Of a DNA stretch of 64,000 nt, positions 1 through 64,000 are shown piece by piece. This DNA is from Rhodanobacter sp. Its GTDB lineage: Bacteria; Pseudomonadota; Gammaproteobacteria; Xanthomonadales; Rhodanobacteraceae. Position numbers and translations under genes: made by a program. Location of the stretch: NCBI GenBank assembly GCA_004298045.1, contig SCRM01000010.1, positions 310,001 through 374,000 on the forward strand, given 5' to 3'. How positions within the stretch are numbered: position 1 is the stretch's first letter; each line of letters begins with the position of its first letter. The notes under the pieces were generated by a model. The model saw only the letters and a list, made by a program, of their open reading frames with translations, made no database searches and had not been told where the DNA came from.

Positions 1-1125
1 GTCATCAGCACCTTGTTCATGCTGATGCAGTTCGTGTTTTCGCCGGTGCAGGGCGCGCTGTCGGACCGCTACGGGCGGCGCGCGGTGATCCTGGTGTCGA
101 GCTTCGGGCTCGGTGTGGATTTCATCCTGATGGCGCTGGCGCCGGTGATGTGGCTGCTGCTCATCGGCCGTGCGGTGTCGGGTATCTGCTCGGCGAGTTT
201 CTCCACCGCCAACGCCTACATTGCCGACGTGGTACCGCATGAAAAACGCGCGGCGGCATTTGGCATGCTGGGCGCGGCCTTCAGCATCGGCTTCGTGCTC
301 GGGCCCGCGCTGGGTGGCGTGCTCGGCCACTGGCACCTGCGCCTGCCGTTCTGGGTCGCCGCTGCGCTGGCGCTGGCCAATTTCGTCTACGGCTGGTTCG
401 TGCTGCCCGAGTCGCTGCCGAAGGAGCGCCGCACGCCGCGGGTTGTCTGGCGCGACGCGAACCCGCTGGGCGCCATCGTGCTGCTGCGCCGCTACCCGCA
501 GGTGTTCGGCCTGGCGGTGGTGTTTTTCCTGATCAACCTCGCGCAGTTCTCGCTCAACTCCACCTACGTGCTGTATGCCGATTACCGCTTCGGCTGGGGC
601 CCGCAGGCGGTCGGCTATGCGCTGGCGCTGCTCGGCGTGTGTGCCGGCATCGTGCAGGGCGGGATGGTGCGCCGGCTGATGCCGCGGCTGGGCGAGCGGC
701 GCATGATCATCGCCGGCCTGGCGTTGTGCGTGGCCGGCTACCTGCTGTTCGGGCTGGCCGGTTCGGTGACGCTGTTCATCCTCGCCATCCCGGTGTTCAG
801 CCTCGGCGGCCTCGCCGGCCCGCCGGCGCAATCGCTGATGACGCATCAGGTCGATCCGCACGAACAGGGCCGCCTGCAGGGCGCGCTGTCCAGCCTGCGC
901 GGGCTCGCCGGCATCGTCGGCCCGGTGCTGTTCGCCGATCTGTTCGCGCTGTCCATCAGCAAGCACGCGCCGGTGCCGCACCTGCCCGGCGCCGCGTTCC
1001 TGCTGGCCGCGCTGCTGTGCGCGCTGGCGGTCTGGGTCGCGCTGCGTGCGATGCGGATGCGAACCGCCGACAATGGCGGCAGCCACAAGGATTCTTCCCC
1101 CGGTTCCATGGAGCAAACGTCATGA
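1..1125 (+). CDS. MFS drug/sugar exporter, TetA-like, 5' end outside window
   Basis: Inner-membrane major facilitator superfamily transporter, probably a proton-coupled drug antiporter of the TetA-like group. The reading frame is open from base 1, so the N-terminus (about one helix by comparison with TetA-type proteins of ~400 aa) lies upstream. The visible part has the MFS loop 2-3 motif (GALSDRYGRR) followed by about ten hydrophobic helices, with a second-half repeat starting near base 500. It ends with a short polar tail. Its stop overlaps the start of the next gene by four bases (ATGA), suggesting co-transcription. The substrate cannot be read from the sequence; drug versus sugar or siderophore export remains open. 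Confidence 0.85.
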   Translation, partial: VISTLFMLMQFVFSPVQGALSDRYGRRAVILVSSFGLGVDFILMALAPVMWLLLIGRAVSGICSASFSTANAYIADVVPHEKRAAAFGMLGAAFSIGFVLGPALGGVLGHWHLRLPFWVAAALALANFVYGWFVLPESLPKERRTPRVVWRDANPLGAIVLLRRYPQVFGLAVVFFLINLAQFSLNSTYVLYADYRFGWGPQAVGYALALLGVCAGIVQGGMVRRLMPRLGERRMIIAGLALCVAGYLLFGLAGSVTLFILAIPVFSLGGLAGPPAQSLMTHQVDPHEQGRLQGALSSLRGLAGIVGPVLFADLFALSISKHAPVPHLPGAAFLLAALLCALAVWVALRAMRMRTADNGGSHKDSSPGSMEQTS

Positions 1126-1628
1126 GTCTTTCGATGCACCAATCTTCCATCGCCGTTTTCGCCCGCGCGCTGCGCAACCTGCGCCACGTGCTGCAACAGG
1201 GCGAGGCATGGGCGAAAAGCCACAACGTCAGCGACGCCGTACTGCTGCAGACGCGGCTGATCCCCGACATGTTCCCGCTGGTGAAGCAGGTGCAGATCGC
1301 CTGCGATACCGCCGCGCGCAGCGCCGCGCGGCTGGCGAACGCCGAGGCCAAGTCGTTCCCCGACAACGAGGCCACACTGGTTGATCTCTACGCCCGCATC
1401 GACGGCACCATCGCCTACATCGAGAGCTTCAAGCCGACTCAGATCGACGGCGCGGAAACCCGCACCATCACCCTGCCGCGCCACTCCGGCGACGTGAAGC
1501 TCAGCGGCGAGGCCTATCTGCACGAGTACGCGCTGCCCAACTTCTTCTTCCACTGCACCACGGCCTACGCGCTGCTGCGCCGCGCCGGCACGCAGATCGG
1601 CAAGAGCGATTTCCTCGGCAAGATCTGA
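1122..1628 (+). CDS. DUF1993 family protein
   Basis: A 168-residue protein of the DUF1993 family, whose members form a four-helix DinB-like bundle; no reaction is established. The ATG at 1122 overlaps the MFS stop. Recognisable family features are the N-terminal SIAVFARALRNL helix, a central DMFPLVKQVQ helix and the C-terminal segment HEYALPNFFFHCTTAYALLR. No signal peptide or membrane helix is seen, so it is probably cytosolic. A strong intrinsic terminator follows 17 bases after the stop, closing this two-gene unit. Confidence 0.85.
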   Translation: MSLSMHQSSIAVFARALRNLRHVLQQGEAWAKSHNVSDAVLLQTRLIPDMFPLVKQVQIACDTAARSAARLANAEAKSFPDNEATLVDLYARIDGTIAYIESFKPTQIDGAETRTITLPRHSGDVKLSGEAYLHEYALPNFFFHCTTAYALLRRAGTQIGKSDFLGKI

Positions 1629-1644
1629 TTCGTCGCTGCAACCC

Positions 1645-1675
1645 GCCCTTGCCGTTCGCGGCAGGGGCGTTTTTT
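1645..1675 (+). terminator. intrinsic terminator after the DUF1993 gene
   Basis: A ten-pair stem (GCCCTTGCCG / CGGCAGGGGC, one G-U pair) with a TTCG tetraloop is followed by a run of six T. It ends the MFS-DUF1993 unit. Confidence 0.9.
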
Positions 1676-1731
1676 CGGGCTGACGGCTGCGATCTGCGAG
1701 AATCGCCGCATCTTCTCCACCTCCGCCCGCC

Positions 1732-3357
1732 ATGCTTCGCCTCACCGATCTCAAGCTGCCGCTCGACCACGCCGAGGAGGCGCTGCCCGCCGCCATCTGC
1801 GCGAAGCTGGGCATCGCGCGCGCCGCGCTGCGCAGCTTCCGCGTGGCGCGCCGCGGCTACGACGCGCGCAAGCGCGGGCACATCGCGCTGATCTACACGG
1901 TGGACGTGGAACTGGCCGACGAGCCGGCGCTGCTCGCACGCCACGCCGACGACCGCCACGTGCAAGTCACACCGGATACCGGCTACCACTTCGTGGCGCG
2001 CGCGCCGGAGCAGTTCGAACACCGGCCGATCGTGATCGGCTTCGGGCCGTGCGGCATCTTTGCCGCGCTGATCCTCGCCCAGTCCGGCTTCCGCCCGATC
2101 GTGCTCGAACGCGGCAAGGCGGTGCGCGAGCGCACCAGGGACACCTGGGACCTGTGGCGCAAGCGCGAGCTGCACCCCGACTCCAACGTGCAGTTCGGCG
2201 AAGGCGGCGCCGGCACGTTTTCCGACGGCAAGCTGCACAGTCAGATCCGCGATCCGCTCCATCACGGCCGCAAGGTGCTGGAGGAATTCGTCAAGGCCGG
2301 TGCGCCGGAGGAAATCCTCACCGTCAGCAAACCGCACATCGGTACCTTTCGGCTGGTGACGATGGTGCAGAGTCTGCGCGCCAGCATCGAGGCGCTGGGC
2401 GGCGAAATTCGCTTCGGTGCGCGCGTGGATGATCTTCTCGTGGACACCGACGCGCGCGGCGAGCGCCACGTGCGCGGCGTGCACCTGACCGACGGCAGCA
2501 CGCTGCGCAGCGACCACGTGGTGCTCGCGCCAGGCCACAGCGCGCGCGAGCTGTTCGCGCTGCTCGCCGCCCGCGGCGTGCATCTGGAGGCCAAGCCGTT
2601 CTCGATCGGCTTCCGCATCGAGCATCCGCAATCCTTGATCGACCACGCGCGTTTCGGTCCGCAGGCGGGCAACCCGATTCTCGGCGCCGCCGACTATCAC
2701 CTGGTGCATCACCTCGGCACCGGCCGCTCGGTGTACAGCTTCTGCATGTGCCCCGGCGGCACCGTGGTCGCCGCCACCAGCGAACCGGAGCGGGTGGTGA
2801 CCAACGGCATGAGCCAGTACTCGCGCAGCGAGCGCAACGCCAACGCGGCCATCGTGTGCGACATCGCGCCGGCCGACTACGCGGCCTACGGCAGCGGGCC
2901 GCTCGCCGGCATCGCGTTGCAGCGGCACTGGGAGTCGCACGCCTACCAGCTCGGCGGCGGCGACTACAGCGCGCCGGCGCAGCGGGTGGGTGATTTCCTC
3001 GCCGGCCGCGCCACGCGCGCCCTTGGCGACGTCGTGCCGTCCTACCAGCCCGGCGTGCAGCTCACCGATCTCTCCACCGCGCTGCCTGACTACGCCATCG
3101 CCGCCATCCGTGCGGCGATCCCGGCGTTCGAGCGCCAGATCCGCGGCTACTCCCTGCCCGACGCGATGCTCACCGGCGTCGAGACCCGCACCTCGTCACC
3201 CGTGCGCATCCGCCGCAACGACGGCGACCTGCAAAGCGTCAATACCCACGGCCTGTACCCCGCCGGCGAAGGCGCGGGCTACGCCGGCGGCATCCTCTCC
3301 GCCGCGGTGGACGGCATCCGCGTCGCGGAAGCCGTGGCTCTTGCCATCACCGCGTAG
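1732..3357 (+). CDS. FAD-dependent dehydrogenase, COG2509 family
   Basis: A 541-residue flavoprotein of the COG2509 (uncharacterised FAD-dependent dehydrogenase) family. The first ~95 residues form the family's N-terminal domain; a Rossmann FAD site follows with VIGFGPCGIFAAL near residues 100-112 and the ribose-binding LERG about 20 residues later. Other family segments are NVQFGEGGAGTFSDGKL (around 155-170) and a C-terminal GLYPAGEGAGYAGGI that closes the FAD pocket. No signal peptide is visible. The substrate is unknown. The gene stands alone, with the DUF1993 terminator before it and a convergent gene after it. Confidence 0.88.
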   Translation: MLRLTDLKLPLDHAEEALPAAICAKLGIARAALRSFRVARRGYDARKRGHIALIYTVDVELADEPALLARHADDRHVQVTPDTGYHFVARAPEQFEHRPIVIGFGPCGIFAALILAQSGFRPIVLERGKAVRERTRDTWDLWRKRELHPDSNVQFGEGGAGTFSDGKLHSQIRDPLHHGRKVLEEFVKAGAPEEILTVSKPHIGTFRLVTMVQSLRASIEALGGEIRFGARVDDLLVDTDARGERHVRGVHLTDGSTLRSDHVVLAPGHSARELFALLAARGVHLEAKPFSIGFRIEHPQSLIDHARFGPQAGNPILGAADYHLVHHLGTGRSVYSFCMCPGGTVVAATSEPERVVTNGMSQYSRSERNANAAIVCDIAPADYAAYGSGPLAGIALQRHWESHAYQLGGGDYSAPAQRVGDFLAGRATRALGDVVPSYQPGVQLTDLSTALPDYAIAAIRAAIPAFERQIRGYSLPDAMLTGVETRTSSPVRIRRNDGDLQSVNTHGLYPAGEGAGYAGGILSAAVDGIRVAEAVALAITA

Positions 3358-3390
3358 AAGCCCGTTCCGGGCGACACTGCAAAAAAGCCA

Positions 3391-4098
3391 TCAATGCCAG
3401 GCCACGCGACCCACCACGCGGCCAAGCGCGGCATCCATTTTCTTGCACAGTTTCGGCGTGCCGTTGACCAGCACCGGCTCAGCCGCAACCTTGAGCATGG
3501 GCACATCCTGCAGCGCGTCGGTGTAGGCACAGCGGCAGGCGTGCACGCCGTGCTCGGCCAGCACCTTGAGCTTGTTGGCGCCAACGTTGTGGAACCCGGT
3601 GCGCATGCCGAGCCAGGTGGGCCGCAGGCGCGAGGCACACAGCTCGACGTCGCCCAGCCCGAGCTCGCGCATGATCGCGCCCACCAGCGCCTCTTCGCAG
3701 CCAGTCACCACGATCACCCGTTCGCCGGCCTGCTGATGGTGGCGCAACTGGCGCAAGCCATCGCGGCAAAAGCGCCGCGAGTGGCGCACGAGGTCCGCTG
3801 CATAGGCGCTGGCGCGCGCGCGATAGTGCGCGGCGCTCATGCCAAACAGCGCCGCGTGCACCAGCGCGCGCGCGGCCAGCCGCCGCGAAAACGGCAACAT
3901 CACGACGAGCCACGGCACATATGGCAGCACCAGCAAACAACGCAGCCACGAACGCGCGTAGCGGTTGCGGATGAACAGGTTGAACGCGTCGCCGTGCAAC
4001 AGCACGCCATCGAAATCAAACAGCACCACGCGCGCAGGGGACGCGGGCGCGCCGGCCGCCGGTGGCGGCACGGTTTCCAGCATGGGCATGGGTTTCAC
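3391..4098 (-). CDS. HAD-superfamily phosphatase (HAD-IB-like)
   Basis: A 235-residue HAD hydrolase. Motif I is DFDGVLL (nucleophile Asp near residue 28), motif II is the T in VVTG (~134), and motif III/IV is the K in NKLKV with [11 protein letters not shown] (the usual GDSxxDxPML is altered, with YT for GD at its first two positions). A hydrophobic cap segment ([17 protein letters not shown]) is typical of membrane-associated HAD-IB relatives of SerB and CicA. The substrate is unknown. The start is a GTG that overlaps the trpC stop (GTGA), so it is the last gene of the trpG-trpD-trpC transcript; ATG codons at residues 4 and 6 are alternatives. A role in tryptophan synthesis is not implied by the sequence. 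Confidence 0.8.
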
Positions 4099-4889
4099 TT
4101 TGTGGCAAACAGCCGCTTGAGTTCCGCACCGGGGTCCTCGGCGCGCATGAACGCCTCGCCGACCAGGAACGCATTGATGCCACCGGCACGCAGCACGGCC
4201 ACGTCCTCCGGCGTGCGGATGCCGGACTCGGCCACCAGGATGCGGTCGTACTCCATCTGCTCCTGCAGCCGCAATGAGGTTTCCAGCGAGGTTTCAAAGC
4301 TGCGCAGGTTGCGGTTGTTGACGCCGATCAGCGGCACCGGCAATGCCTGCGCGCGTTCGAGCTCTTCCTCGTCATGCACCTCGCACAGTACGTCCAGATC
4401 CAGCTCGGCGGCCTGCAGCGAAAGCTCCAGCAGCACGTCGTCGTCGAGCGCGGCCACGATCAGCAAAATGCAATCGGCGCCAATCACGCGCGCCTCGTGC
4501 ACCTGGTAGGGGTCGATGATGAAATCCTTGCGCAGCACCGGCAGTTTGCAAGCATCGCGCGCCTGCTGCAGAAACGCCTCGCTGCCCTGGAAAAAATCCG
4601 CGTCGGTCAGCACCGAGAGGCAGGTGGCACCACCGTGCGCGTAACCCTTGGCAATCTTTGCCGGGTCGAAATCGGGGCGAATCACGCCCTTGCTCGGGCT
4701 GGCTTTCTTGACCTCGGCGATTACCGCCGGTTTGCCGGCGTTGATTTTCGCTTCGATCGCCGCCGCGAAGCCGCGTGTGCCCGGCACGTCGGCGATGCGT
4801 GCCACCAGCTCGGCCAGCGGCTGCCGCGCCTTGCGCTCGGCGACTTCTTCCGCCTTGCGGGCGAGGATGCGGTTGAGGATGTCGGTCAT
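4095..4889 (-). CDS. trpC: indole-3-glycerol-phosphate synthase
   Basis: Converts carboxyphenylamino-deoxyribulose phosphate to indole-3-glycerol phosphate, the fourth step of tryptophan synthesis. The (beta/alpha)8 barrel motifs are all present: [11 protein letters not shown] (catalytic Lys), [23 protein letters not shown] (general-acid Lys), GVNNRNL and AESGI. It is a monofunctional 264-residue enzyme, not the TrpC-TrpF fusion of enterics. I chose the ATG giving [12 protein letters not shown] because this matches the family N-terminus; an in-frame ORF extends 10 codons upstream but lacks a better ribosome site. It lies 57 bases downstream of trpD. Confidence 0.95.
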
Positions 4890-4946
4890 GGGTGTCATGG
4901 CGTGCAAAGTCAAAAGCATCGTGGTTACGCAAACGTCGTCATGCCG

Positions 4947-6011
4947 TCAAGCCGGTTGCGGCTGCGCGGCAAGGCGCACGGTGGCGGCCACGAAAGCGTG
5001 CATTTTCGCACGCGCCGCGCCGCTCGCAATCGCTGCGCGTGCCTGCGCAATGCCGGCTTCGATCGACTCCGCGCGATCGACAGCGTATAGCGCGGCACCG
5101 GCATTCAGGCACACGATGTCGTGCGCCACACCGGCTTTGCCTTCGAGCACGCCAAGCAGTATCGCCTTGGATTCGCCCGCATCGGCCACGCGCAGGTTGC
5201 GGCTGGAGGCCATGGCCAGGCCGAAATCCTCCGGCTCGATCTCGTACTCGCGCACCACGCCATCCTTGAGCTCGCCCACCAGTGTGGCGGCGCCAAGCGA
5301 AATCTCGTCCATGCCGTCGCGCCCCCACACCACCAGCGCGCGTTGGGCACCCAGTTGCTGCAACACGCGCACCTGGATGCCGACGAGGTCGGGGTGAAAC
5401 ACGCCCAACAGGATATTCGGTGCGCCGGCCGGGTTGGTGAGCGGCCCCAGGATGTTGAAGATGGTGCGCACGCCCATCTCCTTGCGCACCGGCGCCACCG
5501 CCTTCATGGCCGGGTGGTGGTTCGGCGCAAACATGAAACCGATGCCGGTTTCGGCCAGGCATTGCGCGACCTGCGCGGGCTTCAGGTCGATTCGCACGCC
5601 GAGCGCTTCGAGCACATCGGCGCTGCCCGATTTGGACGACACGCTGCGCCCGCCGTGCTTGGCCACCCGCGCGCCGCAGGCGGCGGCGACGAACATCGAG
5701 CAGGTGGAGATATTGAAACTGCATGCGCCATCGCCGCCGGTACCAACGATATCGAGCAGATGGCTGGTGTCGCCCGCCACGTCGACCTTGTTCGCCAGCT
5801 CGCGCATCACGCGCGCGGCGCCGGTGATCTCGCCCACGGTCTCCTTTTTCACCCGCAGGCCGGTGATGATCGCCGCCGTCATCAGCGGACTCACCTTGCC
5901 GGCCATGATCTGGCGCATCAGCGCGATCATTTCGTCGTGGAAGATCTCGCGGTGCTCGATCGTGCGCTGCAAGGCTTCCCGCGGGGTGATGGTGATTTCG
6001 CGCGCGCTCAT
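4947..6011 (-). CDS. trpD: anthranilate phosphoribosyltransferase
   Basis: Transfers the phosphoribosyl group of PRPP to anthranilate. The protein of 354 residues is the separate TrpD type, not fused to the glutamine amidotransferase. Diagnostic segments are the [18 protein letters not shown]-binding loop (about 90-103), the [21 protein letters not shown] segment, and [17 protein letters not shown]. The ATG overlaps the trpG stop by four bases, so translation is probably coupled. Confidence 0.96.
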
Positions 6012-6607
6012 GCGGCAAGCCTCCGGTGCGGCAGACCGAGAAAGTTTTCGAGAATGGCGTAGCCCTGCCGAGTGAGAATCGACTCGGGGTGGAACTGCAC
6101 GCCTTCGACCGGCAGCGTCTTGTGCCTGAGGCCCATGATCTCATCCAGCGAACCGTCGGGGTTTGCCGTCCACGCCGTCACTTCGAGGCACTCGGGCAAG
6201 GACGCCTGCTCGACCACCAGCGAGTGATAGCGCGTGGCCTCGAACGGCTCGGGCAAACCGGCAAACACGCCGTGCCCGCGGTGATGCATCGGCGAGGTCT
6301 TGCCGTGCATGATCTGCTTGGCGCGCACCACCTTGCCGCCAAACGCCTGCCCGATTGCCTGATGGCCAAGGCACACGCCGAAAATCGGTACCTCGCCCGC
6401 CATCTCGCGCAGCAGCGGCAGCGTCACGCCCGCATCGTCCGGCGTGCCCGGCCCCGGCGAAATCATGATGTGCCCAGGATGCAGCGCACGGATGCCGGCG
6501 ACATCGATCGCGTCGTTGCGCACCACCTTCACTTCCTGCCCCAGCTCGCCCAGGTACTGCACGAGGTTGTAGGTAAAGCTGTCGTAGTTGTCGATCATCA
6601 GCAGCAT
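6008..6607 (-). CDS. trpG: anthranilate/aminodeoxychorismate synthase, glutamine amidotransferase subunit
   Basis: Class I glutamine amidotransferase of 199 residues that supplies ammonia to TrpE. The catalytic Cys is in GVCLGHQ (residue 79); the His-Glu pair is in FHPESI near the C-terminus, and SPGPGTP forms the oxyanion region. The start giving [14 protein letters not shown] was chosen because it is the family N-terminus; the frame stays open 24 codons further but that stretch is not conserved. It may also serve PabB for folate synthesis, as single TrpG/PabA proteins do in many bacteria. First gene of trpG-trpD-trpC-HAD. Confidence 0.94.
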
Positions 6608-6729
6608 GGCAATCACATCGGCATGGCGCGCGTCGCGCACCGCAAGCTTTGCAGTATAGCCGGCCAAATGCAGCGGCATTTCCCCCAGGAACGGATGCGA
6701 ACCTTTGGCATCTCGCCATCACTTCATGG

Positions 6730-6927
6730 ATGAACGCGATGGCTTGCCTGCAGGGGCTGCTTCTCGTCGTCGGCGCCGCGTCGCCCGGCACTGGCTACCG
6801 GCGTAATCAGCGCAAGCTGATGGTGGCCGCGGCCATCGTCCTGTTGCTTGCCGGCTCCGTCGATCAACTCGTCATCGGTTTTCTCGCCGGCATGCACGAT
6901 GGTTTCGTTGCCAGCGCCACCAACTGA
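6730..6927 (+). CDS. hypothetical small membrane protein between trpG and trpE
   Basis: A possible 65-residue protein in the 330-base gap between the trpE stop and trpG start, on the opposite strand. It has two hydrophobic stretches, ACLQGLLLVVGA and LMVAAAIVLLLAGS, separated by a basic segment (YRRNQRKL). A second ATG lies at 6739. No clear ribosome site was found and I recognise no family. It could be a real small membrane protein or a chance high-GC frame. The gap would otherwise be the trpG promoter region. Confidence 0.35.
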   Translation: MNAMACLQGLLLVVGAASPGTGYRRNQRKLMVAAAIVLLLAGSVDQLVIGFLAGMHDGFVASATN

Positions 6928-6938
6928 GCAGACAGGGC

Positions 6939-8414
6939 CTATAGCCCCTTCGCCGCCTGCGCCACCGCGCGGAATAGCGCGCGGCCCTTGTTCATCGTTT
7001 CTTCCCACTCGCTCGCGGGATCGGAGTCGTGGACGATGCCGGCGCCAGCCTGCACGTGCAGGCGACCGTCCTGGATGACGGCGGTGCGGATGGCGATGGC
7101 GGTGTCGGCGTCGCCCCACCAGCCGATCCAGCCGATCGCGCCGCCGTAGATGTTGCGCTTGAACGGCTCCAGCTCCTGGATGATTTCCAGCGCGCGGATT
7201 TTCGGCGCGCCGCTGAGCGTGCCGGCGGGGAACGTGGCCTTGAGCACATCCATGTAGGAGAGCCCCTCGCGCACCTCGCCCTGCACCTGCGAGACCAGAT
7301 GCATGACATGCGAGTAGCGCTCGACCACAAACGAGTCGGTGACCTCGACGGTGCCGGTCTGGCTGATGCGGCCAACGTCGTTGCGACCGAGGTCGATCAG
7401 CATCAGATGCTCGGCGCGCTCCTTGGGGTCGGCGATGAGCTCGGCTTCGAGCGCCTTGTCCTCGGCGGCGCTGGCGCCGCGCTTGCGGGTGCCGGCGATC
7501 GGCCGCACCAATACCTTGCCGTCCTTCAGGCGGGCGAGAATCTCCGGCGAGGAGCCGACGATCTGGGTGGCGCCGAGATCCACGAAGTACATGTACGGCG
7601 ACGGGTTCAGCGCGCGCAGCGCGCGGTACACATCGACCGGGCGCGCGCCGAAACGCACCGACAGGCGCTGTGAGGGCACCACCTGGAACACGTCGCCGGC
7701 GCGGATGTATTCCTTGCATTTCTCCACCATCGCCTCGAACTCCGGCTTGGTGTACGAGGATTTGAAATCGCTCTCGTCGAGCACCTCGGAATGCACGAGC
7801 TGCGGGTAGGCGGCGCCGCTCTGGCGCAGGCGATACACCAGCGCATCCAGCCGCCGCTGCGCTCTGGCGTACGCCTGCGGCTCGGCGGGATCGGCATGTA
7901 CGATCAGATACAGCCGGCCCTTGAGGTTGTCGAACACGGCGACTTCTTCGGCCAGCATCAGGAGCACGTCGGGCGTGCCCAGCTCGTCCTCGCGATCCCA
8001 CTGCGCCAGCCGCGGCTCGATATAGCCGATGGTCTCGAAGCCGAAGTAGCCGACCAGGCCGCCGCTGAACGCGGGCAACTCGGGCAGGCGCGGCACGTCG
8101 TACTGCCGGCGCAGCTTTTCGATTTCGCCCAGCGGGTCGTCGAGATGGCGGCGCTCCACCACCTCGCCGCACTCCTCCACCTCCAGCTCGTGCGCGCGCA
8201 GGCGGTACACCCGCCGCGCCGGCAGGCCGATGATCGAGTAGCGGCCCCAGGTTTCGCCGCTCGCCACCGACTCAAACAGGAACGTGTATGGGCCATCGGC
8301 CAGCTTGAGATACACCGACAGCGGCGTATCGAGATCGGAAAACACCTCGCGCACCAACGGGATGCGGGTGTGGCCCTGGGCGGCAAGGGCATCGAATTCG
8401 CTGTGGGAGATCAC
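6939..8414 (-). CDS. trpE: anthranilate synthase component I
   Basis: Makes anthranilate from chorismate and ammonia, the first committed step of the pathway. The 491-residue protein has the N-terminal regulatory domain (PLSVYLKLADGPYTFLFES, which contributes to feedback inhibition by tryptophan) and the C-terminal chorismate-binding domain: RPIAGTRKRG, LGRNDVGRIS, FPAGTLSGAPKIRA, and QAGAGIVHDSDP. The start is a GTG (VISHSEFDALA), as the family N-terminus begins MISxSEF; no ATG lies near. The tryptophan genes continue downstream as trpG-trpD-trpC after a 330-base gap. I see no leader peptide rich in Trp codons in the 209 bases upstream. Confidence 0.95.
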   Translation of the reverse strand: MISHSEFDALAAQGHTRIPLVREVFSDLDTPLSVYLKLADGPYTFLFESVASGETWGRYSIIGLPARRVYRLRAHELEVEECGEVVERRHLDDPLGEIEKLRRQYDVPRLPELPAFSGGLVGYFGFETIGYIEPRLAQWDREDELGTPDVLLMLAEEVAVFDNLKGRLYLIVHADPAEPQAYARAQRRLDALVYRLRQSGAAYPQLVHSEVLDESDFKSSYTKPEFEAMVEKCKEYIRAGDVFQVVPSQRLSVRFGARPVDVYRALRALNPSPYMYFVDLGATQIVGSSPEILARLKDGKVLVRPIAGTRKRGASAAEDKALEAELIADPKERAEHLMLIDLGRNDVGRISQTGTVEVTDSFVVERYSHVMHLVSQVQGEVREGLSYMDVLKATFPAGTLSGAPKIRALEIIQELEPFKRNIYGGAIGWIGWWGDADTAIAIRTAVIQDGRLHVQAGAGIVHDSDPASEWEETMNKGRALFRAVAQAAKGL

Positions 8415-8588
8415 CGGGAACGATCCAGACGGGGCAGGTCGCACACGATAGCAGGGCGCTGCCGGTTTCCGGATGGACGTCCAGAACCGGCGTGCCGTGG
8501 CGAGCCCGATCTCCGCCCCGATGGCCGTAAACGTGGGCATCGCCTGCCTGTTGCCAGTGCCCTCGGGGCGCAACGCCCTGCGCACCTG

Positions 8589-8606
8589 CCGGGCTGAAAC
8601 CCGACC
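8589..8606. repeat. REP-like palindrome, degenerate copy
   Basis: Imperfect CGGGCTGAAACCCG palindrome between the trpE start and the sensor kinase stop. It matches the other GTCGGGCTTCANCCCGAC repeats of the window with mismatches. Confidence 0.5.
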
Positions 8607-8623
8607 CGCGGCCATCTGCAAAG

Positions 8624-10624
8624 CTACAGGCGCTGGCGTGGCAGGTTGTGCAGCAGCAGACGAAAGGCGACGCCGCTGCCATCGGCGAGGTTTGCCGCGC
8701 TGGCGGCGCCACCGTGGCGTTCGGCCACCAGGCGCACCACGTACAGGCCGAACCCGAGGTGTGGCGCATCGCCCGGCGTGGCCTTGTCGCGCAGGCTGAC
8801 CAGCGAGTCGAACAGGCGCCCGGCCATCGCCGCCGGCAGCAGCGGGCCCTGGTTGGCCAGCTCGATTTCCGCGCCACCCTCCACTGCGCGCAGGCTGAGC
8901 CGCAGCCAGCCCGCGGCGGGCGTGAACGACAGCGCGTTGTCGAACAGTTTGTCCAGTGCCTGGGCCACCAGTTCGGGCGCGCAGTGCAGGTGCAGCGGTG
9001 CCTCCGGCAGCACACAGTCGAAGCGGCGCCCGCCGGCCAGCGCGCGGTACGCCTCGCCGCAACCGTGCACCACATCGCGCAGGTCGACATCTTCCGGCTC
9101 CGCGGCGGCGATCGCGCGTTCCATCCGGCTCGATTCGCTCATCGCGCGCACCAGTGCGCCCAGGCGCGTCACGCCGTCGCGCGCACGTTCGAGGTAGGGC
9201 TGTGCTTCGGCGTTCAACTCGGCGTGTTCGAGATTGTCGAGCGAGGATTTGACGATCGCGAGCGGCGTATTGAGCTCATGCGACAGCTTGGAGGCCAGGG
9301 TGCGCAGGTAATCGGTATAGCCGCCGACGGCCTCGATCAGACGCTCGAAACTGCGCGCGAGGTCGCCGATCTCGTCCGGCGCATCGGTCATCGGAAAGCG
9401 CCCGCCCGCCAGCCGGCCATCGGCCAGCTGCGCGCGCTCAGCGGCATTGCGCAGGCGGCCCAGGCGCAGGCTGAGGCGGGTGGCGAACAACAGCAGGATC
9501 ACGCCGGCCACCAGCAGCACGCCGAAGCTGGTCAACAGCAGCCCGAACAAGGCGCGGTTGGCCAGCAGCGGTACCGCGCGACTGGATTGTTCGAGCACCA
9601 GCACGCCAGCAAACTGGTTGCCGCTGCGGATCGGCACCGCCGCCGACAGCACCACGCTGCCACGCGCCTCGCCACTGCGCCACACCGCAACCGGGTGGCC
9701 GGCCAGCGCCTGGTCCACTTCGGGGGTGGTGAGCCGCGGCACGTCCTGCGCCCACTGTGCGGCATCCTCCAACTGCGTCGACAACAGCGAGCGATACACC
9801 AGCGAAGCGAACCAGCCGGGTTGGCCGTGGGCTCCGGGTGCGCCGTCGAGCTTGCCGCTGCGGGCAAGCAGCCAGCCCTCCGGGGCCAGCACGCGCGCCT
9901 GTACGCCGTCGGGCGCGAGGCCGGCGAGCTCGCTCGCCAGTCGCGACGAGTACGCCGCCAGCGGCCGCACCTCGGCCGCCATGCGGTCGCCCCCGCTTTC
10001 AGCGACATAGGCACCGATGCCCAGCGCGCGCAGATCCAGCTCCCGCGGCAGGCGCAACTCGACGCGGAAGCCGCTGCCATCCTCCTGCCATTGCGCGGCG
10101 AGCGTGGCCGGCAGGCCGGCCACCGGGGTAGCCAATGCGGTGGCGGTGATCGCGCCCGGCGCATCGCTTTCCAGCAGGTAGTGCTGGGTGCCGGCCCCAT
10201 TGACCAGCACCAGGTTCAGGTGATCGGCAGCCAGCGCATCGCTGCCGTCGAGCGCGTGCGCGCGCGTGCGGTTGGCGTCGCGCACCTCCGCGTACAGATA
10301 CAGCGCGTTGGCATCGTGTGCGAGCAACAGTTTGCCGCGGGCGCCGAACGTCTGTGCCCACGGCGTGAGCGGCGCCCAGTCGTCGCCATACCCGTCGACC
10401 GTGATCGGGCCGGAGGTCGGCTCGACGTACCAGACCGCCGCGCCCTGCACCGGCACCGCGCGGGTCACCACCAGGCTGCGCGCCACCGCGCGCGTCGAGG
10501 CCAGCAACGCCTGCGCCTGCCCCTCGCGCAGCAGCGCTTCCATCTGCCGCACGTACAGCCAGCCCGCCACCGGCAGCGCCAGCGTGCACAAGGCCACCAG
10601 CAACAGCTTGCGACGCAGGCTCAT
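8624..10624 (-). CDS. sensor histidine kinase with large periplasmic domain (PdsS-like)
   Basis: Membrane kinase of 666 residues. TM1 lies at about 7-24, followed by a ~330-residue periplasmic region whose beginning (TSGPITVDGYGDDW...) looks like a CBM9-type fold; TM2 is near 360-380, then a HAMP linker. The phospho-acceptor His is in KLSHELNTPLAIVKSS (~447). The ATP-binding domain has an N box (DKLFDNALSF) and G box (LGFGLYVVR). Length and architecture resemble the kinase of the proteobacterial dedicated sortase system (PdsS), but no sortase is in the window, so this is a family resemblance and not a function. It lies 3 bases after the exported protein gene and is co-directional with the regulator. 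Confidence 0.85.
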   Translation of the reverse strand: MSLRRKLLLVALCTLALPVAGWLYVRQMEALLREGQAQALLASTRAVARSLVVTRAVPVQGAAVWYVEPTSGPITVDGYGDDWAPLTPWAQTFGARGKLLLAHDANALYLYAEVRDANRTRAHALDGSDALAADHLNLVLVNGAGTQHYLLESDAPGAITATALATPVAGLPATLAAQWQEDGSGFRVELRLPRELDLRALGIGAYVAESGGDRMAAEVRPLAAYSSRLASELAGLAPDGVQARVLAPEGWLLARSGKLDGAPGAHGQPGWFASLVYRSLLSTQLEDAAQWAQDVPRLTTPEVDQALAGHPVAVWRSGEARGSVVLSAAVPIRSGNQFAGVLVLEQSSRAVPLLANRALFGLLLTSFGVLLVAGVILLLFATRLSLRLGRLRNAAERAQLADGRLAGGRFPMTDAPDEIGDLARSFERLIEAVGGYTDYLRTLASKLSHELNTPLAIVKSSLDNLEHAELNAEAQPYLERARDGVTRLGALVRAMSESSRMERAIAAAEPEDVDLRDVVHGCGEAYRALAGGRRFDCVLPEAPLHLHCAPELVAQALDKLFDNALSFTPAAGWLRLSLRAVEGGAEIELANQGPLLPAAMAGRLFDSLVSLRDKATPGDAPHLGFGLYVVRLVAERHGGAASAANLADGSGVAFRLLLHNLPRQRL

Positions 10625-10627
10625 GGG

Positions 10628-11203
10628 TCAGCGCGCGGCCGCCTTGGGCGCCACGTAGTGTTGGTAGCGCGCACCTTGCGCCACGCGCATGAAGTCGTCC
10701 AGCAACGCACGCTTGATCGTGTCGCCATCGGCAAAACTCATGGACCAGCTCAGGCGCACGCCGCTGGCTGCGCCGGGGTCACAGAACACCACCACGTCGT
10801 CGACATGATCGCTGCCGGCATACACCACGCCTTGGCACGGCATGTGCGCGTTGTGCACGGTGATCAGCGTGGCCTTGCCCGCCGGATCGCGCTGCAAATA
10901 GCGCTTGCGGTCGGCGGCCAGCTCGGCATCCAGCGTGGCGAGCTTGCGCGGCCAGACATTGAGCACCATCACGCGCTCCGGGTTGCCGGTCCATTCGCCC
11001 TGGTAAAGCACGGCGTTGACGCCGATCGCGCGCGCATACAGGCAGCAATCGCGCGTCCAGCCGCCCGGGCTGGCCACCGCCACCGCCCACGCCGGCGCAG
11101 CGCCATCCTTCACCCCGTGCGCCAGCACGTCATCGCCCGCCGCCCACGCCGGCAGCGCCAGCGCGCCGGCGAACAGCACGCACCACCACTTGTTCCACTG
11201 CAT
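10628..11203 (-). CDS. hypothetical exported protein between regulator and kinase
   Basis: A 191-residue protein with a clear signal peptide (WWCVLFAGALALPAWA, cleavage after AWA). The mature part has four cysteines: an adjacent pair in RDCCLYARA, one in HMPCQG and one in VVFCDPG, consistent with periplasmic disulfides. No family is recognised. The ATG is preceded by GAAGGGG at good spacing. It lies 11 bases after the regulator stop and 3 bases before the kinase, so the three genes form one unit. That position suggests an accessory sensor or partner for the kinase's periplasmic domain; this is inference from context only. Confidence 0.8.
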   Translation of the reverse strand: MQWNKWWCVLFAGALALPAWAAGDDVLAHGVKDGAAPAWAVAVASPGGWTRDCCLYARAIGVNAVLYQGEWTGNPERVMVLNVWPRKLATLDAELAADRKRYLQRDPAGKATLITVHNAHMPCQGVVYAGSDHVDDVVVFCDPGAASGVRLSWSMSFADGDTIKRALLDDFMRVAQGARYQHYVAPKAAAR

Positions 11204-11214
11204 GTCGAGCCCCT

Positions 11215-11904
11215 TCAGGGTTTCCAGCGATAGCCGACGCCGTGCACGGTTTCGATCGCGTCGAAGTCGGGCGCCACCGCGAGAAACTTCTTGCGGATGC
11301 GCTTGATGTGCGAGGTGATGGTGGCATCGTCCACTACCAGCTCGGCTTCGCGCATCAACTGGTCGCGGTTTTTCACATGCCCGGGAAAACGCACCAGCGT
11401 GTGCACCATCCAGAATTCGGTGACGGTGAGCGGCACTTCGGCGTCGTGCCAGGTGACGCGCATGCGCTCGGCTTCCAACTTGAGCGCGCCGTGCTCGATC
11501 ACGGTTTCGGTGGTGGTTGGCGCCTTCAGCGACTCGATGCGGCGGAACAGCGCCGCGATGCGCGCCGCCAGCTGGTGCAGGCTGGTGTCCTTCGAGAGGT
11601 AATCGTCGGCACCGAGGCGCAAGCCGGAAATCACGTCGAAATCCGAATCGCGCGCAGTGAGGAAAATGATCGGCAGCGTGGCGGATTTTGCGCGCAGCTC
11701 GCGGCACAGGTCGAAGCCGCCCTCCGGCTCGTCACCCAACCCGATGTCGATGATGACCAGCTCCGGCAGCTTGATGGCGAACGCACTGGATGCCTGCTGC
11801 CGCGAGCCGTAGCCGCGCGCATCGTAGCCAAAACGGTTCAGCGCCTCGACGTAATTGGCGCGGATCAACGGTTCATCTTCGACGATGGCAATGCTGCGGC
11901 CCAT
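11215..11904 (-). CDS. OmpR-type response regulator (PdsR-like)
   Basis: A 229-residue two-domain regulator. The receiver domain has the acidic pair ED (residues 9-10), phospho-acceptor Asp53 in IIDIGLG, Thr in LTARDSD and Lys in YLSKDTS. The C-terminal winged helix ends with ATITSHIKRIRKKF and ETVHGVGYRW, typical of OmpR/PhoB DNA-binding domains. The segment GGFDLCRELRAKSATLPIIFLTARDS resembles regulators of the proteobacterial dedicated sortase group. The ATG giving MGRSIAIVEDE is preferred; a GTG lies two codons upstream. First gene of regulator-exported protein-kinase. Confidence 0.9.
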   Translation of the reverse strand: MGRSIAIVEDEPLIRANYVEALNRFGYDARGYGSRQQASSAFAIKLPELVIIDIGLGDEPEGGFDLCRELRAKSATLPIIFLTARDSDFDVISGLRLGADDYLSKDTSLHQLAARIAALFRRIESLKAPTTTETVIEHGALKLEAERMRVTWHDAEVPLTVTEFWMVHTLVRFPGHVKNRDQLMREAELVVDDATITSHIKRIRKKFLAVAPDFDAIETVHGVGYRWKP

Positions 11905-12077
11905 GTCCACACCCGGTAGCGAAGACCCGCCAGCGTGCTATGCGCGAACGCATGGCGCAAGCGGCCGCGGTGCGCTGCCCGCGTTTTGCCACAACCGGAC
12001 ACCATCATGGCCGCATCCCGACGCCGCATGGGCCGCGCGCAGGCGTTCCATGTCAGCGTCGTTTTCAGGATCCGTCC

Positions 12078-12194
12078 ATGACTCCCGCCAACCCTGCCGA
12101 CCGCGACCCCAATGCCGAATTGCGCAGTTTCGAACCGCTGCGCGTGAGCCTGGCGCTGGGCGCGCTGCTGTTGGGCCTGCTGCTGGGTTTGTAA
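12078..12194 (+). CDS. 38-residue single-helix membrane peptide
   Basis: Small ORF encoding a polar N-terminal half (DRDPNAELRSFEPLR) and one C-terminal transmembrane helix made almost wholly of Leu, Ala and Gly. AGGA lies 8 bases before the ATG, and a strong intrinsic terminator follows about 90 bases after the stop. Spacing, ribosome site and terminator argue for a real gene. I recognise no family. The gene lies divergent from the response regulator operon. Confidence 0.55.
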   Translation: MTPANPADRDPNAELRSFEPLRVSLALGALLLGLLLGL

Positions 12195-12283
12195 CGCCGT
12201 TTTGCCGTGGTAGGCCGCGTACGGCGGTGTGCAGGGAAGCGCACCGCCGTGGCACCTGCCCCGCCCGACTCGTCGGTTCCTTC

Positions 12284-12311
12284 ATCCCCTCCGTGCGAGG
12301 GGATTTTTTTT
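12284..12311 (+). terminator. intrinsic terminator after the 38-residue membrane peptide
   Basis: Seven-pair stem ATCCCCT / AGGGGAT, loop CCGTGCG, then eight T (the last pair continues into the T run). Confidence 0.88.
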
Positions 12312-12394
12312 CGGGAACCATTTGCGGCGGCCGCAGTCAGAGATTGCGACTGGCATCGCCATTGCCGTGGAGACGCCAGCGCGACAATGTATCT

Positions 12395-12499
12395 CTCCCC
12401 GGTTGCCGCGCTGGTGTCACGACGCCAGTCATGGTGTCTCCTCGCACGTCATGCAATGACGTTTGCCCCGGCGCTTGCTCCAGCACGCCGGGGCTTTTT
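12395..12499 (+). ncRNA. candidate small RNA with three stem-loops ending in a terminator
   Basis: Between the preceding terminator and rpe is a stretch with no good ORF but three consecutive hairpins: CTGGTG...CGCCAG (12411-12428), ACGTCAT-GCA-ATGACGT (12446-12462) and the terminator GCCCCGGCG...CGCCGGGGC followed by TTTTT (12465-12499). A weak promoter (TTGCCG at 12362, GACAAT at 12383, 15-base spacer) could start it near 12395. A terminator with no gene in front is the main argument. The 5' end is a guess. Confidence 0.35.
12465..12499 (+). terminator. intrinsic terminator with no protein gene upstream
   Basis: Nine-pair perfect stem GCCCCGGCG / CGCCGGGGC with a 12-base loop and five T on the plus strand. 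The minus strand lacks a T run, so it does not serve rpe. Confidence 0.85.
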
Positions 12500-12512
12500 G
12501 TGGTGCACGTGG

Positions 12513-12530
12513 GTCGGGCTTCATCCCGAC
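12513..12530. repeat. REP-like palindrome GTCGGGCTTCATCCCGAC
   Basis: Near-perfect 18-base palindrome preceded by GTGG, 24 bases past the rpe stop. Same family as the copies at 31839, 31891, 55714 and 55757. Confidence 0.7.
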
Positions 12531-12553
12531 CGGTTTGTCACCAGCCGTGAAAG

Positions 12554-13222
12554 TCAGCCGATGGCCGCGCGCATGGCGGCGATCTCGGCGCGGTAATCCG
12601 GCGCACGGAAGATGGCCGAACCGGCAACGAAGGTGTCGGCGCCGGCCGCGGCGATCGCGCCGATGTTGGCCGCGGTGACGCCACCATCCACTTCCAGCCG
12701 CACTGCACAGCCACTTGCATCGATGCGGCGGCGCACCTCGCGCAGCTTCTCCAGCGTGCCAGGGATGAATTTCTGCCCGCCAAAGCCGGGATTGACCGAC
12801 ATCAGCAGCACCAGGTCGAGCTTGTCCAGCGTGTAGTCGAGCCAGCTGAGCGGCGTGGCGGGGTTCAGCACCAGCCCGGCGCGACAGCCGGCGTCGTGGA
12901 TCAGGCCGATGGTGCGGTCGACGTGCTCGCTGGCCTCCGGGTGGAAGCTGATCGAGCTGGCCCCGGCCTTGGCGAAATCCGGCACGATGGCATCCACCGG
13001 CTTCACCATCAGATGCACGTCGACCGGTGCCGCAATGCCGTACTTGCGCAACGCCGCCAGCACCATCGGCCCCATCGTGAGATTGGGCACGTAATGGTTG
13101 TCCATCACGTCGAAATGCACCCAATCCGCCCCCGCCGCCAACGCCGCCGCCGTGTCCTCCCCGAGCCGCGCAAAGTCGGCCGCAAGGATGGAGGGGGCGA
13201 TGAGCGGTGGTTGGTGTGACAT
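12554..13222 (-). CDS. rpe: ribulose-phosphate 3-epimerase
   Basis: Interconverts ribulose 5-phosphate and xylulose 5-phosphate in the pentose phosphate pathway. The 222-residue TIM barrel shows the family's metal and catalytic residues: [27 protein letters not shown] (His, Asp), VHLMV (His), [11 protein letters not shown] and LEVDGGV (catalytic Asp), ending with VAGSAIF. A ~100 bp GGGATT-type hairpin starts directly at the base before its start codon, so it would lie in the 5' leader if transcription begins upstream of djlA's end. Confidence 0.96.
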
Positions 13223-13321
13223 GCCGGGATTCGCAATTTGAGATTCGGGATTCGCCGCATTATGCGGCCTCGCGACGGCCGCTGCTTTTCGAATCCCGAA
13301 TCCCGTATCCCCAATCCCGGC
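13223..13321. repeat. GGGATT-type long hairpin element, copy 1
   Basis: Left arm 13223-13254 (GCCGGGATTCGC...GATTCGGGATTCG) and right arm 13290-13321 (CGAATCCCGAATCCCG...CAATCCCGGC) are imperfect inverted repeats around a 35-base centre. It fills the gap between the djlA stop (TAG, its last base pairs touching the element) and the rpe start. Confidence 0.8.
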
Positions 13322-14133
13322 TATTTGAACCCCCGCTCCGCCTTGATCCGCTCGTACGCCGCGTTGATCTCGCTGGCGCGGGCTTCGGCCTGCTGGCGCA
13401 TGGCTTCAGGCAAGTCACCCAGGCGGTCGGGGTGATGTTCGGAAATCAGCTTGCGATAGGCGCGTTTTACCGCGCGGTCGTCGACGTTGCGGCCGATACC
13501 GAGCACAACGTAGGGGTCGGGGCCACCGGTGTTGCGTTGCGGCGGCACGTAGCCGCCGGACGAACCCTGGCCGCGGCTGCCGCGCTGGCCGGCGCCAGCC
13601 GCGTTCCACACGTAGCCTTTCATGGCCAGCAGCGCCATGAGCTCCATGTCGCTCACGCGCAGCGCGAAGGCAAGCTGGCGCAGGATTACCATTTTTTCCG
13701 GCGGCGGCTCGCCTTCCGCCAGCGCGGTATCGATCACCACGTCCAGGATCGGAAAAGCGTGATCGCGGCGCGGGCCAGCCCAGCGGCGCAGAGCGTCGAT
13801 CGTGGACGCCACGTCGAAGTTCGGCCGCTTGCCGAGGTTGAAACTGGTGATCGCTTGCTGACGTTGCGTTGCGTTGAGGCCCATGCGGGTCATCACCCGC
13901 TCGGCCACCGCAATCTCGGCCTCGGACACCCGGCCATCGGCTTTCGCCACCGCACCCAGCAGGGTGTACAGCGGCGCGATGAAGCCACCGACATCGGGCA
14001 CCGTGCGCGCGCGCTGGCTGCGACGCAGGTTGTCCAGCACGAACCCGATGATGCCGCCCACCGCGGCACCCACCAGCCCGTGGCCGAGCAGCAAGCCGCC
14101 GAGAGCGAACCAGATCGTGAACGAGTAGCCCAT
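13321..14133 (-). CDS. djlA: membrane-anchored J-domain co-chaperone
   Basis: DjlA-type co-chaperone of 270 residues that stimulates DnaK at the inner membrane. Order: one N-terminal transmembrane helix ([27 protein letters not shown], glycine-rich as in DjlA), a TerB-like helical domain (about 50-165, [15 protein letters not shown]), a Gly/Ser-rich linker, and a C-terminal J domain ([23 protein letters not shown]) with the HPD tripeptide in SEHHPDRLG. The TAG stop abuts the GGGATT-type hairpin. No dnaK lies nearby. Confidence 0.93.
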
Positions 14134-14387
14134 GTTCAGGCGATACTTTCGCAGCGGGCAGCGATGCCGGACACGCCACGCGTGCGCCGTACCGTGGCCG
14201 GCGGCGACATGCCGGCCACGCCCGATCCGCCAGCCGCCTCGCGCGGCGCCGCAATCCGCAGGGTATGCATCAACACCAGACCGGGTTCAAAGGCGTTGAT
14301 TCTAGCAGCGGCTGGCCGTTTCCATCCGGCCGACGGCACGCGCTGCCGCTACAATAGGCGCTTCCTTCAACGTCACGGGACGCCGTC

Positions 14388-15284
14388 GTGCCTACCACTT
14401 TGCCGCAATCGAACCTGCCCGGCCTTGAGCTGCTCCACCGTGGCAAAGTGCGCGACGTGTATGCCTTGGACGGCCAACGGTTGCTGATGGTGGCGAGCGA
14501 CCGGCTGTCGGCGTTCGACGTGGTGATGCCCAACCCGATCCCGGGCAAAGGCGAAATGCTCACCCAGATCTCCAACTTCTGGTTCGGCAAGACCGCGCAT
14601 CTGATGCCCAATCACCTGCTCGACGTGCCGCTCGCCGAGGTGCTGCCTCCCGGCACCGACCTTGCGCTGTACGCCAAGCGTTCGGTGGTGACCCGTCGGC
14701 TCAAGCCGATCCCGGTGGAGGCGATTGCGCGCGGTTATCTCATCGGCTCGGGCTGGAAGGATTACCAGGCCACCGGCGCGGTGTGCGGCATCCAGTTGCC
14801 GGCGGGGCTCAAACAGGCGCAACAGTTGCCGGAAGCGATCTTCACCCCGTCCACCAAGGAAACCGTCGGCACCCACGACCAGAACGTCAGCTTCGAGGTG
14901 ATGGCCGGCAAGGTGGGCCGCGAGCTGGCCGGCAAGGTGCGCGACGCCACGCTGGCGATCTACCGCTGGGCGGCGGCATACGCTGCCGCGCGCGGCATCA
15001 TCATTGCCGATACCAAGCTGGAATTCGGTACCGACGAGAACGGCAAGCTGTATGTGATGGACGAGATGCTGACGCCGGATTCCTCACGCTTCTGGCCGGC
15101 GGAAAGCTACCAGGTGGGTATCAGCCCGCCGAGCTACGACAAGCAGTTCGTGCGCGACTGGCTGGAAACCCAGCCGTGGGGCAAGACCGCGCCGGGCCCG
15201 GTGATTCCGGACGAGATCATCGCCCGCACATCGGCCAAGTATGCCGAGGCGCTGGATCGCCTGGCCGGCATCCACCTCGGATGA
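14388..15284 (+). CDS. purC: phosphoribosylaminoimidazole-succinocarboxamide synthase
   Basis: SAICAR synthase of purine biosynthesis; ATP-dependent condensation of CAIR with aspartate. The 298-residue protein is the longer form, with GKVRDVY (ATP loop), [38 protein letters not shown] and [11 protein letters not shown]. The start is GTG at 14388, behind CACGGGA; the family N-terminus begins a few residues before [20 protein letters not shown] at 14351-14356 is a possible -10, with no convincing -35. It stands alone, divergent from djlA. Confidence 0.95.
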
Positions 15285-15288
15285 GCGC

Positions 15289-15612
15289 ATGAAGGCACGG
15301 CGACGGCTGGCGACAGCGAACGCCGCGGCCGTGGTCGGCACGGACGCGCCAAAGGCCAACTTCGAGCCCCATCGCGCGGCACCCAGCCTGGCGGTCATGC
15401 CGGGCGACGGCCGCGCTGCATTCCGTCTCTTGAGCCTGGCGCCGCAACGGTTTTCGGCGGGTGGCGCGTATGGCGCGCGGTCGCATGCTGGCACGGTACT
15501 GGCCGCCCGGTCTCGGCCAAACATCGATGCCGTTCGCATCGTCGGCATCGAGCGCCACGTCGCTGGCGTTCGGGCACTCCATTTGCGGTCGCGCGGCGGC
15601 CTGCACGGATGA
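15289..15612 (+). CDS. possible orphan 107-residue protein
   Basis: Open frame that starts 5 bases after the purC stop and ends with a four-base ATGA overlap with the next gene, so it fills the 324-base gap exactly. The protein is Ala/Arg-rich with no recognisable domain, signal peptide or helix pattern. Neighbour spacing argues for a gene; composition argues for a chance high-GC frame or a decayed one. No better candidate lies on either strand of this stretch. Confidence 0.28.
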   Translation: MKARRRLATANAAAVVGTDAPKANFEPHRAAPSLAVMPGDGRAAFRLLSLAPQRFSAGGAYGARSHAGTVLAARSRPNIDAVRIVGIERHVAGVRALHLRSRGGLHG

Positions 15613-16100
15613 CGCTGCCGCCACCTCCCGATGCCCAGCGCATGCGCGACTGGCTTGATCACTGCGAGCGCGAGCACACGCACCCGATCAACCGTGCACT
15701 GCACGCCGTGTGCATGCCGCTTGGAGCGTGGGCGGTGCTGGCCCTGCTGTGGGCGATCCCGGTACCGCAGCGCTGGCTGCAGCCGGGGGCGTGGGCGGTG
15801 CTTGCCACCGTGCTGGCGTTCTACTGGTACTGGAAACGCTCACGGGTGCTGGCCGCCGCCGTGCTCGCCGGTTTCGCCGTGCTGCTGCTGCTCGCCCGTT
15901 ATGCGGCGTTGGCGTTCGGCCACGACCAACTGATCCTGCTGGCGGCTACCGCACTAGTGCTGGCGCTCATCGGCCGATTCATCGGCCAACGGTTTGAAGG
16001 TCACCGTACCGGTTTCCCGCTTGACCCCGTCCACTGGCTGATCGGCCCCGCGTGGTTGATGGCCCGTCTGCTGCAACGCTTCGGAATCCACTGCCCATGA
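15609..16100 (+). CDS. DUF962/Mpo1-like membrane protein
   Basis: A 163-residue protein of the DUF962 family, related to yeast Mpo1, an iron-dependent dioxygenase that shortens 2-hydroxy fatty acids. Family marks are an N-terminal HPINRALHAVCMPLG (conserved His residues), three hydrophobic helices in the middle, and a C-terminal FEGHRTGFPLDPVHWLIGPAWL with the second His group. Inner-membrane location is expected. The bacterial substrate is unknown. The stop overlaps the next gene (ATGA). Confidence 0.75.
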   Translation: MTLPPPPDAQRMRDWLDHCEREHTHPINRALHAVCMPLGAWAVLALLWAIPVPQRWLQPGAWAVLATVLAFYWYWKRSRVLAAAVLAGFAVLLLLARYAALAFGHDQLILLAATALVLALIGRFIGQRFEGHRTGFPLDPVHWLIGPAWLMARLLQRFGIHCP

Positions 16101-16501
16101 ACGCTCTCGCTCTCGTCAGCACGCTGGTGTGGTGGGTACTGTTCGGCAGCATCGGGGCCGCCGCGATCGCCTTGCTCGCCTGGGTCGTGCTGCGCATCTC
16201 CGAACGCGCCAACGTGGTGTTCAATCGCGTCTATCTGGCCAGCCTGGTGTGGACGCTTTTCAGTGGCGTCCTGATCGTCGCCGTCGCCGCCCACGTCGGC
16301 CACCTGCATCCACCCTTCCGTCCGTTGCTCGGCATGCGCTTGCTGCAATGGGCGCTGGTGCTCGACATGCTGCTCGGTGCCGTTCTCCTCTGGCGCCTGA
16401 CGCCACGCGTCGACGCCCACCGCATCCGCCTCGGCAGCGCGTGTCTGGCCGCTGCGGTCATCATCGCGATCGGCTTTGGCGCAGCCACTGCCCTGCTTTA
16501 G
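16097..16501 (+). CDS. hypothetical four-helix membrane protein
   Basis: A 134-residue protein with about four transmembrane helices (starting MNALALVSTLVWWVLFGS; later FSGVLIVAVAAHVG, LLQWALVLDMLLGAVLLW, AAVIIAIGFGAA). Family not recognised. The ATG overlaps the stop of the DUF962 gene, so the two are probably co-translated and may act in the same membrane process. Confidence 0.75.
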   Translation: MNALALVSTLVWWVLFGSIGAAAIALLAWVVLRISERANVVFNRVYLASLVWTLFSGVLIVAVAAHVGHLHPPFRPLLGMRLLQWALVLDMLLGAVLLWRLTPRVDAHRIRLGSACLAAAVIIAIGFGAATALL

Positions 16502-16594
16502 GCCCGCGGTGCCGTAATGCCTGCATTTCTGCCGCTTGCGCTCGATGCCCTCCCTTCAGGGCGGGATTCAGCCTGACGGCCCCGTACCGACCTT

Positions 16595-16612
16595 GTCGGA
16601 CGGAAGTCCGCC
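16595..16612. repeat. REP-like palindrome GTCGGACGGAAGTCCGCC
   Basis: Short inverted repeat in the gap between the membrane protein and tRNA-Gln, nested inside a wider inverted pair (CCGTACCG ... CGGTACGG). Probably a diverged member of the window's REP-like family. Confidence 0.4.
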
Positions 16613-16693
16613 CCACGCGGTACGGGCTCTACGCCGGCCGAGTTTCGGTGCAGCCGGAAACGGCTTGTGCTTCCCGGCAGGCGCCGCCCACAC

Positions 16694-16721
16694 AAAAAAG
16701 CCCGCCTTGCGGCGGGCTTTT
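16694..16721 (-). terminator. intrinsic terminator downstream of tRNA-Gln
   Basis: On the minus strand, AAGCCCGCC-GCAA-GGCGGGCTT is followed by T residues. It lies 9 bases beyond the CCA end of the tRNA and ends the rplM-rpsI-tRNA direction. Confidence 0.88.
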
Positions 16722-16729
16722 GGGGGTTT

Positions 16730-16804
16730 TGGCAGCCCCGGAAGGATTCGAACCTCCGAATGCCTGAGTCAGAGTCAGGTGCCTTACCGCTTGGCGACGG
16801 GGCT
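16730..16804 (-). tRNA. tRNA-Gln(CTG)
   Basis: 75-base tRNA including an encoded CCA. Acceptor stem AGCCCCG / CGGGGCT, D arm with AAGCGGTAAGGC, anticodon arm CCTGA-CTCTGAC-TCAGG giving anticodon CTG, and TTCGAAT in the T loop. It starts 11 bases after the rpsI stop, so it may be cut from the ribosomal protein transcript. Confidence 0.95.
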
Positions 16805-16815
16805 GTAAACGAAGT

Positions 16816-17208
16816 TTAGCGCTTGGAGAACTGGGTCGCACGGCGAGCCTTGTGCAGGCCGACCTTCTTGCGCTCGACCTCGCGGGCGTCGCGGGTGACG
16901 AAACCAGCCTTGCGCAACGTGACCTTGAGGCTCTCATCGTACTCGACCAGGGCACGGGCAATGCCGAGGCGGATCGCGCCAGCCTGGCCGGTGATGCCAC
17001 CGCCCTCGACCGTGACCTTGATGTCGAACTTGTCGGTGTTCTCGGTCAGCGCGAGCGGCTGGCGCACGATCATGCGCGAGGTTTCGCGGCCGAAGAACTG
17101 GTCGAGCGGCTTGCCGTTGACTTCGATGGCACCCTTGCCCTTGCGCAGGAACACGCGGGCGGCGGAAGTCTTGCGGCGGCCGGTGCCGTAATTTTGTTGG
17201 ATCGCCAT
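16816..17208 (-). CDS. rpsI: 30S ribosomal protein S9
   Basis: 130-residue S9 with the family N-terminus [34 protein letters not shown] in the middle, and the basic tail [17 protein letters not shown] that reaches the P site. It follows rplM by 9 bases, the conserved rplM-rpsI operon. Confidence 0.98.
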
Positions 17209-17217
17209 GATGATTCC

Positions 17218-17646
17218 TTAGATTTCCAGCGCCTGCGGCTGTTGCGCGGCGTGCGGATGCTCGGCACCGCCGTACACCTTGAGCTTGCGATACATCTCGC
17301 GGCCCAGCGCGTTCTTCGGCAGCATGCCCTTGACCGCGATCTCGATCACGCGCTCGGGATGGGTGGCCAGCAGATCCTTGAGGCTGGTGGTCTTCAGGTT
17401 GCCGACGTAGCCGGTGACGTGGTGGTACATCTTGTCGTCCAGCTTGGCGCCGGTAACCGCCACCTTCTGCGCATTGACCACGACGACATAATCGCCAGTG
17501 TCGACGTGCGGGGTGAACTCGGGCTTGTGCTTGCCGCGCAGACGGCGGGCGATTTCGGTGGACAGACGACCAAGCGTCTTGTCCGTGGCGTCAACCACGA
17601 ACCAGTCGCGCTTGACGCTCTCTGCCTTGGCGCTGAAAGTTTTCAT
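17218..17646 (-). CDS. rplM: 50S ribosomal protein L13
   Basis: 142-residue L13, normal length when started at [10 protein letters not shown]; the frame is open 19 codons further upstream but that part is not conserved. Diagnostic segments are [34 protein letters not shown] and [20 protein letters not shown]. First gene of the rplM-rpsI operon. The 185-base gap upstream is shared with divergent coq7 and must carry both promoters. Confidence 0.98.
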
Positions 17647-17831
17647 TGCGGGATACCTGTCTGCCGCCAAGCAAGGGCGGGCGTACATTGATCGGTGAAG
17701 CAAAGGCGCGAGATGATAGCGGAGCTGTCATCAACCGCGCAAGCCCGTCGACCGACGGGTTGCGAGCTGCCAAGCATAACACACGCGCCCACGCGGCTGT
17801 GGCGCGCGCGGTTCGTCATCGAGGAAACCCC

Positions 17832-18473
17832 ATGGATACCCGTACGCTCACCCCACTGGATCGCCTGCTCGCCGGGCTGCAACGCGCGCTGGAAACCGTG
17901 GCCGGTGCGCCATTGGCGAACCGGCCTTCGCCTGCCGCCGGCATTGCCGAGGCAGAGCTGGACGCGGGCGAGCGCCGGCGCGTGGCCGGGCTGATGCGCG
18001 TCAACCACACCGGCGAGGTGTGCGCACAAGCGCTGTACGACGGCCAGGCCGCGTTGGCGCGCAACGAAGCCAACCGCGAGCATCTGCTACATGCCGCGGC
18101 GGAGGAAACCGACCACCTGGCCTGGTGCGCGGCCCGCCTCGCCGAGATCGACGCCCGCCCGAGCCTGCTGAACCCGCTGTGGTACGCCGGCAGCTATGTG
18201 ATCGGCGCCACCGCGGCGCTGGCCGGCGACGCCATCAGCCTCGGCTTCGTGGTCGAGACCGAACGCCAGGTCGAAGCCCACCTCGCCGAGCACCTGGAAA
18301 AACTGCCCGCGCAGGACGAGCGCTCGCGCGCCGTGCTGACGCAAATGAAGGCGGACGAAACCCGCCATGCCGAAAACGCCCGCGCCCGCGGCGGCATCGA
18401 CCTGCCGTTCCCGCTGCCGCCGCTGATGCGGATGGCGTCGCGCGCGATGAAGGTTGTTGCGTATCGGGTGTAG
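17832..18473 (+). CDS. coq7: 3-demethoxyubiquinol 3-hydroxylase (Coq7)
   Basis: Di-iron monooxygenase that makes the penultimate hydroxylation of ubiquinone. The 213-residue protein has the carboxylate-bridged metal ligands: HTGE near residue 59, EETDH near 92, then in the second half E residues of [12 protein letters not shown] and DETRHAE. The ATG at 17832 has GAGGAAA in front; the frame is open further upstream but not conserved. Using Coq7 rather than UbiF is common in Xanthomonadales. A GGGATT-type hairpin starts a few bases after the stop. Confidence 0.95.
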
Positions 18474-18476
18474 CGA

Positions 18477-18577
18477 CGGGATGGGGGATACGGGATTGGG
18501 ATCCGTCAGAGCAGCGTCGGCGCGAGCTTGCCGCTTTTGCGAATCCCCAATCCCCAATCCCGAATCCCGAATCCCGG
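18477..18577. repeat. GGGATT-type long hairpin element, copy 2
   Basis: Left arm 18477-18502 (GGGATGGGGGATACGGGATTGGG) and right arm 18539-18577 (GCGAATCCCCAATCCCC...ATCCCGG) flank a 36-base centre containing GAGCTTGCCGCTTTT. It lies between convergent coq7 and speD and ends directly at the speD TAG. Confidence 0.8.
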
Positions 18578-19363
18578 CTACATCAAATTCCGCCCATGAA
18601 ACAGCTCTTCGATCTCGCGGCGCAGGAGCTGTTCGATCTTCTGGCGTTCCTTGAATGACAGGTCGTCAGCGTGGGCTTCGAACAGGTAGCTGTCGAGGTC
18701 GAAGTCCTTGATGTGCATCTTCGTGTGGAAGATGTTTTCCTGATACACGTTGACGTCGAACATCTCGTACTTCTGACGGATGTGGCGCGCCAGGTAGTCC
18801 TGCACCGAGTTGATCTTGTGGTCGATGAAGTGCTTCTTGCCGGTGACGTCGCGGGTGAAGCCGCGCACGCGGTAGTCGCACACCACGATGTCCGACTCGA
18901 AGCTGTCGATCAGGTAGTTCAGTGCCTTCAACGGCGAGATCACGCCGCAGGTGGCCACGTCGATGTCGGCGCGGAACGTGGCGATGCCGTTGTGCGGGTG
19001 GGTCTCCGGGTAGGTGTGGACGGTGATGTGGCTCTTGTCCATGTGCGCCACCATCGCGCCGGCAATGGTGTCGCGCCCGAGCTTTTCGACCACCGGCTCC
19101 TCGGAGATGAGGATGGTCACCGACGCTCCCTGCGGGTCGTAATCCTGGCGCGCCACGTTCAGGATGTTGGCGCCGATGATCTCGGCCACATCGGTGAGGA
19201 TCTGGGTCAGGCGGTCGGCGTCGTATTGCTCGTCGATATACTCGATGTAGCGCTGGCGCTGGTCTTCCGACACCGCGTAGCAGATGTCGTAGATGTTGAA
19301 GCTCAGGGCCTTGGTGAGGTTGTTGAACCCCTGCAGGCGCAAACGGGGAAGCGGCTTGACCAC
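18578..19363 (-). CDS. speD: S-adenosylmethionine decarboxylase proenzyme
   Basis: Pyruvoyl enzyme that makes decarboxylated SAM, the aminopropyl donor for spermidine. The 261-residue protein is the long E. coli-type SpeD ([43 protein letters not shown]). Self-cleavage occurs at the Ser of [12 protein letters not shown], which becomes the pyruvoyl group; the catalytic Cys is in [13 protein letters not shown]. The start is a GTG giving [12 protein letters not shown] with GGAGAG 6 bases upstream, matching the order's SpeD N-terminus. Divergent from clp. Confidence 0.95.
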
Positions 19364-19764
19364 GACGACTCTCCATGACTGCATGGCAGTCAGCAGATGA
19401 GGCGGGTTAGCACCAAGGGTCCCCGCGGAAAACCGGTCGACGGAGACCCTTGTCGCCCGTCGACCGACAAACACCCCGGCAAAACCGCGGCGAAGGACTG
19501 CGGAGTATGCGGCAAACGAGGGGAAAATTGAAACTGCGGCAGGCACTGCAGGTTTGCCATAATGGCGGGGATCGGCGGCGATCCAGGGGGTGGCGGGCGT
19601 CGATGTCACCTGCTGCTGCGACCAGGGCCTTGTCACCCTGGCTGGCCCGGTTTGCGCGACCAGCGCGAATCGGTGACCGACGAGGGCATATGACTGACCA
19701 TCGACCGGCGGACGACGCCAAAGTACGGAAGGCTCCACGAGCCAACCGGAAGGAGAGCAAAACC
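19364..19764. other. speD-clp divergent regulatory region
   Basis: 401 bases without a gene. CATAAT at 19558-19563 is a possible clp -10, with TTGAAA 24 bases upstream (too far for a normal sigma-70 spacer). The clp frame stays open through part of it, but upstream codons are not conserved. It must carry promoters for both speD and clp. Confidence 0.6.
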
Positions 19765-20460
19765 GTGGCGCTACTCAAGTACCAGCTGCAGCAGGCGTTC
19801 GAGCAATCCAACGCGCCCCTGGCGTTCGCGCCCGACCCGGCGTCAATGGAACGCTTTCTCGGCATGTGCCACCGCCGCCGTTACCCGAGCAAGACCGCGA
19901 TCATTCGCCCTGGCGATCCGGCGAACACTCTGTATTACGTGATTGACGGCTCACTCGTGGTGTGCAACGAAGACGAGCAGGGGCGCGAGCTGATCCTGGC
20001 CTACATCAACCGTGGCCAGTTCATCGGCGAAATGGGCCTGTTCGTCGAGCAGGCCCAGCGCGAATCGGTGGTGCCCACCCGCACCGTGTGCGAAATGGCC
20101 GAGGTGAGTTACGAGCGGCTGTTCCAACTGATGAAGGGCCCGCTGCAGGAAGAGTGCCCGAAGATTCTCGTGGCGATCGGTGCCCAACTCACCAACCGCC
20201 TGCTGCGCACCTCGCGCCAGGTAAGCCGGATGGCGTTCATGGATGTCACCAACCGCATCTCGCGCACCCTGCTCGACCTGTGCGAGGAGCCGGATGCAAT
20301 GACCCACCCCGACGGCACCCAGATCCGCATCTCCCGCCAGGAAGTGAGCCGGATCGTCGGCTGCTCGCGCGAAATGGTTGGCCGCGTGCTCAAGCAGCTC
20401 GAAGAACAAGGCATGATCGGCGTGTCCGGCAAGACCATCGTGGTGCGCGGCACGCGCTGA
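19765..20460 (+). CDS. clp: CRP-family global regulator Clp
   Basis: CRP/FNR-family regulator of 231 residues, matching the ~230-residue Clp of Xanthomonas, which controls virulence and extracellular functions and is inhibited by cyclic di-GMP. The N-terminal cyclic-nucleotide fold has [28 protein letters not shown] and [11 protein letters not shown]; a long dimer helix follows, then a helix-turn-helix [28 protein letters not shown]. The GTG start was chosen for its AGGAGAG site 7 bases ahead; an in-frame ATG at 19690 would add 25 charged, unconserved residues. Its stop lies 3 bases from that of the convergent GGDEF-EAL gene. Confidence 0.92.
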
Positions 20461-20463
20461 GTG

Positions 20464-23379
20464 TCACCCCAGCGCTGACGACATGGACACTGGGCAGGCC
20501 AACAAAAAGCCCTGCGCGTAGTCACACCCCATGGTATGCAGCGCATCGCGCTGCGCCTGCGTTTCAATGCCTTCGGCAATCACCTCGATGCCCAGTGCGC
20601 GCGCCAGCGCAAGGATGGCCACCACCACGCTGTTGGCGCCGAGCGCGCCGGGGCGATCCAGCTCGACGACGAACGCGCGGTCGATCTTGAGCATGCGCAG
20701 CGGCAGTGAGTGCAGGTAGCTCAGCGAGGAATACCCGGTGCCGAAATCGTCCAGCGCGGCTTGCACGCCGACATCGCGCAGACGTTCCAAGGTATCGCGC
20801 ACGCGCAACGGGTCGTCGAGCAGCGCGCCCTCGGTGATCTCGATCACCAGCCGCCCGGGCGCCAGGCCGCTGCGTTCCACCAGTTGCAGCAACCGGCGCT
20901 CGAAATCGGCACGCCGCAAGTGCTGGGGCGACACGTTGATGGTGACGAACGTGGCTCCGGTGTCGGCCTGCGCCATGCGCCGGCAAACGCGTTCATAAAG
21001 CTGCCAGTCGATCGCTTCGAGCTGCCCGCTGTCCTGCGCCACCCGCAGGAACTCGCCCGGCAACAACAGCCCGCGACGCGGGTGATGCCAGCGCAGCAAG
21101 GCTTCGTAGCCAGCGACCGTGCCATCGGCGAGCCGATAGACCGGCTGGAAGAATGGCTCGAACTCGGCATGCGACAGCGCATGACGCAGCTCGGTTTCCT
21201 GCGTCAGCTCGTCGACGGCGCTGCGCGCCAGGCTGTCGTCGAACAACACGTAGCGGCCACGCCCCAGCTCTTTGGCGCGGTACAACGCGCGGTCGGCGTC
21301 GCGCAGCAGCGCATCCGCGCGCGTCCGGCCACCGCCCAGCGCCACACCGATGCTGGCGGATGGCTCCAGCTCGCGGCCGCCCACGGTCAGCGGCTGGTGC
21401 AAGGTCGCCAGCACGCGGCTCGCCACCTGCTCCGCCTCGGTCGCGTCGGTAACCGCGTCGAGCAAAATGGCGAACTCGTCGCCGGCCAGGCGCGCCACCA
21501 CGTCGGGCGCACGCACACAGGCACGCAGACGACTGGCGATAACCTGCAGGAACGCGTCGCCGGCCAGGTGGCCGAGGCTGTCGTTGATCACCTTGAAGCG
21601 GTCCACGTCCAGATACAGCAGCGCGCTCTGGCCCGCCGGGCGCTGCTGCGCCAACCGCAAGTCGAGGCGCTCGCGCAGGTAACCGCGGTTGGGCAGGCCG
21701 GTCAGCGCGTCATGGGTGACATCGTGCTTGAGCCGCGCCTGGATGCGTTCGCGCTCTTCGATTTCCCGCCGCAACTCGCGCGTGCGGTTGGCCACGCGCT
21801 GTTCGAGATCGGCATACGCCCGTTGCAATTTTTCCGCCGCGCGCCGGCGATGGATGCTGCTGGCGATCTGCAGCGCGGCAAAGCCGAGCAACTCCTCGTC
21901 GGCCTCGTCGTAGCGCACGTCGGCGGTGTAGCTTTGCACCGCCACCAACCCGATCGCGGCGTCGTCCACCCGCAGTGGCATCCCCAGCCAGCACTGGGAC
22001 GCCGGCCCGAAATGGTCGTGGTCGATTTCGCCACGCTGCGCCAGCGCCCGCATGTCATCGGGTCCACCCAGCAGCGGCTTGCCGGTGCGCAGCACATACT
22101 CGGACAGGCCGCGCGACAGCTCGCGCTCCTCTTGTTGCCGCACGCCGCCATCCACGTAATACGGAAACTGCAGGCGCGTGCCGTCGTCAGTCAGCAGGGC
22201 TATGAAAAAATTGTCGGCATTGATGAGCTCGCCCACCACGGCGTGCACGCGCTGGTAAAACTTCGCCTCGTCGATGTCAGCGGTGGCAAGCTGCGCCAAG
22301 TGGTACAGCGCGGCCTGCAGGCGCTCGGCGCGCTTGCGCTCGGCAACCTCCTGCTGCAGATCGGCATTGGCCGTGGCAAGCTCCGCCGTGCGCAGGCGCA
22401 CGCGCTCTTCGAGCTCGTCGCGGCTCTCCTTGCGTTCGAGCGCGGTGAGCACGTGGCTGCCGACGAATTGCAACAGCGCGCGGTCCTCTTCGGTAAAGCG
22501 GATGCCGGCGCGGTAGCTTTGCACCACCAACGCGCCGAGCACCTCACCCTCGCGCCGCATCGGCACGCCAAGCCAGTCGACCGCACCGGGGCCCATCGGC
22601 ACCAAGCCGCCGCGCAGCCGTTTGCCGATCGAAGCCAGGTCGCCCATCAACGAACGGCCGCCGGTCAAGAGGTGCCAGGTCAGCGTGTCGCGCATCGCAT
22701 CCAGCGGCTCGTCGACGTTGAGCACCGGTGCATCGGTGTCTTCGCTGTCGGCGTAATACAAAAAACGCACGGTCTGCCGCTGCGGGTTGCAGCGCACGAT
22801 GAAGAAGTTTTCCGCATACATCAACGTGCCGACGATGGCGTGCAGGCGCTCCAGCACCTCGCCCATGTCGAGCTCGGAGCCGGCAAGGTCGGAGATCGCA
22901 AACAGTGCGCGTTGCAGCGCCTCCGAGCGCTCCATCTGGCGTTGCGTCGCTTCGAGATCGTGCATGCGCAAGGCGCGTTCGAGCTTTTCGGTCACCAGCG
23001 GCAACCACGCTTCGATCGCGGCAAGCAGTCCGGCATGCCGGCCGGCGTGTTCCAGCTCGATCAGCAAGGTGGCGCGCCCGCGCGACAACAGCCGCACTGC
23101 CATCACCTCGCCAAACACCACCGAGGCTTCGCCGCTGCGTTCAAGCCGACCACGTACCATGGCCAGCGGCGCCGACAACGGCGCCGCCGCGTCGTCACGC
23201 AACGCGGCAGAGAACGGTGACCACACGACGCGCGCCGAGGCGCAACCCGGTTGCGCACACACCCGCTCACTCGCCAGCGCCGCAATGTCGCGCGGATCGG
23301 AGGCACTCACGAGACGCCTCAGCCACACAGCCGGTTCGACGCGCCCTGCAACTGGCACGACAGCAGGTGTCGCTTTCAT
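20464..23379 (-). CDS. GAF-GAF-GGDEF-EAL cyclic di-GMP turnover protein
   Basis: A 971-residue cytosolic protein with no membrane helix. It has a short N-terminal sensor-like region, a first GAF domain (about 150-300), a coiled coil (DELEERVRLRTAELATANADLQQEV), a second GAF (about 345-500), another coiled coil, a GGDEF domain with the motif AGDEF (~631), and an EAL domain beginning YEALLRW (~758). The EAL catalytic set looks complete: EAL, Asn in TINVS, Glu in EITE, DDFGTG, Lys in LKIDR, Glu in AEGIET and QGFL. It is therefore a likely phosphodiesterase; the altered GGDEF may be weakly active or regulatory. The start has GAGGAAGG just ahead. Confidence 0.92.
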   Translation of the reverse strand: MKATPAVVPVAGRVEPAVWLRRLVSASDPRDIAALASERVCAQPGCASARVVWSPFSAALRDDAAAPLSAPLAMVRGRLERSGEASVVFGEVMAVRLLSRGRATLLIELEHAGRHAGLLAAIEAWLPLVTEKLERALRMHDLEATQRQMERSEALQRALFAISDLAGSELDMGEVLERLHAIVGTLMYAENFFIVRCNPQRQTVRFLYYADSEDTDAPVLNVDEPLDAMRDTLTWHLLTGGRSLMGDLASIGKRLRGGLVPMGPGAVDWLGVPMRREGEVLGALVVQSYRAGIRFTEEDRALLQFVGSHVLTALERKESRDELEERVRLRTAELATANADLQQEVAERKRAERLQAALYHLAQLATADIDEAKFYQRVHAVVGELINADNFFIALLTDDGTRLQFPYYVDGGVRQQEERELSRGLSEYVLRTGKPLLGGPDDMRALAQRGEIDHDHFGPASQCWLGMPLRVDDAAIGLVAVQSYTADVRYDEADEELLGFAALQIASSIHRRRAAEKLQRAYADLEQRVANRTRELRREIEERERIQARLKHDVTHDALTGLPNRGYLRERLDLRLAQQRPAGQSALLYLDVDRFKVINDSLGHLAGDAFLQVIASRLRACVRAPDVVARLAGDEFAILLDAVTDATEAEQVASRVLATLHQPLTVGGRELEPSASIGVALGGGRTRADALLRDADRALYRAKELGRGRYVLFDDSLARSAVDELTQETELRHALSHAEFEPFFQPVYRLADGTVAGYEALLRWHHPRRGLLLPGEFLRVAQDSGQLEAIDWQLYERVCRRMAQADTGATFVTINVSPQHLRRADFERRLLQLVERSGLAPGRLVIEITEGALLDDPLRVRDTLERLRDVGVQAALDDFGTGYSSLSYLHSLPLRMLKIDRAFVVELDRPGALGANSVVVAILALARALGIEVIAEGIETQAQRDALHTMGCDYAQGFLLACPVSMSSALG

Positions 23380-23720
23380 GCTGCCTTCCTCGAAACCCAT
23401 GTGCTTTGCGTACCCTTGCACGCGTTGAGCCCTATGTCACTGGAGACGCGGACGGCGACGCCGATTCAGCCATCCTCTGCGCCGGCTTTGGGCCGATGCA
23501 ACCGCCAACCACCACGCAAACGACCTGAAAACGGCTTTGCCCCGCCTGCCTCGTTCCCACCCCGTACGCTCTCAATCGGTTGTCCCGCCCCATCCTGCAT
23601 CGGCAAACCGACCACAGGCTTGAGATTCGGTCACGGTTTTGCACCTACCCGCGGGCTTGGCACCACCAGTGGTGCCAAGCAAAGACCGGGCCGAAAACCA
23701 CGTGCCGGTAGAATGATGTG
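23380..23720. other. intergenic region upstream of dinG and the GGDEF-EAL gene
   Basis: 341 bases between two divergent genes with no convincing ORF. It must hold both promoters. The only strong structure is the perfect palindrome at 23655-23680. Confidence 0.55.
23655..23680. promoter_or_regulatory. perfect 12-base inverted repeat upstream of dinG, candidate operator
   Basis: GCTTGGCACCAC-CA-GTGGTGCCAAGC is a perfect 12+12 inverted repeat with a 2-base centre, 41 bases before the dinG start. No T run follows, so it is not a standard terminator. Its symmetry suits a dimeric repressor. It is not the E. coli LexA box (CTGT-N8-ACAG). Confidence 0.5.
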
Positions 23721-25817
23721 ATGCTTGCCGACACCACCAAGGACGCGATCCGCGCCGCCTACGCGCGCCTCAAGGAAGGCCTGCCCGGCTTTCGCGCGCG
23801 TCCGGCGCAGACGCGGATGATCGCCGCGGTGGCCAACGCGCTGGCGGCGCCGCATGGCGTTGCGGCGATCGAGGCACCCACCGGCACCGGCAAGTCGATG
23901 GCCTACCTGATCGCTGGCCACGCCGCCGCCCGCGCACAGAAGAAGCGCCTGCTGATCGCCACCGCCACCGTGGCGCTGCAGGAGCAACTGGTCGAGCGCG
24001 ACATCCCGCTGTACCTCAAGCTTTCCGGCCACAGCGCCAAGGTGGCGCTGGCCAAGGGTCGCAGCCGTTACCTGTGCCCACGCAACCTGGCCATGGCGCG
24101 CCAGGGGCTGGACGGCCCCACGCAAGCCGGGTTCGGCTTCGACCCCGAGCTGGCGTTGTGGCAAAAGCCGCCGAGTGAGCGCGACAAACGCGCGCTCGGC
24201 AAGCTCGCCAAAGCGTGGGACGCCGGCAGCTGGAACGGCGACATGGATGCCGCGCCGGAGCCGATCGGCGACGCGCTGCGCCCGCTGCTCACCACCAGCG
24301 CCGGCGGCTGCACCAACCGCAAGTGCGTGTATTTCATGCAGTGCCCATTCTTCACTGCACGGCGCGCGGTGGACGACGCCGAGATCATCGTCGCCAACCA
24401 GGACCTGGTGCTGGCCGACCTCACCATGCCGGCGGACGACGAAAGCTTCGGTGGCGTGATCCTGCCGCGCCCGGACGAAACGCTGTACATCCTCGACGAA
24501 GCGCACCACCTGCCGGCCAAGGCGATCGACCGCGGTGCCGCGGAGGTTCACCTGGCTGCCACGCTGCGTCACCTGAACCGCCTCGGGCGGCAAGTGCACG
24601 CGGCCTACTCGCTCACCGACAAGGAAAACCTCGGCCGCCTCACGCTGGATGCCGGCGACGCCAAGCTGCAGCAACTGAGCGATGGCCTGGAAGCGCTGGA
24701 GAAGGAAATCCGCCTGGGTTGGGTACCCGACCCCGGCGAGCTGGAACCGATGTACCGCGGCTCGCTCGGCTGCCTGCCCGCGGCATGGGTGGACCACGCG
24801 CACGCGCTGAGCCTCCTGACCGGCGAAGTGCAGCGCTGGCTCACGGCCGTGCGCCGTGCGGTGGTGGAAATGACCGATGGTGGGCCCACGCAGGATGCGC
24901 TCGCGCGCGAACTTGGCATCGGCCTCGAACGCGTCGCGCGGCAAGCCGCCTGCTGGCAGGCGTGGGCGGCGGAAGACGGCGAGGCCGCGCCGCCGCTCGC
25001 GCGCTGGGTCAGCCTGAACGGCGAGCAGCAACTCACCTGTCACGCCTCGGCAGTGTCGGCCTCCAGCCTCCTGCGCCACGTGCTGTGGGGCAACGCCAGC
25101 GGCGTGGTGCTGACCTCGGCCACACTCAGCAGCGGCGGCAATTTCCGCGGCTATGCCGACGCCGTCGGCCTGCCGAGCGACGCCGCCACCGTCAGCCTGC
25201 CCTCGCCGTTCGACCTGGCTGCGCAAGCACGGCTCGAAGTGCCCGCGCTCGATGTGCTGCCCACCGCGCGCGAGGAACATGCGCAAGCCATCAGCGACTG
25301 GCTCGACGCCCACCTCGACTGGGCCGCCGGCAACCTCGTACTGTTCACCTCGCGCGCCAAGCTCGACCGCGTGCTGCAATGCCTGCCACTGGACAAGGTG
25401 CGCAAGGTGCGCGCGCAAGGCTCGCTCGGCAAGGCGCAACTGATTGCCGAGCACGGCGCCGACATCGGCGCTGGCAAGGGCAGCACGTTGTTCGGCCTGG
25501 CCAGCTTCGGCGAGGGCCTGGATCTCCCCGGCAAGCTGTGCGAAACCGTGGTCATCACCCAATTGCCGTTTGCGGTGCCCACCGACCCGGTGGGGGCGAC
25601 CTATGCCGAATGGCTCGAGTCGCGCGGGCGCAACCCGTTCATGGAAGTCTCCGTGCCTGACGCCACGCGCCTGCTCACTCAATACTGCGGCCGCCTGATC
25701 CGCACCGAAACCGACCACGGCCGGGTCGTCATCCTCGACCGCCGCATCGTCAGCAAACGCTACGGCGCCGGCATGCTGCGCGCGCTGCCGCCATTCCAGC
25801 GGGTGATCGAGCGGTGA
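23721..25817 (+). CDS. dinG: ATP-dependent DNA helicase DinG
   Basis: XPD-like superfamily 2 helicase of 698 residues that unwinds DNA in the 5'-3' direction, including R-loops and forks. Walker A is APTGTGKS (~53-60); four iron-sulfur cysteines lie in RYLCPRN (~119) and GCTNRKCVYFMQC (~196-208); the DEAH box is DEAHHL (~259); C-terminal motifs are FGEGLDLPG, QLPFAVPTDP and QYCGRLIRTETDHG. The ATG at 23721 is preceded by an in-frame GTG. The stop overlaps the next gene's GTG start (GTGA). Confidence 0.93.
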   Translation: MLADTTKDAIRAAYARLKEGLPGFRARPAQTRMIAAVANALAAPHGVAAIEAPTGTGKSMAYLIAGHAAARAQKKRLLIATATVALQEQLVERDIPLYLKLSGHSAKVALAKGRSRYLCPRNLAMARQGLDGPTQAGFGFDPELALWQKPPSERDKRALGKLAKAWDAGSWNGDMDAAPEPIGDALRPLLTTSAGGCTNRKCVYFMQCPFFTARRAVDDAEIIVANQDLVLADLTMPADDESFGGVILPRPDETLYILDEAHHLPAKAIDRGAAEVHLAATLRHLNRLGRQVHAAYSLTDKENLGRLTLDAGDAKLQQLSDGLEALEKEIRLGWVPDPGELEPMYRGSLGCLPAAWVDHAHALSLLTGEVQRWLTAVRRAVVEMTDGGPTQDALARELGIGLERVARQAACWQAWAAEDGEAAPPLARWVSLNGEQQLTCHASAVSASSLLRHVLWGNASGVVLTSATLSSGGNFRGYADAVGLPSDAATVSLPSPFDLAAQARLEVPALDVLPTAREEHAQAISDWLDAHLDWAAGNLVLFTSRAKLDRVLQCLPLDKVRKVRAQGSLGKAQLIAEHGADIGAGKGSTLFGLASFGEGLDLPGKLCETVVITQLPFAVPTDPVGATYAEWLESRGRNPFMEVSVPDATRLLTQYCGRLIRTETDHGRVVILDRRIVSKRYGAGMLRALPPFQRVIER

Positions 25818-26365
25818 GCATCCTGCACCTCGCCGAGTGCCCGCCGCGGCCGTGGAAAAACGGACTGGGGCGCACGCGCGAATTGGCCGTCCATCCGCCA
25901 GGTGCCGGCATGGACGATTTCGACTGGCGGGTAAGCGTGGCCGAGGTGAGCGCGGCGGCGCCGTTTTCGGCGTACCCCGGCGTGGATCGCGTGATCGCCC
26001 TGCTCGATGGCGACGGTTTCACCATGCACCTGGGTGATGGTCGCGAGCATGCGCTGACCATACCGTGCGCACCATTTGCGTTTGCCGGCGAGGCGCCGGT
26101 GACGATGACGCTGGCCGGCCAGCCGGGGCGAGACTTCAACCTGATGCTGCGCCGCGACCACGTGCGTGGCGGCGTCGAGGTGTGGCGTGGCGCCGGCACG
26201 CACGTGCCAAACGCCGATACCGTGCTGGTGTATTGCGCGCGCGGCCGCATCGACAGCACGGAGGGCGCGCTCGACGCGGGTGACGCCTGGCGGCCAGGTC
26301 GCGGCGCGCTCGTGCTGGATGCGGACGCCGTCGCGCTGGTCGTCCAAGTGATGCCCGCGGGTTGA
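25814..26365 (+). CDS. HutD/Ves family cupin protein
   Basis: A 183-residue bicupin of the HutD/Ves family. HutD is thought to moderate histidine catabolism; E. coli Ves is cold-inducible; neither has a defined reaction. Family marks: PPRPWKNGLGRTRELAVHP at the N-terminus, DFDWRVSVAEVSAAAPFSAYPGVDR and RDFNLMLRRD. GTG start overlapping dinG. No hut genes are nearby, so a histidine link is not supported here. Confidence 0.85.
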   Translation: MSILHLAECPPRPWKNGLGRTRELAVHPPGAGMDDFDWRVSVAEVSAAAPFSAYPGVDRVIALLDGDGFTMHLGDGREHALTIPCAPFAFAGEAPVTMTLAGQPGRDFNLMLRRDHVRGGVEVWRGAGTHVPNADTVLVYCARGRIDSTEGALDAGDAWRPGRGALVLDADAVALVVQVMPAG

Positions 26366-26404
26366 TCGCGGCACAATGGTGCCCCCTCACCGCGAGACGC
26401 CGCG

Positions 26405-26602
26405 ATGGTCGCCTTCCTGCTCTGGCTGCTGCTGTTCCTGTTGTGCTGGCCGCTGGCGCTGCTCGCGCTGGTGCTCTACCCCGTCGTGTGGCTCGTTTGC
26501 CTGCCGCTGCGGCTGGTCGGCATCACCGTGGGCGCGGTGTTCGCCTTCCTTGGTGCACTGCTGATGCTGCCGGCGCGGTTGCTGCGCGGACGGCCGACGT
26601 GA
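26405..26602 (+). CDS. small Leu-rich membrane protein
   Basis: 65 residues, nearly all hydrophobic: two or three helices (FLLWLLLFLLCWPLALLALVLYP, then LVGITVGAVFAFLGALLML) and a basic tail RLLRGRPT. No family recognised. The stop overlaps the GTG start of the ychJ-like gene, which supports translation. Confidence 0.65.
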   Translation: MVAFLLWLLLFLLCWPLALLALVLYPVVWLVCLPLRLVGITVGAVFAFLGALLMLPARLLRGRPT

Positions 26603-26994
26603 AAGCAGGTGCCGCGCCCTGCCCGTGCGGCAATCCGGCGGGCTACGCCGCGTGCTGCGGGCCGCTGATCGAAGGCGAGCATCCCGCTGCCAGTGCCGAG
26701 GCCTTGATGCGTTCGCGCTATACCGCCTATGCGTTGGGCCGCGAGGATTACCTGCTCGCCACCTGGCACCCGCGCACGCGCCCGGCCGCACTCGGTCTTG
26801 CTGCCCAGCACCCCGCGCCCACCTGGCTCGGGCTGACGGTGAAACGCAACACCACGCGCGACGCCGACCACGCCACCGTCGAGTTCATCGCCCGCTACCG
26901 CGTTGGCGGTGCCAGCGCGCAACGCCAGCACGAAGTCAGCCGCTTCGTGCGCGAAGACGGCCGCTGGTATTACCTGGATGGCGTGGTGGATTGA
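26599..26994 (+). CDS. YchJ-family SEC-C motif protein
   Basis: 131-residue YchJ-type protein. The N-terminal metal-binding motif is CPCGNPAGYAACCGP (Cys-X-Cys ... Cys-Cys), followed by ALMRSRYTAYALGREDYLLATWHP and an NTF2-like core (VEFIARYRV, HEVSRFVREDGRWYYLDG). The C-terminal SEC-C motif found in longer YchJ proteins is absent. Function unknown; zinc binding is expected. GTG start overlapping the upstream small gene. A GGGATT hairpin follows 4 bases after the stop. Confidence 0.88.
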   Translation: MKAGAAPCPCGNPAGYAACCGPLIEGEHPAASAEALMRSRYTAYALGREDYLLATWHPRTRPAALGLAAQHPAPTWLGLTVKRNTTRDADHATVEFIARYRVGGASAQRQHEVSRFVREDGRWYYLDGVVD

Positions 26995-26998
26995 GTGC

Positions 26999-27101
26999 TT
27001 GGAGCCGGGATTTGAGATTCGGGATTTGGGATTCACAAAGGCTGCCTGGTGCCGCGCGATCTTCCAAAACCCGATTCCCTATTCCCGATTCCCGGCTCCA
27101 A
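26999..27101. repeat. GGGATT-type long hairpin element, copy 3
   Basis: Ends in a perfect 12-base terminal inverted repeat, TTGGAGCCGGGA (26999-27010) and TCCCGGCTCCAA (27090-27101). Inside are GATTCGGGATTTGGGATTC and ACCCGATTCCCTATTCCCGAT arms around a centre of about 30 bases. It lies between convergent genes and overlaps the last 21 bases of the NRDE gene plus its stop codon. Confidence 0.85.
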
Positions 27102-27849
27102 ACCGCATCGTCGTTTCCCCCAGCGCCACGCCACCCGGGCCGAAACGGCGCTCGACGATGATGCCGTGTCCGGCGTGGTCGATCGCCACCACGGTGCTGG
27201 CGCGGGTGCCGTATTCGCGGGCACGGATGAAAGCCGGCGACAGGCGGCGTTCCAACTCGATGCCGACGCCGGTGTCGGGCAGCGCCACATCGGGTGCGGG
27301 GCGTTCGTCGGCCAGCGCCGCAAACAGCGGCGTGAAGTCGTCGCTGCCGGCAGCAACCCACGCTTCGACGCAGGCGGACAACGCGCAGGTCTTGGGCCAC
27401 GGGGTGTCGAACGCGGCGTTGGAGAGTGCATGCACGCCGGGCGTCACGGCCTGCGCGCGCGGGCCGGGGCGGTTGCCGAGGTAGTAGCCGGCGCGGGCGT
27501 CGAAGGTCAAAAGGTTGAACGGGCGGTATTCGGCCGCGTGCACGGCGAGCGTTTGCGCGTGCGTCGCGGCATCGTCGTTGCCGGCGAGGAAATCACTCAC
27601 CAGCAACCCGCGCGAGGCGCCGAGCTGCGGGTCGCGTGGGTCGCGCACGTTGGTCACCACACTCACGCGGCCGCCGTCGGTCACGCCCAGCCAAGTACCG
27701 CCGGCCTTGAGGTCGCGGCCGGCGAGGATCGGCAGGTCAGCCCAGCGCGCCAGCGGCGCACTGGGGCGCGCATGCTGCTCGTCGCGGTTGCCGGCCAGCA
27801 CCAGCCGCCAGCGCGGATGAACCCGCCAGGCCACGGCAATCAGACACAT
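27079..27849 (-). CDS. NRDE (TANGO2-like) family protein
   Basis: 256-residue protein of the NRDE/TANGO2 family. The N-terminus MCLIAVAWRVHP and LVLAGNRDEQHARPSAP are diagnostic; Cys2 is the likely N-terminal nucleophile after Met removal. Other conserved parts are GGTWLGVTDGGRVSVVTNVRDP and EYGTRASTVVAID. Eukaryotic TANGO2 is linked to heme or lipid handling; the bacterial role is unknown. The start has GAGGTG ahead. Its final residues (GAGNRE) and TAG stop are encoded by the repeat element. Confidence 0.9.
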   Translation of the reverse strand: MCLIAVAWRVHPRWRLVLAGNRDEQHARPSAPLARWADLPILAGRDLKAGGTWLGVTDGGRVSVVTNVRDPRDPQLGASRGLLVSDFLAGNDDAATHAQTLAVHAAEYRPFNLLTFDARAGYYLGNRPGPRAQAVTPGVHALSNAAFDTPWPKTCALSACVEAWVAAGSDDFTPLFAALADERPAPDVALPDTGVGIELERRLSPAFIRAREYGTRASTVVAIDHAGHGIIVERRFGPGGVALGETTMRFGAGNRE

Positions 27850-27895
27850 CTCGGCACCTCGCGGGGAATGGCCTTCAGCATAGCCACTGTGCCGT

Positions 27896-30019
27896 TCAAT
27901 GCCGCACGGCAGCGTTCGCCTTGCGCACCGCCTCCACGAAGCCCCTGAACGGAATGTCGGTAATGCCGACCAGGCCGAAATGCGAGTTCTCGCCATCGAG
28001 CAAGCGGCCGGTCACCGGCTCGTCCACGTACTCGAACCAGTGCACGCCCACGATGTCCGGGTCGCTCGCCGCCGCCTGCAGGTAACGCGCATAGGCCACG
28101 CCGCGCTGCGCCTCGGTCTCCACCGACACCACGCCGTTGCCGAACGGGCCGCGGTCATCCGAGCCGAAGCTGAACTCCGAGATCAGCACCGGCTTGTCGA
28201 GTTGCCGCATCGCCGCCGCATCGAAGCCGTGCTGAGGCAGGTCGGCATACACGTTGAAGCTCACCACGTCGCAGTACTTCGCGCACATCGCGATGGCCTC
28301 GGACGTTTTCATCGCGAACCGGCTGCCGAGGTAGAGATGGTGCGGGTCGTGGCGATGGATGGCCGCGGCGACGATGCGGAAGAACTGCCCGGCGTAGCGG
28401 CTCAGCCACGCGCTGTAATCGGCGGCAATGGCGGGATGCGCCGCATCCGGTTCAGGCGCCGGAAAATTGGTGGCGGCCAGTGCCTGCCACGTCGGGAGCG
28501 CGATGCCCCAAGCTGCGGCGAGCCGATCGGGCGTGCCGTACTTGGCCCTCAGATCGGCGATGAACGCCTGCTTGGCCGCGCTGCGCGCCTCGCCCCGCAG
28601 CGTGCCAATGGCCAGCGCCCAGCGCCCACCCGGGCCCCACGCCGCCCACGACAACTCGTTGCCGGCAAAGTAACCGAGCAGCCACGGGTCATCGCGCACG
28701 CCCTGGGCGGCCTTTGCCGCAGCGGCTTCCACTGCCGGTGCGAAGCGCGGGTCGAAGGGATCGGGCATGCGCCCCCACAGGTCGTGACCGGTGCTGACGT
28801 TGCCGAAGTCGCCGCGGAGCTCCAGCTCGCGCGTGTACGGCAATTGGTGCATCGCGCCCAGCGCAGGATCACTCCAATTGCCCAGCGTGTTGAAGCCCCA
28901 CGCTTTCAACCGCGCCAGCGTGCGTGTGCGCCAGGCGGCGAGCCAGTTCTTGCCATCGACGCGGTACAGGTTGGCGGCGTAGAAATCGAACCAGCGACCG
29001 TGCTCGCAACAGCGGCCGGCACCCGCGCCGCGTTGCGGATCGCGGCTGTCGCCCGTGCCCCAGAACGCGGCCCACGCGCCAGTGTCCGGCGGCAGGTCGC
29101 GGAACATGGCTTCGCGGCCCTCGACGTAGGTGCGGGTGCCATCCGCCACCGTCGCATCCACACCCAGCGAGAAGAAGCCATGGCCATCCGGCGTGACCAG
29201 CCACCAGCGGCCGTCGGCCTTTTGCGCATGGAACCATCCGGTGCCGTTCAATTGGACGTCCAGACGTCCGCCGTAGCGATCCATGCGTGCCGTGGCGGCT
29301 GCGGGCAGCCGCTGATTCACGGCGGCGCGCAGTGCGGCGTCATCGGCGATCTTCTCCGGCCACTGCCCGCGTGTGTACTGGCCGTAGCGGTCCACGATGC
29401 CGGTGTAGGCCGCCTGCAGCAGCGGCGTGCCGCGCACCACGTCGAGTCGCCCCAGCAGGATGGATTGCGGTGCCTGCGGCGCCGGCATCGACACGCGCAC
29501 CGCATGCACCGCAGCCGGATCGAGCTGGCCGCTGACGGCGGTAGCCAGCAGGATGCGCTGGCCGTCGTCGTCGAACGGCCGTGCCGGCCCCTTCTGCATG
29601 CCGAACGCCAGCGGCGAGGTGGCGGCCAGCGGCAGCACCAGCGTCTGTGCCGGGCCGGCCGGCAGGCCCACCGTCGCCTGCAGATGCTGGCCCTGGCCGC
29701 TGTCCACCACGAGGTCGAGCGTCACCGCCCACGGCATGGCGTTCTGCACGCGCAGGTGCAGCTCGCCCTGACTGCGCCAGTCCCAGGCGCCGTGCGCGGG
29801 TGCCAGCGTCAAGGCTGGTGCGGGCGATGGCGTGAAGGTGTAGCGACGCTGCGCAACGCCATCGGCGGCGGTTTCCGCCGCCGGTGCGGCGGTCACGTGC
29901 TGCGTCCCGACGCGCACGCCGGCAGCCGGCGCCGTCAGGTCGGCCACCTGCGTTGCGCCCGCGCCCATCGGCACCGCGAGGCCGAGCCCCGCCACCAGCC
30001 ACCACGCCCATCGTTTCAT
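27896..30019 (-). CDS. secreted GH-A clan glycoside hydrolase, GH50/agarase-like
   Basis: 707-residue exported enzyme. It has a signal peptide (WWLVAGLGLAVPMGAGA), an N-terminal beta-rich region (~25-200) and a TIM-barrel domain. The acid/base Glu is in AGNELSW (~454) and the nucleophile Glu in VLISEFSFG (~612), at the strand 4 and 7 positions of clan GH-A. RMPDPFDPRF and GFFSLGVDA resemble GH50 beta-agarases. The true substrate may be another beta-linked polysaccharide, since agar is unlikely in soil. The neighbouring permease is for amino acids, so there is no obvious utilisation locus. Confidence 0.75.
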   Translation of the reverse strand: MKRWAWWLVAGLGLAVPMGAGATQVADLTAPAAGVRVGTQHVTAAPAAETAADGVAQRRYTFTPSPAPALTLAPAHGAWDWRSQGELHLRVQNAMPWAVTLDLVVDSGQGQHLQATVGLPAGPAQTLVLPLAATSPLAFGMQKGPARPFDDDGQRILLATAVSGQLDPAAVHAVRVSMPAPQAPQSILLGRLDVVRGTPLLQAAYTGIVDRYGQYTRGQWPEKIADDAALRAAVNQRLPAAATARMDRYGGRLDVQLNGTGWFHAQKADGRWWLVTPDGHGFFSLGVDATVADGTRTYVEGREAMFRDLPPDTGAWAAFWGTGDSRDPQRGAGAGRCCEHGRWFDFYAANLYRVDGKNWLAAWRTRTLARLKAWGFNTLGNWSDPALGAMHQLPYTRELELRGDFGNVSTGHDLWGRMPDPFDPRFAPAVEAAAAKAAQGVRDDPWLLGYFAGNELSWAAWGPGGRWALAIGTLRGEARSAAKQAFIADLRAKYGTPDRLAAAWGIALPTWQALAATNFPAPEPDAAHPAIAADYSAWLSRYAGQFFRIVAAAIHRHDPHHLYLGSRFAMKTSEAIAMCAKYCDVVSFNVYADLPQHGFDAAAMRQLDKPVLISEFSFGSDDRGPFGNGVVSVETEAQRGVAYARYLQAAASDPDIVGVHWFEYVDEPVTGRLLDGENSHFGLVGITDIPFRGFVEAVRKANAAVRH

Positions 30020-30058
30020 CGCCGCCTCCGAGTCCCCGGCCAGTATGCGGCCGGTACG

Positions 30059-31390
30059 TCACGCCGCGCCGTGCTTCTGCCAACGTCGCCACACCGCGTA
30101 CACCGGCACGCCGAGCGCAATGATCACCAGGCTCATGCCGGCATCTCCCGGCGTGGCGATGGCGGTCGCGGCGATCACGCCGAGCACGGTCACCACGAAC
30201 ACCAGCGGCAGCAACGGATACAGCGGCACCCGGAACGGAGCCGGCTCATCGACGAATTTCCAGCGGTACCAGAACAGCGTGCCGATGCCGAACGCATGGC
30301 CCAGCCACTCGCCCACCGTGGTGTAGTCCACCAATTGGCCGAAGTTGCCCCACAGCATCAGCACGATGGTCCAGCCGCCCAGGAGCGCCAGCGCCACGCG
30401 CGGCGCGCGGCTTTGCTCGTGGATGCGGCCCACCGCGGAGAACAGCGCGCCATCGGCGCCCATCGTCTGCAGCACGCGCGCGCCGCCGGCAATGGCGATG
30501 CTGCAATAGCCGAAGGTGGAACACGCAATGCCCACCGCCATCACGCGTTGCCCGGCGGTGCCGAACAACCGCCCCATGAGGTCGGCGGCCGGCGCGGAGC
30601 TGGCGGCGAGGCCGGCGTGGCCGAGGCCCGCCAGGTAGGCGACGTTGGCCAGCACGTAGGCGGCGACCACACCGAGCATGCCCAGCAGCAGGGCACGCGG
30701 CAGCGTGCGTTGCGGGTCGCGCACCTCGCCGGCAAGGTCGTTCAGATAATGGAAGCCGCCGTAGGTGAACAGCACCGGCAGCAGCGCGCCGACGAACGCG
30801 CCGTTCGACACGTGGTGCGCCGGATCGGGCGCCAGCACGCCGCCCAGATGGCCATGCGCCAGCACCAGTCCCACCGCCACCAGCATCGCCACCGCGGCCA
30901 GCTTCAGCACCGCGAACACGTTCTGCAGCAGCGCGCCGGCGCGGATGCCGCTGAAGTTCACGCCGACGATGAACACGATGGCCGCGATGCCCACCGGCGT
31001 CACCCACGGCAAGCCGAGCCCCAGCGCCTTGCAGAAATAATCGGCAAAGGTGATCGCCACCGCCGCCACGCTGCCGGGGTAGTTGATCAGCGCCATCGTC
31101 CAGCCGAACAGGAACGCCGGCAGCATGCCGAACGCTTCGCGCAGATAGAGGTAGATGCCGCCCGCCTGCGGCCGCCGTGAGCCAAGCTCGGCGTAGCACA
31201 GCACGCCGGTGAGCGTCAGCAGGCCGCCGAGCACCCACAGCACGAGCAGCGGCAGGCCGGAAGCCGTGCGCTCGGCGACCGTGGCCGGGGTGCGGAAAAT
31301 GCCGGCGCCAATCACGCCGCCGACCACGATCATCGCGCCATCCCACACCCCAAGGCGGCGCAGGTAGCTGGCCTGGTTCGAACTCGTCAT
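30059..31390 (-). CDS. APC-superfamily amino acid permease
   Basis: 443-residue inner-membrane amino acid transporter with 12 helices. The first helix has the substrate-binding GVIGAGIFRTP motif of APC/LAT-type carriers; YAELGSRRPQAGGIYLYLREAFG (helix 3 region) is characteristic. Substrate cannot be told. The stop lies 39 bases from the start of the glycosidase gene that follows in the same direction. Confidence 0.88.
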   Translation of the reverse strand: MTSSNQASYLRRLGVWDGAMIVVGGVIGAGIFRTPATVAERTASGLPLLVLWVLGGLLTLTGVLCYAELGSRRPQAGGIYLYLREAFGMLPAFLFGWTMALINYPGSVAAVAITFADYFCKALGLGLPWVTPVGIAAIVFIVGVNFSGIRAGALLQNVFAVLKLAAVAMLVAVGLVLAHGHLGGVLAPDPAHHVSNGAFVGALLPVLFTYGGFHYLNDLAGEVRDPQRTLPRALLLGMLGVVAAYVLANVAYLAGLGHAGLAASSAPAADLMGRLFGTAGQRVMAVGIACSTFGYCSIAIAGGARVLQTMGADGALFSAVGRIHEQSRAPRVALALLGGWTIVLMLWGNFGQLVDYTTVGEWLGHAFGIGTLFWYRWKFVDEPAPFRVPLYPLLPLVFVVTVLGVIAATAIATPGDAGMSLVIIALGVPVYAVWRRWQKHGAA

Positions 31391-31488
31391 CGCGCCACCT
31401 TAGCGGCCGCCACCGGACCCGGCCAGCCTTGCCGCGCAGGCGCCGAGGCTTCACGCTGCGCTGCCGCCCATTTCCGCGGGAACCGCGC

Positions 31489-31806
31489 ATGACGATCCAC
31501 CCGGCCACCCGGCTGTTCCCGCTGCTGATCGTCGGCATCGGCCTCCTCGCGCTGCGCCAATACCGCAGCGCGCAAACCCTGCTGCAAGACTGGGCCCGTG
31601 CCAACCACCTGCGCATCCTGCGCAAGCGCCGCGGCATCCCGCCGCTCTCCATGTGGTTCACCACCTCGCGCAACCAGTACCTCTACCGCGTGGAAGTGCT
31701 CGACGAAACCACCCGCCGCATCCGCAAGGGCTGGATCAAGCTCGGCACGTTCTGGTGGGGCACGATGTCGCCCGACGCAGTCGAGGCGACGTGGGACGAG
31801 GAGTGA
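31489..31806 (+). CDS. hypothetical membrane-anchored protein
   Basis: 105 residues: one N-terminal helix (LFPLLIVGIGLLALRQY) then a basic, aromatic soluble part with FTTSRNQYLYRVEVLDETTRRIRKGWIKLGTFWWGTMSPDAVEATWD, which looks like a small beta domain. The ATG at 31489 was chosen; the upstream open frame lacks a coding look. Function unknown. Confidence 0.7.
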   Translation: MTIHPATRLFPLLIVGIGLLALRQYRSAQTLLQDWARANHLRILRKRRGIPPLSMWFTTSRNQYLYRVEVLDETTRRIRKGWIKLGTFWWGTMSPDAVEATWDEE

Positions 31807-31838
31807 AACCCGGCGCCTGATGCGCCACACCCTTATGG

Positions 31839-31906
31839 GTCGGGCTTCAACCCGACTGGTGCGTGAGCCGCCGAATTGCCGAACGCCTGCCGGGCTGAAG
31901 CCCGAC
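31839..31906. repeat. inverted pair of REP-like palindromes
   Basis: GTCGGGCTTCAACCCGAC (31839-31856) and CGGGCTGAAGCCCGAC (31891-31906) face each other across 34 bases, flanked by TATGGG and CCACAG. Lies 50 bases upstream of dinB. Confidence 0.75.
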
Positions 31907-31959
31907 CCACAGGGCACCTGGGCGGCGCGGCGCCGCGCGCAGTCTAGAATTCCGGCGTG

Positions 31960-33045
31960 ATGCCTACGCTGCGGAAAATCATCCACGTCGACATGGACGC
32001 GTTCTACGCGTCGGTGGAGCAGCGCGACGCGCCGGAGCTGCGCGGCAGGCCGGTGGTGGTGGCGTGGCGCGGCAGCCGTTCGGTGGTATGCGCGGCGAGC
32101 TACGAGGCGCGCAAGTTCGGCATCCATTCCGCGATGCCTGCGGCGCGCGCCGAGCGGCTGTGCCCGCAGGCGGTCTTCGTGCCGCCGGATTTCAGCCGCT
32201 ACAAGGCCGTGTCGCGCCAGGTGCACGCGATCTTCGCGCGGCACACCGCGCTGATCGAACCGCTGTCGCTGGACGAGGCCTACCTCGACGTGACGCACGC
32301 GGAGAACGGCCTGCCTTCGGCCACGGCCATCGCGCAGGCGATCCGCGCGGCGATCCTCGAGGAAACCGGGCTCACCGCCTCGGCGGGCGTCGCGCCCAAC
32401 AAGTTCATCGCCAAGATCGCCTCGGATTTCAACAAGCCGAACGGCCTGTGCGTGGTGCGCCCGCGCGACGCGCTCGCGTTCCTCGCGCCGCTCGCCGTGA
32501 ACCGTCTGCCCGGTGTGGGCAAGGTGATGGAGCGCAAGCTCGCGGAGCTCGGCGTGCGCACGGTGATGGCGCTGCGCGGCGTGCCGGCGGACGCGCTGGA
32601 AGCGCGCTTCGGCCGCTGGGGCCTGCGCCTGCACGAGCTGGCGTTCGGCATCGACGAGCACCCGGTGGAACCAGACCGTCCCACGCTGCAGATCTCCTCC
32701 GAAGACACCTTCGAACACGACCTGCACCTGGACGAGCTGGAGCCCGCCATTCGTGCGCTCGCCGCGCACACCTGGGCCGCGCACGAGCGCGAGGCCCGCG
32801 GCCGCCACGGCCGCGTCGCGCGCACCGTGGTGCTGAAACTCAAGACCGCCGATTTCCACACCCTCACCCGCAGCCTCACGCCGGCGCAGCGCCCGGCTTC
32901 CGAAACCGAACTGGCCGACATCGCCTGTGCGCTGCGCGACCGCGTGCAACGCTCTCCCGGAGAACGCTACCGCCTCGTCGGCGTCGGCCTCAGCGGCTTC
33001 GTGGAGGTCGACAGCTATCAGGCGCAGGGGGAGTTGTTTGCCTGA
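31960..33045 (+). CDS. dinB: DNA polymerase IV
   Basis: Y-family translesion polymerase of 361 residues. Catalytic carboxylates are in VDMDAFYASVE (residues ~10-20) and SLDEAYLDV (~103-111); the fingers have YEARKFGIHSAMP; KFIAKIASDFNKP and LPGVGKV (helix-hairpin-helix of the thumb) follow. The little finger is complete. There is no clear C-terminal clamp-binding QLxLF; GELFA ends the protein. An in-frame GTG lies one codon upstream. Confidence 0.95.
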   Translation: MPTLRKIIHVDMDAFYASVEQRDAPELRGRPVVVAWRGSRSVVCAASYEARKFGIHSAMPAARAERLCPQAVFVPPDFSRYKAVSRQVHAIFARHTALIEPLSLDEAYLDVTHAENGLPSATAIAQAIRAAILEETGLTASAGVAPNKFIAKIASDFNKPNGLCVVRPRDALAFLAPLAVNRLPGVGKVMERKLAELGVRTVMALRGVPADALEARFGRWGLRLHELAFGIDEHPVEPDRPTLQISSEDTFEHDLHLDELEPAIRALAAHTWAAHEREARGRHGRVARTVVLKLKTADFHTLTRSLTPAQRPASETELADIACALRDRVQRSPGERYRLVGVGLSGFVEVDSYQAQGELFA

Positions 33046-33100
33046 AACCTCAAAACCGAAGCTTCCGGTACCCCCCCGGAGGTGCGTCGCCACTTCCAAA

Positions 33101-33172
33101 GGAAATTGACTCCGACTCCACGCAGCGCGGACACTGACTTTTACCCTGCCCATGGCCACGGGGATTGACTCC
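33101..33172. repeat. ATTGACTCCG direct repeats
   Basis: GGAAATTGACTCCGACTCC near 33102 and GGGGATTGACTCCGGTC near 33158 are partial direct copies in the 193-base gap before the first sulfotransferase. They resemble half-sites of GGGGTCRGAGTCAATTT-type REP sequences in related genomes; probably remnants. Confidence 0.35.
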
Positions 33173-33238
33173 GGTCTCGTGCGTTGAAGAGGGCGACACG
33201 CGATGGCTTGAGACAGCACGGCGAAACGGAGAGCTTCG

Positions 33239-34825
33239 TTGACAGAGATGACGTCATCCGCCACCAGAGTTGCCCACTTGCTTCGCGAGGCTGGCAACGC
33301 ACTTGGCCACGGTCAGGCCAACCTTGCCGACCGTGGTCTGAGCCAAGTGCTGGCACTCGATCCAGGCAACGTGGAGGCCCAACGCCTTTTGGGCATTGCC
33401 GCACTGGTGCGCGGCGACTACCGACGCGCCATTGCCCATCTACGCAGCGTTGTCGCCGCACACCCTGACGATCCCTCCATCAACATGACCCTGGGCAATG
33501 CCCTGGTTGAGACTGGCGAAACCAAAGCTGGACTGGATAGCCTGCGGCGTGCCTGTGAGCTCGCCCCGGGGATGGCTGCTGCGTGGTACAACCTTGGCCG
33601 CGCGCTGCAAATGTCGGCTCAGGTGGAGCAGGCTCATGGTGCCCTGCAACGTGCCGTGGCAATCGAGCCGGGCTACGTCCGAGCACGCAACGCACTGGCT
33701 ACCGTACTGACCAACTTGGGTAATATCCCGGCCGCCGTGACGCTGCTGCGGGAAACCCTGCGCGATCATCCCGACAACGCCGACGCATGGTTTGCCCTGG
33801 GCAGTATCAAAACCGAACGCCTGACCCGCGGCGACACCGCACACCTGCAGCGACTGTTCCGCCAATCGGGTTCACCCGACGACACACGTATTCTGCTTGG
33901 CTTCACCCTGGCCAAGGCCTTGGAGGATCAATCCGATTACGCCGCAGCCTTCGACATGGTGCACGAAGCCAACGCGCTGAAACGCCAATCGCTGTACTGG
34001 AGCCGCAGCGAAGAACGGGCGCGTGTCGAGGCCATTTCGGAGGCATTCTCCACCCCGATCGCAAATCCACTGGACGCCGAGCTGGGGCGGGAAATCATCT
34101 TCGTGGTGAGTCTGCCGCGTTCCGGCTCCACTCTCGTCGAGCAAATCCTGGCCGCCCATCCGGAAGTGACCGGCGGAGATGAGTTCCAGGCGTTGCCCGA
34201 AATACTCGACGAGGAATCCGCGCGCCGCGGTACGCCCTTCCCGCAATGGGTGTCATCAACGACTGCGGACAACTGGCACCGAATGGGCACTGCGTATCTG
34301 GCCCGCGCACGACGTTGGCGGCCGCAACACGTGCGACTCACCGACAAGAACATCAGCAATTGGGCCTTCGTGGGGGCCGCGCTGGCCATGCTGCCCGGAG
34401 CCCGCGTGATCAACGCGCGCCGCGATCTCGTGGAAACCTGCTTCGCCAGCTACCGCCAGCTGTTCGCCACTGGCGTCCACTTCAGCTATGACCTGGACGA
34501 CATGGTGGATTACTGCGCCGGCTACGAGCGCCTGAGTGCCCTCTGGCAACGACAATTTCCACAGCGCTACTTCGACCACCACTACGAGTTGCTGCAGCAG
34601 GATCCAGAAGGACAGATCCATCGCGTACTGGATTTCTGCGCGCTGCCGTTCGATACCGCCTGCCTCTCCTTCCACCAGACGCCACGTACCGTACTCACCT
34701 TCAGCTCGGCCCAGGTACGCCAGCCGTTGCGTCTGGACACTGCACGCGCCGCGCTCTACGGCAACAGGCTTGATCCGCTGCGTGCCCGGCTCCATGCGGC
34801 CGGCCTGCTGTCAACCAGCCCCTGA
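33239..34825 (+). CDS. TPR-sulfotransferase family protein 1
   Basis: 528-residue cytosolic protein. The N-terminal ~240 residues are about six tetratricopeptide-like repeats (AAWYNLGRALQMSAQVEQAHGALQRAV, ADAWFALGSIK). The C-terminal half is a PAPS-dependent sulfotransferase: 5'-phosphosulfate loop SLPRSGSTLVEQIL (~290), 3'-phosphate site INARRDLVETCFASYRQLF, and a conserved end SSAQVRQPL. This architecture is akin to tyrosylprotein sulfotransferases (Sulfotransfer_3). The target is unknown. TTG start at 33239 has GGAGAG 5 bases ahead; ATG at 33248 is the alternative. Close paralogue of the protein at 40257. The convergent neighbour is a TonB receptor. Confidence 0.88.
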   Translation: MTEMTSSATRVAHLLREAGNALGHGQANLADRGLSQVLALDPGNVEAQRLLGIAALVRGDYRRAIAHLRSVVAAHPDDPSINMTLGNALVETGETKAGLDSLRRACELAPGMAAAWYNLGRALQMSAQVEQAHGALQRAVAIEPGYVRARNALATVLTNLGNIPAAVTLLRETLRDHPDNADAWFALGSIKTERLTRGDTAHLQRLFRQSGSPDDTRILLGFTLAKALEDQSDYAAAFDMVHEANALKRQSLYWSRSEERARVEAISEAFSTPIANPLDAELGREIIFVVSLPRSGSTLVEQILAAHPEVTGGDEFQALPEILDEESARRGTPFPQWVSSTTADNWHRMGTAYLARARRWRPQHVRLTDKNISNWAFVGAALAMLPGARVINARRDLVETCFASYRQLFATGVHFSYDLDDMVDYCAGYERLSALWQRQFPQRYFDHHYELLQQDPEGQIHRVLDFCALPFDTACLSFHQTPRTVLTFSSAQVRQPLRLDTARAALYGNRLDPLRARLHAAGLLSTSP

Positions 34826-35027
34826 GGCACGGGCCGCCGGCCCGTTACCGACGCGTCGCCCGGTTGTCCGAAGCCAAATCGGCCGACATCGGCTACGCCC
34901 TGCACAACCGCAAACGACACGCGCAGGCAGCACATCACAAAAACCGGGATCGGCGTCGATACCCCTGACTAGGTAGCGCCCCCGAAAGCGCCTGCCGGGG
35001 ATCGGCCCCGACCTCGTGCCCGTCCAC

Positions 35028-35056
35028 AAAAAAACCGCCGGCCCGAAGGCCGGCGG
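35028..35056 (-). terminator. intrinsic terminator of TonB-dependent receptor 1
   Basis: Minus-strand stem CCGCCGGCC / GGCCGGCGG with TTCG loop and seven T, 27 bases after the receptor stop. Confidence 0.93.
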
Positions 35057-35082
35057 CGCAAGTGCATCAGATGAATCCCGGA

Positions 35083-38000
35083 TCAGTAGTCGTACGTGAC
35101 CGAGAACCGCATCGTGCGCGGCGGGTTGGTGAACAGCGGCTGCTGGTAGTACGAGTCGACGAAGATCGTGTTGCTGGTCGGATCGAACGACGCCGGGTAC
35201 GACGGGCTGGTCTGGGTGGCACGCTGCTGGTTGAAGACGTTGAACACGTCGAAGTTGAAGCCCAGCTTGTGGTCGGCAAACGCCGGCTTGTAGTGCACGC
35301 CCATGTTCAGCAGCTCGGTCCACGGGGTGTGGCCATTCGACCCCGGGGTCACGCGCTGACCGGCGCACCAGTGGTAGTTGCCCGAACCATAGCCGTTGTA
35401 ACCGGTCGGATCCGCCGCACCACCCTGAGCGTACTCGTCCGGACCCTGCACCAGCGGGCCGTAGTAACCCAGGCACTCTTTCGGCACACCCGACTGCACC
35501 AAGAGCACCGCGGACACCATCCATTCCGGCGTGATCTGGTAGTCGCCACGCGCGCGGATCTGGTGCTTGCGCACGTTGATCAGGTCGCCGTACTGGCCGT
35601 CCATCAGCTGCCAGCTATCCCAGTCCTCGGTCTTGGACACGTCGCCCTGGCCGAAGTCCGAACGCACCTGGCCTTCGGTATTGCCGAAGCCACGCGAGAA
35701 GGTGTAGTCGATGCGGCCGAACCACTTGCCGTCGAACGGATGCTCCAAGTACATGTTCAAGGCGCCGTACTTGCGCACCGCACCACGATTGAAGCCCCAA
35801 TCCTTGGTCGTCATCGGCACCAGGTGGCTCTGGGTGCCGTCGTCGGACACCACCAGCATGGTGTTGGTGCGGCCCGGGTTGAACAGACGGCAGTACGACG
35901 CGCCATACAGCGAATCCCCGTACTGGCTCGGGTCAAGGCCCATCGTGGTCATCTTGGCGGCGATCTGGCCCGGCGAACATTCGTCGTCGATCGCAGCCTT
36001 GAGGTCACGCCACATGGCCTTGGCGCCATACACCCAGTTGTCGCCCAGCTTCTTGTCAAAGCCGACGATGAACTCATCGAGGTATTCCGGCTTCAGGTTG
36101 CGCGCGGCGACCTGAAGTGGATCCTTCGGTGCACCGGTTTCGCCGTCCGGCGAAGAAGTCGGCGCGAGCTGCGTCAGGCCCTGCGGCACGCCCGTGACCG
36201 GATCGATCGAGGTGTAGGAATACAGCGTCGTCAGGTAGGTCGAACGGTTGGCCGCACGCTCGGCCGCATTGCTCGGCAAGGCGAGGTAGTAACGGCCGAA
36301 GTTGCCGTACACCTTGAACGAGGAATCGCCGAACACGTCCCAGCTGGCACCCAGACGCGGCTCCCACTGGTTCTTCTCTTCCACGAACGGCTTGGACAAG
36401 TCGTTGTAGTTGGTGAAGTGGTCGTTGCGGACGCCGATGTTCAGCAACAGGTTGGGCAGCACCTGCCAGGTATCCTGCACGTACCACGCCTTCTGTGTCG
36501 TGGTCATGCTGGTCGCCCAGCCGATGTGGCGCTTCTGCACGATGTTGCCCGCAAAATAGCGCCAGTAGTAGTCAATCGACGGATTGAACGGGTTGGTGAA
36601 GCTCGGGCCCTGATCGGTCGCGCGGTAGGACATGTTGTCGATACCGACGGCGAGGTCATGGTCACCCAGGCGATAGTCCAAGTCCGCGCGCAGGCCGTGC
36701 GAGGCGTTCTTGGCGCCCGGCATGGTCCACGTGGTGTTGGTCTGGGCATTGTGCGGATGACTGCCATCCGGCAGGGTCGCGTTGCTGCCACGGGAAATGA
36801 ACGGCAGTGGGCTGTTGTTGCCGTAGTTTACCGGGTCCTGGAACCGGCCCTGGCCGTACACGATGCTCAGGGTCAGGGCATCGGTGATGTAGCTGGTGAA
36901 GTGGCCGATGTAGAACTGGGCGTTGTCCTTGGCGATGTCGTTGCGGCTGGAGAACGCGCCCTTCTTCAGGGTGTCGTAGTCGAACAAGTACGTGTTGCCG
37001 GCACCGTTGCTGGTGTTGTTGCGCAGCGCGGTCAGCTCGAGGATGTTGCTGTCGGTGATGTTCCAGTCCAACTTGCCGTAGAACTTCTTCTGGTCGTCCT
37101 TGTACTCCACGACCTTGCCGCTATCCACGTTCTGGACACTGGTGCCCTTGGTCTTGGTCTGCTCGCCAGCCAAGAAGATGAACAACTTGTCCTTGATCAG
37201 CGGGCCACCAATGTACGCAGAGTAGATGGTCTCCCACGACTTGTTGTCGTTGCGGTAGCGCTGCAGCGAACCCGGCTTGGTCGGATCGTCGATGGCGAAG
37301 TTGACCAGACTGCTCGACGGCGCAATGTTCGGGTGGCCGTAACGGTAGTTGGTCGGGTCGCTTTCCAGCGCACGCGGCTGCCACAGCACCTGGCCACCGA
37401 AGTGCCAGTCGTTGGTGCCGCGCTTGCCGACCTGGTTGATCACGCCGCCATCGGAGCGGCCGTACTTGGCGTCGTAGCCGCCAGTCAGGGTCTCTTGCTG
37501 TTCAATGGCACCATACGGCAGCTGGAAGCCGCCGAGGTTCTTGTACGGCTCGCCGACGTTGTAGCCGTTCACGTAGTACGAGTTCTCGGACACGCTGGAA
37601 CCGCCGAAGGACACCAGCGACTTCCCGGACGGGCCGGAGAAGAAGCTGCTGCCAGGCGTGGTATTCGGCGCCAGGAGGGCGATCGCCTCGGCACTGTGTG
37701 CCACCGGCAGGCGCTGCAGGTCGGCGGAGGTGATGACGGTGCTGGAGTTGACGCTGGTGACGTCAATCGCCGGCAACGCATTGGCGGTGACCGTGACCGA
37801 GGACAGCTCCTTGGCGTTGGAGCTGCTTGCCGCCGCGCCAGCGCTGCTGGTGAAGTCGACACCGGCAGCGCCGCCGCTGGATACGAAGGTGTTGTCACGC
37901 GAGCTGACCACCTTGCCGTTCTGCTTCAAGGTGATGGTGTAGGTACCCACCGGCAGGTGGTCAACGCGATAGCGGCCCGTGCTGTCGACTGGCACTTCGC

Positions 38001-38184
38001 GCGAAAAGCCGCCGGCATTGGTGACGACTACCGTCTCACCGGAGCCGGCTGGCGCCTGACCGAAAACGCTACCGACCGTGCTCTGTGCCAGTGCGATGCC
38101 GGTGAAGCTCAAGCCGAGCGCCACCGCCAGTGCGGTGCGGCGCCAATGGGTGCGGCCGACACCCGCGTGGTATGGCTGATTCAT
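35083..38184 (-). CDS. Oar-like TonB-dependent receptor 1
   Basis: 1033-residue outer-membrane receptor. Signal peptide (TALAVALGLSFTGIALA-QS), an Oar/carboxypeptidase-regulatory-like beta domain (STGRYRVDHLPVGTYTITLKQNGK, ~30-110), a TonB-box-like LSSVTVTA, then an Oar-type plug (NSYYVNGYNVGEPYKNLGGFQLPYGAIEQQETLTGGYDAKYGRSDGGVINQV) and a ~22-strand barrel ending RFSVTYDY with a terminal aromatic residue. The family takes up or exports ligands too large for porins; the substrate is unknown. ATG has GGGGAG 7 bases ahead; a 148-base leader separates it from the likely promoter. Flanked by sulfotransferase genes. Confidence 0.92.
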   Translation of the reverse strand: MNQPYHAGVGRTHWRRTALAVALGLSFTGIALAQSTVGSVFGQAPAGSGETVVVTNAGGFSREVPVDSTGRYRVDHLPVGTYTITLKQNGKVVSSRDNTFVSSGGAAGVDFTSSAGAAASSSNAKELSSVTVTANALPAIDVTSVNSSTVITSADLQRLPVAHSAEAIALLAPNTTPGSSFFSGPSGKSLVSFGGSSVSENSYYVNGYNVGEPYKNLGGFQLPYGAIEQQETLTGGYDAKYGRSDGGVINQVGKRGTNDWHFGGQVLWQPRALESDPTNYRYGHPNIAPSSSLVNFAIDDPTKPGSLQRYRNDNKSWETIYSAYIGGPLIKDKLFIFLAGEQTKTKGTSVQNVDSGKVVEYKDDQKKFYGKLDWNITDSNILELTALRNNTSNGAGNTYLFDYDTLKKGAFSSRNDIAKDNAQFYIGHFTSYITDALTLSIVYGQGRFQDPVNYGNNSPLPFISRGSNATLPDGSHPHNAQTNTTWTMPGAKNASHGLRADLDYRLGDHDLAVGIDNMSYRATDQGPSFTNPFNPSIDYYWRYFAGNIVQKRHIGWATSMTTTQKAWYVQDTWQVLPNLLLNIGVRNDHFTNYNDLSKPFVEEKNQWEPRLGASWDVFGDSSFKVYGNFGRYYLALPSNAAERAANRSTYLTTLYSYTSIDPVTGVPQGLTQLAPTSSPDGETGAPKDPLQVAARNLKPEYLDEFIVGFDKKLGDNWVYGAKAMWRDLKAAIDDECSPGQIAAKMTTMGLDPSQYGDSLYGASYCRLFNPGRTNTMLVVSDDGTQSHLVPMTTKDWGFNRGAVRKYGALNMYLEHPFDGKWFGRIDYTFSRGFGNTEGQVRSDFGQGDVSKTEDWDSWQLMDGQYGDLINVRKHQIRARGDYQITPEWMVSAVLLVQSGVPKECLGYYGPLVQGPDEYAQGGAADPTGYNGYGSGNYHWCAGQRVTPGSNGHTPWTELLNMGVHYKPAFADHKLGFNFDVFNVFNQQRATQTSPSYPASFDPTSNTIFVDSYYQQPLFTNPPRTMRFSVTYDY

Positions 38185-38512
38185 GTGGTATCTCCCCAGA
38201 TGATTGCAAATGACGTGGGCCGACGCCCGTGCCGACGTCACGCCAAACCGGCCATCCGCCGAAAACGTCCCGCCGCTCTTTGTTACAAGAACTCGCGAAC
38301 CGGGCTCGACTCTGATGGGCCTCGGCACAGAAAGTAAGCCCATGAAAATGCCGCCGTCAACAAAAACTTCATGAACGCCGCACACAAACGTTAACAATGC
38401 ACGTGCCCATCGGGGCGTCCTTTTGTGCTAGCCACGCGCAAAACACAGCGCGGGCAAGCGTCATCGCAGGCTCGAATTGAGCCGCGCACGCCGGCCGCAA
38501 TACCATCCAACA
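38185..38512. other. divergent region between receptor 1 and sulfotransferase 2
   Basis: 328 bases: the receptor's ribosome site and 5' leader, its candidate promoter (38332-38360), and the upstream region of sulfotransferase 2. The sulfotransferase frame is open from a TTG at 38477. Nothing else is seen. Confidence 0.5.
38332..38360 (-). promoter_or_regulatory. candidate sigma-70 promoter of TonB receptor 1
   Basis: Minus strand: TTGACG, 17-base spacer (containing ATTTTCA), TTACTT. The -35 is good and the -10 weak. Spacer and -35 match the promoter of receptor 2. Confidence 0.4.
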
Positions 38513-40084
38513 ATGACCTCGACACCGCTGCCCCCCTCTTCGGTTGCATCCTCGCCAGCGCAGGAAACCAGGACCGCGATCGCACGCCTCGAGCACGTCA
38601 TTGCGGGCACGCCGGATGATGCAGCGACGCTGATCGAACTGGCGAACTTGCGATTTGCGGCCGGGCAATTTCGGGCATCCGTGCCGTTGCTGTTGCGCGC
38701 GGCGCAGCACCTGCCGCGCAATGCGCCGTTGATCGTGGCGCTGGTGCAGCGCCTGATCGCGTGTGGCGAGGTCAACGCCGCACGCGCCTGCCTCGATCTG
38801 CTCGCCGGCGCACCACAGGCGCCGCCCGATCTGCTGGCGACCCAGGCGCATCTGCGCTTCTCGCTGGGCGAAATCCCCACCGCGCTGAACCTCATCGAGC
38901 ACGCCATCCGCGCCGGTGGCGACGCGCCGGGCATTGCCCACATGCACGCCATGCTGCTGCAGTTCAATGGCCGCATTGATGCCGCAACCGCCACCCTCGA
39001 CGCCAGCCTTGCCCGTTGGCCCAGCTTCGGCGATGCCGCAGTGATGCTGGTCAATCTGCACAAGCAGACGCCGACGGCAAACCGCCTTACCGCATGGCGC
39101 GAGCAACTGCAGCAGTTGCCCCCGGACGAGCAGCAACCGGATCGCGCGTTCGTGCGCGCCGAGTTCGAGTACGCCTGTTTCAAGACGCTGGACGACCTCG
39201 GCCAGCCGGAAGACGCCTGGCCGGCACTGGCGCGTTGCAATGCGCTGATGCACCAACTGAATCCCTACGACGCCGACGGCGAAGCCGCCGTGGTGCGCGC
39301 CATGCAGGCCTTGTCGCCTACTGCAGCGACGCATGCGGCGCCACCCGACAGCCCGTGCCCAATCTTCATCGTCGGCATGCCACGTTCCGGCACCACGCTG
39401 CTCGACCGCATCCTGTCCAGCCACCCGCAGGTGGAGTCGGCCGGGGAAATCATCGATTTCTGGCGCCAATTGCACTGGGCCGCCGACGTCACGCCGAACA
39501 AGACCCGCAGCCTGCTGCGCATCATCGAGCGCAGCGACGCTATCGACTACCACGAACTGGGCGCGCGCTACCTGCGGCAAACCCAATGGCGCGCCCACGG
39601 CAAGCGCTGGTACGTGGACAAGCTGCCGGCCAACATCCAGATGGTGGCATTCATCCGGCGGGCGTTGCCGCATGCGCCCATCCTGCACATGGTGCGCGAC
39701 CCGATGGACACCTGCTTTTCCAACTACAAGGCGATGTTCGGCAACGTATCGGCGTACAGCTACGACTTCGACGCGCTTGCCCACTACTACCGCGGCTATC
39801 AAGAGCTCGTGCGCCATTGGCATCACAGCTTGCCGGACACCATGTTCGACGTGGACTACGCCGCGCTGGTGCAAGACACCGCAGGCGTGGTGGCCAAGGT
39901 GTTGGCATGGTGCGGGTTGCCCCCCAGCGACGCGTGTCTGCGCCCCGACCGCAACCCGCAACCGGTCGCCACGCCGAGCAGCGCGCAGGTGCGCGAGCCG
40001 ATCCATCGCCGGGGCGTGGATCAATGGCGCCGTTACGCCGCCCAGCTGGCGCCCTTGCAGGCAGCACTGAACGTCGAGCGTTGA
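38513..40084 (+). CDS. TPR-sulfotransferase family protein 2
   Basis: 523-residue cytosolic protein: degenerate TPR-like helices in the first ~250 residues (AGQFRASVPLLLRAAQHLPRNAPLIVALVQRLIACG) and a C-terminal sulfotransferase with FIVGMPRSGTTLLDRILSSHP (5' phosphosulfate loop, ~286) and LHMVRDPMDTCFSNYKAMF (3'-phosphate site). It is more distant from the other two: MPRSGTT rather than SLPRSGST or SMPRSGST, and DFWRQLHWAADV in its middle. ATG at 38513 is assumed; TTG at 38477 is an alternative with a weak site. Divergent from receptor 1 and 172 bases before sulfotransferase 3. Confidence 0.87.
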   Translation: MTSTPLPPSSVASSPAQETRTAIARLEHVIAGTPDDAATLIELANLRFAAGQFRASVPLLLRAAQHLPRNAPLIVALVQRLIACGEVNAARACLDLLAGAPQAPPDLLATQAHLRFSLGEIPTALNLIEHAIRAGGDAPGIAHMHAMLLQFNGRIDAATATLDASLARWPSFGDAAVMLVNLHKQTPTANRLTAWREQLQQLPPDEQQPDRAFVRAEFEYACFKTLDDLGQPEDAWPALARCNALMHQLNPYDADGEAAVVRAMQALSPTAATHAAPPDSPCPIFIVGMPRSGTTLLDRILSSHPQVESAGEIIDFWRQLHWAADVTPNKTRSLLRIIERSDAIDYHELGARYLRQTQWRAHGKRWYVDKLPANIQMVAFIRRALPHAPILHMVRDPMDTCFSNYKAMFGNVSAYSYDFDALAHYYRGYQELVRHWHHSLPDTMFDVDYAALVQDTAGVVAKVLAWCGLPPSDACLRPDRNPQPVATPSSAQVREPIHRRGVDQWRRYAAQLAPLQAALNVER

Positions 40085-40256
40085 GTTGGCGCTGAGCCAA
40101 GGCCAGAGTCAATGCCTCCGACCGGACGTCACGTCCAAAGAGCCTGCGGGAAATCAATGCTGGCCCTGCGCCGCGTGACTCCACGGCGCGCCGCGCGGAG
40201 TCTGCACGGTGTAGTTTTCGATCATGGAAATTGCGTACTGACTGCGGTTCGTCGTC

Positions 40257-41801
40257 ATGCCCCCCTCTCCCGCCCTCCTTGCCGAAGCGGCGCAGGCACT
40301 CAACCGCCGTCAGCCCGAAGCGGCGATGCCTCTGCTCGAACGTTTCCTGGCGGGTAGCCCCGGCGCACCGGATGCCCTGTTCATGCTTGGCCTTGCACAC
40401 GTGATGCGTGGCACGAGCAGCAACGCCATCCCGTTGCTGCGCCAAGTCGTGGCGCAGCAACCACAGCACGCCGACGCCCACATGTACCTCGGCTGCGCAC
40501 TGCAGGAGATCGGCGGCTTCGACGAGGCGCTGCGCCATTTGGGCGCGGCCTGCGAGCTGACGCCGCAGCGGCCGGCCGTCTGGTACAACCTGGGCAAGGC
40601 GCTGAAGGAACAAGCCCGGCTCGATGACGCAGCCGGGGCTTTCGAGCGTGCGCTCGCACAGGACGCGAACCACGCGCTGGCCCGCATCGGCCGGGCCGAC
40701 GTCGCCACCATGCGTGGCGATATCGAGCGCGCGGTGGCCGACTACCGGCACGTGCTCCAGCTGCAACCCGACCGCGCCGAGGCTTGGCACGGGCTGGCCA
40801 ACCTCAAGACCCGAGCACTGGACGCGACCGATGCCGAACAGATCCGGCACGCCCTGCAGCGCCCCGGCATCCCGCCGGATGCGCGGGTGCTGCTGGGCTT
40901 CAGTCTGTATCGCGCGCTCGAGGATCAACACGATTACGCCGACGCCTTCGCGGCGCTCCGCCAGGCCAACGACGACCAGCGGCGGCTGGTGACATGGGAT
41001 GCCGCCCGCGAGCATGCGGCGATCGATCGCATCATGGCGGCCTTTCGCGGCGTGCAGCCCGCCCCGGTGGAGCCGGAGCTGGGCCGCGAGGTCATTTTCA
41101 TCGTCAGCATGCCGCGCTCGGGCTCGACGCTGGTGGAACACATCCTTGCCTCACACCCCGAGGTCGAAGGCGCCAACGAGATCCCCGATCTGGCCCAGGT
41201 CATCGCGGACGAATCGCATCGTCGCGGCCAGCCGTTTCCGGGTTGGGCCGGCGCGGCCACTCCCGCCGACTGGCATCGGCTGGGCCGCGACTACCTGGCC
41301 CGCACCACGCGCTGGCGCGAGCAGCGTCCGCGTTTCACCGACAAGAACGTCGCCAACTGGCCGCTGCTGGGCGCCGCACGCCGCATGCTGCCCGGCGCAA
41401 AAATCATCCACTGCCACCGCGACCCGGTGGAGACCTGCTTTTCCTGCTACCGGCAATTGTTCCGGCACGGCCTGCACTACAGCTACAACCTGGACGAGAT
41501 GGCCGAGCGCTACCGCGACTACGAACGGCTCAGCACGTTCTGGCTGGCACGCCATCCGCAGCACATCCTCGATTTTCCGTACGAAACCCTGGTGCAGGAA
41601 CCCGAAACCCAGATCCGCCGGCTGCTCGCTTTCTGCGAACTGCCGTTCGATGCCGCTTGCCTCACACCCCACCGCACCCGGCGCGAGGTGCTCAGTACGG
41701 CCAGCGCGGCGCAGGTGCGGCAGCCGATCCACGCGGACACCGCTCGCAGCGTGCCGTATCAGGAATGGCTGCACCCCCTTCGCGAGAAATTGGCGCGCTG
41801 A
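40257..41801 (+). CDS. TPR-sulfotransferase family protein 3
   Basis: 514-residue paralogue of sulfotransferase 1. About six TPR units (RPAVWYNLGKALKEQARLDDAAGAFERAL is typical) precede the PAPS-dependent domain: VSMPRSGSTLVEHILASHPEVEGANEIPDL (~282), FTDKNVANWPLLGAARRMLPGAKIIHCHRDPVETCF and SAAQVRQPIHADTARS at the end, the last shared with protein 1. No signal peptide. A 13-pair hairpin follows the stop, then the convergent receptor 2. Confidence 0.88.
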   Translation: MPPSPALLAEAAQALNRRQPEAAMPLLERFLAGSPGAPDALFMLGLAHVMRGTSSNAIPLLRQVVAQQPQHADAHMYLGCALQEIGGFDEALRHLGAACELTPQRPAVWYNLGKALKEQARLDDAAGAFERALAQDANHALARIGRADVATMRGDIERAVADYRHVLQLQPDRAEAWHGLANLKTRALDATDAEQIRHALQRPGIPPDARVLLGFSLYRALEDQHDYADAFAALRQANDDQRRLVTWDAAREHAAIDRIMAAFRGVQPAPVEPELGREVIFIVSMPRSGSTLVEHILASHPEVEGANEIPDLAQVIADESHRRGQPFPGWAGAATPADWHRLGRDYLARTTRWREQRPRFTDKNVANWPLLGAARRMLPGAKIIHCHRDPVETCFSCYRQLFRHGLHYSYNLDEMAERYRDYERLSTFWLARHPQHILDFPYETLVQEPETQIRRLLAFCELPFDAACLTPHRTRREVLSTASAAQVRQPIHADTARSVPYQEWLHPLREKLAR

Positions 41802-41806
41802 AAACG

Positions 41807-41836
41807 ATCAAGCCGCCGGATGACCGGCGGCTTGAT
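41807..41836. terminator. bidirectional terminator between sulfotransferase 3 and receptor 2
   Basis: Perfect 13-pair stem ATCAAGCCGCCGG / CCGGCGGCTTGAT with ATGA loop. TTTCC follows on the plus strand and CGTTTTC on the minus, so it may end both convergent genes. Confidence 0.82.
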
Positions 41837-41904
41837 TTCCTGAAACCTTCCCGAACCTACGCCACCCGTCTTGCCGGTGACGTGGAATGGGGGAGGCAAG
41901 TGGC

Positions 41905-44900
41905 TCAGAAGTCGTACTTGACGTTGAATTCCATGTAACGCGGGGCCTCGGTGGAGGCAGCGGTGTGGTACACGGGGTTATACAGGAACGTACCCGAGTT
42001 GTTGCCACTGGCGCCGCCGCCATTACCGATCGCGTACTGGGTGTAGTACAGCGTCGCATTCTGCTCGTTGAACACGTTGTGCACTTCCGCCTGCAGGGTA
42101 AGGTGCTTGTTTGCCCAGTCTGGCGTGTAGGTCACGCTCAAGTTGAGCTGGTGGGTCCACGGGGTGTGGCCGCTGGTGCCCGGAGGCGACCCTGCACCAC
42201 CATAACCCACGCCGGTGGCCGACATGGCGCTCGGTACGCCACCGCAGAAGTGCTGATACGGGCCGTTGTACGCATCCGCAAAGATGGTGTTGCCGAAACC
42301 GCTCAGGCAGACATTCGGCGCCCCCGACTGCATGATGAAGGTGCCACTGAGCGTCCACTCCGGCGTAACGGCATACGAGCCGAAGGCCTTGATGGTGTGA
42401 CGATGACTATTGGCCTGCTCACCGTTGGCGTAGGCCATGAGGTCCGGGAAATCCCACTGCGCCGTGGTCGAGCCGGAGAACCCGCCATTCCGCTGGTTGG
42501 TGATCTGCCCGATCGGCGTGTCAGTCGGGCCTTCGGTGCTGCCGTACGACTTGGAGAACAGGTAGTCGATCTTGCCGAACCACTTGCCGTCCCAGGTGTG
42601 CTGCAGATAGGAATCCAGGGCGTAATACCTGCGCGACGGCTTCGGGAACCCGATGAACGGCTGGCCCTGCGTGTAAACACCATTGCCCGTGTTCGGATTC
42701 CACGTGATCGGGCCGCCGGGCTGCGGTATGTAGTTGGTCTTGCCGGGATTGACCAAGCCTGCGATCGCATTGCCGTCGGCGCAACCACTGTATCCCTCGA
42801 CGCAGACATCGGTGTCGTCAACGAGGTTGCCTGCCTTTTCGAAGGTTGCCTGCTCGCCCCACACCAGACCGGTATCGCCGAGCATCTTCTGGAAGCCCAA
42901 CACATACTCGTCCTGATACTGCGGCTTGAGGTTGGTCGAGGCGTAATCCTTGATGTTGCCGGGGACGCCGTTCTCGCCGTCAGACGAGAAGTACCCCGCC
43001 GGCGTACCTGGCGCCTGGTTGGTGATGGGAAGCGCGGCCAACCCGGTCGGGATGCCGGTCGGCGTCATGCCGCTATAGGTGTAGACGATGGTGCCGTTGA
43101 TCGAGCCAAACGCCGAGTTGCGTGCCGCCAGGCCCGCCGGCAGCGCCAAGTAGTAACGCCCCGCGTTACCGAAGACCTTGAACGTGCTGTCACCAAACAC
43201 ATCCCAGCTGAAGCCCAGACGCGGCGCCCATTGCGGGCTGGTTTCCTTCACGTAGGCAACGCCACCCGGGCCGGTGTTCTTGAACTGGTCATTGCGCAGG
43301 CCAAGGTCAAGCAACAGGTTGGGGGTAACCTGCCATTTGTCTTCCACGTATTGCGCCTTCTGGCGCGCCGCAATCGAAACGTTCTGGCTTACCAGGCTCT
43401 CGACGACGTAGTTGCCATAGCCCGGGTTGCCAGCGAAGGGCGAGTTGGAGAACTCGGACGGGATGCCCTGCACGTAGTTGTAAGAGCCGCCGCCAAGGAT
43501 CGACGTGCCATCGTCGTCGTCGCGGTACTGCACGTTGTCGATACCGAACTTGAGATCGTGGTCGGCCGTAACCCGCCAGTCGAAGTCGAGGCGCATGTTG
43601 GCGGTCTTCGTGGTGTGGCCAGGGTTGCCGATGGTGGTGTCGACAAGGTTCGGGACCGAGACGCCCGCCGGTACGGCCACACCCGGACCGAAGGTCACGG
43701 GCGCCGCGGCCGCACCACTCAAGCTGCTGTAGTACTGCCCGCTCATCAAGCCGTACATCGCTTCGAGCGTAAGGTTGTCAGTGATGTAGGAGGTGTACTT
43801 CAGGATGCCGATCTTGAACGTATCCTTGGTCACCACACCCGGGCCATACAGGTTTGCAACCTTCTGGTTCGTGTAATCGTAGTTGTAGAAATTGTTGCTG
43901 AGCTCCTCGTCCTTGGTCTGGACGCCGGTGAGCTCCAACACGTTGTTGTCGTTGATGTTCCAGTCCAGCTTGCCGTACATCTTCGGACTCTTGTTGCTGG
44001 TCGACTCGAAGAAACCCTGCGGTGACGTTATGCCGTAGTTTTGCAACCCGGCCTTGTCGCTGTTGTGCTGCCACTCGGCCGTAATGAAGAAGAACAGCTT
44101 GTCCTTGATCAGCGGGCCACTGACGTAGGCGTCATATACCGCCTCCCAGTTGCTGTTCTGCTTCTTGCCCGCCTGGATCTTGCGATAGCCAGGCGCATAA
44201 GCCGTGGTGCCCTGGCTGGGCGCGAGGAATGGCGTGCCAGTGTTGTCCACGGCACCCACCGGCGTCCGCGGATTGTTGTAGTACACGTTATCGAAGTTGC
44301 CCTGCGCCCACGACGGGCGGTACGACACGTACACGCCAGCATGGAAGTCATTGCTGCCGCGCTGACCGATCTGACTGATGACGCCACCGGTCGAACGGCC
44401 GAATTCGGGGCCGTAACCGGAAGTGATGGTCTGCTGCTCGGCAATGGCAAAGAACGGCAACGCAACACCGCCGGCACCACCGATGGGATCAGTCGTATTG
44501 AAACCGTTGAGATAATAGGCATTTTCCACGACGCTGTTGCCGCCCATGGAAACCAGTGGCGTACCCGTCGGACCGGTGCCGAGGGTGGAGCCGCCCATGT
44601 TCACGCCCGGCGCCAGCAAGGCGATCGCCTCAGCGCTGTGGGCCAGCGGCAGGGTCTTCAACTGCTGTGCCGTGATGACGGATGTCTGGCGCGTGGACGA
44701 CACGTCGATCGCCGGCAGCGAGTTGGCGGTGACCGTCACGCTGGACAGGTTTTCGACGTTCTTGCCCCCGGTAGTGGTGGCGAACGGCACCTGCGTACCG
44801 CCGCTCACGCTCACCGTGACGTTGTTGCGCGTGGCAACTGCATTGCCCTTCTGCATCAACGACACGGTGTATTGACCTACCGGCAACTGGTTGGCGCCGT

Positions 44901-45117
44901 AACGACCATCGCTGCCAACCGCCACCTCGCGGGTCAGGCCGGTCTGGTTGTTGACGATGCGCACCGTCTCGCCGGCGGTGGCCGGCGCGGTGCCGAACAC
45001 CGAACCGGTGGTGGCTTGGCCATAGGCCAAACCGGTGAAACCCAGACCCACGGCCAGTGCGGCGGCCAGGGCGTTGCGGCGGTAATGGTTATCCCGCGTT
45101 GAATGCTTGCTCATCAT
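41905..45117 (-). CDS. Oar-like TonB-dependent receptor 2
   Basis: 1070-residue outer-membrane receptor, paralogue of receptor 1. Signal peptide (LAAALAVGLGFTGLAYG-QA), carboxypeptidase-regulatory-like domain (GRYGANQLPVGQYTVSLMQKG), LSSVTVTANSLPAIDVSS, plug (NAYYLNGFNTTDPIGGAGGVALPFFAIAEQQTITSGYGPEFGRSTGGVISQI) and a barrel ending MEFNVKYDF. The N-terminal 200 residues align well with receptor 1, including AHSAEAIALLAP. One barrel region has YRDDDDGTS, a Tyr with four acidic neighbours. Start chosen at the first of two adjacent ATGs behind GGGGAG. Substrate unknown. Confidence 0.92.
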   Translation of the reverse strand: MMSKHSTRDNHYRRNALAAALAVGLGFTGLAYGQATTGSVFGTAPATAGETVRIVNNQTGLTREVAVGSDGRYGANQLPVGQYTVSLMQKGNAVATRNNVTVSVSGGTQVPFATTTGGKNVENLSSVTVTANSLPAIDVSSTRQTSVITAQQLKTLPLAHSAEAIALLAPGVNMGGSTLGTGPTGTPLVSMGGNSVVENAYYLNGFNTTDPIGGAGGVALPFFAIAEQQTITSGYGPEFGRSTGGVISQIGQRGSNDFHAGVYVSYRPSWAQGNFDNVYYNNPRTPVGAVDNTGTPFLAPSQGTTAYAPGYRKIQAGKKQNSNWEAVYDAYVSGPLIKDKLFFFITAEWQHNSDKAGLQNYGITSPQGFFESTSNKSPKMYGKLDWNINDNNVLELTGVQTKDEELSNNFYNYDYTNQKVANLYGPGVVTKDTFKIGILKYTSYITDNLTLEAMYGLMSGQYYSSLSGAAAAPVTFGPGVAVPAGVSVPNLVDTTIGNPGHTTKTANMRLDFDWRVTADHDLKFGIDNVQYRDDDDGTSILGGGSYNYVQGIPSEFSNSPFAGNPGYGNYVVESLVSQNVSIAARQKAQYVEDKWQVTPNLLLDLGLRNDQFKNTGPGGVAYVKETSPQWAPRLGFSWDVFGDSTFKVFGNAGRYYLALPAGLAARNSAFGSINGTIVYTYSGMTPTGIPTGLAALPITNQAPGTPAGYFSSDGENGVPGNIKDYASTNLKPQYQDEYVLGFQKMLGDTGLVWGEQATFEKAGNLVDDTDVCVEGYSGCADGNAIAGLVNPGKTNYIPQPGGPITWNPNTGNGVYTQGQPFIGFPKPSRRYYALDSYLQHTWDGKWFGKIDYLFSKSYGSTEGPTDTPIGQITNQRNGGFSGSTTAQWDFPDLMAYANGEQANSHRHTIKAFGSYAVTPEWTLSGTFIMQSGAPNVCLSGFGNTIFADAYNGPYQHFCGGVPSAMSATGVGYGGAGSPPGTSGHTPWTHQLNLSVTYTPDWANKHLTLQAEVHNVFNEQNATLYYTQYAIGNGGGASGNNSGTFLYNPVYHTAASTEAPRYMEFNVKYDF

Positions 45118-45280
45118 TTGCTCCCCGGGAACGTCCCGATAAGTTGCATGAAGACCGGCTACACCGCTTGCCTTTGAACTGTCGCCGCATCTGCCCGCGT
45201 TCCCGTTACGCGCCCAGGCGTTCGACCAGTCATGTGCTACGCGATGCATTACCTGCCGCCACCGAGCCTTCGACGCAATC

Positions 45281-45309
45281 AAGCTAGTTTCTTGAAAATC
45301 CCCGGTCAA
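45281..45309 (-). promoter_or_regulatory. candidate sigma-70 promoter of TonB receptor 2
   Basis: Minus strand: TTGACC, 17-base spacer containing ATTTTCA, TAGCTT, preceded by AT-rich DNA that could act as an UP element. Architecture matches receptor 1. Confidence 0.5.
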
Positions 45310-45459
45310 CACTTTTTTATCATATTGCCTTTATTAAGTGTTCATATAACTCGCAACCTAATTCGATTTACAAGTTAATGCGTTCCTCTTTCGCAAGTTC
45401 CCTATTCCAATGTGTTTTATCTTGCGCAACAAAGCGTGCCTTGTTGCTCGAAAAAAGAA

Positions 45460-45505
45460 GGGGTCGGGATGCGTATTCCACCTGTGGAAAACGCATCCCG
45501 ACCCC
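45460..45505. repeat. near-perfect 46-base cruciform
   Basis: GGGGTCGGGATGCGT (45460-45474) and ACGCATCCCGACCCC (45491-45505) are perfect inverted copies; the centre TTCCAC-CT-GTGGAA pairs again after one A-A mismatch. Flanked by AAAAAAGAA and GGTTTTC. It may terminate the AMP nucleosidase gene or be a REP-type mobile repeat. Confidence 0.75.
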
Positions 45506-45530
45506 GGTTTTCAGCCCGGTTTTTCCGGTT

Positions 45531-46322
45531 TTACTCGCCCTCGTCGATATCCCCGAACCGCAAGTGCTTGACGCTGCGACCATTGCGGCGCACGAGCTTG
45601 AGGGCTTCGATGCCGATGCGGACGTGGGCATCGACAAATTTTTCGGTCACCTTGCGATCGCTTGCCGTGGTCTTCACCCCCTCGGGAATCATCGGCTGGT
45701 CGGACACCAAGAGCAGCGCGCCGGAAGGAATGCCGTTGGCAAAGCCGGCGGAGAACAAGGTGGCGGTCTCCATGTCCACCGCCATGCAGCGCGTGCGGCG
45801 CAGGTAGGCCTTGAACTTCTCGTCGTGCTCCCACACCCGGCGGTTGGTGGTGTAGACGGTGCCGGTCCAGTAGTCGTGCCCCAGGTCACGGATCATGGTG
45901 GAGACCGCGCGCTGCAGCTGGAACGCCGGCAGCGCCGGCACCTCGGGCGGCAGGTAGTCGTTCGACGTGCCTTCGCCGCGGATCGCGGCGATCGGCAGGA
46001 TGAGGTCGCCGATCCGGTTCTTTTTCTTGAGCCCGCCGCATTTGCCCAGAAACAGCGCAGCCTTGGGCGCGATGGCACTCAAGAGATCCATCGCCGTGGC
46101 CGCGTTGGGACTGCCCATGCCGAAGTTGATGAGAGTGATGCCATCGGCGGTGGCGTTGGGCATCGGGTACTCGCGGCCACGCACCTCCACCCCGTGCCAC
46201 TCGGCAAACAGATCCACGTAGTGGGCAAAGTTGGTCAGGAGGATGTAGTCCCCGAACGCTTCCAGCGGGGTGTCGGTGTAGCGCGGCAGCCAGTTGGTGA
46301 CGATTTCCTGCTTGTCTTTCAT
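45531..46322 (-). CDS. amn: AMP nucleosidase (short form)
   Basis: Hydrolyses AMP to adenine and ribose 5-phosphate. The 263-residue protein is the short form with only the catalytic phosphorylase-like domain, lacking the N-terminal regulatory domain of E. coli Amn. Conserved parts: ITLINFGMGSPNAATAMDLLSAI, GKCGGLK, AVDMETATLFSAGFANGIPSGALLLVSDQPM (catalytic Asp in VSDQP). The ATG giving MKDKQEIV was chosen; codons upstream are not conserved. Divergent from degV. Confidence 0.88.
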   Translation of the reverse strand: MKDKQEIVTNWLPRYTDTPLEAFGDYILLTNFAHYVDLFAEWHGVEVRGREYPMPNATADGITLINFGMGSPNAATAMDLLSAIAPKAALFLGKCGGLKKKNRIGDLILPIAAIRGEGTSNDYLPPEVPALPAFQLQRAVSTMIRDLGHDYWTGTVYTTNRRVWEHDEKFKAYLRRTRCMAVDMETATLFSAGFANGIPSGALLLVSDQPMIPEGVKTTASDRKVTEKFVDAHVRIGIEALKLVRRNGRSVKHLRFGDIDEGE

Positions 46323-46486
46323 GAAGGACGCCTGGTTCGATGGGCCTCCGCGCACGGAGGATGCCGGCGACGCCACGTCGGCGGGGAACGGATATGGCTT
46401 CCGATTATGTCTGCTTGCCGCAGGCGGTCGGAACCTGCCGCGTGCATGCTATGTTGGAGGCGTTACGAGGGGGGGGAGGAAAACAC

Positions 46487-47431
46487 ATGCGCATGGGAGT
46501 CACCATGGACGCCGCCTGCGACCTGCCGCAGGCGTTCATTGCCGAGCACGGCATCACCGTGTTGCCGATCGCGGTCAAGATCGATAGCGACACGTTCATG
46601 GACAACCGTGACCCGGCCGAGATCCAGCGCTTCATCAACCGCCGGCTGGGCAACCGCAGCCACGCGGCGGAAACCGAGCCGACCTCGGCCGAGGATGTGC
46701 AGAAGCTGTTTCTGGACAAGCTGGTGCTCGAACGGGACTGCGTGTTCTGCCTGACGATGACCGCCACGCGCAGCCCGATCCACGACAACGTGGTGCGCGC
46801 GAGTTTCGCGATCCTGCGCGAGTACCGCGAGCGGCGCGGCGCGGGCGGCAGTACCGCACCGTTCCTGATGCGCGTGATCGACACCCGCAACATCTTTGCG
46901 GGCGCCGCGCCGGCCATCTGGGAAGCGGCGCGCCTGATCGCCAGCGATCAGCCGCCGGCCACGATCCGCGAGCGCCTGAACAATGTGGCCAACCACAGTT
47001 ACGGCTACCTGGTGCCACGCGACCTGTACTATCTGCGCGCCCGCGCCAAAAAGAAGAACGACCGCAGCGTGGGCCTGTTCAGCGCGATGCTGGGCTCGGC
47101 GCTGGACATCAAGCCGATCCTGCGCTGTTTCCAGGGCGAAACCGGGCCGGTGGGCAAGGCGCGCGGCTTCGAGCAAGGCGCGCAAATGCTGTTCGACTAC
47201 GCCGCCCGCCGCGTCCGCGCCGGCCTGCTGGTGCCGATGGTGTGCGTGAGCTACGGCGGCGACCTCGCCGTACTCGAACACCTGCCCGGCTACGACGGCC
47301 TGCGCACCGCCTGCGCCGACACCGGCGTGACGCTGCTGGAAGCGGCGATGAGCATCACCGGCATGGTCAACGTCGGCGAAGGCGCGGTATCGCTCGGGCT
47401 GGCTGCCGAGGAGCACGTGGCGGATTTCTGA
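46487..47431 (+). CDS. DegV family fatty-acid-binding protein
   Basis: 314-residue DegV-type protein. DegV/FakB proteins hold a fatty acid for a kinase (FakA). Typical marks: MGVTMDAACDLPQAFIAEHGITVLPIAV at the N-terminus, then LTMTATRSPIHDNV (the Thr/Ser near ~100 that binds the carboxylate) and VIDTRNIFAGAA. No fakA lies nearby and Xanthomonadales are not known to use FakAB, so the role is uncertain. Start has a strong GGGGGGAGGA site. Confidence 0.87.
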   Translation: MRMGVTMDAACDLPQAFIAEHGITVLPIAVKIDSDTFMDNRDPAEIQRFINRRLGNRSHAAETEPTSAEDVQKLFLDKLVLERDCVFCLTMTATRSPIHDNVVRASFAILREYRERRGAGGSTAPFLMRVIDTRNIFAGAAPAIWEAARLIASDQPPATIRERLNNVANHSYGYLVPRDLYYLRARAKKKNDRSVGLFSAMLGSALDIKPILRCFQGETGPVGKARGFEQGAQMLFDYAARRVRAGLLVPMVCVSYGGDLAVLEHLPGYDGLRTACADTGVTLLEAAMSITGMVNVGEGAVSLGLAAEEHVADF

Positions 47432-47610
47432 TCGGGATTTTTATCGGAATCTGGGATTGGGGATTCGGGATTGGGGATTCGCAAAAGCGAGTTCGCTTGT
47501 TTGCCGGCGGCTGAGGCCAGCCCGCCCCTCACCCCAGCCCTCTCCCCGGTGGGGAGAGGGGGCAGATGCGACTGGCCCAACCCCGAATCCCGCATCCCCA
47601 ATCCCGGCTC
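47432..47610. repeat. GGGATT-type long hairpin element, copy 4, with nested hairpin
   Basis: Left arm 47432-47480 (CGGGATTTTTATCGGAATCTGGGATTGGGGATTCGGGATTGGGG) and right arm ~47580-47610 (ACCCCGAATCCCGCATCCCCAATCCCGGCTC) lie between convergent degV and SDR genes. The longer centre contains CGAGTTCGCTTG and a second repeat type, CCCTCTCCCC-GGT-GGGGAGAGGG (47538-47560). It touches the SDR stop. Confidence 0.8.
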
Positions 47611-48393
47611 CTAGAATCCGAAATTGAGAAACCCGCCGTCCACACCGACGACCTGGCCGGTGATGTAGCTCGCCGCCGGCAGACACAGAAAGGCGATGGC
47701 AGCGGCGACTTCCTCCGGCTCGCCAACGCGTTTGAGCGGGGTGCGGTCGAGCACTTCCTCGAGGTAGTCCTCGTCGGCCAGTGCCTCGTCGGTGCGCCGG
47801 GTGCGGATGTACCACGGCGCCACCGCGTTGACGCGGATGCCGTCCACCGCCCACTCCGCGGCAAGGTTGCGCGTGAGCTGGTGCAGCGCCGCCTTGCTCA
47901 TGCCGTAGGCCGCGCCGGTGCGCACGTGGGTGATGCCGGAGACCGAGCCGACGTTGACGATGGCGGCGTGCGCGTGCTGCACCAGGTGCGGATGCGCCAG
48001 CCGGCACATCTCGAACGCCGCAAACAGGTTCAGCTCGAACACCTCGCGGTACTCCTCGCCGGTGTAGTCGAGCGCCGCGCGCGGGAGGTTGCCGCCGGCG
48101 TTGTTGACCAACAGCGACAACGGCAGCCCGAGATCGCTGACCCAGTCGAACACGGCAAGCCGGTCCTCGGCGTCGGCGAGGTCGGCGGCCAGCGCATAGA
48201 CCCCCACCTGCGGATACTCGTCGGCCAGCTCGCCGCGCATCTCCTCCAGCCAGGCCTCGTCGCGCGCCACCATCAGCACGTTGGCGCCGCGGCCAGCGAG
48301 CTCCTGCGCGGTCGCGTGCCCGATGCCGCGGCTGGCGCCGGTAACCAGTGCGGTGTGGCCGGCAAGCTGCCAGGCTTCGCTGCGAGCGTTCAT
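47611..48393 (-). CDS. SDR-family oxidoreductase
   Basis: Classical short-chain dehydrogenase of 260 residues. Cofactor loop TGASRGIG (~19-26, Arg suggests NADPH), NNAGG (~95), catalytic Ser in NVGSVSG, Tyr-x-x-x-Lys in [10 protein letters not shown], and [36 protein letters not shown] at the end. It resembles tropinone-reductase-like and FabG-like members; the substrate is not predictable. The TAG stop touches the repeat element. Confidence 0.9.
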
Positions 48394-48471
48394 GCCGTGA
48401 CTCTACACGATGCGCTTGCGGCCGCACCGGGGCCGCACGACACTTTCCGCCTGCCTGCGTCGGGGATCGCC

Positions 48472-48693
48472 ATGAAGACATTGCTGCTGTTGATCTGCGC
48501 CGGCCTGCTTGCCGCCTGTTCCGGCAAGGCGCCGACACCGCAATCCACGCCGCCGCCCGCCACCAACACCGCGCGCGTCGCCACCCCCTGGGATGCGATG
48601 AAGGCGGACGAACAACGCGCGAAGGATGTGCGGAAGGTGGTCGACAAGCAGGCCGAAGCACAGCGCAAGGCGATCGACGCGCAAACGCAATGA
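48472..48693 (+). CDS. small lipoprotein
   Basis: 73-residue protein with a lipoprotein signal (TLLLLICAGLLAAC, lipobox LAAC, acylated Cys ~16). The mature part is a Pro/Thr-rich linker (PTPQSTPPPATNT) and a charged helix (DAMKADEQRAKDVRKVVDKQAEAQRKAIDAQ). No family recognised. Lies 78 bases from the divergent SDR. Confidence 0.8.
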   Translation: MKTLLLLICAGLLAACSGKAPTPQSTPPPATNTARVATPWDAMKADEQRAKDVRKVVDKQAEAQRKAIDAQTQ

Positions 48694-48889
48694 CCCGCGA
48701 TGGCCACCGGAGAGGCGCGGCGACGCGCGGTTTTCCATCCACACGGCGGCCATCGAATCCGGACCCGGCGTGAAGGATGACGAGGGCAGCGCAACGGCAA
48801 GCGTTGGCGTCGTTATCGCCTTTGTCGTTTAGCCGCCTTGACGGCCAAACGGCTTGCACATCGTGCACCATGCCGGCATCGTGCACGGC

Positions 48890-49696
48890 ATGCCCACACC
48901 CGCCACGCCTCTGCTTGATATCGACGCCGCCACCGTGATGCGCGGCCAGCACGTTGCGCTCGATCATTTCAGCCTGCGCATGGCCGCCGGCGAACACACC
49001 GTCATCCTCGGCCCGAACGGCGCCGGCAAATCGACGCTGGTGCAACTCATCGCCCGCCAGCTCTACCCACTGGCCGAGCACGATGGCCGCTGCACGGTGC
49101 GTGTATTCGACCGCGAACGCTGGAACGTATCCGAGCTACGCGGCTTGATCGGCATCGTGTCGCCGGTGCTGCAGCGCGACTACACCAGCGACGACCCGGT
49201 GGAAGTGTTCGATGCCGTGGTCTCCGGCTTCTTTGCCGCGCGCGGGCTGGCGCTGGACCTGCACGCCACCGCCCCGCAGCGCGAACGCGCGCGCGCCGCG
49301 CTCGACCAACTGGGCGCCAGCCACCTGATCGGCCGGCCGATGGCCAGCCTGTCCACCGGCGAGGCGCGCCGCGTGCTGATTGCCCGCGCGCTGGTGCACC
49401 AGCCGCGCGCGCTGCTGCTGGACGAGCCCTGCGCCGGCCTCGACCTCGCCAGCCGCCGGCGCTTTCTCGAACACCTGCGCACGCTCGCCCGCGGCGGCAC
49501 CACGTTGCTGCTGGTCACCCACCACGTGGAGGAAATCCTCCCCGAGATCGATCGCGTGCTGGTGCTGAAAGCCGGCCGCGTGCTGCACGAAGGCCGCAAG
49601 GCCGCGACGCTCACCGACGCCGTACTCAGCGATGCCTTCGGCATGCCGGTACGGGTGCGCGAGCGGGATGGGTGGTATGGGGCATCGTTGGCGTGA
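48890..49696 (+). CDS. stand-alone ABC transporter ATPase
   Basis: 268-residue ABC ATPase. Walker A GPNGAGKS (~47-54), Q-loop VSPVLQRDY, signature LSTGEARR, Walker B ALLLDEPCAGLD and switch His in LVTHHVEEI are complete. Similar single-domain proteins include YlmA of Bacillus and the ModF halves of enterics. No permease or binding protein is next to it, so the partner is unknown. The stop lies 17 bases from the convergent sppA stop. Confidence 0.85.
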   Translation: MPTPATPLLDIDAATVMRGQHVALDHFSLRMAAGEHTVILGPNGAGKSTLVQLIARQLYPLAEHDGRCTVRVFDRERWNVSELRGLIGIVSPVLQRDYTSDDPVEVFDAVVSGFFAARGLALDLHATAPQRERARAALDQLGASHLIGRPMASLSTGEARRVLIARALVHQPRALLLDEPCAGLDLASRRRFLEHLRTLARGGTTLLLVTHHVEEILPEIDRVLVLKAGRVLHEGRKAATLTDAVLSDAFGMPVRVRERDGWYGASLA

Positions 49697-49712
49697 AGCC
49701 GGCCCAGCCGCC

Positions 49713-51626
49713 TCAACGCACCTCGCACAAACAATACGCATACACGTTCGGCACGCCGGCCTTGGCCTCGCGCAGCAGTGACCATTCGGGCACCAGAGCG
49801 TGCACTTGCGCGAACCACGGCGGCAGACGCACGCCCCAGGATTGCAAGAGCCGCACGCCGGCGTTCTGGCTGAAGCCGACGAGGAAGCGCTCGAAGCGGC
49901 CAAGCGGCGCCTGCTGGTAGCGCACCGGATACCCGACGGGGAGTTTCGCCAGGCTGGCGGCGTCGGTCACTGCATCGCCGAGGCCGCCGAGTTGGTCGAC
50001 GAGGCCGCGGTCCTTGGCCTGCGCGCCGGTCCACACGCGGCCCTGGGCAATCGCATCTATCGCCGCAAAATCCTTGCCGCGCGCCTTGGCGACGCCGCCG
50101 ACGAAATCGCGATAGCCCTTGTCGATGATGGCCTGGATCACGCCGCCCACTTTCGGATCGAGCGGGCGGCTGATGTCGAACGCGCCAGCCATCGGGCCAG
50201 TGGCGATGCCGTCGCTCTTGACGCCGAGCTTGGCCAGCGTGCCGGGCACCGTGTAGTACATGCCGAAGATGCCGATCGAGCCGGTGATGGTGTTGGGTTC
50301 GGCGACGATGCGGTTCGCATTCATCGAGATCCAGTAGCCGCCACTGGCTGCCACGTCGCCCATCGAAACCACCACCGGGATGCCCGCGGCGCGGGTCAGC
50401 GCCACCTCGCGGCGAATCTGCTCGGCGGCATACACCTCGCCGCCGGGCGAGTTGACGCGCAGCACCAGCGCCTTGGTGTGCTTGTTCTCGCGCGCCGCCC
50501 GGATCAGCGCCGCGGTGGATTCACCGCCAATCGCGCCCGGCCCGCGCTTGCCGCCGACGATGTCGCCCTCGGCCACCACCACCGTCACCCCGGGCTTGAG
50601 CGGTTGCACTTGCGCGGGCTGGTCGGCGAGGTAGCGCGTCAGGTCGACGGAGCGGAAACCGTGGCCATCCTTGCCCGCCGGCACCCCGGCCTTGCGCAGC
50701 TCGGCGATCAGCTCGGCACGGGTCGCGGTGCCGTCGATCAGGTGTTCGTTCTGCGCCAGCTGCGCGAGGTCGCCCTGAGTGCTGGCAATGGTCTGCGGCA
50801 GATCGTCGACGTCGGCGCGCAGCGTGGCCGGGTCGACTTTGCGCAGCGTCGCCACCTCGCTGAGCCAAGTGCCCCAGATGCCGCCCATCCAGTAGCCATC
50901 GGCCTGCTTGGCGGCATCCGAGGCGTGGTCGAGGATGTATGGCTCGGCAGCGCTCTTGAATTCGCCCACGCGGAACAGGTGCACGTCGACGCCGAGCTTG
51001 TCGAGCAGGTCCTTGTAGAACAATCGGTAGTTGGCGAGCCCGGTCAGCATCAGGCTGCCCTGAGGATCAAGCAGCACGCGGTCGGCATGCGCCGCGAGGT
51101 AGTACTGGCTCTGGTCGAGACTCGCCGCCCAGGCAAGCACCGGCTTGCCGGTGGCGCGAAAGCGGTCGAGCGCCGCGCCCACCTCGCGCAACGCCGCATA
51201 ACCGCCAGCCTGCAAGTCCTCCGGCAACAGCAGGATGCGGCTGATGCGCTGGTCCTTGGCGGCCGCGTCGATTGCGGCAACCAGGTCGCGCATGCGCACC
51301 TGCTTGGCCTCGTCGCCCGACAGCCGCGCCAGCGTACGCTGCATCGGGTCGATGCTGTACTGCTCCACCAGACGGCCCTGGGGTTTCAGCACCAGCACGC
51401 TGTTGGCCGCAACCTCCCCTGCAGTCCGGCTGCCGGCGATGCCAGCGGCGATCAGCAACACGAACAGCAGCAAAAAGCCGAAAAACACCACGTTGATGAT
51501 GGCCAACCGCAGCAGGTTCAAACCGTGGCCGATGCCAAGCAACATGCGCCAGAAACCACGCCGGGACGGCGGTGCATGCGGCGAGGAGGAACGCGGCGGC
51601 AGGGGTGGCACGGGCATGGGCGGCAT
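49713..51626 (-). CDS. sppA: signal peptide peptidase SppA, 67 kDa type
   Basis: 637-residue inner-membrane protease that degrades cleaved signal peptides. One N-terminal helix (LAIINVVFFGFLLLFVLLIAAG, ~42-63) anchors two tandem S49 domains. The catalytic Lys is in RVGEFKSAAEP (~222, first domain) and Ser in MGDVAASGGYW (~427, second domain), as in E. coli SppA. ITGSIGIFG and RVWTGAQAKDRGLVDQLG are also family segments. The first 30 residues are Pro-rich; ATG at residue 4 is an alternative start. Confidence 0.95.
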   Translation of the reverse strand: MPPMPVPPLPPRSSSPHAPPSRRGFWRMLLGIGHGLNLLRLAIINVVFFGFLLLFVLLIAAGIAGSRTAGEVAANSVLVLKPQGRLVEQYSIDPMQRTLARLSGDEAKQVRMRDLVAAIDAAAKDQRISRILLLPEDLQAGGYAALREVGAALDRFRATGKPVLAWAASLDQSQYYLAAHADRVLLDPQGSLMLTGLANYRLFYKDLLDKLGVDVHLFRVGEFKSAAEPYILDHASDAAKQADGYWMGGIWGTWLSEVATLRKVDPATLRADVDDLPQTIASTQGDLAQLAQNEHLIDGTATRAELIAELRKAGVPAGKDGHGFRSVDLTRYLADQPAQVQPLKPGVTVVVAEGDIVGGKRGPGAIGGESTAALIRAARENKHTKALVLRVNSPGGEVYAAEQIRREVALTRAAGIPVVVSMGDVAASGGYWISMNANRIVAEPNTITGSIGIFGMYYTVPGTLAKLGVKSDGIATGPMAGAFDISRPLDPKVGGVIQAIIDKGYRDFVGGVAKARGKDFAAIDAIAQGRVWTGAQAKDRGLVDQLGGLGDAVTDAASLAKLPVGYPVRYQQAPLGRFERFLVGFSQNAGVRLLQSWGVRLPPWFAQVHALVPEWSLLREAKAGVPNVYAYCLCEVR

Positions 51627-51669
51627 CCGGAGAAACAGCCGCTAGCGTAGCGGCTTGCGCCGCCGTGCG

Positions 51670-53064
51670 TCAGGCGTGGACAACCACGCTGGTGGTGTCG
51701 TGCGAACGCCGCCAGCGCTCGCGCCACGCGCTGCGCCAGAACCGCGTGAACAGCATCACCGCCGCGACGGTCAACCCCGCGATCAGGCCGATCCACACGC
51801 CACGCGCGCCGAGGTCGTCGCGGAAGCCGAGCACCCAGCCGATCGGCATGCCCACGCCCCAATAGGCGAACAGCGTGATCGCCATCGGCACGCGGGTATC
51901 TTTCAGCCCGCGCAGCGCACCGTTGGCGGCGACCTGGATGCCGTCGGAGAACTGGAACACCCCGGCCAGCACGATGAGCTGCGCCGCCAGCGCGATCACC
52001 TTCGGGTCGCGGGTGTAGAGCGCGGCGATCAGGTGCGGGATGCCGAGCATCAGCGCCGAAGACAGGAACTGCGTCGCCAGCCCGAGGCCGATGCCGCAGA
52101 AGCCCGCATAACGCACGCCTTCCGCATCGCCGCGCCCCACTGCGTTGCCGACGCGCACGGTGATCGCCATCGCCAGGCCGAGCGGAATCATGAAAAACAG
52201 CGAGGCGACGTTGATCGCCACCTGGTGGCTGGCCACCGCGTCCTCGCCCAGCGTGCTGATGATGAGCGTGGCGGCGACGAACAAGCCGGCTTCGGCCAGC
52301 AGCGTCACCGCCATCGGCGCGCCGATATGCAGCAGCGCGCGGATGCGCGGCCAGCGCGGCCACTCGAAGCGCGCCATGAGGTTCAGCCCGCGATAGTTGC
52401 GGTGCTTGCCGACGTAGAGTGCAAACCCCGCCATTTCCAGCCACAGCACGGTGGCAGTGGCGATACCGCAGCCGTGCGCGCCCTGCGGCGGAATGCCAAG
52501 CTTGCCGAACATCAGCACGTAGCCCAGCGGGACCAGCACCAAGAGCCCGCCAAACCCGAAATACATCGACGGCCGCGTGAGCGACAGGCCTTCGGACAGC
52601 CCGCGCAGCGCAAAGTAGGTGGTCAGCGCCGGTGCACCCCAGCTGATCGCCAGCAAAAACCGCTCCACGTCGTGGCGCAGGCTGGGCGCCACGCCGATCA
52701 TGTCCAGCAGCGGCCCGGCATGGCGTACCGCAAACCACAGCAGCGCGCCCATCGCCAACGCGAGCCACAACGCCTGGCGAAACACCGCGCCCACCTCGCC
52801 GCGGCGCCCGGCACCATCGAGCTGGGCGATGGACGGCGGCACCGCCATCATCACCCCGATGCCGGCAACGATCGCCAGCGACCACACGCTGGCGCCGACC
52901 GCCACCGCGCCCAGCACATGCGCGCCGACGTGCCCGGAGAGCACGGCGTCGACGACATTGCTGCCGACGGCGGCCAGCTGGGCAAGGATGAGCGGGATCG
53001 CAAGGCGCACGGTGGCGCCGATCTCGCGGCGCACGCGCGCGCGATCGGGGTGCAACGACTTCAT
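51670..53064 (-). CDS. MATE-family multidrug efflux transporter
   Basis: 464-residue 12-helix cation-driven exporter of the NorM/YdhE type. Family marks: AIPLILAQLAAVGSNVVDAVLSGH in helix 1, with IMMAVPPSIAQLDGAGRRGEVG (loop 2-3) and its second-half counterpart GLAMAITVRVGNAVGRGDAEGVRYA. Substrates unpredictable. The stop lies 43 bases from the sppA start, same direction. Confidence 0.93.
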   Translation of the reverse strand: MKSLHPDRARVRREIGATVRLAIPLILAQLAAVGSNVVDAVLSGHVGAHVLGAVAVGASVWSLAIVAGIGVMMAVPPSIAQLDGAGRRGEVGAVFRQALWLALAMGALLWFAVRHAGPLLDMIGVAPSLRHDVERFLLAISWGAPALTTYFALRGLSEGLSLTRPSMYFGFGGLLVLVPLGYVLMFGKLGIPPQGAHGCGIATATVLWLEMAGFALYVGKHRNYRGLNLMARFEWPRWPRIRALLHIGAPMAVTLLAEAGLFVAATLIISTLGEDAVASHQVAINVASLFFMIPLGLAMAITVRVGNAVGRGDAEGVRYAGFCGIGLGLATQFLSSALMLGIPHLIAALYTRDPKVIALAAQLIVLAGVFQFSDGIQVAANGALRGLKDTRVPMAITLFAYWGVGMPIGWVLGFRDDLGARGVWIGLIAGLTVAAVMLFTRFWRSAWRERWRRSHDTTSVVVHA

Positions 53065-53470
53065 GGAAACGAGAACTCCGGCAGGCCGTCATTCTAGCGG
53101 AAACGCCCTTCGCCACCGGTCCCCAGGCGGCTTGCGGCGCGGCGTTTTGCACAGCACCAAATACTTGTCAAGCAATTGAAGCGACGGACTTGGAATACCG
53201 TATGCGCTCCTTTTTTGAAACGTAACGTACTGATGCGAAACAACATTTCAGATTGATGAATTCCTGCCCACTGCGTCAAGAAGGGCGATTGCATGCGCTT
53301 GGCGCGTCTTCGTCAACGCGTCATCCACAGACTTGTCCACCGGTTCTGTGGATAAGCGGAAAAACCTGCACGGGGGCAAGACTTGCGCAGCTTTCCTCAA
53401 GCTTTCGGCAGCACTGTGCTGCAAGTCGTCATCCGCAGCCGCGCAGCGCGACGCCGGTACACTGGCCGGC
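53065..53470. other. MATE-priA divergent region, AT-rich with DnaA-box-like sites
   Basis: 406 bases without a convincing gene. A relatively AT-rich segment (about 53155-53265) is followed by the box cluster at 53321-53355. It must carry both promoters. Confidence 0.55.
53321..53355. promoter_or_regulatory. DnaA-box-like cluster upstream of priA
   Basis: TGTGGATAA (53347-53355) is the exact complement of the DnaA box TTATCCACA. TCATCCACA (53321-53329) differs at one base and TTGTCCACC (53333-53341) at two. They lie 116-150 bases before the priA start. Confidence 0.55.
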
Positions 53471-55651
53471 ATGATGCCCGCCGTCCTGCGCGTCGCACTA
53501 CCGGTGCCGTTGCCCACGTTGTTCGATTACCTGCCGCCTCTTGGCGGTGAGTCGCCGGCGCCCGGTTGCCGCGTGCTGGTGCCGTTTGGGCGCGGCACCG
53601 CCGTGGGGGTGGTCGTCGCCAGCCAGGTCGCCCCCAGCGTAGGCGCGGCAAAACTGAAACCCGTGCACAAGCTGCTGGACCAAGCCCCGCTGCTCGACGC
53701 CGAACTGATGCGCACCTTGGCATGGGCCGCCGATTACTGGCTGGCAGCACCCGGCGAGGCGTATGCGAATGCACTGCCGCTCGCGCTGCGCGAGGATCGC
53801 CCGCTGCCACCGTTGGGCGAGCCGTGTTGGGCGCTGACACCGGCCGGACAAAGCGCACTCGATGCCGGCAGTCGCCGCGGCGGCAGCCGCGCGTTGCTCG
53901 TGGAGCTGGTCGCCGGCGCGCTTGGCGCCGGCGAACTGGACGCCTGCCTGCCCGGCTGGCGCGCGGCGGCACGGCGGCTGGTCGCCGCCGGCCTGATCAC
54001 CCGTGCGGAGCGCGCGGCCACCCAGGCACTGCCGCGCCACCCCGGCCCGATACTGGGTGCCGAACAAACCGCCGCGGTGGCGGCCGTCGGCGCCAGCCTC
54101 GGACGCTTCCAGCCATTCCTGCTCGACGGCGTGACCGGCAGCGGCAAGACCGAGGTGTATCTCGCGCTGATCGAACAGGCGCTGGCGCAAGGCCGGCAAA
54201 GCCTGCTACTGGTGCCGGAGATCGGGCTGGCACCGCAAACCCTGCACCGCCTGCGCAACCGGCTCGGCATACCGGTCGAAGTGCTGCATTCGAACCTGCC
54301 CGACGGCGAGCGCGCGCAAGCCTGGCTGCGCGCCCGTGCCGGCACCGCCAAGGTCATCCTCGGCACCCGTTCGGCGATCTTCACGCCGCTGCCGCACGCC
54401 GGGTTGATCCTGGTCGACGAAGAACACGACGCCGCCTACAAGCAGCAGGACGGGTTTCGCTACCACGCGCGCGACCTGGCCGTGGTGCGCGCGCGCGCGC
54501 TCGGAGTACCGGTGGTGCTCGGCTCAGGCACGCCTTCGCTGGAGTCGCTGGCCAACGCGCAAGCCGGCCGCTATCAGTTGCTGCGCCTGCGCGCCCGCCC
54601 CGCCGCGGTTGGGCCGCCGCGGGTCGAGATCGTGGACATGCGCGCGCAGCGCCTGGAACATGGCCTGTCGCCGGCACTGCTTGCCGCGGTTGGCGCCACC
54701 GTGGCGCGCGGCGAGCAGGCGCTGGTGTTCAAGAACCGCCGCGGCTATGCGCCGGTGCTGCTGTGCCACGCCTGCGGCTGGCACGCCGATTGCCCGCACT
54801 GCGAGCGGCCCCTGACCTTGCACGCGACCCGCCGCCTGCTCATGTGCCATCACTGCGATTACCGCACGCGGGTGCCGCCAGCCTGCCCCGCCTGCGGCGC
54901 CGCCGGCCTCAAGCCGCTGGGACAAGGCACCGAGCGGCTGGAAGAGGCGCTGGCCACGCACTTCCCTACCGTGCAGGTGTTGCGCATCGACCGCGAGACC
55001 ACGCGTCGGCGTGATGCGTTCGAGCACCTCCTGGGCAAGCTGCAGCGCGAAGACGGGCCCGCGATCCTCGTCGGCACCCAGATGCTGGCGAAGGGCCATG
55101 ACCTGCCGAATCTGACCCTGGTCGCCATCGTCGGCGTCGACGAGGGTTTGCTCAGCGTCGATTTCCACGCCAGCGAGCGGCTTGCGCAGCAACTGGTGCA
55201 GGTGGCCGGGCGCGCCGGGCGCGCAGCCAAACCCGGCCATGTGTTGTTGCAGACCCACCACCCGCAGCACCCGCTGCTGCGCCAGTTGCTGGCCGAAGGC
55301 TACGCTGCCGCGGCACACGCGCTGCTTGATGAGCGCCGCCGCGGCGCCTTGCCGCCCTATGCGAGCCAGGTGCTGCTGCGCGCCGAAGGCCGCACCTGGG
55401 CCGAGGTGGACGCATTTCTTGCCGCCGCCCGCGCCACCCTGCCGGCCGGCAAAACGATCACCGTAGCCGGACCGATGCCGGCGCCGATGCCGCTGCGCGG
55501 CGGGCGCCAGCGCGGGCAGTTGCTGCTCGAAGCCGCCACCCGCCCGGCGCTGCACGGGCCACTGCGACCATGGGCCAGCGCACTGGGCAAGTTGCCGGCT
55601 GCACGCAAGGTACGCTGGTCGCTCGACGTCGACCCGATCGACTTGTATTAG
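53471..55651 (+). CDS. priA: primosomal protein N' (replication restart helicase PriA)
   Basis: 726-residue superfamily 2 helicase that reloads DnaB at stalled forks. N-terminal 3'-DNA-end-binding domain (LRVALPVPLPTLFDYLPP), winged-helix part, Walker A GVTGSGKTEV (~220), DEEHD box, then eight zinc cysteines (CHACGWHADCPHCERP and CHHCDYRTRVPPACPACG, ~431-476) and QMLAKGHDLPNLTLV with QLVQVAGRAGRA. First of two adjacent ATGs chosen; the open frame upstream covers the DnaA-box region and is not conserved. Confidence 0.95.
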   Translation: MMPAVLRVALPVPLPTLFDYLPPLGGESPAPGCRVLVPFGRGTAVGVVVASQVAPSVGAAKLKPVHKLLDQAPLLDAELMRTLAWAADYWLAAPGEAYANALPLALREDRPLPPLGEPCWALTPAGQSALDAGSRRGGSRALLVELVAGALGAGELDACLPGWRAAARRLVAAGLITRAERAATQALPRHPGPILGAEQTAAVAAVGASLGRFQPFLLDGVTGSGKTEVYLALIEQALAQGRQSLLLVPEIGLAPQTLHRLRNRLGIPVEVLHSNLPDGERAQAWLRARAGTAKVILGTRSAIFTPLPHAGLILVDEEHDAAYKQQDGFRYHARDLAVVRARALGVPVVLGSGTPSLESLANAQAGRYQLLRLRARPAAVGPPRVEIVDMRAQRLEHGLSPALLAAVGATVARGEQALVFKNRRGYAPVLLCHACGWHADCPHCERPLTLHATRRLLMCHHCDYRTRVPPACPACGAAGLKPLGQGTERLEEALATHFPTVQVLRIDRETTRRRDAFEHLLGKLQREDGPAILVGTQMLAKGHDLPNLTLVAIVGVDEGLLSVDFHASERLAQQLVQVAGRAGRAAKPGHVLLQTHHPQHPLLRQLLAEGYAAAAHALLDERRRGALPPYASQVLLRAEGRTWAEVDAFLAAARATLPAGKTITVAGPMPAPMPLRGGRQRGQLLLEAATRPALHGPLRPWASALGKLPAARKVRWSLDVDPIDLY

Positions 55652-55713
55652 GCGCGTGGGCACCGCTGCGCGCGTCGCTCCACAAAGCGCCCGGCGATGT
55701 CCAGTTCCCTGTT

Positions 55714-55774
55714 GTCGGACTGAACTCCGACCCACGAAAGCGCTGTTTCCCGGTGGGTCGAGCTTCAGCCCGAC
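55714..55774. repeat. inverted pair of REP-like palindromes
   Basis: GTCGGACTGAACTCCGAC (55714-55731) and GTCGAGCTTCAGCCCGAC (55757-55774) sit in inverted orientation, each next to a CCCAC/GTGGG. Located between priA and the NDH-2 gene. Confidence 0.7.
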
Positions 55775-55896
55775 ACGCGGTTGACTGGCGGGTACGGCGG
55801 GATGCGCCCCGCGCCCGGCCGACCTTGACGCAAGTCGATGCTGCGGCGCGTCACGCACCTTACACTCGATCCGATTCTTGCGAACGGAACATCGGC

Positions 55897-57162
55897 ATGC
55901 CTGCGCAGTTGCCTCACGTCCTGGTCCTCGGCGGCGGTTTTGCCGGGCTTTCCACCGTGCGCACGCTGGCTGGTGCGCCGGCGCGGATAACCTTGGTCGA
56001 CCGGCGCAACCACCACCTGTTCCAACCGCTGCTGTATCAAGTCGCCACAGCCGGCCTGGCGGCGCCGTCGATTGCGGCGCCGCTGCGCCAGATCCTGCGC
56101 GGCCAGCGCAACGTCACCGTGCTGATGGACGAGGTCGCCGGCATCGATCTCGCCACGCGGCAAGTGCGGCTCACGCGCGAAACGCTGGACTACGACTATC
56201 TGGTAGTGGCCACCGGCGCCACCCACGCCTACTTCGGGCACGATGACTGGGCACCCTTCGCGCCAGGCCTGAAATCGCTCGACGACGCGCTGGCGATCCG
56301 CCGCCGCGTACTGACCGCGTTCGAGCGCGCCGAGCAGGCGCCCGACCCCGTGCGCAGACGTGCGTTGCTGAGCTTCGTCGTGATCGGCGGCGGCGCCACC
56401 GGCGTCGAGCTTGCCGGCACCCTGGCGGAAATCGCGCGGCATACGCTCACCGGCGAGTTCCGCCGCGCCGACCCGCGACAGGCATGCGTATTGCTGGTCG
56501 AAGCCGGGCCGCGCCTGCTGACCGCGTTCGACCCGTCGCTCTCGGCCAAGGCGCAACGCCAGCTCGAACGCCTCGGCGTACAGGTGCGGCTCGGCCAGGC
56601 GGTCACCGGCGTCGACGCGGATGGCGTGCGCGTGGGCAACGAACAGATCGCCGCACGCACGGTGCTGTGGGCCGCCGGCGTCGCCGCCTCGCCGCTGGGC
56701 CAGTGGCTGGATGCGCCGCGCGACCGTGCCGGCCGGGTGCTGGTCGAAGCCGACCTCAGTTTGCCTGGACACCCCGAGGTGCTGGTGGCCGGCGACCTCG
56801 CCAGCATCCGCTGCGACGACCGTCCGGTGCCCGGCGTCGCCCCGGCAGCCAAGCAGATGGGCGTGCATGCCGGTCGCCTGATCGCCGCGCGCCTGCGCGG
56901 CGAGCGCGCACCGCAACCGTTTCGTTACCGCGATGCCGGCGCGCTGGCAACCATCGGCCGGATGGCGGCGGTGGCGCAGTTCGGCCGCGTGCGGTTCTCC
57001 GGCCTCATCGCGTGGTGGGTGTGGCTGGGCGCGCACATCTGGTTTTTGATCGGCTTTCGCAACCGCATGGTGGTGATGCTCGACTGGGCTACGGCGTACT
57101 GGACGCAGGCGCGCCACGCCCGCATCGTCACCGGGCGCGGCGAGCACGAAAAAGGCGATTAA
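55897..57162 (+). CDS. ndh: type II NADH:quinone oxidoreductase
   Basis: 421-residue flavoprotein that passes electrons from NADH to ubiquinone without pumping protons. FAD Rossmann site VLVLGGGFAGLSTVRTL (~8-24), VDRRNHHLFQPLLYQVATAGLAAPSIAAPLR, second nucleotide site VVIGGGATGVELAGTLAE (~163-180), VLVAGDLAS (FAD) and AAKQMGVHAG. The C-terminal WWVWLGAHIWFLIGFRNRMVVMLDW is the membrane-attachment segment. The ribosome site is weak. Ends near a hairpin shared with convergent rpoH. Confidence 0.92.
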   Translation: MPAQLPHVLVLGGGFAGLSTVRTLAGAPARITLVDRRNHHLFQPLLYQVATAGLAAPSIAAPLRQILRGQRNVTVLMDEVAGIDLATRQVRLTRETLDYDYLVVATGATHAYFGHDDWAPFAPGLKSLDDALAIRRRVLTAFERAEQAPDPVRRRALLSFVVIGGGATGVELAGTLAEIARHTLTGEFRRADPRQACVLLVEAGPRLLTAFDPSLSAKAQRQLERLGVQVRLGQAVTGVDADGVRVGNEQIAARTVLWAAGVAASPLGQWLDAPRDRAGRVLVEADLSLPGHPEVLVAGDLASIRCDDRPVPGVAPAAKQMGVHAGRLIAARLRGERAPQPFRYRDAGALATIGRMAAVAQFGRVRFSGLIAWWVWLGAHIWFLIGFRNRMVVMLDWATAYWTQARHARIVTGRGEHEKGD

Positions 57163-57177
57163 GGGCTGCGGAAACAC

Positions 57178-57202
57178 GACGGCCCGCACAAGGCGGGCCG
57201 TC
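57178..57202. terminator. hairpin between ndh and rpoH
   Basis: Perfect ten-pair stem GACGGCCCGC / GCGGGCCGTC with 5-base loop between the two convergent stops. T runs are weak on both sides, so termination is only likely. Confidence 0.6.
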
Positions 57203-57223
57203 GGTCATACTCGGGCAAGCGGT

Positions 57224-58081
<858 letters not shown>

Positions 58082-58109
58082 GGATCAAACCTCCCGATGA
58101 AACCTCAGA

Positions 58110-58136
58110 TTAGCACTCGACACCTTGGAGTGCTAA
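58110..58136 (-). promoter_or_regulatory. CIRCE operator upstream of rpoH
   Basis: TTAGCACTC-N9-GAGTGCTAA is an exact match to the 9-9-9 CIRCE consensus bound by the heat-shock repressor HrcA. It sits 28 bases before the rpoH ATG, inside the 5' leader, where bound HrcA would block transcription. Confidence 0.95.
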
Positions 58137-58299
58137 GGCGGATCGAAGTTCCGCTGTATTTGATAAACCGAATAGTACAGAAAACACCCTTGCCTGTCCA
58201 TGGCTGCGCATCTCATGCGCCCTCTACAATGCCCGCAACACAGGCGGCGCGCCATGTACCGGGTCAATGCGCCGCAGCCATGCCACGGGGAGACGCTAC

Positions 58300-58980
58300 G
58301 TGATTGTCTGCATACCTAACGTGTTGAGCGCCGAGGAACTGGGGGCGATCAACGCCGAAATCCGCTCGGCCAACTACGTCGATGGTTCCGCCACCGCCGG
58401 CTGGTCGGCAAAGGACGTCAAGCGCAACCAGCAGCTGGCGCTGGACTCGCCGCATTACGCACAACTGGCGGACATCGTGCGCAAGGCATTCCAGCGCAAC
58501 GGCATGCTGCAGGCGGCGTTGCTGCCCGCCGCCACCACCCAGGTGCTGTTCAACCGGTATGCCGGCGGCCAGACCTACGGCCCGCATGTGGATGCGCCGA
58601 TCATGGGCGGCATCGGCAGCGCGGTGCGCACCGACATCGCGATCACCATCTTCCTGCACGAGCCGCAGAGCTACACCGGCGGCGAGCTGGTGACCCACGC
58701 CAGCGGCGGCATGGAGTACCAGTTCAAGCTGGATGCCGGCGCCGCGATCGCCTACCCGGCCAATACCCTGCACCACGTCAACCCGGTCACCCAAGGCGTG
58801 CGCGACGCGGCCATCATCTGGGTGCAAAGCATGGTGCGTGACCCGGCCCGGCGCGAGCTGCTGTGGGATCTCGAATGCGCCAAGCGCGACATCTACGGCC
58901 ACGAAGGCAAGAGCACCGCGTTCGACGCCGTCAGCCGCTCGCACGCGAACCTCTTGCGGATGTGGGCCGAGGTGGCATGA
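58300..58980 (+). CDS. Fe(II)/2-oxoglutarate-dependent dioxygenase, PiuC/YbiX family
   Basis: 226-residue PKHD-type hydroxylase. Iron ligands are H-x-D in GPHVDAPIMGG (~96-98) and His in NTLHHVNPVTQG (~157); 2-oxoglutarate Arg in VRDAAIIWVQSM. PiuC proteins accompany TonB siderophore receptors such as PiuA, but none is adjacent here. The GTG start has GGGGAG 7 bases ahead and gives the family N-terminus VIVCIPNVLSAEE. Confidence 0.92.
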   Translation: MIVCIPNVLSAEELGAINAEIRSANYVDGSATAGWSAKDVKRNQQLALDSPHYAQLADIVRKAFQRNGMLQAALLPAATTQVLFNRYAGGQTYGPHVDAPIMGGIGSAVRTDIAITIFLHEPQSYTGGELVTHASGGMEYQFKLDAGAAIAYPANTLHHVNPVTQGVRDAAIIWVQSMVRDPARRELLWDLECAKRDIYGHEGKSTAFDAVSRSHANLLRMWAEVA

Positions 58981-58995
58981 ACCGCTGGGCGCCGC

Positions 58996-59025
58996 TTGAC
59001 AGCGGCGCGCCGGCAATTCCATCCT
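58996..59025 (+). promoter_or_regulatory. candidate promoter of the thiamine operon
   Basis: TTGACA at 58996-59001, then an 18-base spacer and CATCCT. The -35 is perfect; the -10 is weak. A start near 59032 would place the TPP riboswitch at the 5' end of the transcript. Confidence 0.45.
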
Positions 59026-59033
59026 GAAAAGGC

Positions 59034-59119
59034 GTTTCCGAGGGGAGCCCTGCAACCGGGCTGAGAAAGCGAAAGCTGACCCTTGAACCTGATCCGGGTC
59101 GTACCGGCGTAGGAACGGA
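59034..59119 (+). promoter_or_regulatory. TPP riboswitch (THI element)
   Basis: The conserved parts are present in order: GAGGGGAGCC, GGGCTGAGA, CCCTTGAACCTGATC, GGGTCGTACC and GGCGTAGGAA. Thiamine pyrophosphate binding to this leader lowers expression of thiC and the genes behind it. Lies 80 bases before the thiC start; a switch at the ribosome site (GGAGAG near 59191) is likely, as no intrinsic terminator is seen. Confidence 0.97.
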
Positions 59120-59199
59120 AGTCGTCATGTGCCTCCCGACAGGAGGCGCGCCGTTTGTTCGTCTGCCCGGATCTCCCGCGTTTTCACGAGGAGAGATCC

Positions 59200-61929
<2,730 letters not shown>

Positions 61930-61931
61930 TC

Positions 61932-62129
61932 ATGGAACTGTTCCTCAACGGCGAACCTCGCCAGACCCGTGCGGCCGATCTCGCCGCATTGCTGACCGAA
62001 CTCGGCTACGCCGAGCAAGGCGTCGCCACCGCAGTGAACGGCCGCTTTGTCCCGCGCCCGGAACGCGCCGCCGTGTGCCTGGCCCCACGCGACCGGGTGG
62101 AAATCCTCGCCCCGATGCAGGGAGGCTGA
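61932..62129 (+). CDS. thiS: sulfur carrier protein ThiS
   Basis: 65-residue ubiquitin-fold protein ending in Gly-Gly (LAPMQGG), which ThiF adenylates and which delivers sulfur to ThiG. Starts 2 bases after thiO stops; too short for many gene finders but clearly conserved ([24 protein letters not shown]). Confidence 0.95.
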
Positions 62130-62130
62130 A

Positions 62131-62901
62131 ATGCGCGTCTTCGACATGGAGATCCACTCCCGGCTGTGGCTGGGCAGCGCGCGCTACCCATCGCCGGCGG
62201 TACTGGCCGCCGCCGTGCGTGCTGCCCGCTGCGACGTGGTGACGGTGTCGCTGCGCCGCGAGAATGCGGTGGCCGGGGCCGGTGCGCCGTTCCACGCGCT
62301 GATCCGCGAACTGGGCGTCAACCTGCTGCCGAACACCGCCGGCTGCCACAGCGTGCGCGAGGCGGTGACCACCGCCCACATGGCACGCGAACTGTTCGGT
62401 ACGCCTTGGATCAAGCTCGAAGTGATCGGCGAGGGCGAGTTGCTGCAGCCGGACGTGTTTGGCCTGGTGGAAGCCGCGCGTTTGTTGTGCGCGGAGGGCT
62501 TCCAGGTGTTTCCCTACACCACGACCGACCTGGGCGTCGCCGAGCGCCTGCTGGCCGCCGGATGCGAGGTGCTGATGCCTTGGGCCGGGCCGATCGGCAG
62601 CGGCCGCGGGCTCACCGATCCGTTCGCGCTGCGCGCCTTGCGGGCGCACTTTCCCGCGGCGACGCTGGTGGTCGACGCCGGCATCGGCCGCCCCTCGCAC
62701 GCGGCCCAGGCCATGGAGCTGGGCTTCGATGCCGTGCTTGCCAATACCGCCGTCGCGTTGGCCGGCAACCCTGAAACCATGGCCGGGGCGTTCGCCGCCA
62801 GCACCGCGGCCGGACGCGCGGGGTGGGAAGCCGGGCTGATGTCCGCCCGCGATTTTGCCGAGGCGTCCACGCCCGTGGTCGGGCAGGCGTGGCTCGCATG
62901 A
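62131..62901 (+). CDS. thiG: thiazole synthase
   Basis: 256-residue TIM-barrel enzyme that builds the thiazole phosphate from DXP, iminoglycine and ThiS thiocarboxylate. The Schiff-base Lys is in WIKLEVIGE (~93). Family segments [66 protein letters not shown]. Starts 1 base after thiS; the stop overlaps thiE. Confidence 0.96.
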
Positions 62902-63512
62902 CGCGCCTGCTGCCGGACCGCTTCTACCCGGTAGTGGACAGCGCCGCATGGGTGCAGCGCCTCGCCGCACACGGCGTCCGCTTTGCGCAACTGCGGATCA
63001 AATCGGCAGACCCGGCATGGCTGCGCGCCGAAATCGCGGCCGCGCTTGTCGTGGCGGCGGCAGCGCGGCTGACGCTGGTGGTCAACGACCACTGGCGGCT
63101 CGCACTCGAACTCGGGGCGACCTGGGTGCACTTGGGTCAGGAGGATCTCCGGCACGCCGATCTGTCGGCCGTGCGCCACGCCGGCATGCACTTCGGGCTG
63201 AGCACGCACAGCGCGGACGAGCTGGACGCGGCGCTCGCGTGCGCACCCGACTACATCGCGCTCGGTCCGATCTATCCGACCCAACTCAAGGTGATGCCGT
63301 GGGCGCCCCACGGCACCGCGCGGCTGGCCACGTGGAAACGCCGCATCGGCACCCTGCCGCTGGTGGCCATTGGCGGCATCACCCTGGAACGCGCCGCCGG
63401 CTGCTTCGCCGCCGGTGCGGACGCGCTCGCAATGGTGGGCGATATCGTGCGCCACGCCACGCCCGATCCCCGCATCGAGGCGTGGCTGCGCGCCACCCGG
63501 GAGCCGACATGA
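62898..63512 (+). CDS. thiE: thiamine-phosphate synthase
   Basis: 204-residue enzyme joining HMP pyrophosphate and thiazole phosphate. Motifs: [77 protein letters not shown]. The usual GPxFxTxTK loop is present as [12 protein letters not shown] overlaps the thiG stop and its own stop overlaps thiF. Confidence 0.92.
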
Positions 63513-64000
63513 ACGAGATACGCTACGCGCGGCAGACCGCCTTGCCCGGCATTGGGCCCGCGGGCCAGGCCCGGCTCGGCGCCGCGGCGGTGCTCGTCGT
63601 CGGCGCCGGCGGCATCGGCTGCCCGGCGCTTGCCTGCCTTGTCGGCGCCGGGGTCGGCCACTTGCTGATCGTCGATCCGGACCGCGTTTCGCTGGCCAAC
63701 CTGCATCGCCAATACCTCTATGCCCCCGGCGACGTTGGCCAACCCAAAGTGCAGGTCGCGCGCGCAGCGTTGCACCGTTTCAACCCGGAGGCCCGGATCT
63801 CAGCCATCGCCTCCACCCTGACGCCCACCAACGCGCCGGGGCTGGTCGCGCAGGCCACGCTGGTGCTCGACGCCAGCGACAACCGCGCGGTGACCTACAT
63901 GCTGGACGAAGCGGCGAGCCACTGCGGCAAGCCGCTGGTGGCGGCCGCAGCGCTTGGTTTCGATGGCTACGTCGGTTGCTACGGCGCCGACGCACCGGAT
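63509..64000 (+). CDS. thiF: ThiS adenylyltransferase ThiF, 3' end outside window
   Basis: The first 164 residues of an E1-like ATPase that activates ThiS. The N-terminus (EIRYARQTALPGIGPAGQARL), nucleotide loop VVGAGGIGCPAL (~31), VDPDRVSLANLHRQYLY and DASDNRAVTYMLDEAA are typical of the ThiF/MoeB/HesA group. The frame is still open at base 64000. Operon position after thiS-thiG-thiE favours ThiF over MoeB. Confidence 0.92.
   Translation, partial: MNEIRYARQTALPGIGPAGQARLGAAAVLVVGAGGIGCPALACLVGAGVGHLLIVDPDRVSLANLHRQYLYAPGDVGQPKVQVARAALHRFNPEARISAIASTLTPTNAPGLVAQATLVLDASDNRAVTYMLDEAASHCGKPLVAAAALGFDGYVGCYGADAPD

Follow-up and report, generated by a model that had tools for sequence, protein, structure and literature searches.

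Tyrosylprotein sulfotransferases (TPSTs) of the animal type bear an N-terminal membrane anchor and work in the Golgi lumen. TPST1 and TPST2 share the TPST-type fold with the bacterial TPR-sulfotransferases considered here, at only 16–21% identity, an N-terminal superhelix standing in the latter where the membrane anchor stands in the former. In a 2022 review, most bacteria are described as not encoding TPST, which some Xanthomonas species nevertheless make (PMC9372746). The RaxST–RaxX–RaxAB system of Xanthomonas indeed contains a bacterial TPST-like enzyme, as do the present loci; however, it includes the RaxX peptide, whereas the loci of TPR enzymes are without a raxX-like gene and the partner is a large TonB receptor. 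This separation is one of gene content; RaxST homologues are treated in PMC6637879. O-GlcNAc transferase and SPINDLY likewise place a TPR superhelix ahead of a transferase domain, but that domain is a glycosyltransferase there and a sulfotransferase here. On the receptor side, Oar of Myxococcus xanthus, to which our receptors are likened by name and domain pattern, is of the same TonB-dependent type; a role in protein export has been reported for it, and the abstract of that report mentions no sulfotransferase partner (PMC6434023). Finally, a parallel can be proposed with CCR5 and other sulfated chemokine receptors, whose sulfotyrosines on the outer face tune binding (PMC9372746), although their fold is unrelated and their sulfate is added at the N-terminus while they are in the Golgi.

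Enzymes of the TPST type, scaffolds of TPRs and receptors like Oar have all been described before. What we regard as new is a seemingly dedicated, co-moving pair of sulfotransferase and TonB receptor with a predicted site, since a limited literature search turned up no account of such a pair: no work on sulfated TonB receptors or on sulfotransferase–receptor pairing was recognised. The reading that we favour, with a probability of about 0.6, is that each kind of sulfotransferase, itself cytosolic, would sulfate tyrosines of its partner TonB-dependent receptor before export.

The window (the whole stretch of 64 000 nucleotides of Rhodanobacter sp. DNA that was analysed) holds an island of five genes, all of them enzymes or receptors, with no RaxAB-type exporter among them. 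The island and its neighbours are as follows.

33239..34825, + strand: ST1, TPR plus Sulfotransfer_3, 528 aa from TTG (ATG is codon 4), enzyme clade I/III
35083..38184, − strand: receptor A, Oar-like TonB-dependent receptor, 1033 aa from ATG, receptor clade A
38477..40084, + strand: ST2, TPR plus Sulfotransfer_3, 535 aa from TTG, enzyme clade II
40257..41801, + strand: ST3, TPR plus Sulfotransfer_3, 514 aa, enzyme clade I/III
41905..45117, − strand: receptor B, Oar-like TonB-dependent receptor, 1070 aa from ATG, receptor clade B
45531..46322, − strand: conserved 263-aa neighbour gene, which marks the syntenic site in other genomes
46487..47431, + strand: DegV family gene, second anchor of that syntenic site

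An alternative start of ST2 is the ATG at codon 13 (38513); the receptor starts (38184 and 45117) were set by codon-pair-score gene calling, and the N-terminus of receptor A is a signal-peptide-like start. Pfam returned Sulfotransfer_3 plus TPR in ST1, ST2 and ST3, and Plug, TonB barrel and OMP_b-brl_4 in both receptors, all above cut-offs (OMP_b-brl_4: 83.3 and 81.3 bits for a cut-off of 30), CarboxypepD_reg falling just under its cut-off of 32.3 in both (30.0 and 28.6 bits). The label ‘Oar’ is taken over from the initial annotation of this DNA and from the usual Oar domain pattern; similarly, we take the 263-aa neighbour to be AMN. Gene calls and Pfam agree with the order given in that annotation, namely sulfotransferase(+), receptor(−), sulfotransferase(+), sulfotransferase(+), receptor(−), and with its statement that ST1 and ST3 are each convergent with a receptor (258 bp from receptor A and 104 bp from receptor B, respectively). 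ST2 and receptor A are divergent.

The degree of kinship proposed within the island must be revised. Paralogy of ST1 and ST3 stands, but ‘close’ was generous, as BLAST identities are 48% between them, 29–32% between ST2 and either, and 39% between the two receptors, which were rightly assigned to one family but fall into separate clades. The SAQVR segment, put forward as a mark of ST1/ST3 kinship, is common to the whole enzyme family: S483, Q486, V487 and R488 are invariant across 50 family sequences, and the segment is therefore no sign of recent duplication. As for the ‘similar promoters’ of the receptors, the likeness is weak, amounting to one 20-column stretch in 300 nt, matched by 22 of 500 shuffles.

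By profile search the top seven PDB sequences, and by structure comparison the top seven rows, are all TPSTs, so that both approaches assign the TPR-sulfotransferase domain to the TPST fold. Of 132 enzymes, 131 have the catalytic Arg, 131 the catalytic Glu and all 132 the catalytic Lys, equivalence being judged by alignment; ST1, ST2 and ST3 each carry all three, predicted to be R287, E308 and K363 in ST3. The invariant S483 of ST3, which aligns with STDQV of a tick TPST at low certainty, is probably the catalytic Ser. In the ST3 model the TPR helices begin at residue 5, and neither sequence nor model reads as having an N-terminal membrane anchor, for which reason the TPR enzymes are not filed as animal-type TPSTs. 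As the TPR superhelix replaces this anchor, the enzymes are taken to be cytosolic. The best TPR matches include O-GlcNAc transferase/SPINDLY; this likeness concerns the TPR part alone, the C-terminal domain being Sulfotransfer_3 and the glycosyltransferase domain of O-GlcNAc transferase being absent.

The host genome (3.26 Mb) has six Sulfotransfer_3 matches, five of them above cut-off: ST1, ST2, ST3, one TPR form on contig C6 and one short form on contig C7. Because the C6 gene directly precedes a TonB receptor, all four TPR sulfotransferases of the host adjoin TonB receptors; Plug matches in the whole genome number 32. This fourth, receptor-adjacent enzyme is without some of the catalytic residues, which counts against receptor sulfation. 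Named relatives of ST3 include those of Rhodanobacter sp. C06 (68% identity) and Dyella flava (52%). APS kinase is required for PAPS synthesis and, as a match to it lies elsewhere in the host genome, outside the island, the host can probably make PAPS.

To place the island among its relatives, Sulfotransfer_3 was sought in 59 genomes of its family, apparently Rhodanobacteraceae, and found in 58, giving at least 148 places outside the host genome, which were merged to 128 regions. Of these, 88 were examined and 40 were left out of the family set, some entering the receptor set later; once L056, L062 and L078 had been dropped (overlap with L055, L061 and L077) and L007 and the window added, the family set comprised 87 loci, to which 12 control regions at positions picked blind were compared. 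TonB receptors were recognised by models built from three clusters found here, with Pfam-checked representatives, and such models may miss receptors. In 51 of the 87 loci the enzyme run had a TonB receptor as its immediate neighbour. By position, TonB receptors made up 54/173 first, 12/172 second and 7/172 third neighbours, against 7/551 at positions 4–8 and 1 among the 206 genes of the control loci. In a wider set, made up of the best 80 among 562 loci confirmed in the GTDB set, other family members included, a receptor adjoined the enzyme in 31 loci (33/147 first neighbours versus 2/365 at positions 4–8). Both within the family and outside it, enzyme–receptor adjacency shows strong enrichment; thus the lack of enrichment that the initial annotation had named as a refutation did not occur.

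Nonetheless, in 36 of the 87 family loci and 49 of the 80 wider loci no TonB receptor was recognised immediately next to the enzyme, which counts against the favoured reading. In the tree described below, 44 of the 132 enzymes are without a recognised receptor neighbour. Such enzymes would be accommodated if the target were some other component of the surface (a lipid, a polysaccharide or several exported proteins), adjacency then arising through shared envelope function; a PF05118 neighbour at locus L153 does match the OlsC and LpxO lipid hydroxylase models, albeit far below cut-offs. However, neither the pairing of enzyme clades with receptor clades nor the covariation of tyrosines reported below is expected from a target of this kind, which we consider improbable.

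The initial annotation had offered three candidate substrates, the receptor, its ligand or a co-secreted peptide, while noting no small peptide gene in the island. That absence holds at a larger scale: among 2181 ORFs of 20–130 aa near enzymes, no family occurred in more than 4 loci. A RaxX-like peptide gene beside the enzymes was rejected on this count and, because no conserved small ORF accompanies the enzyme loci, a co-secreted peptide is disfavoured as substrate.

The co-phylogeny suggested in the initial annotation is present, pairing enzyme clade II with receptor clade A and enzyme clade I/III with receptor clade B. In the enzyme tree (132 sequences), ST1 and ST3 fall in a clade of 22, of which 18 adjoin Oar-like receptors, and ST2 in a clade of 20, of which 17 do; a third clade, of 12, includes all 11 enzymes labelled with another receptor family, TB4. 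The receptor tree comprised 69 Oar-like receptors (40 regions from listed matches plus those in enzyme loci, receptors shorter than 900 aa being left out). Thirty-three rows had an enzyme within 6 kb, a distribution requiring 8 changes versus 23 under shuffled labels, and 28 of these 33 fall in two separate clades: clade A (17 rows, 13 linked), with the window receptor at 35083, and clade B (15 rows, all linked), with that at 41905. One clade A receptor counted as linked, L110, adjoins a broken enzyme gene.

Direct pairs number 11 for clade II with receptor A and 14 for clade I/III with receptor B, counts that come from related genomes and do not represent independent events; four pairs have an unassigned member. 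The three mismatched pairs (two I/III–A and one II–B) all lie in the window or in L117, composite islands of the same genus, without which there remain 10 II–A and 13 I/III–B pairs and no mismatch. On these trees, the partner of receptor A is ST2, not ST1. For receptor B, a search of 233 genomes listed 30 relatives at 56% identity or more, 25 of which were examined: in 23, an ST3-like gene is directly 3′ and convergent (1.5-kb flanks). Of the other two, one stands at a contig end and one (L284), with a receptor match itself cut short, retains an enzyme remnant only; no usable natural enzyme loss was found among the 25.

The positions of these pairs bear on the origin of the island. At the same site, defined by the 263-aa gene and DegV, L050 has ST1-like and ST3-like genes and receptor B but lacks both receptor A and ST2, so that the window differs from it by an extra receptor A–ST2 pair between ST1 and ST3; L117 contains an ST1-like gene, receptor A, an ST2-like gene and a B-clade receptor. 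In other genera, A–II pairs occupy a second site, whose flanking genes are putatively hexR and zwf. This second site is without an A–II pair in the host genome and in G022, while it carries a B–ST3 pair in G054 (82% and 70% identical to that of the window) and a B-like pair in G041. Matched pairs being found at two sites, they appear to change places between them, in a direction that we infer.

The initial annotation saw in the island a duplicated module, and the clustering of three enzymes from one family with two receptors from another would indeed suit a tandem duplication of one enzyme–receptor unit. The receptor and enzyme trees speak against this: the receptors stand in different clades, both of which extend to other genera and are matched by an enzyme clade of their own, and ST2 lies outside the ST1/ST3 clade. 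With L050, from a related genome, showing the ST1-like, ST3-like and receptor B genes in the absence of the A–ST2 pair, duplication is scarcely credible, and the gene order suggests instead the insertion of an A–ST2 pair into a B island, which would explain it better. It could also be argued that the neighbours are linked by descent only and have no joint function, since several sites are syntenic across genera and their genes may simply be co-inherited. This is very improbable in our view, as matched pairs occur at two different sites and more than one receptor family is repeatedly found with an enzyme clade of its own.

Sulfation of the receptor itself, our preferred reading, calls for a modifiable site, and receptor A offers a candidate loop.

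35890..35982, − strand: loop E735–C765 of receptor A, containing Cys736 and Cys765; it lies within the inter-strand segment 730–804 and is predicted to be extracellular
35905..35907, − strand: codon of Tyr760, candidate sulfation site
35893..35895, − strand: codon of Tyr764, candidate sulfation site

The model of receptor A (mean pLDDT 82.4, pTM 0.81) shows beta strands and a long inter-strand segment, 730–804, predicted to be extracellular by our strand count from the C-terminal strand, in which the short turns 713/717, 815/821, 883/888 and 965/974 were taken as periplasmic. In clade A the motif Y..S[LI]YG..YC lies in a loop between two cysteines, and Cys736 and Cys765 may form a disulfide in receptor A.

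Three clade A genomes are without an intact enzyme: G040 has no ST2-type match, G041 has none above 37% identity, and in G022 the gene beside receptor A is broken into pieces in several frames. Within the discovery set of 17 receptors, these three alone are without both later tyrosines of the motif. The search of 233 genomes added 26 clade A receptors, all in genomes with an ST2-type gene (at least 51% identity, assigned by identity and not by tree, and in some cases away from the receptor); all 26 keep one or both of Tyr760 and Tyr764 and, as every one has the enzyme, they test retention, not loss. Altogether 43 of the 46 relatives listed at 58% identity or more were used; those left out were G374:C282:10166 (internal stop), G372:C14:172068 and G018 (gene call too short), the loop of which, read separately, keeps both tyrosines.

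When the 1004 columns of these 43 receptors were scanned, Tyr760 and Tyr764 ranked first, tied, each being Tyr in 38/40 receptors with enzyme and 0/3 without (Fisher 8e-4 each, uncorrected; it was in 17 of these 43 rows that the tyrosines had first drawn attention). One or both are kept in 40/40 receptors with enzyme, and no other of the 1004 columns combined loss in all three enzyme-less rows with loss in no more than 5 of the 40. When row triplets were drawn at random 3000 times, two such Tyr columns never occurred together and a single one occurred 9 times; 21 triplets had at least two columns of any residue. In a tree built without the loop, the enzyme-less rows stand in three separate places, motif and enzyme undergoing three changes each. 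The G040 loop is of full length with both tyrosines replaced (N and S), while those of G022 and G041 (receptors L110 and L115) are shorter and similarly replaced; because the latter are alike, one shared origin is possible for them, and the losses may represent two independent events only. The sample having three enzyme-less A receptors only, the independent-pairs sign test (3/3) yields p 0.25, significance being out of reach with three pairs.

A tyrosine common to all linked receptors was also considered and discarded, the comparison of linked and free receptors giving no such column across clades A and B. Clade-specific columns are not enriched in Tyr (A 4/67, with three receptors not beside an enzyme included in the clade; B 0/24; free control clade 1/29), Tyr content is not raised in linked receptors (6.0 and 6.1% versus 6.6%), and acid-flanked Tyr shows no clear excess in them. 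In four wider loci outside the sampled family genomes (L150, L151, L152 and L198), a loop pattern was returned for 4 of 7 Oar-like receptors, none of them with the motif, and a tblastn of receptor A against plasmids gave 12 records, all below 60% identity.

Since Tyr760 and Tyr764 of receptor A go together with an intact ST2-type gene, we favour the receptor over the other two candidate substrates. The main competing view is that the enzyme sulfates the ligand or cargo of the receptor, a small molecule or an exported protein, which the loop tyrosines would contact. Oxygenases do adjoin some enzymes, as in product tailoring, the L010 enzyme also adjoins an M20 peptidase, and some other neighbours are, as we take it from their sequences, similar to exported hydrolases. 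Moreover, Oar of Myxococcus is reportedly needed for export of the PopC protease (PMC6434023). This view nevertheless seems unlikely to us: enzyme loci have no conserved small ORF, scanning of a minority of the neighbour clusters revealed no recurrent neighbour recognisable as a biosynthetic cluster, the catalytic domain is nearest to protein-tyrosine enzymes, and the columns that follow the enzyme best hold tyrosines. Direct modification is preferred chiefly since it is tyrosines, not basic residues, that covary with a TPST-like enzyme, which is indirect evidence.

In the direct modification that we prefer, the OGT-like TPR superhelix would hold the unfolded receptor chain in the cytosol, and the TPST-like domain would transfer sulfate from PAPS to the tyrosines of one surface loop, ST2 thereby sulfating Tyr760 and Tyr764 of receptor A. 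The receptor would then be exported by Sec and inserted, its outward-facing sulfotyrosines shaping what it binds; receptor B presumably has a sulfation site of its own. Sulfation itself, its timing before export and its effect on binding are thus what we infer.

If this is true, bacteria would decorate receptors much as animal cells do, and uptake, phage or bacteriocin recognition and outer-membrane signalling could depend on the sulfation of TonB receptors. TPR-fused enzymes with a TPST-type domain are common, their profile matching 106 of 249 genomes drawn from the phylum (a match of profile, not of activity), and the modification would be of a kind missed by standard proteomics. Sulfotyrosine is hard to tell from phosphotyrosine, a difficulty named in the title of PMC10696596. 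The present case is directly testable, with two named tyrosines, one named enzyme and natural enzyme losses.

More tentatively, and at somewhat less than even odds, many proteobacteria may use TPR-guided sulfotransferases, in places together with Fe/2OG hydroxylases, to modify loops of specific TonB receptors before export, the matched pairs moving between loci; surface loops would then bear sulfotyrosine and perhaps hydroxylated residues too. Several families recur next to the enzymes, and the hydroxylase and oxygenase neighbours would fit such a larger modification system; none of these families is present in the window island. A family of Asp/Asn hydroxylases of 426–450 aa occurs in 12 loci, always within two genes of the enzyme, the one member scanned (L153) combining Pfam TPR with PF05118. 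Small PF05118 proteins were found in 12 wide loci (11 within three genes of the enzyme), a 194-aa PF13640 oxygenase in five family loci and one wide locus, and an unassigned protein of approximately 308 aa in 14 wide loci (13 within three genes of the enzyme). Finally, L154 encodes a fusion of PF05118 with a sulfotransferase.

Besides the three TPR-sulfotransferases of the island, the genome under study encodes a fourth, located on another stretch of its assembly:

L007:8305-9972 (contig C6 of the same genome; L numbers denote the gene loci compared), fourth TPR-sulfotransferase

In this enzyme, the P-loop Arg is replaced by C and the catalytic Glu by T, and further active-site residues are lost, the sole case of such a loss among the 132 enzymes aligned. 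This degenerate enzyme nonetheless adjoins a TonB receptor. Damaged enzyme genes were also found beside relatives of both receptors of the island:

L110:8488-9915 (genome G022), disrupted ST2-type sulfotransferase gene adjoining receptor A

This gene lies in pieces in several frames, and the neighbouring receptor A also lacks both loop tyrosines (Tyr760 and Tyr764 in the island's own receptor A). At L284 (genome G459), which carries a relative of receptor B, only a C-terminal remnant of the enzyme was detected, preceding a second, tandem receptor.

Several other genes lie near the sulfotransferases, hydroxylases among them:

L154:12815-14665, fusion of an Asp/Asn hydroxylase domain (PF05118) with a sulfotransferase domain
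L153:6415-7743, Asp/Asn beta-hydroxylase family member

The fusion shares its island with other sulfotransferases. Members of the beta-hydroxylase family (426-450 aa; relatives at L016, L062, L072, L085, L096, L112, L149, L154, L162, L215 and L219) lie at most two genes from TPR-sulfotransferases, and the one member scanned, that of L153, is TPR-fused.

L168:5799-6737 and 13 further loci of the wider GTDB set, protein roughly 308 aa long
L037:14329-15384 with its relatives, apparently exported protein
L009:2491-3075 and relatives, 194-aa 2OG-Fe(II) oxygenase (PF13640)

Most occurrences of the first, which recurs close to TPR-sulfotransferases and TonB receptors, are in Gammaproteobacteria that look marine; a Pfam and NCBIfam scan of two members returned no match. 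The second, recurrent close to TB1-type TonB receptors and sulfotransferases, matches the XOO1806 family below the cut-off. The third adjoins TPR-sulfotransferases. A gene at 58267-58980 of the window, outside the island, is presumably 2OG-Fe(II) dioxygenase-like, judging by its sequence.
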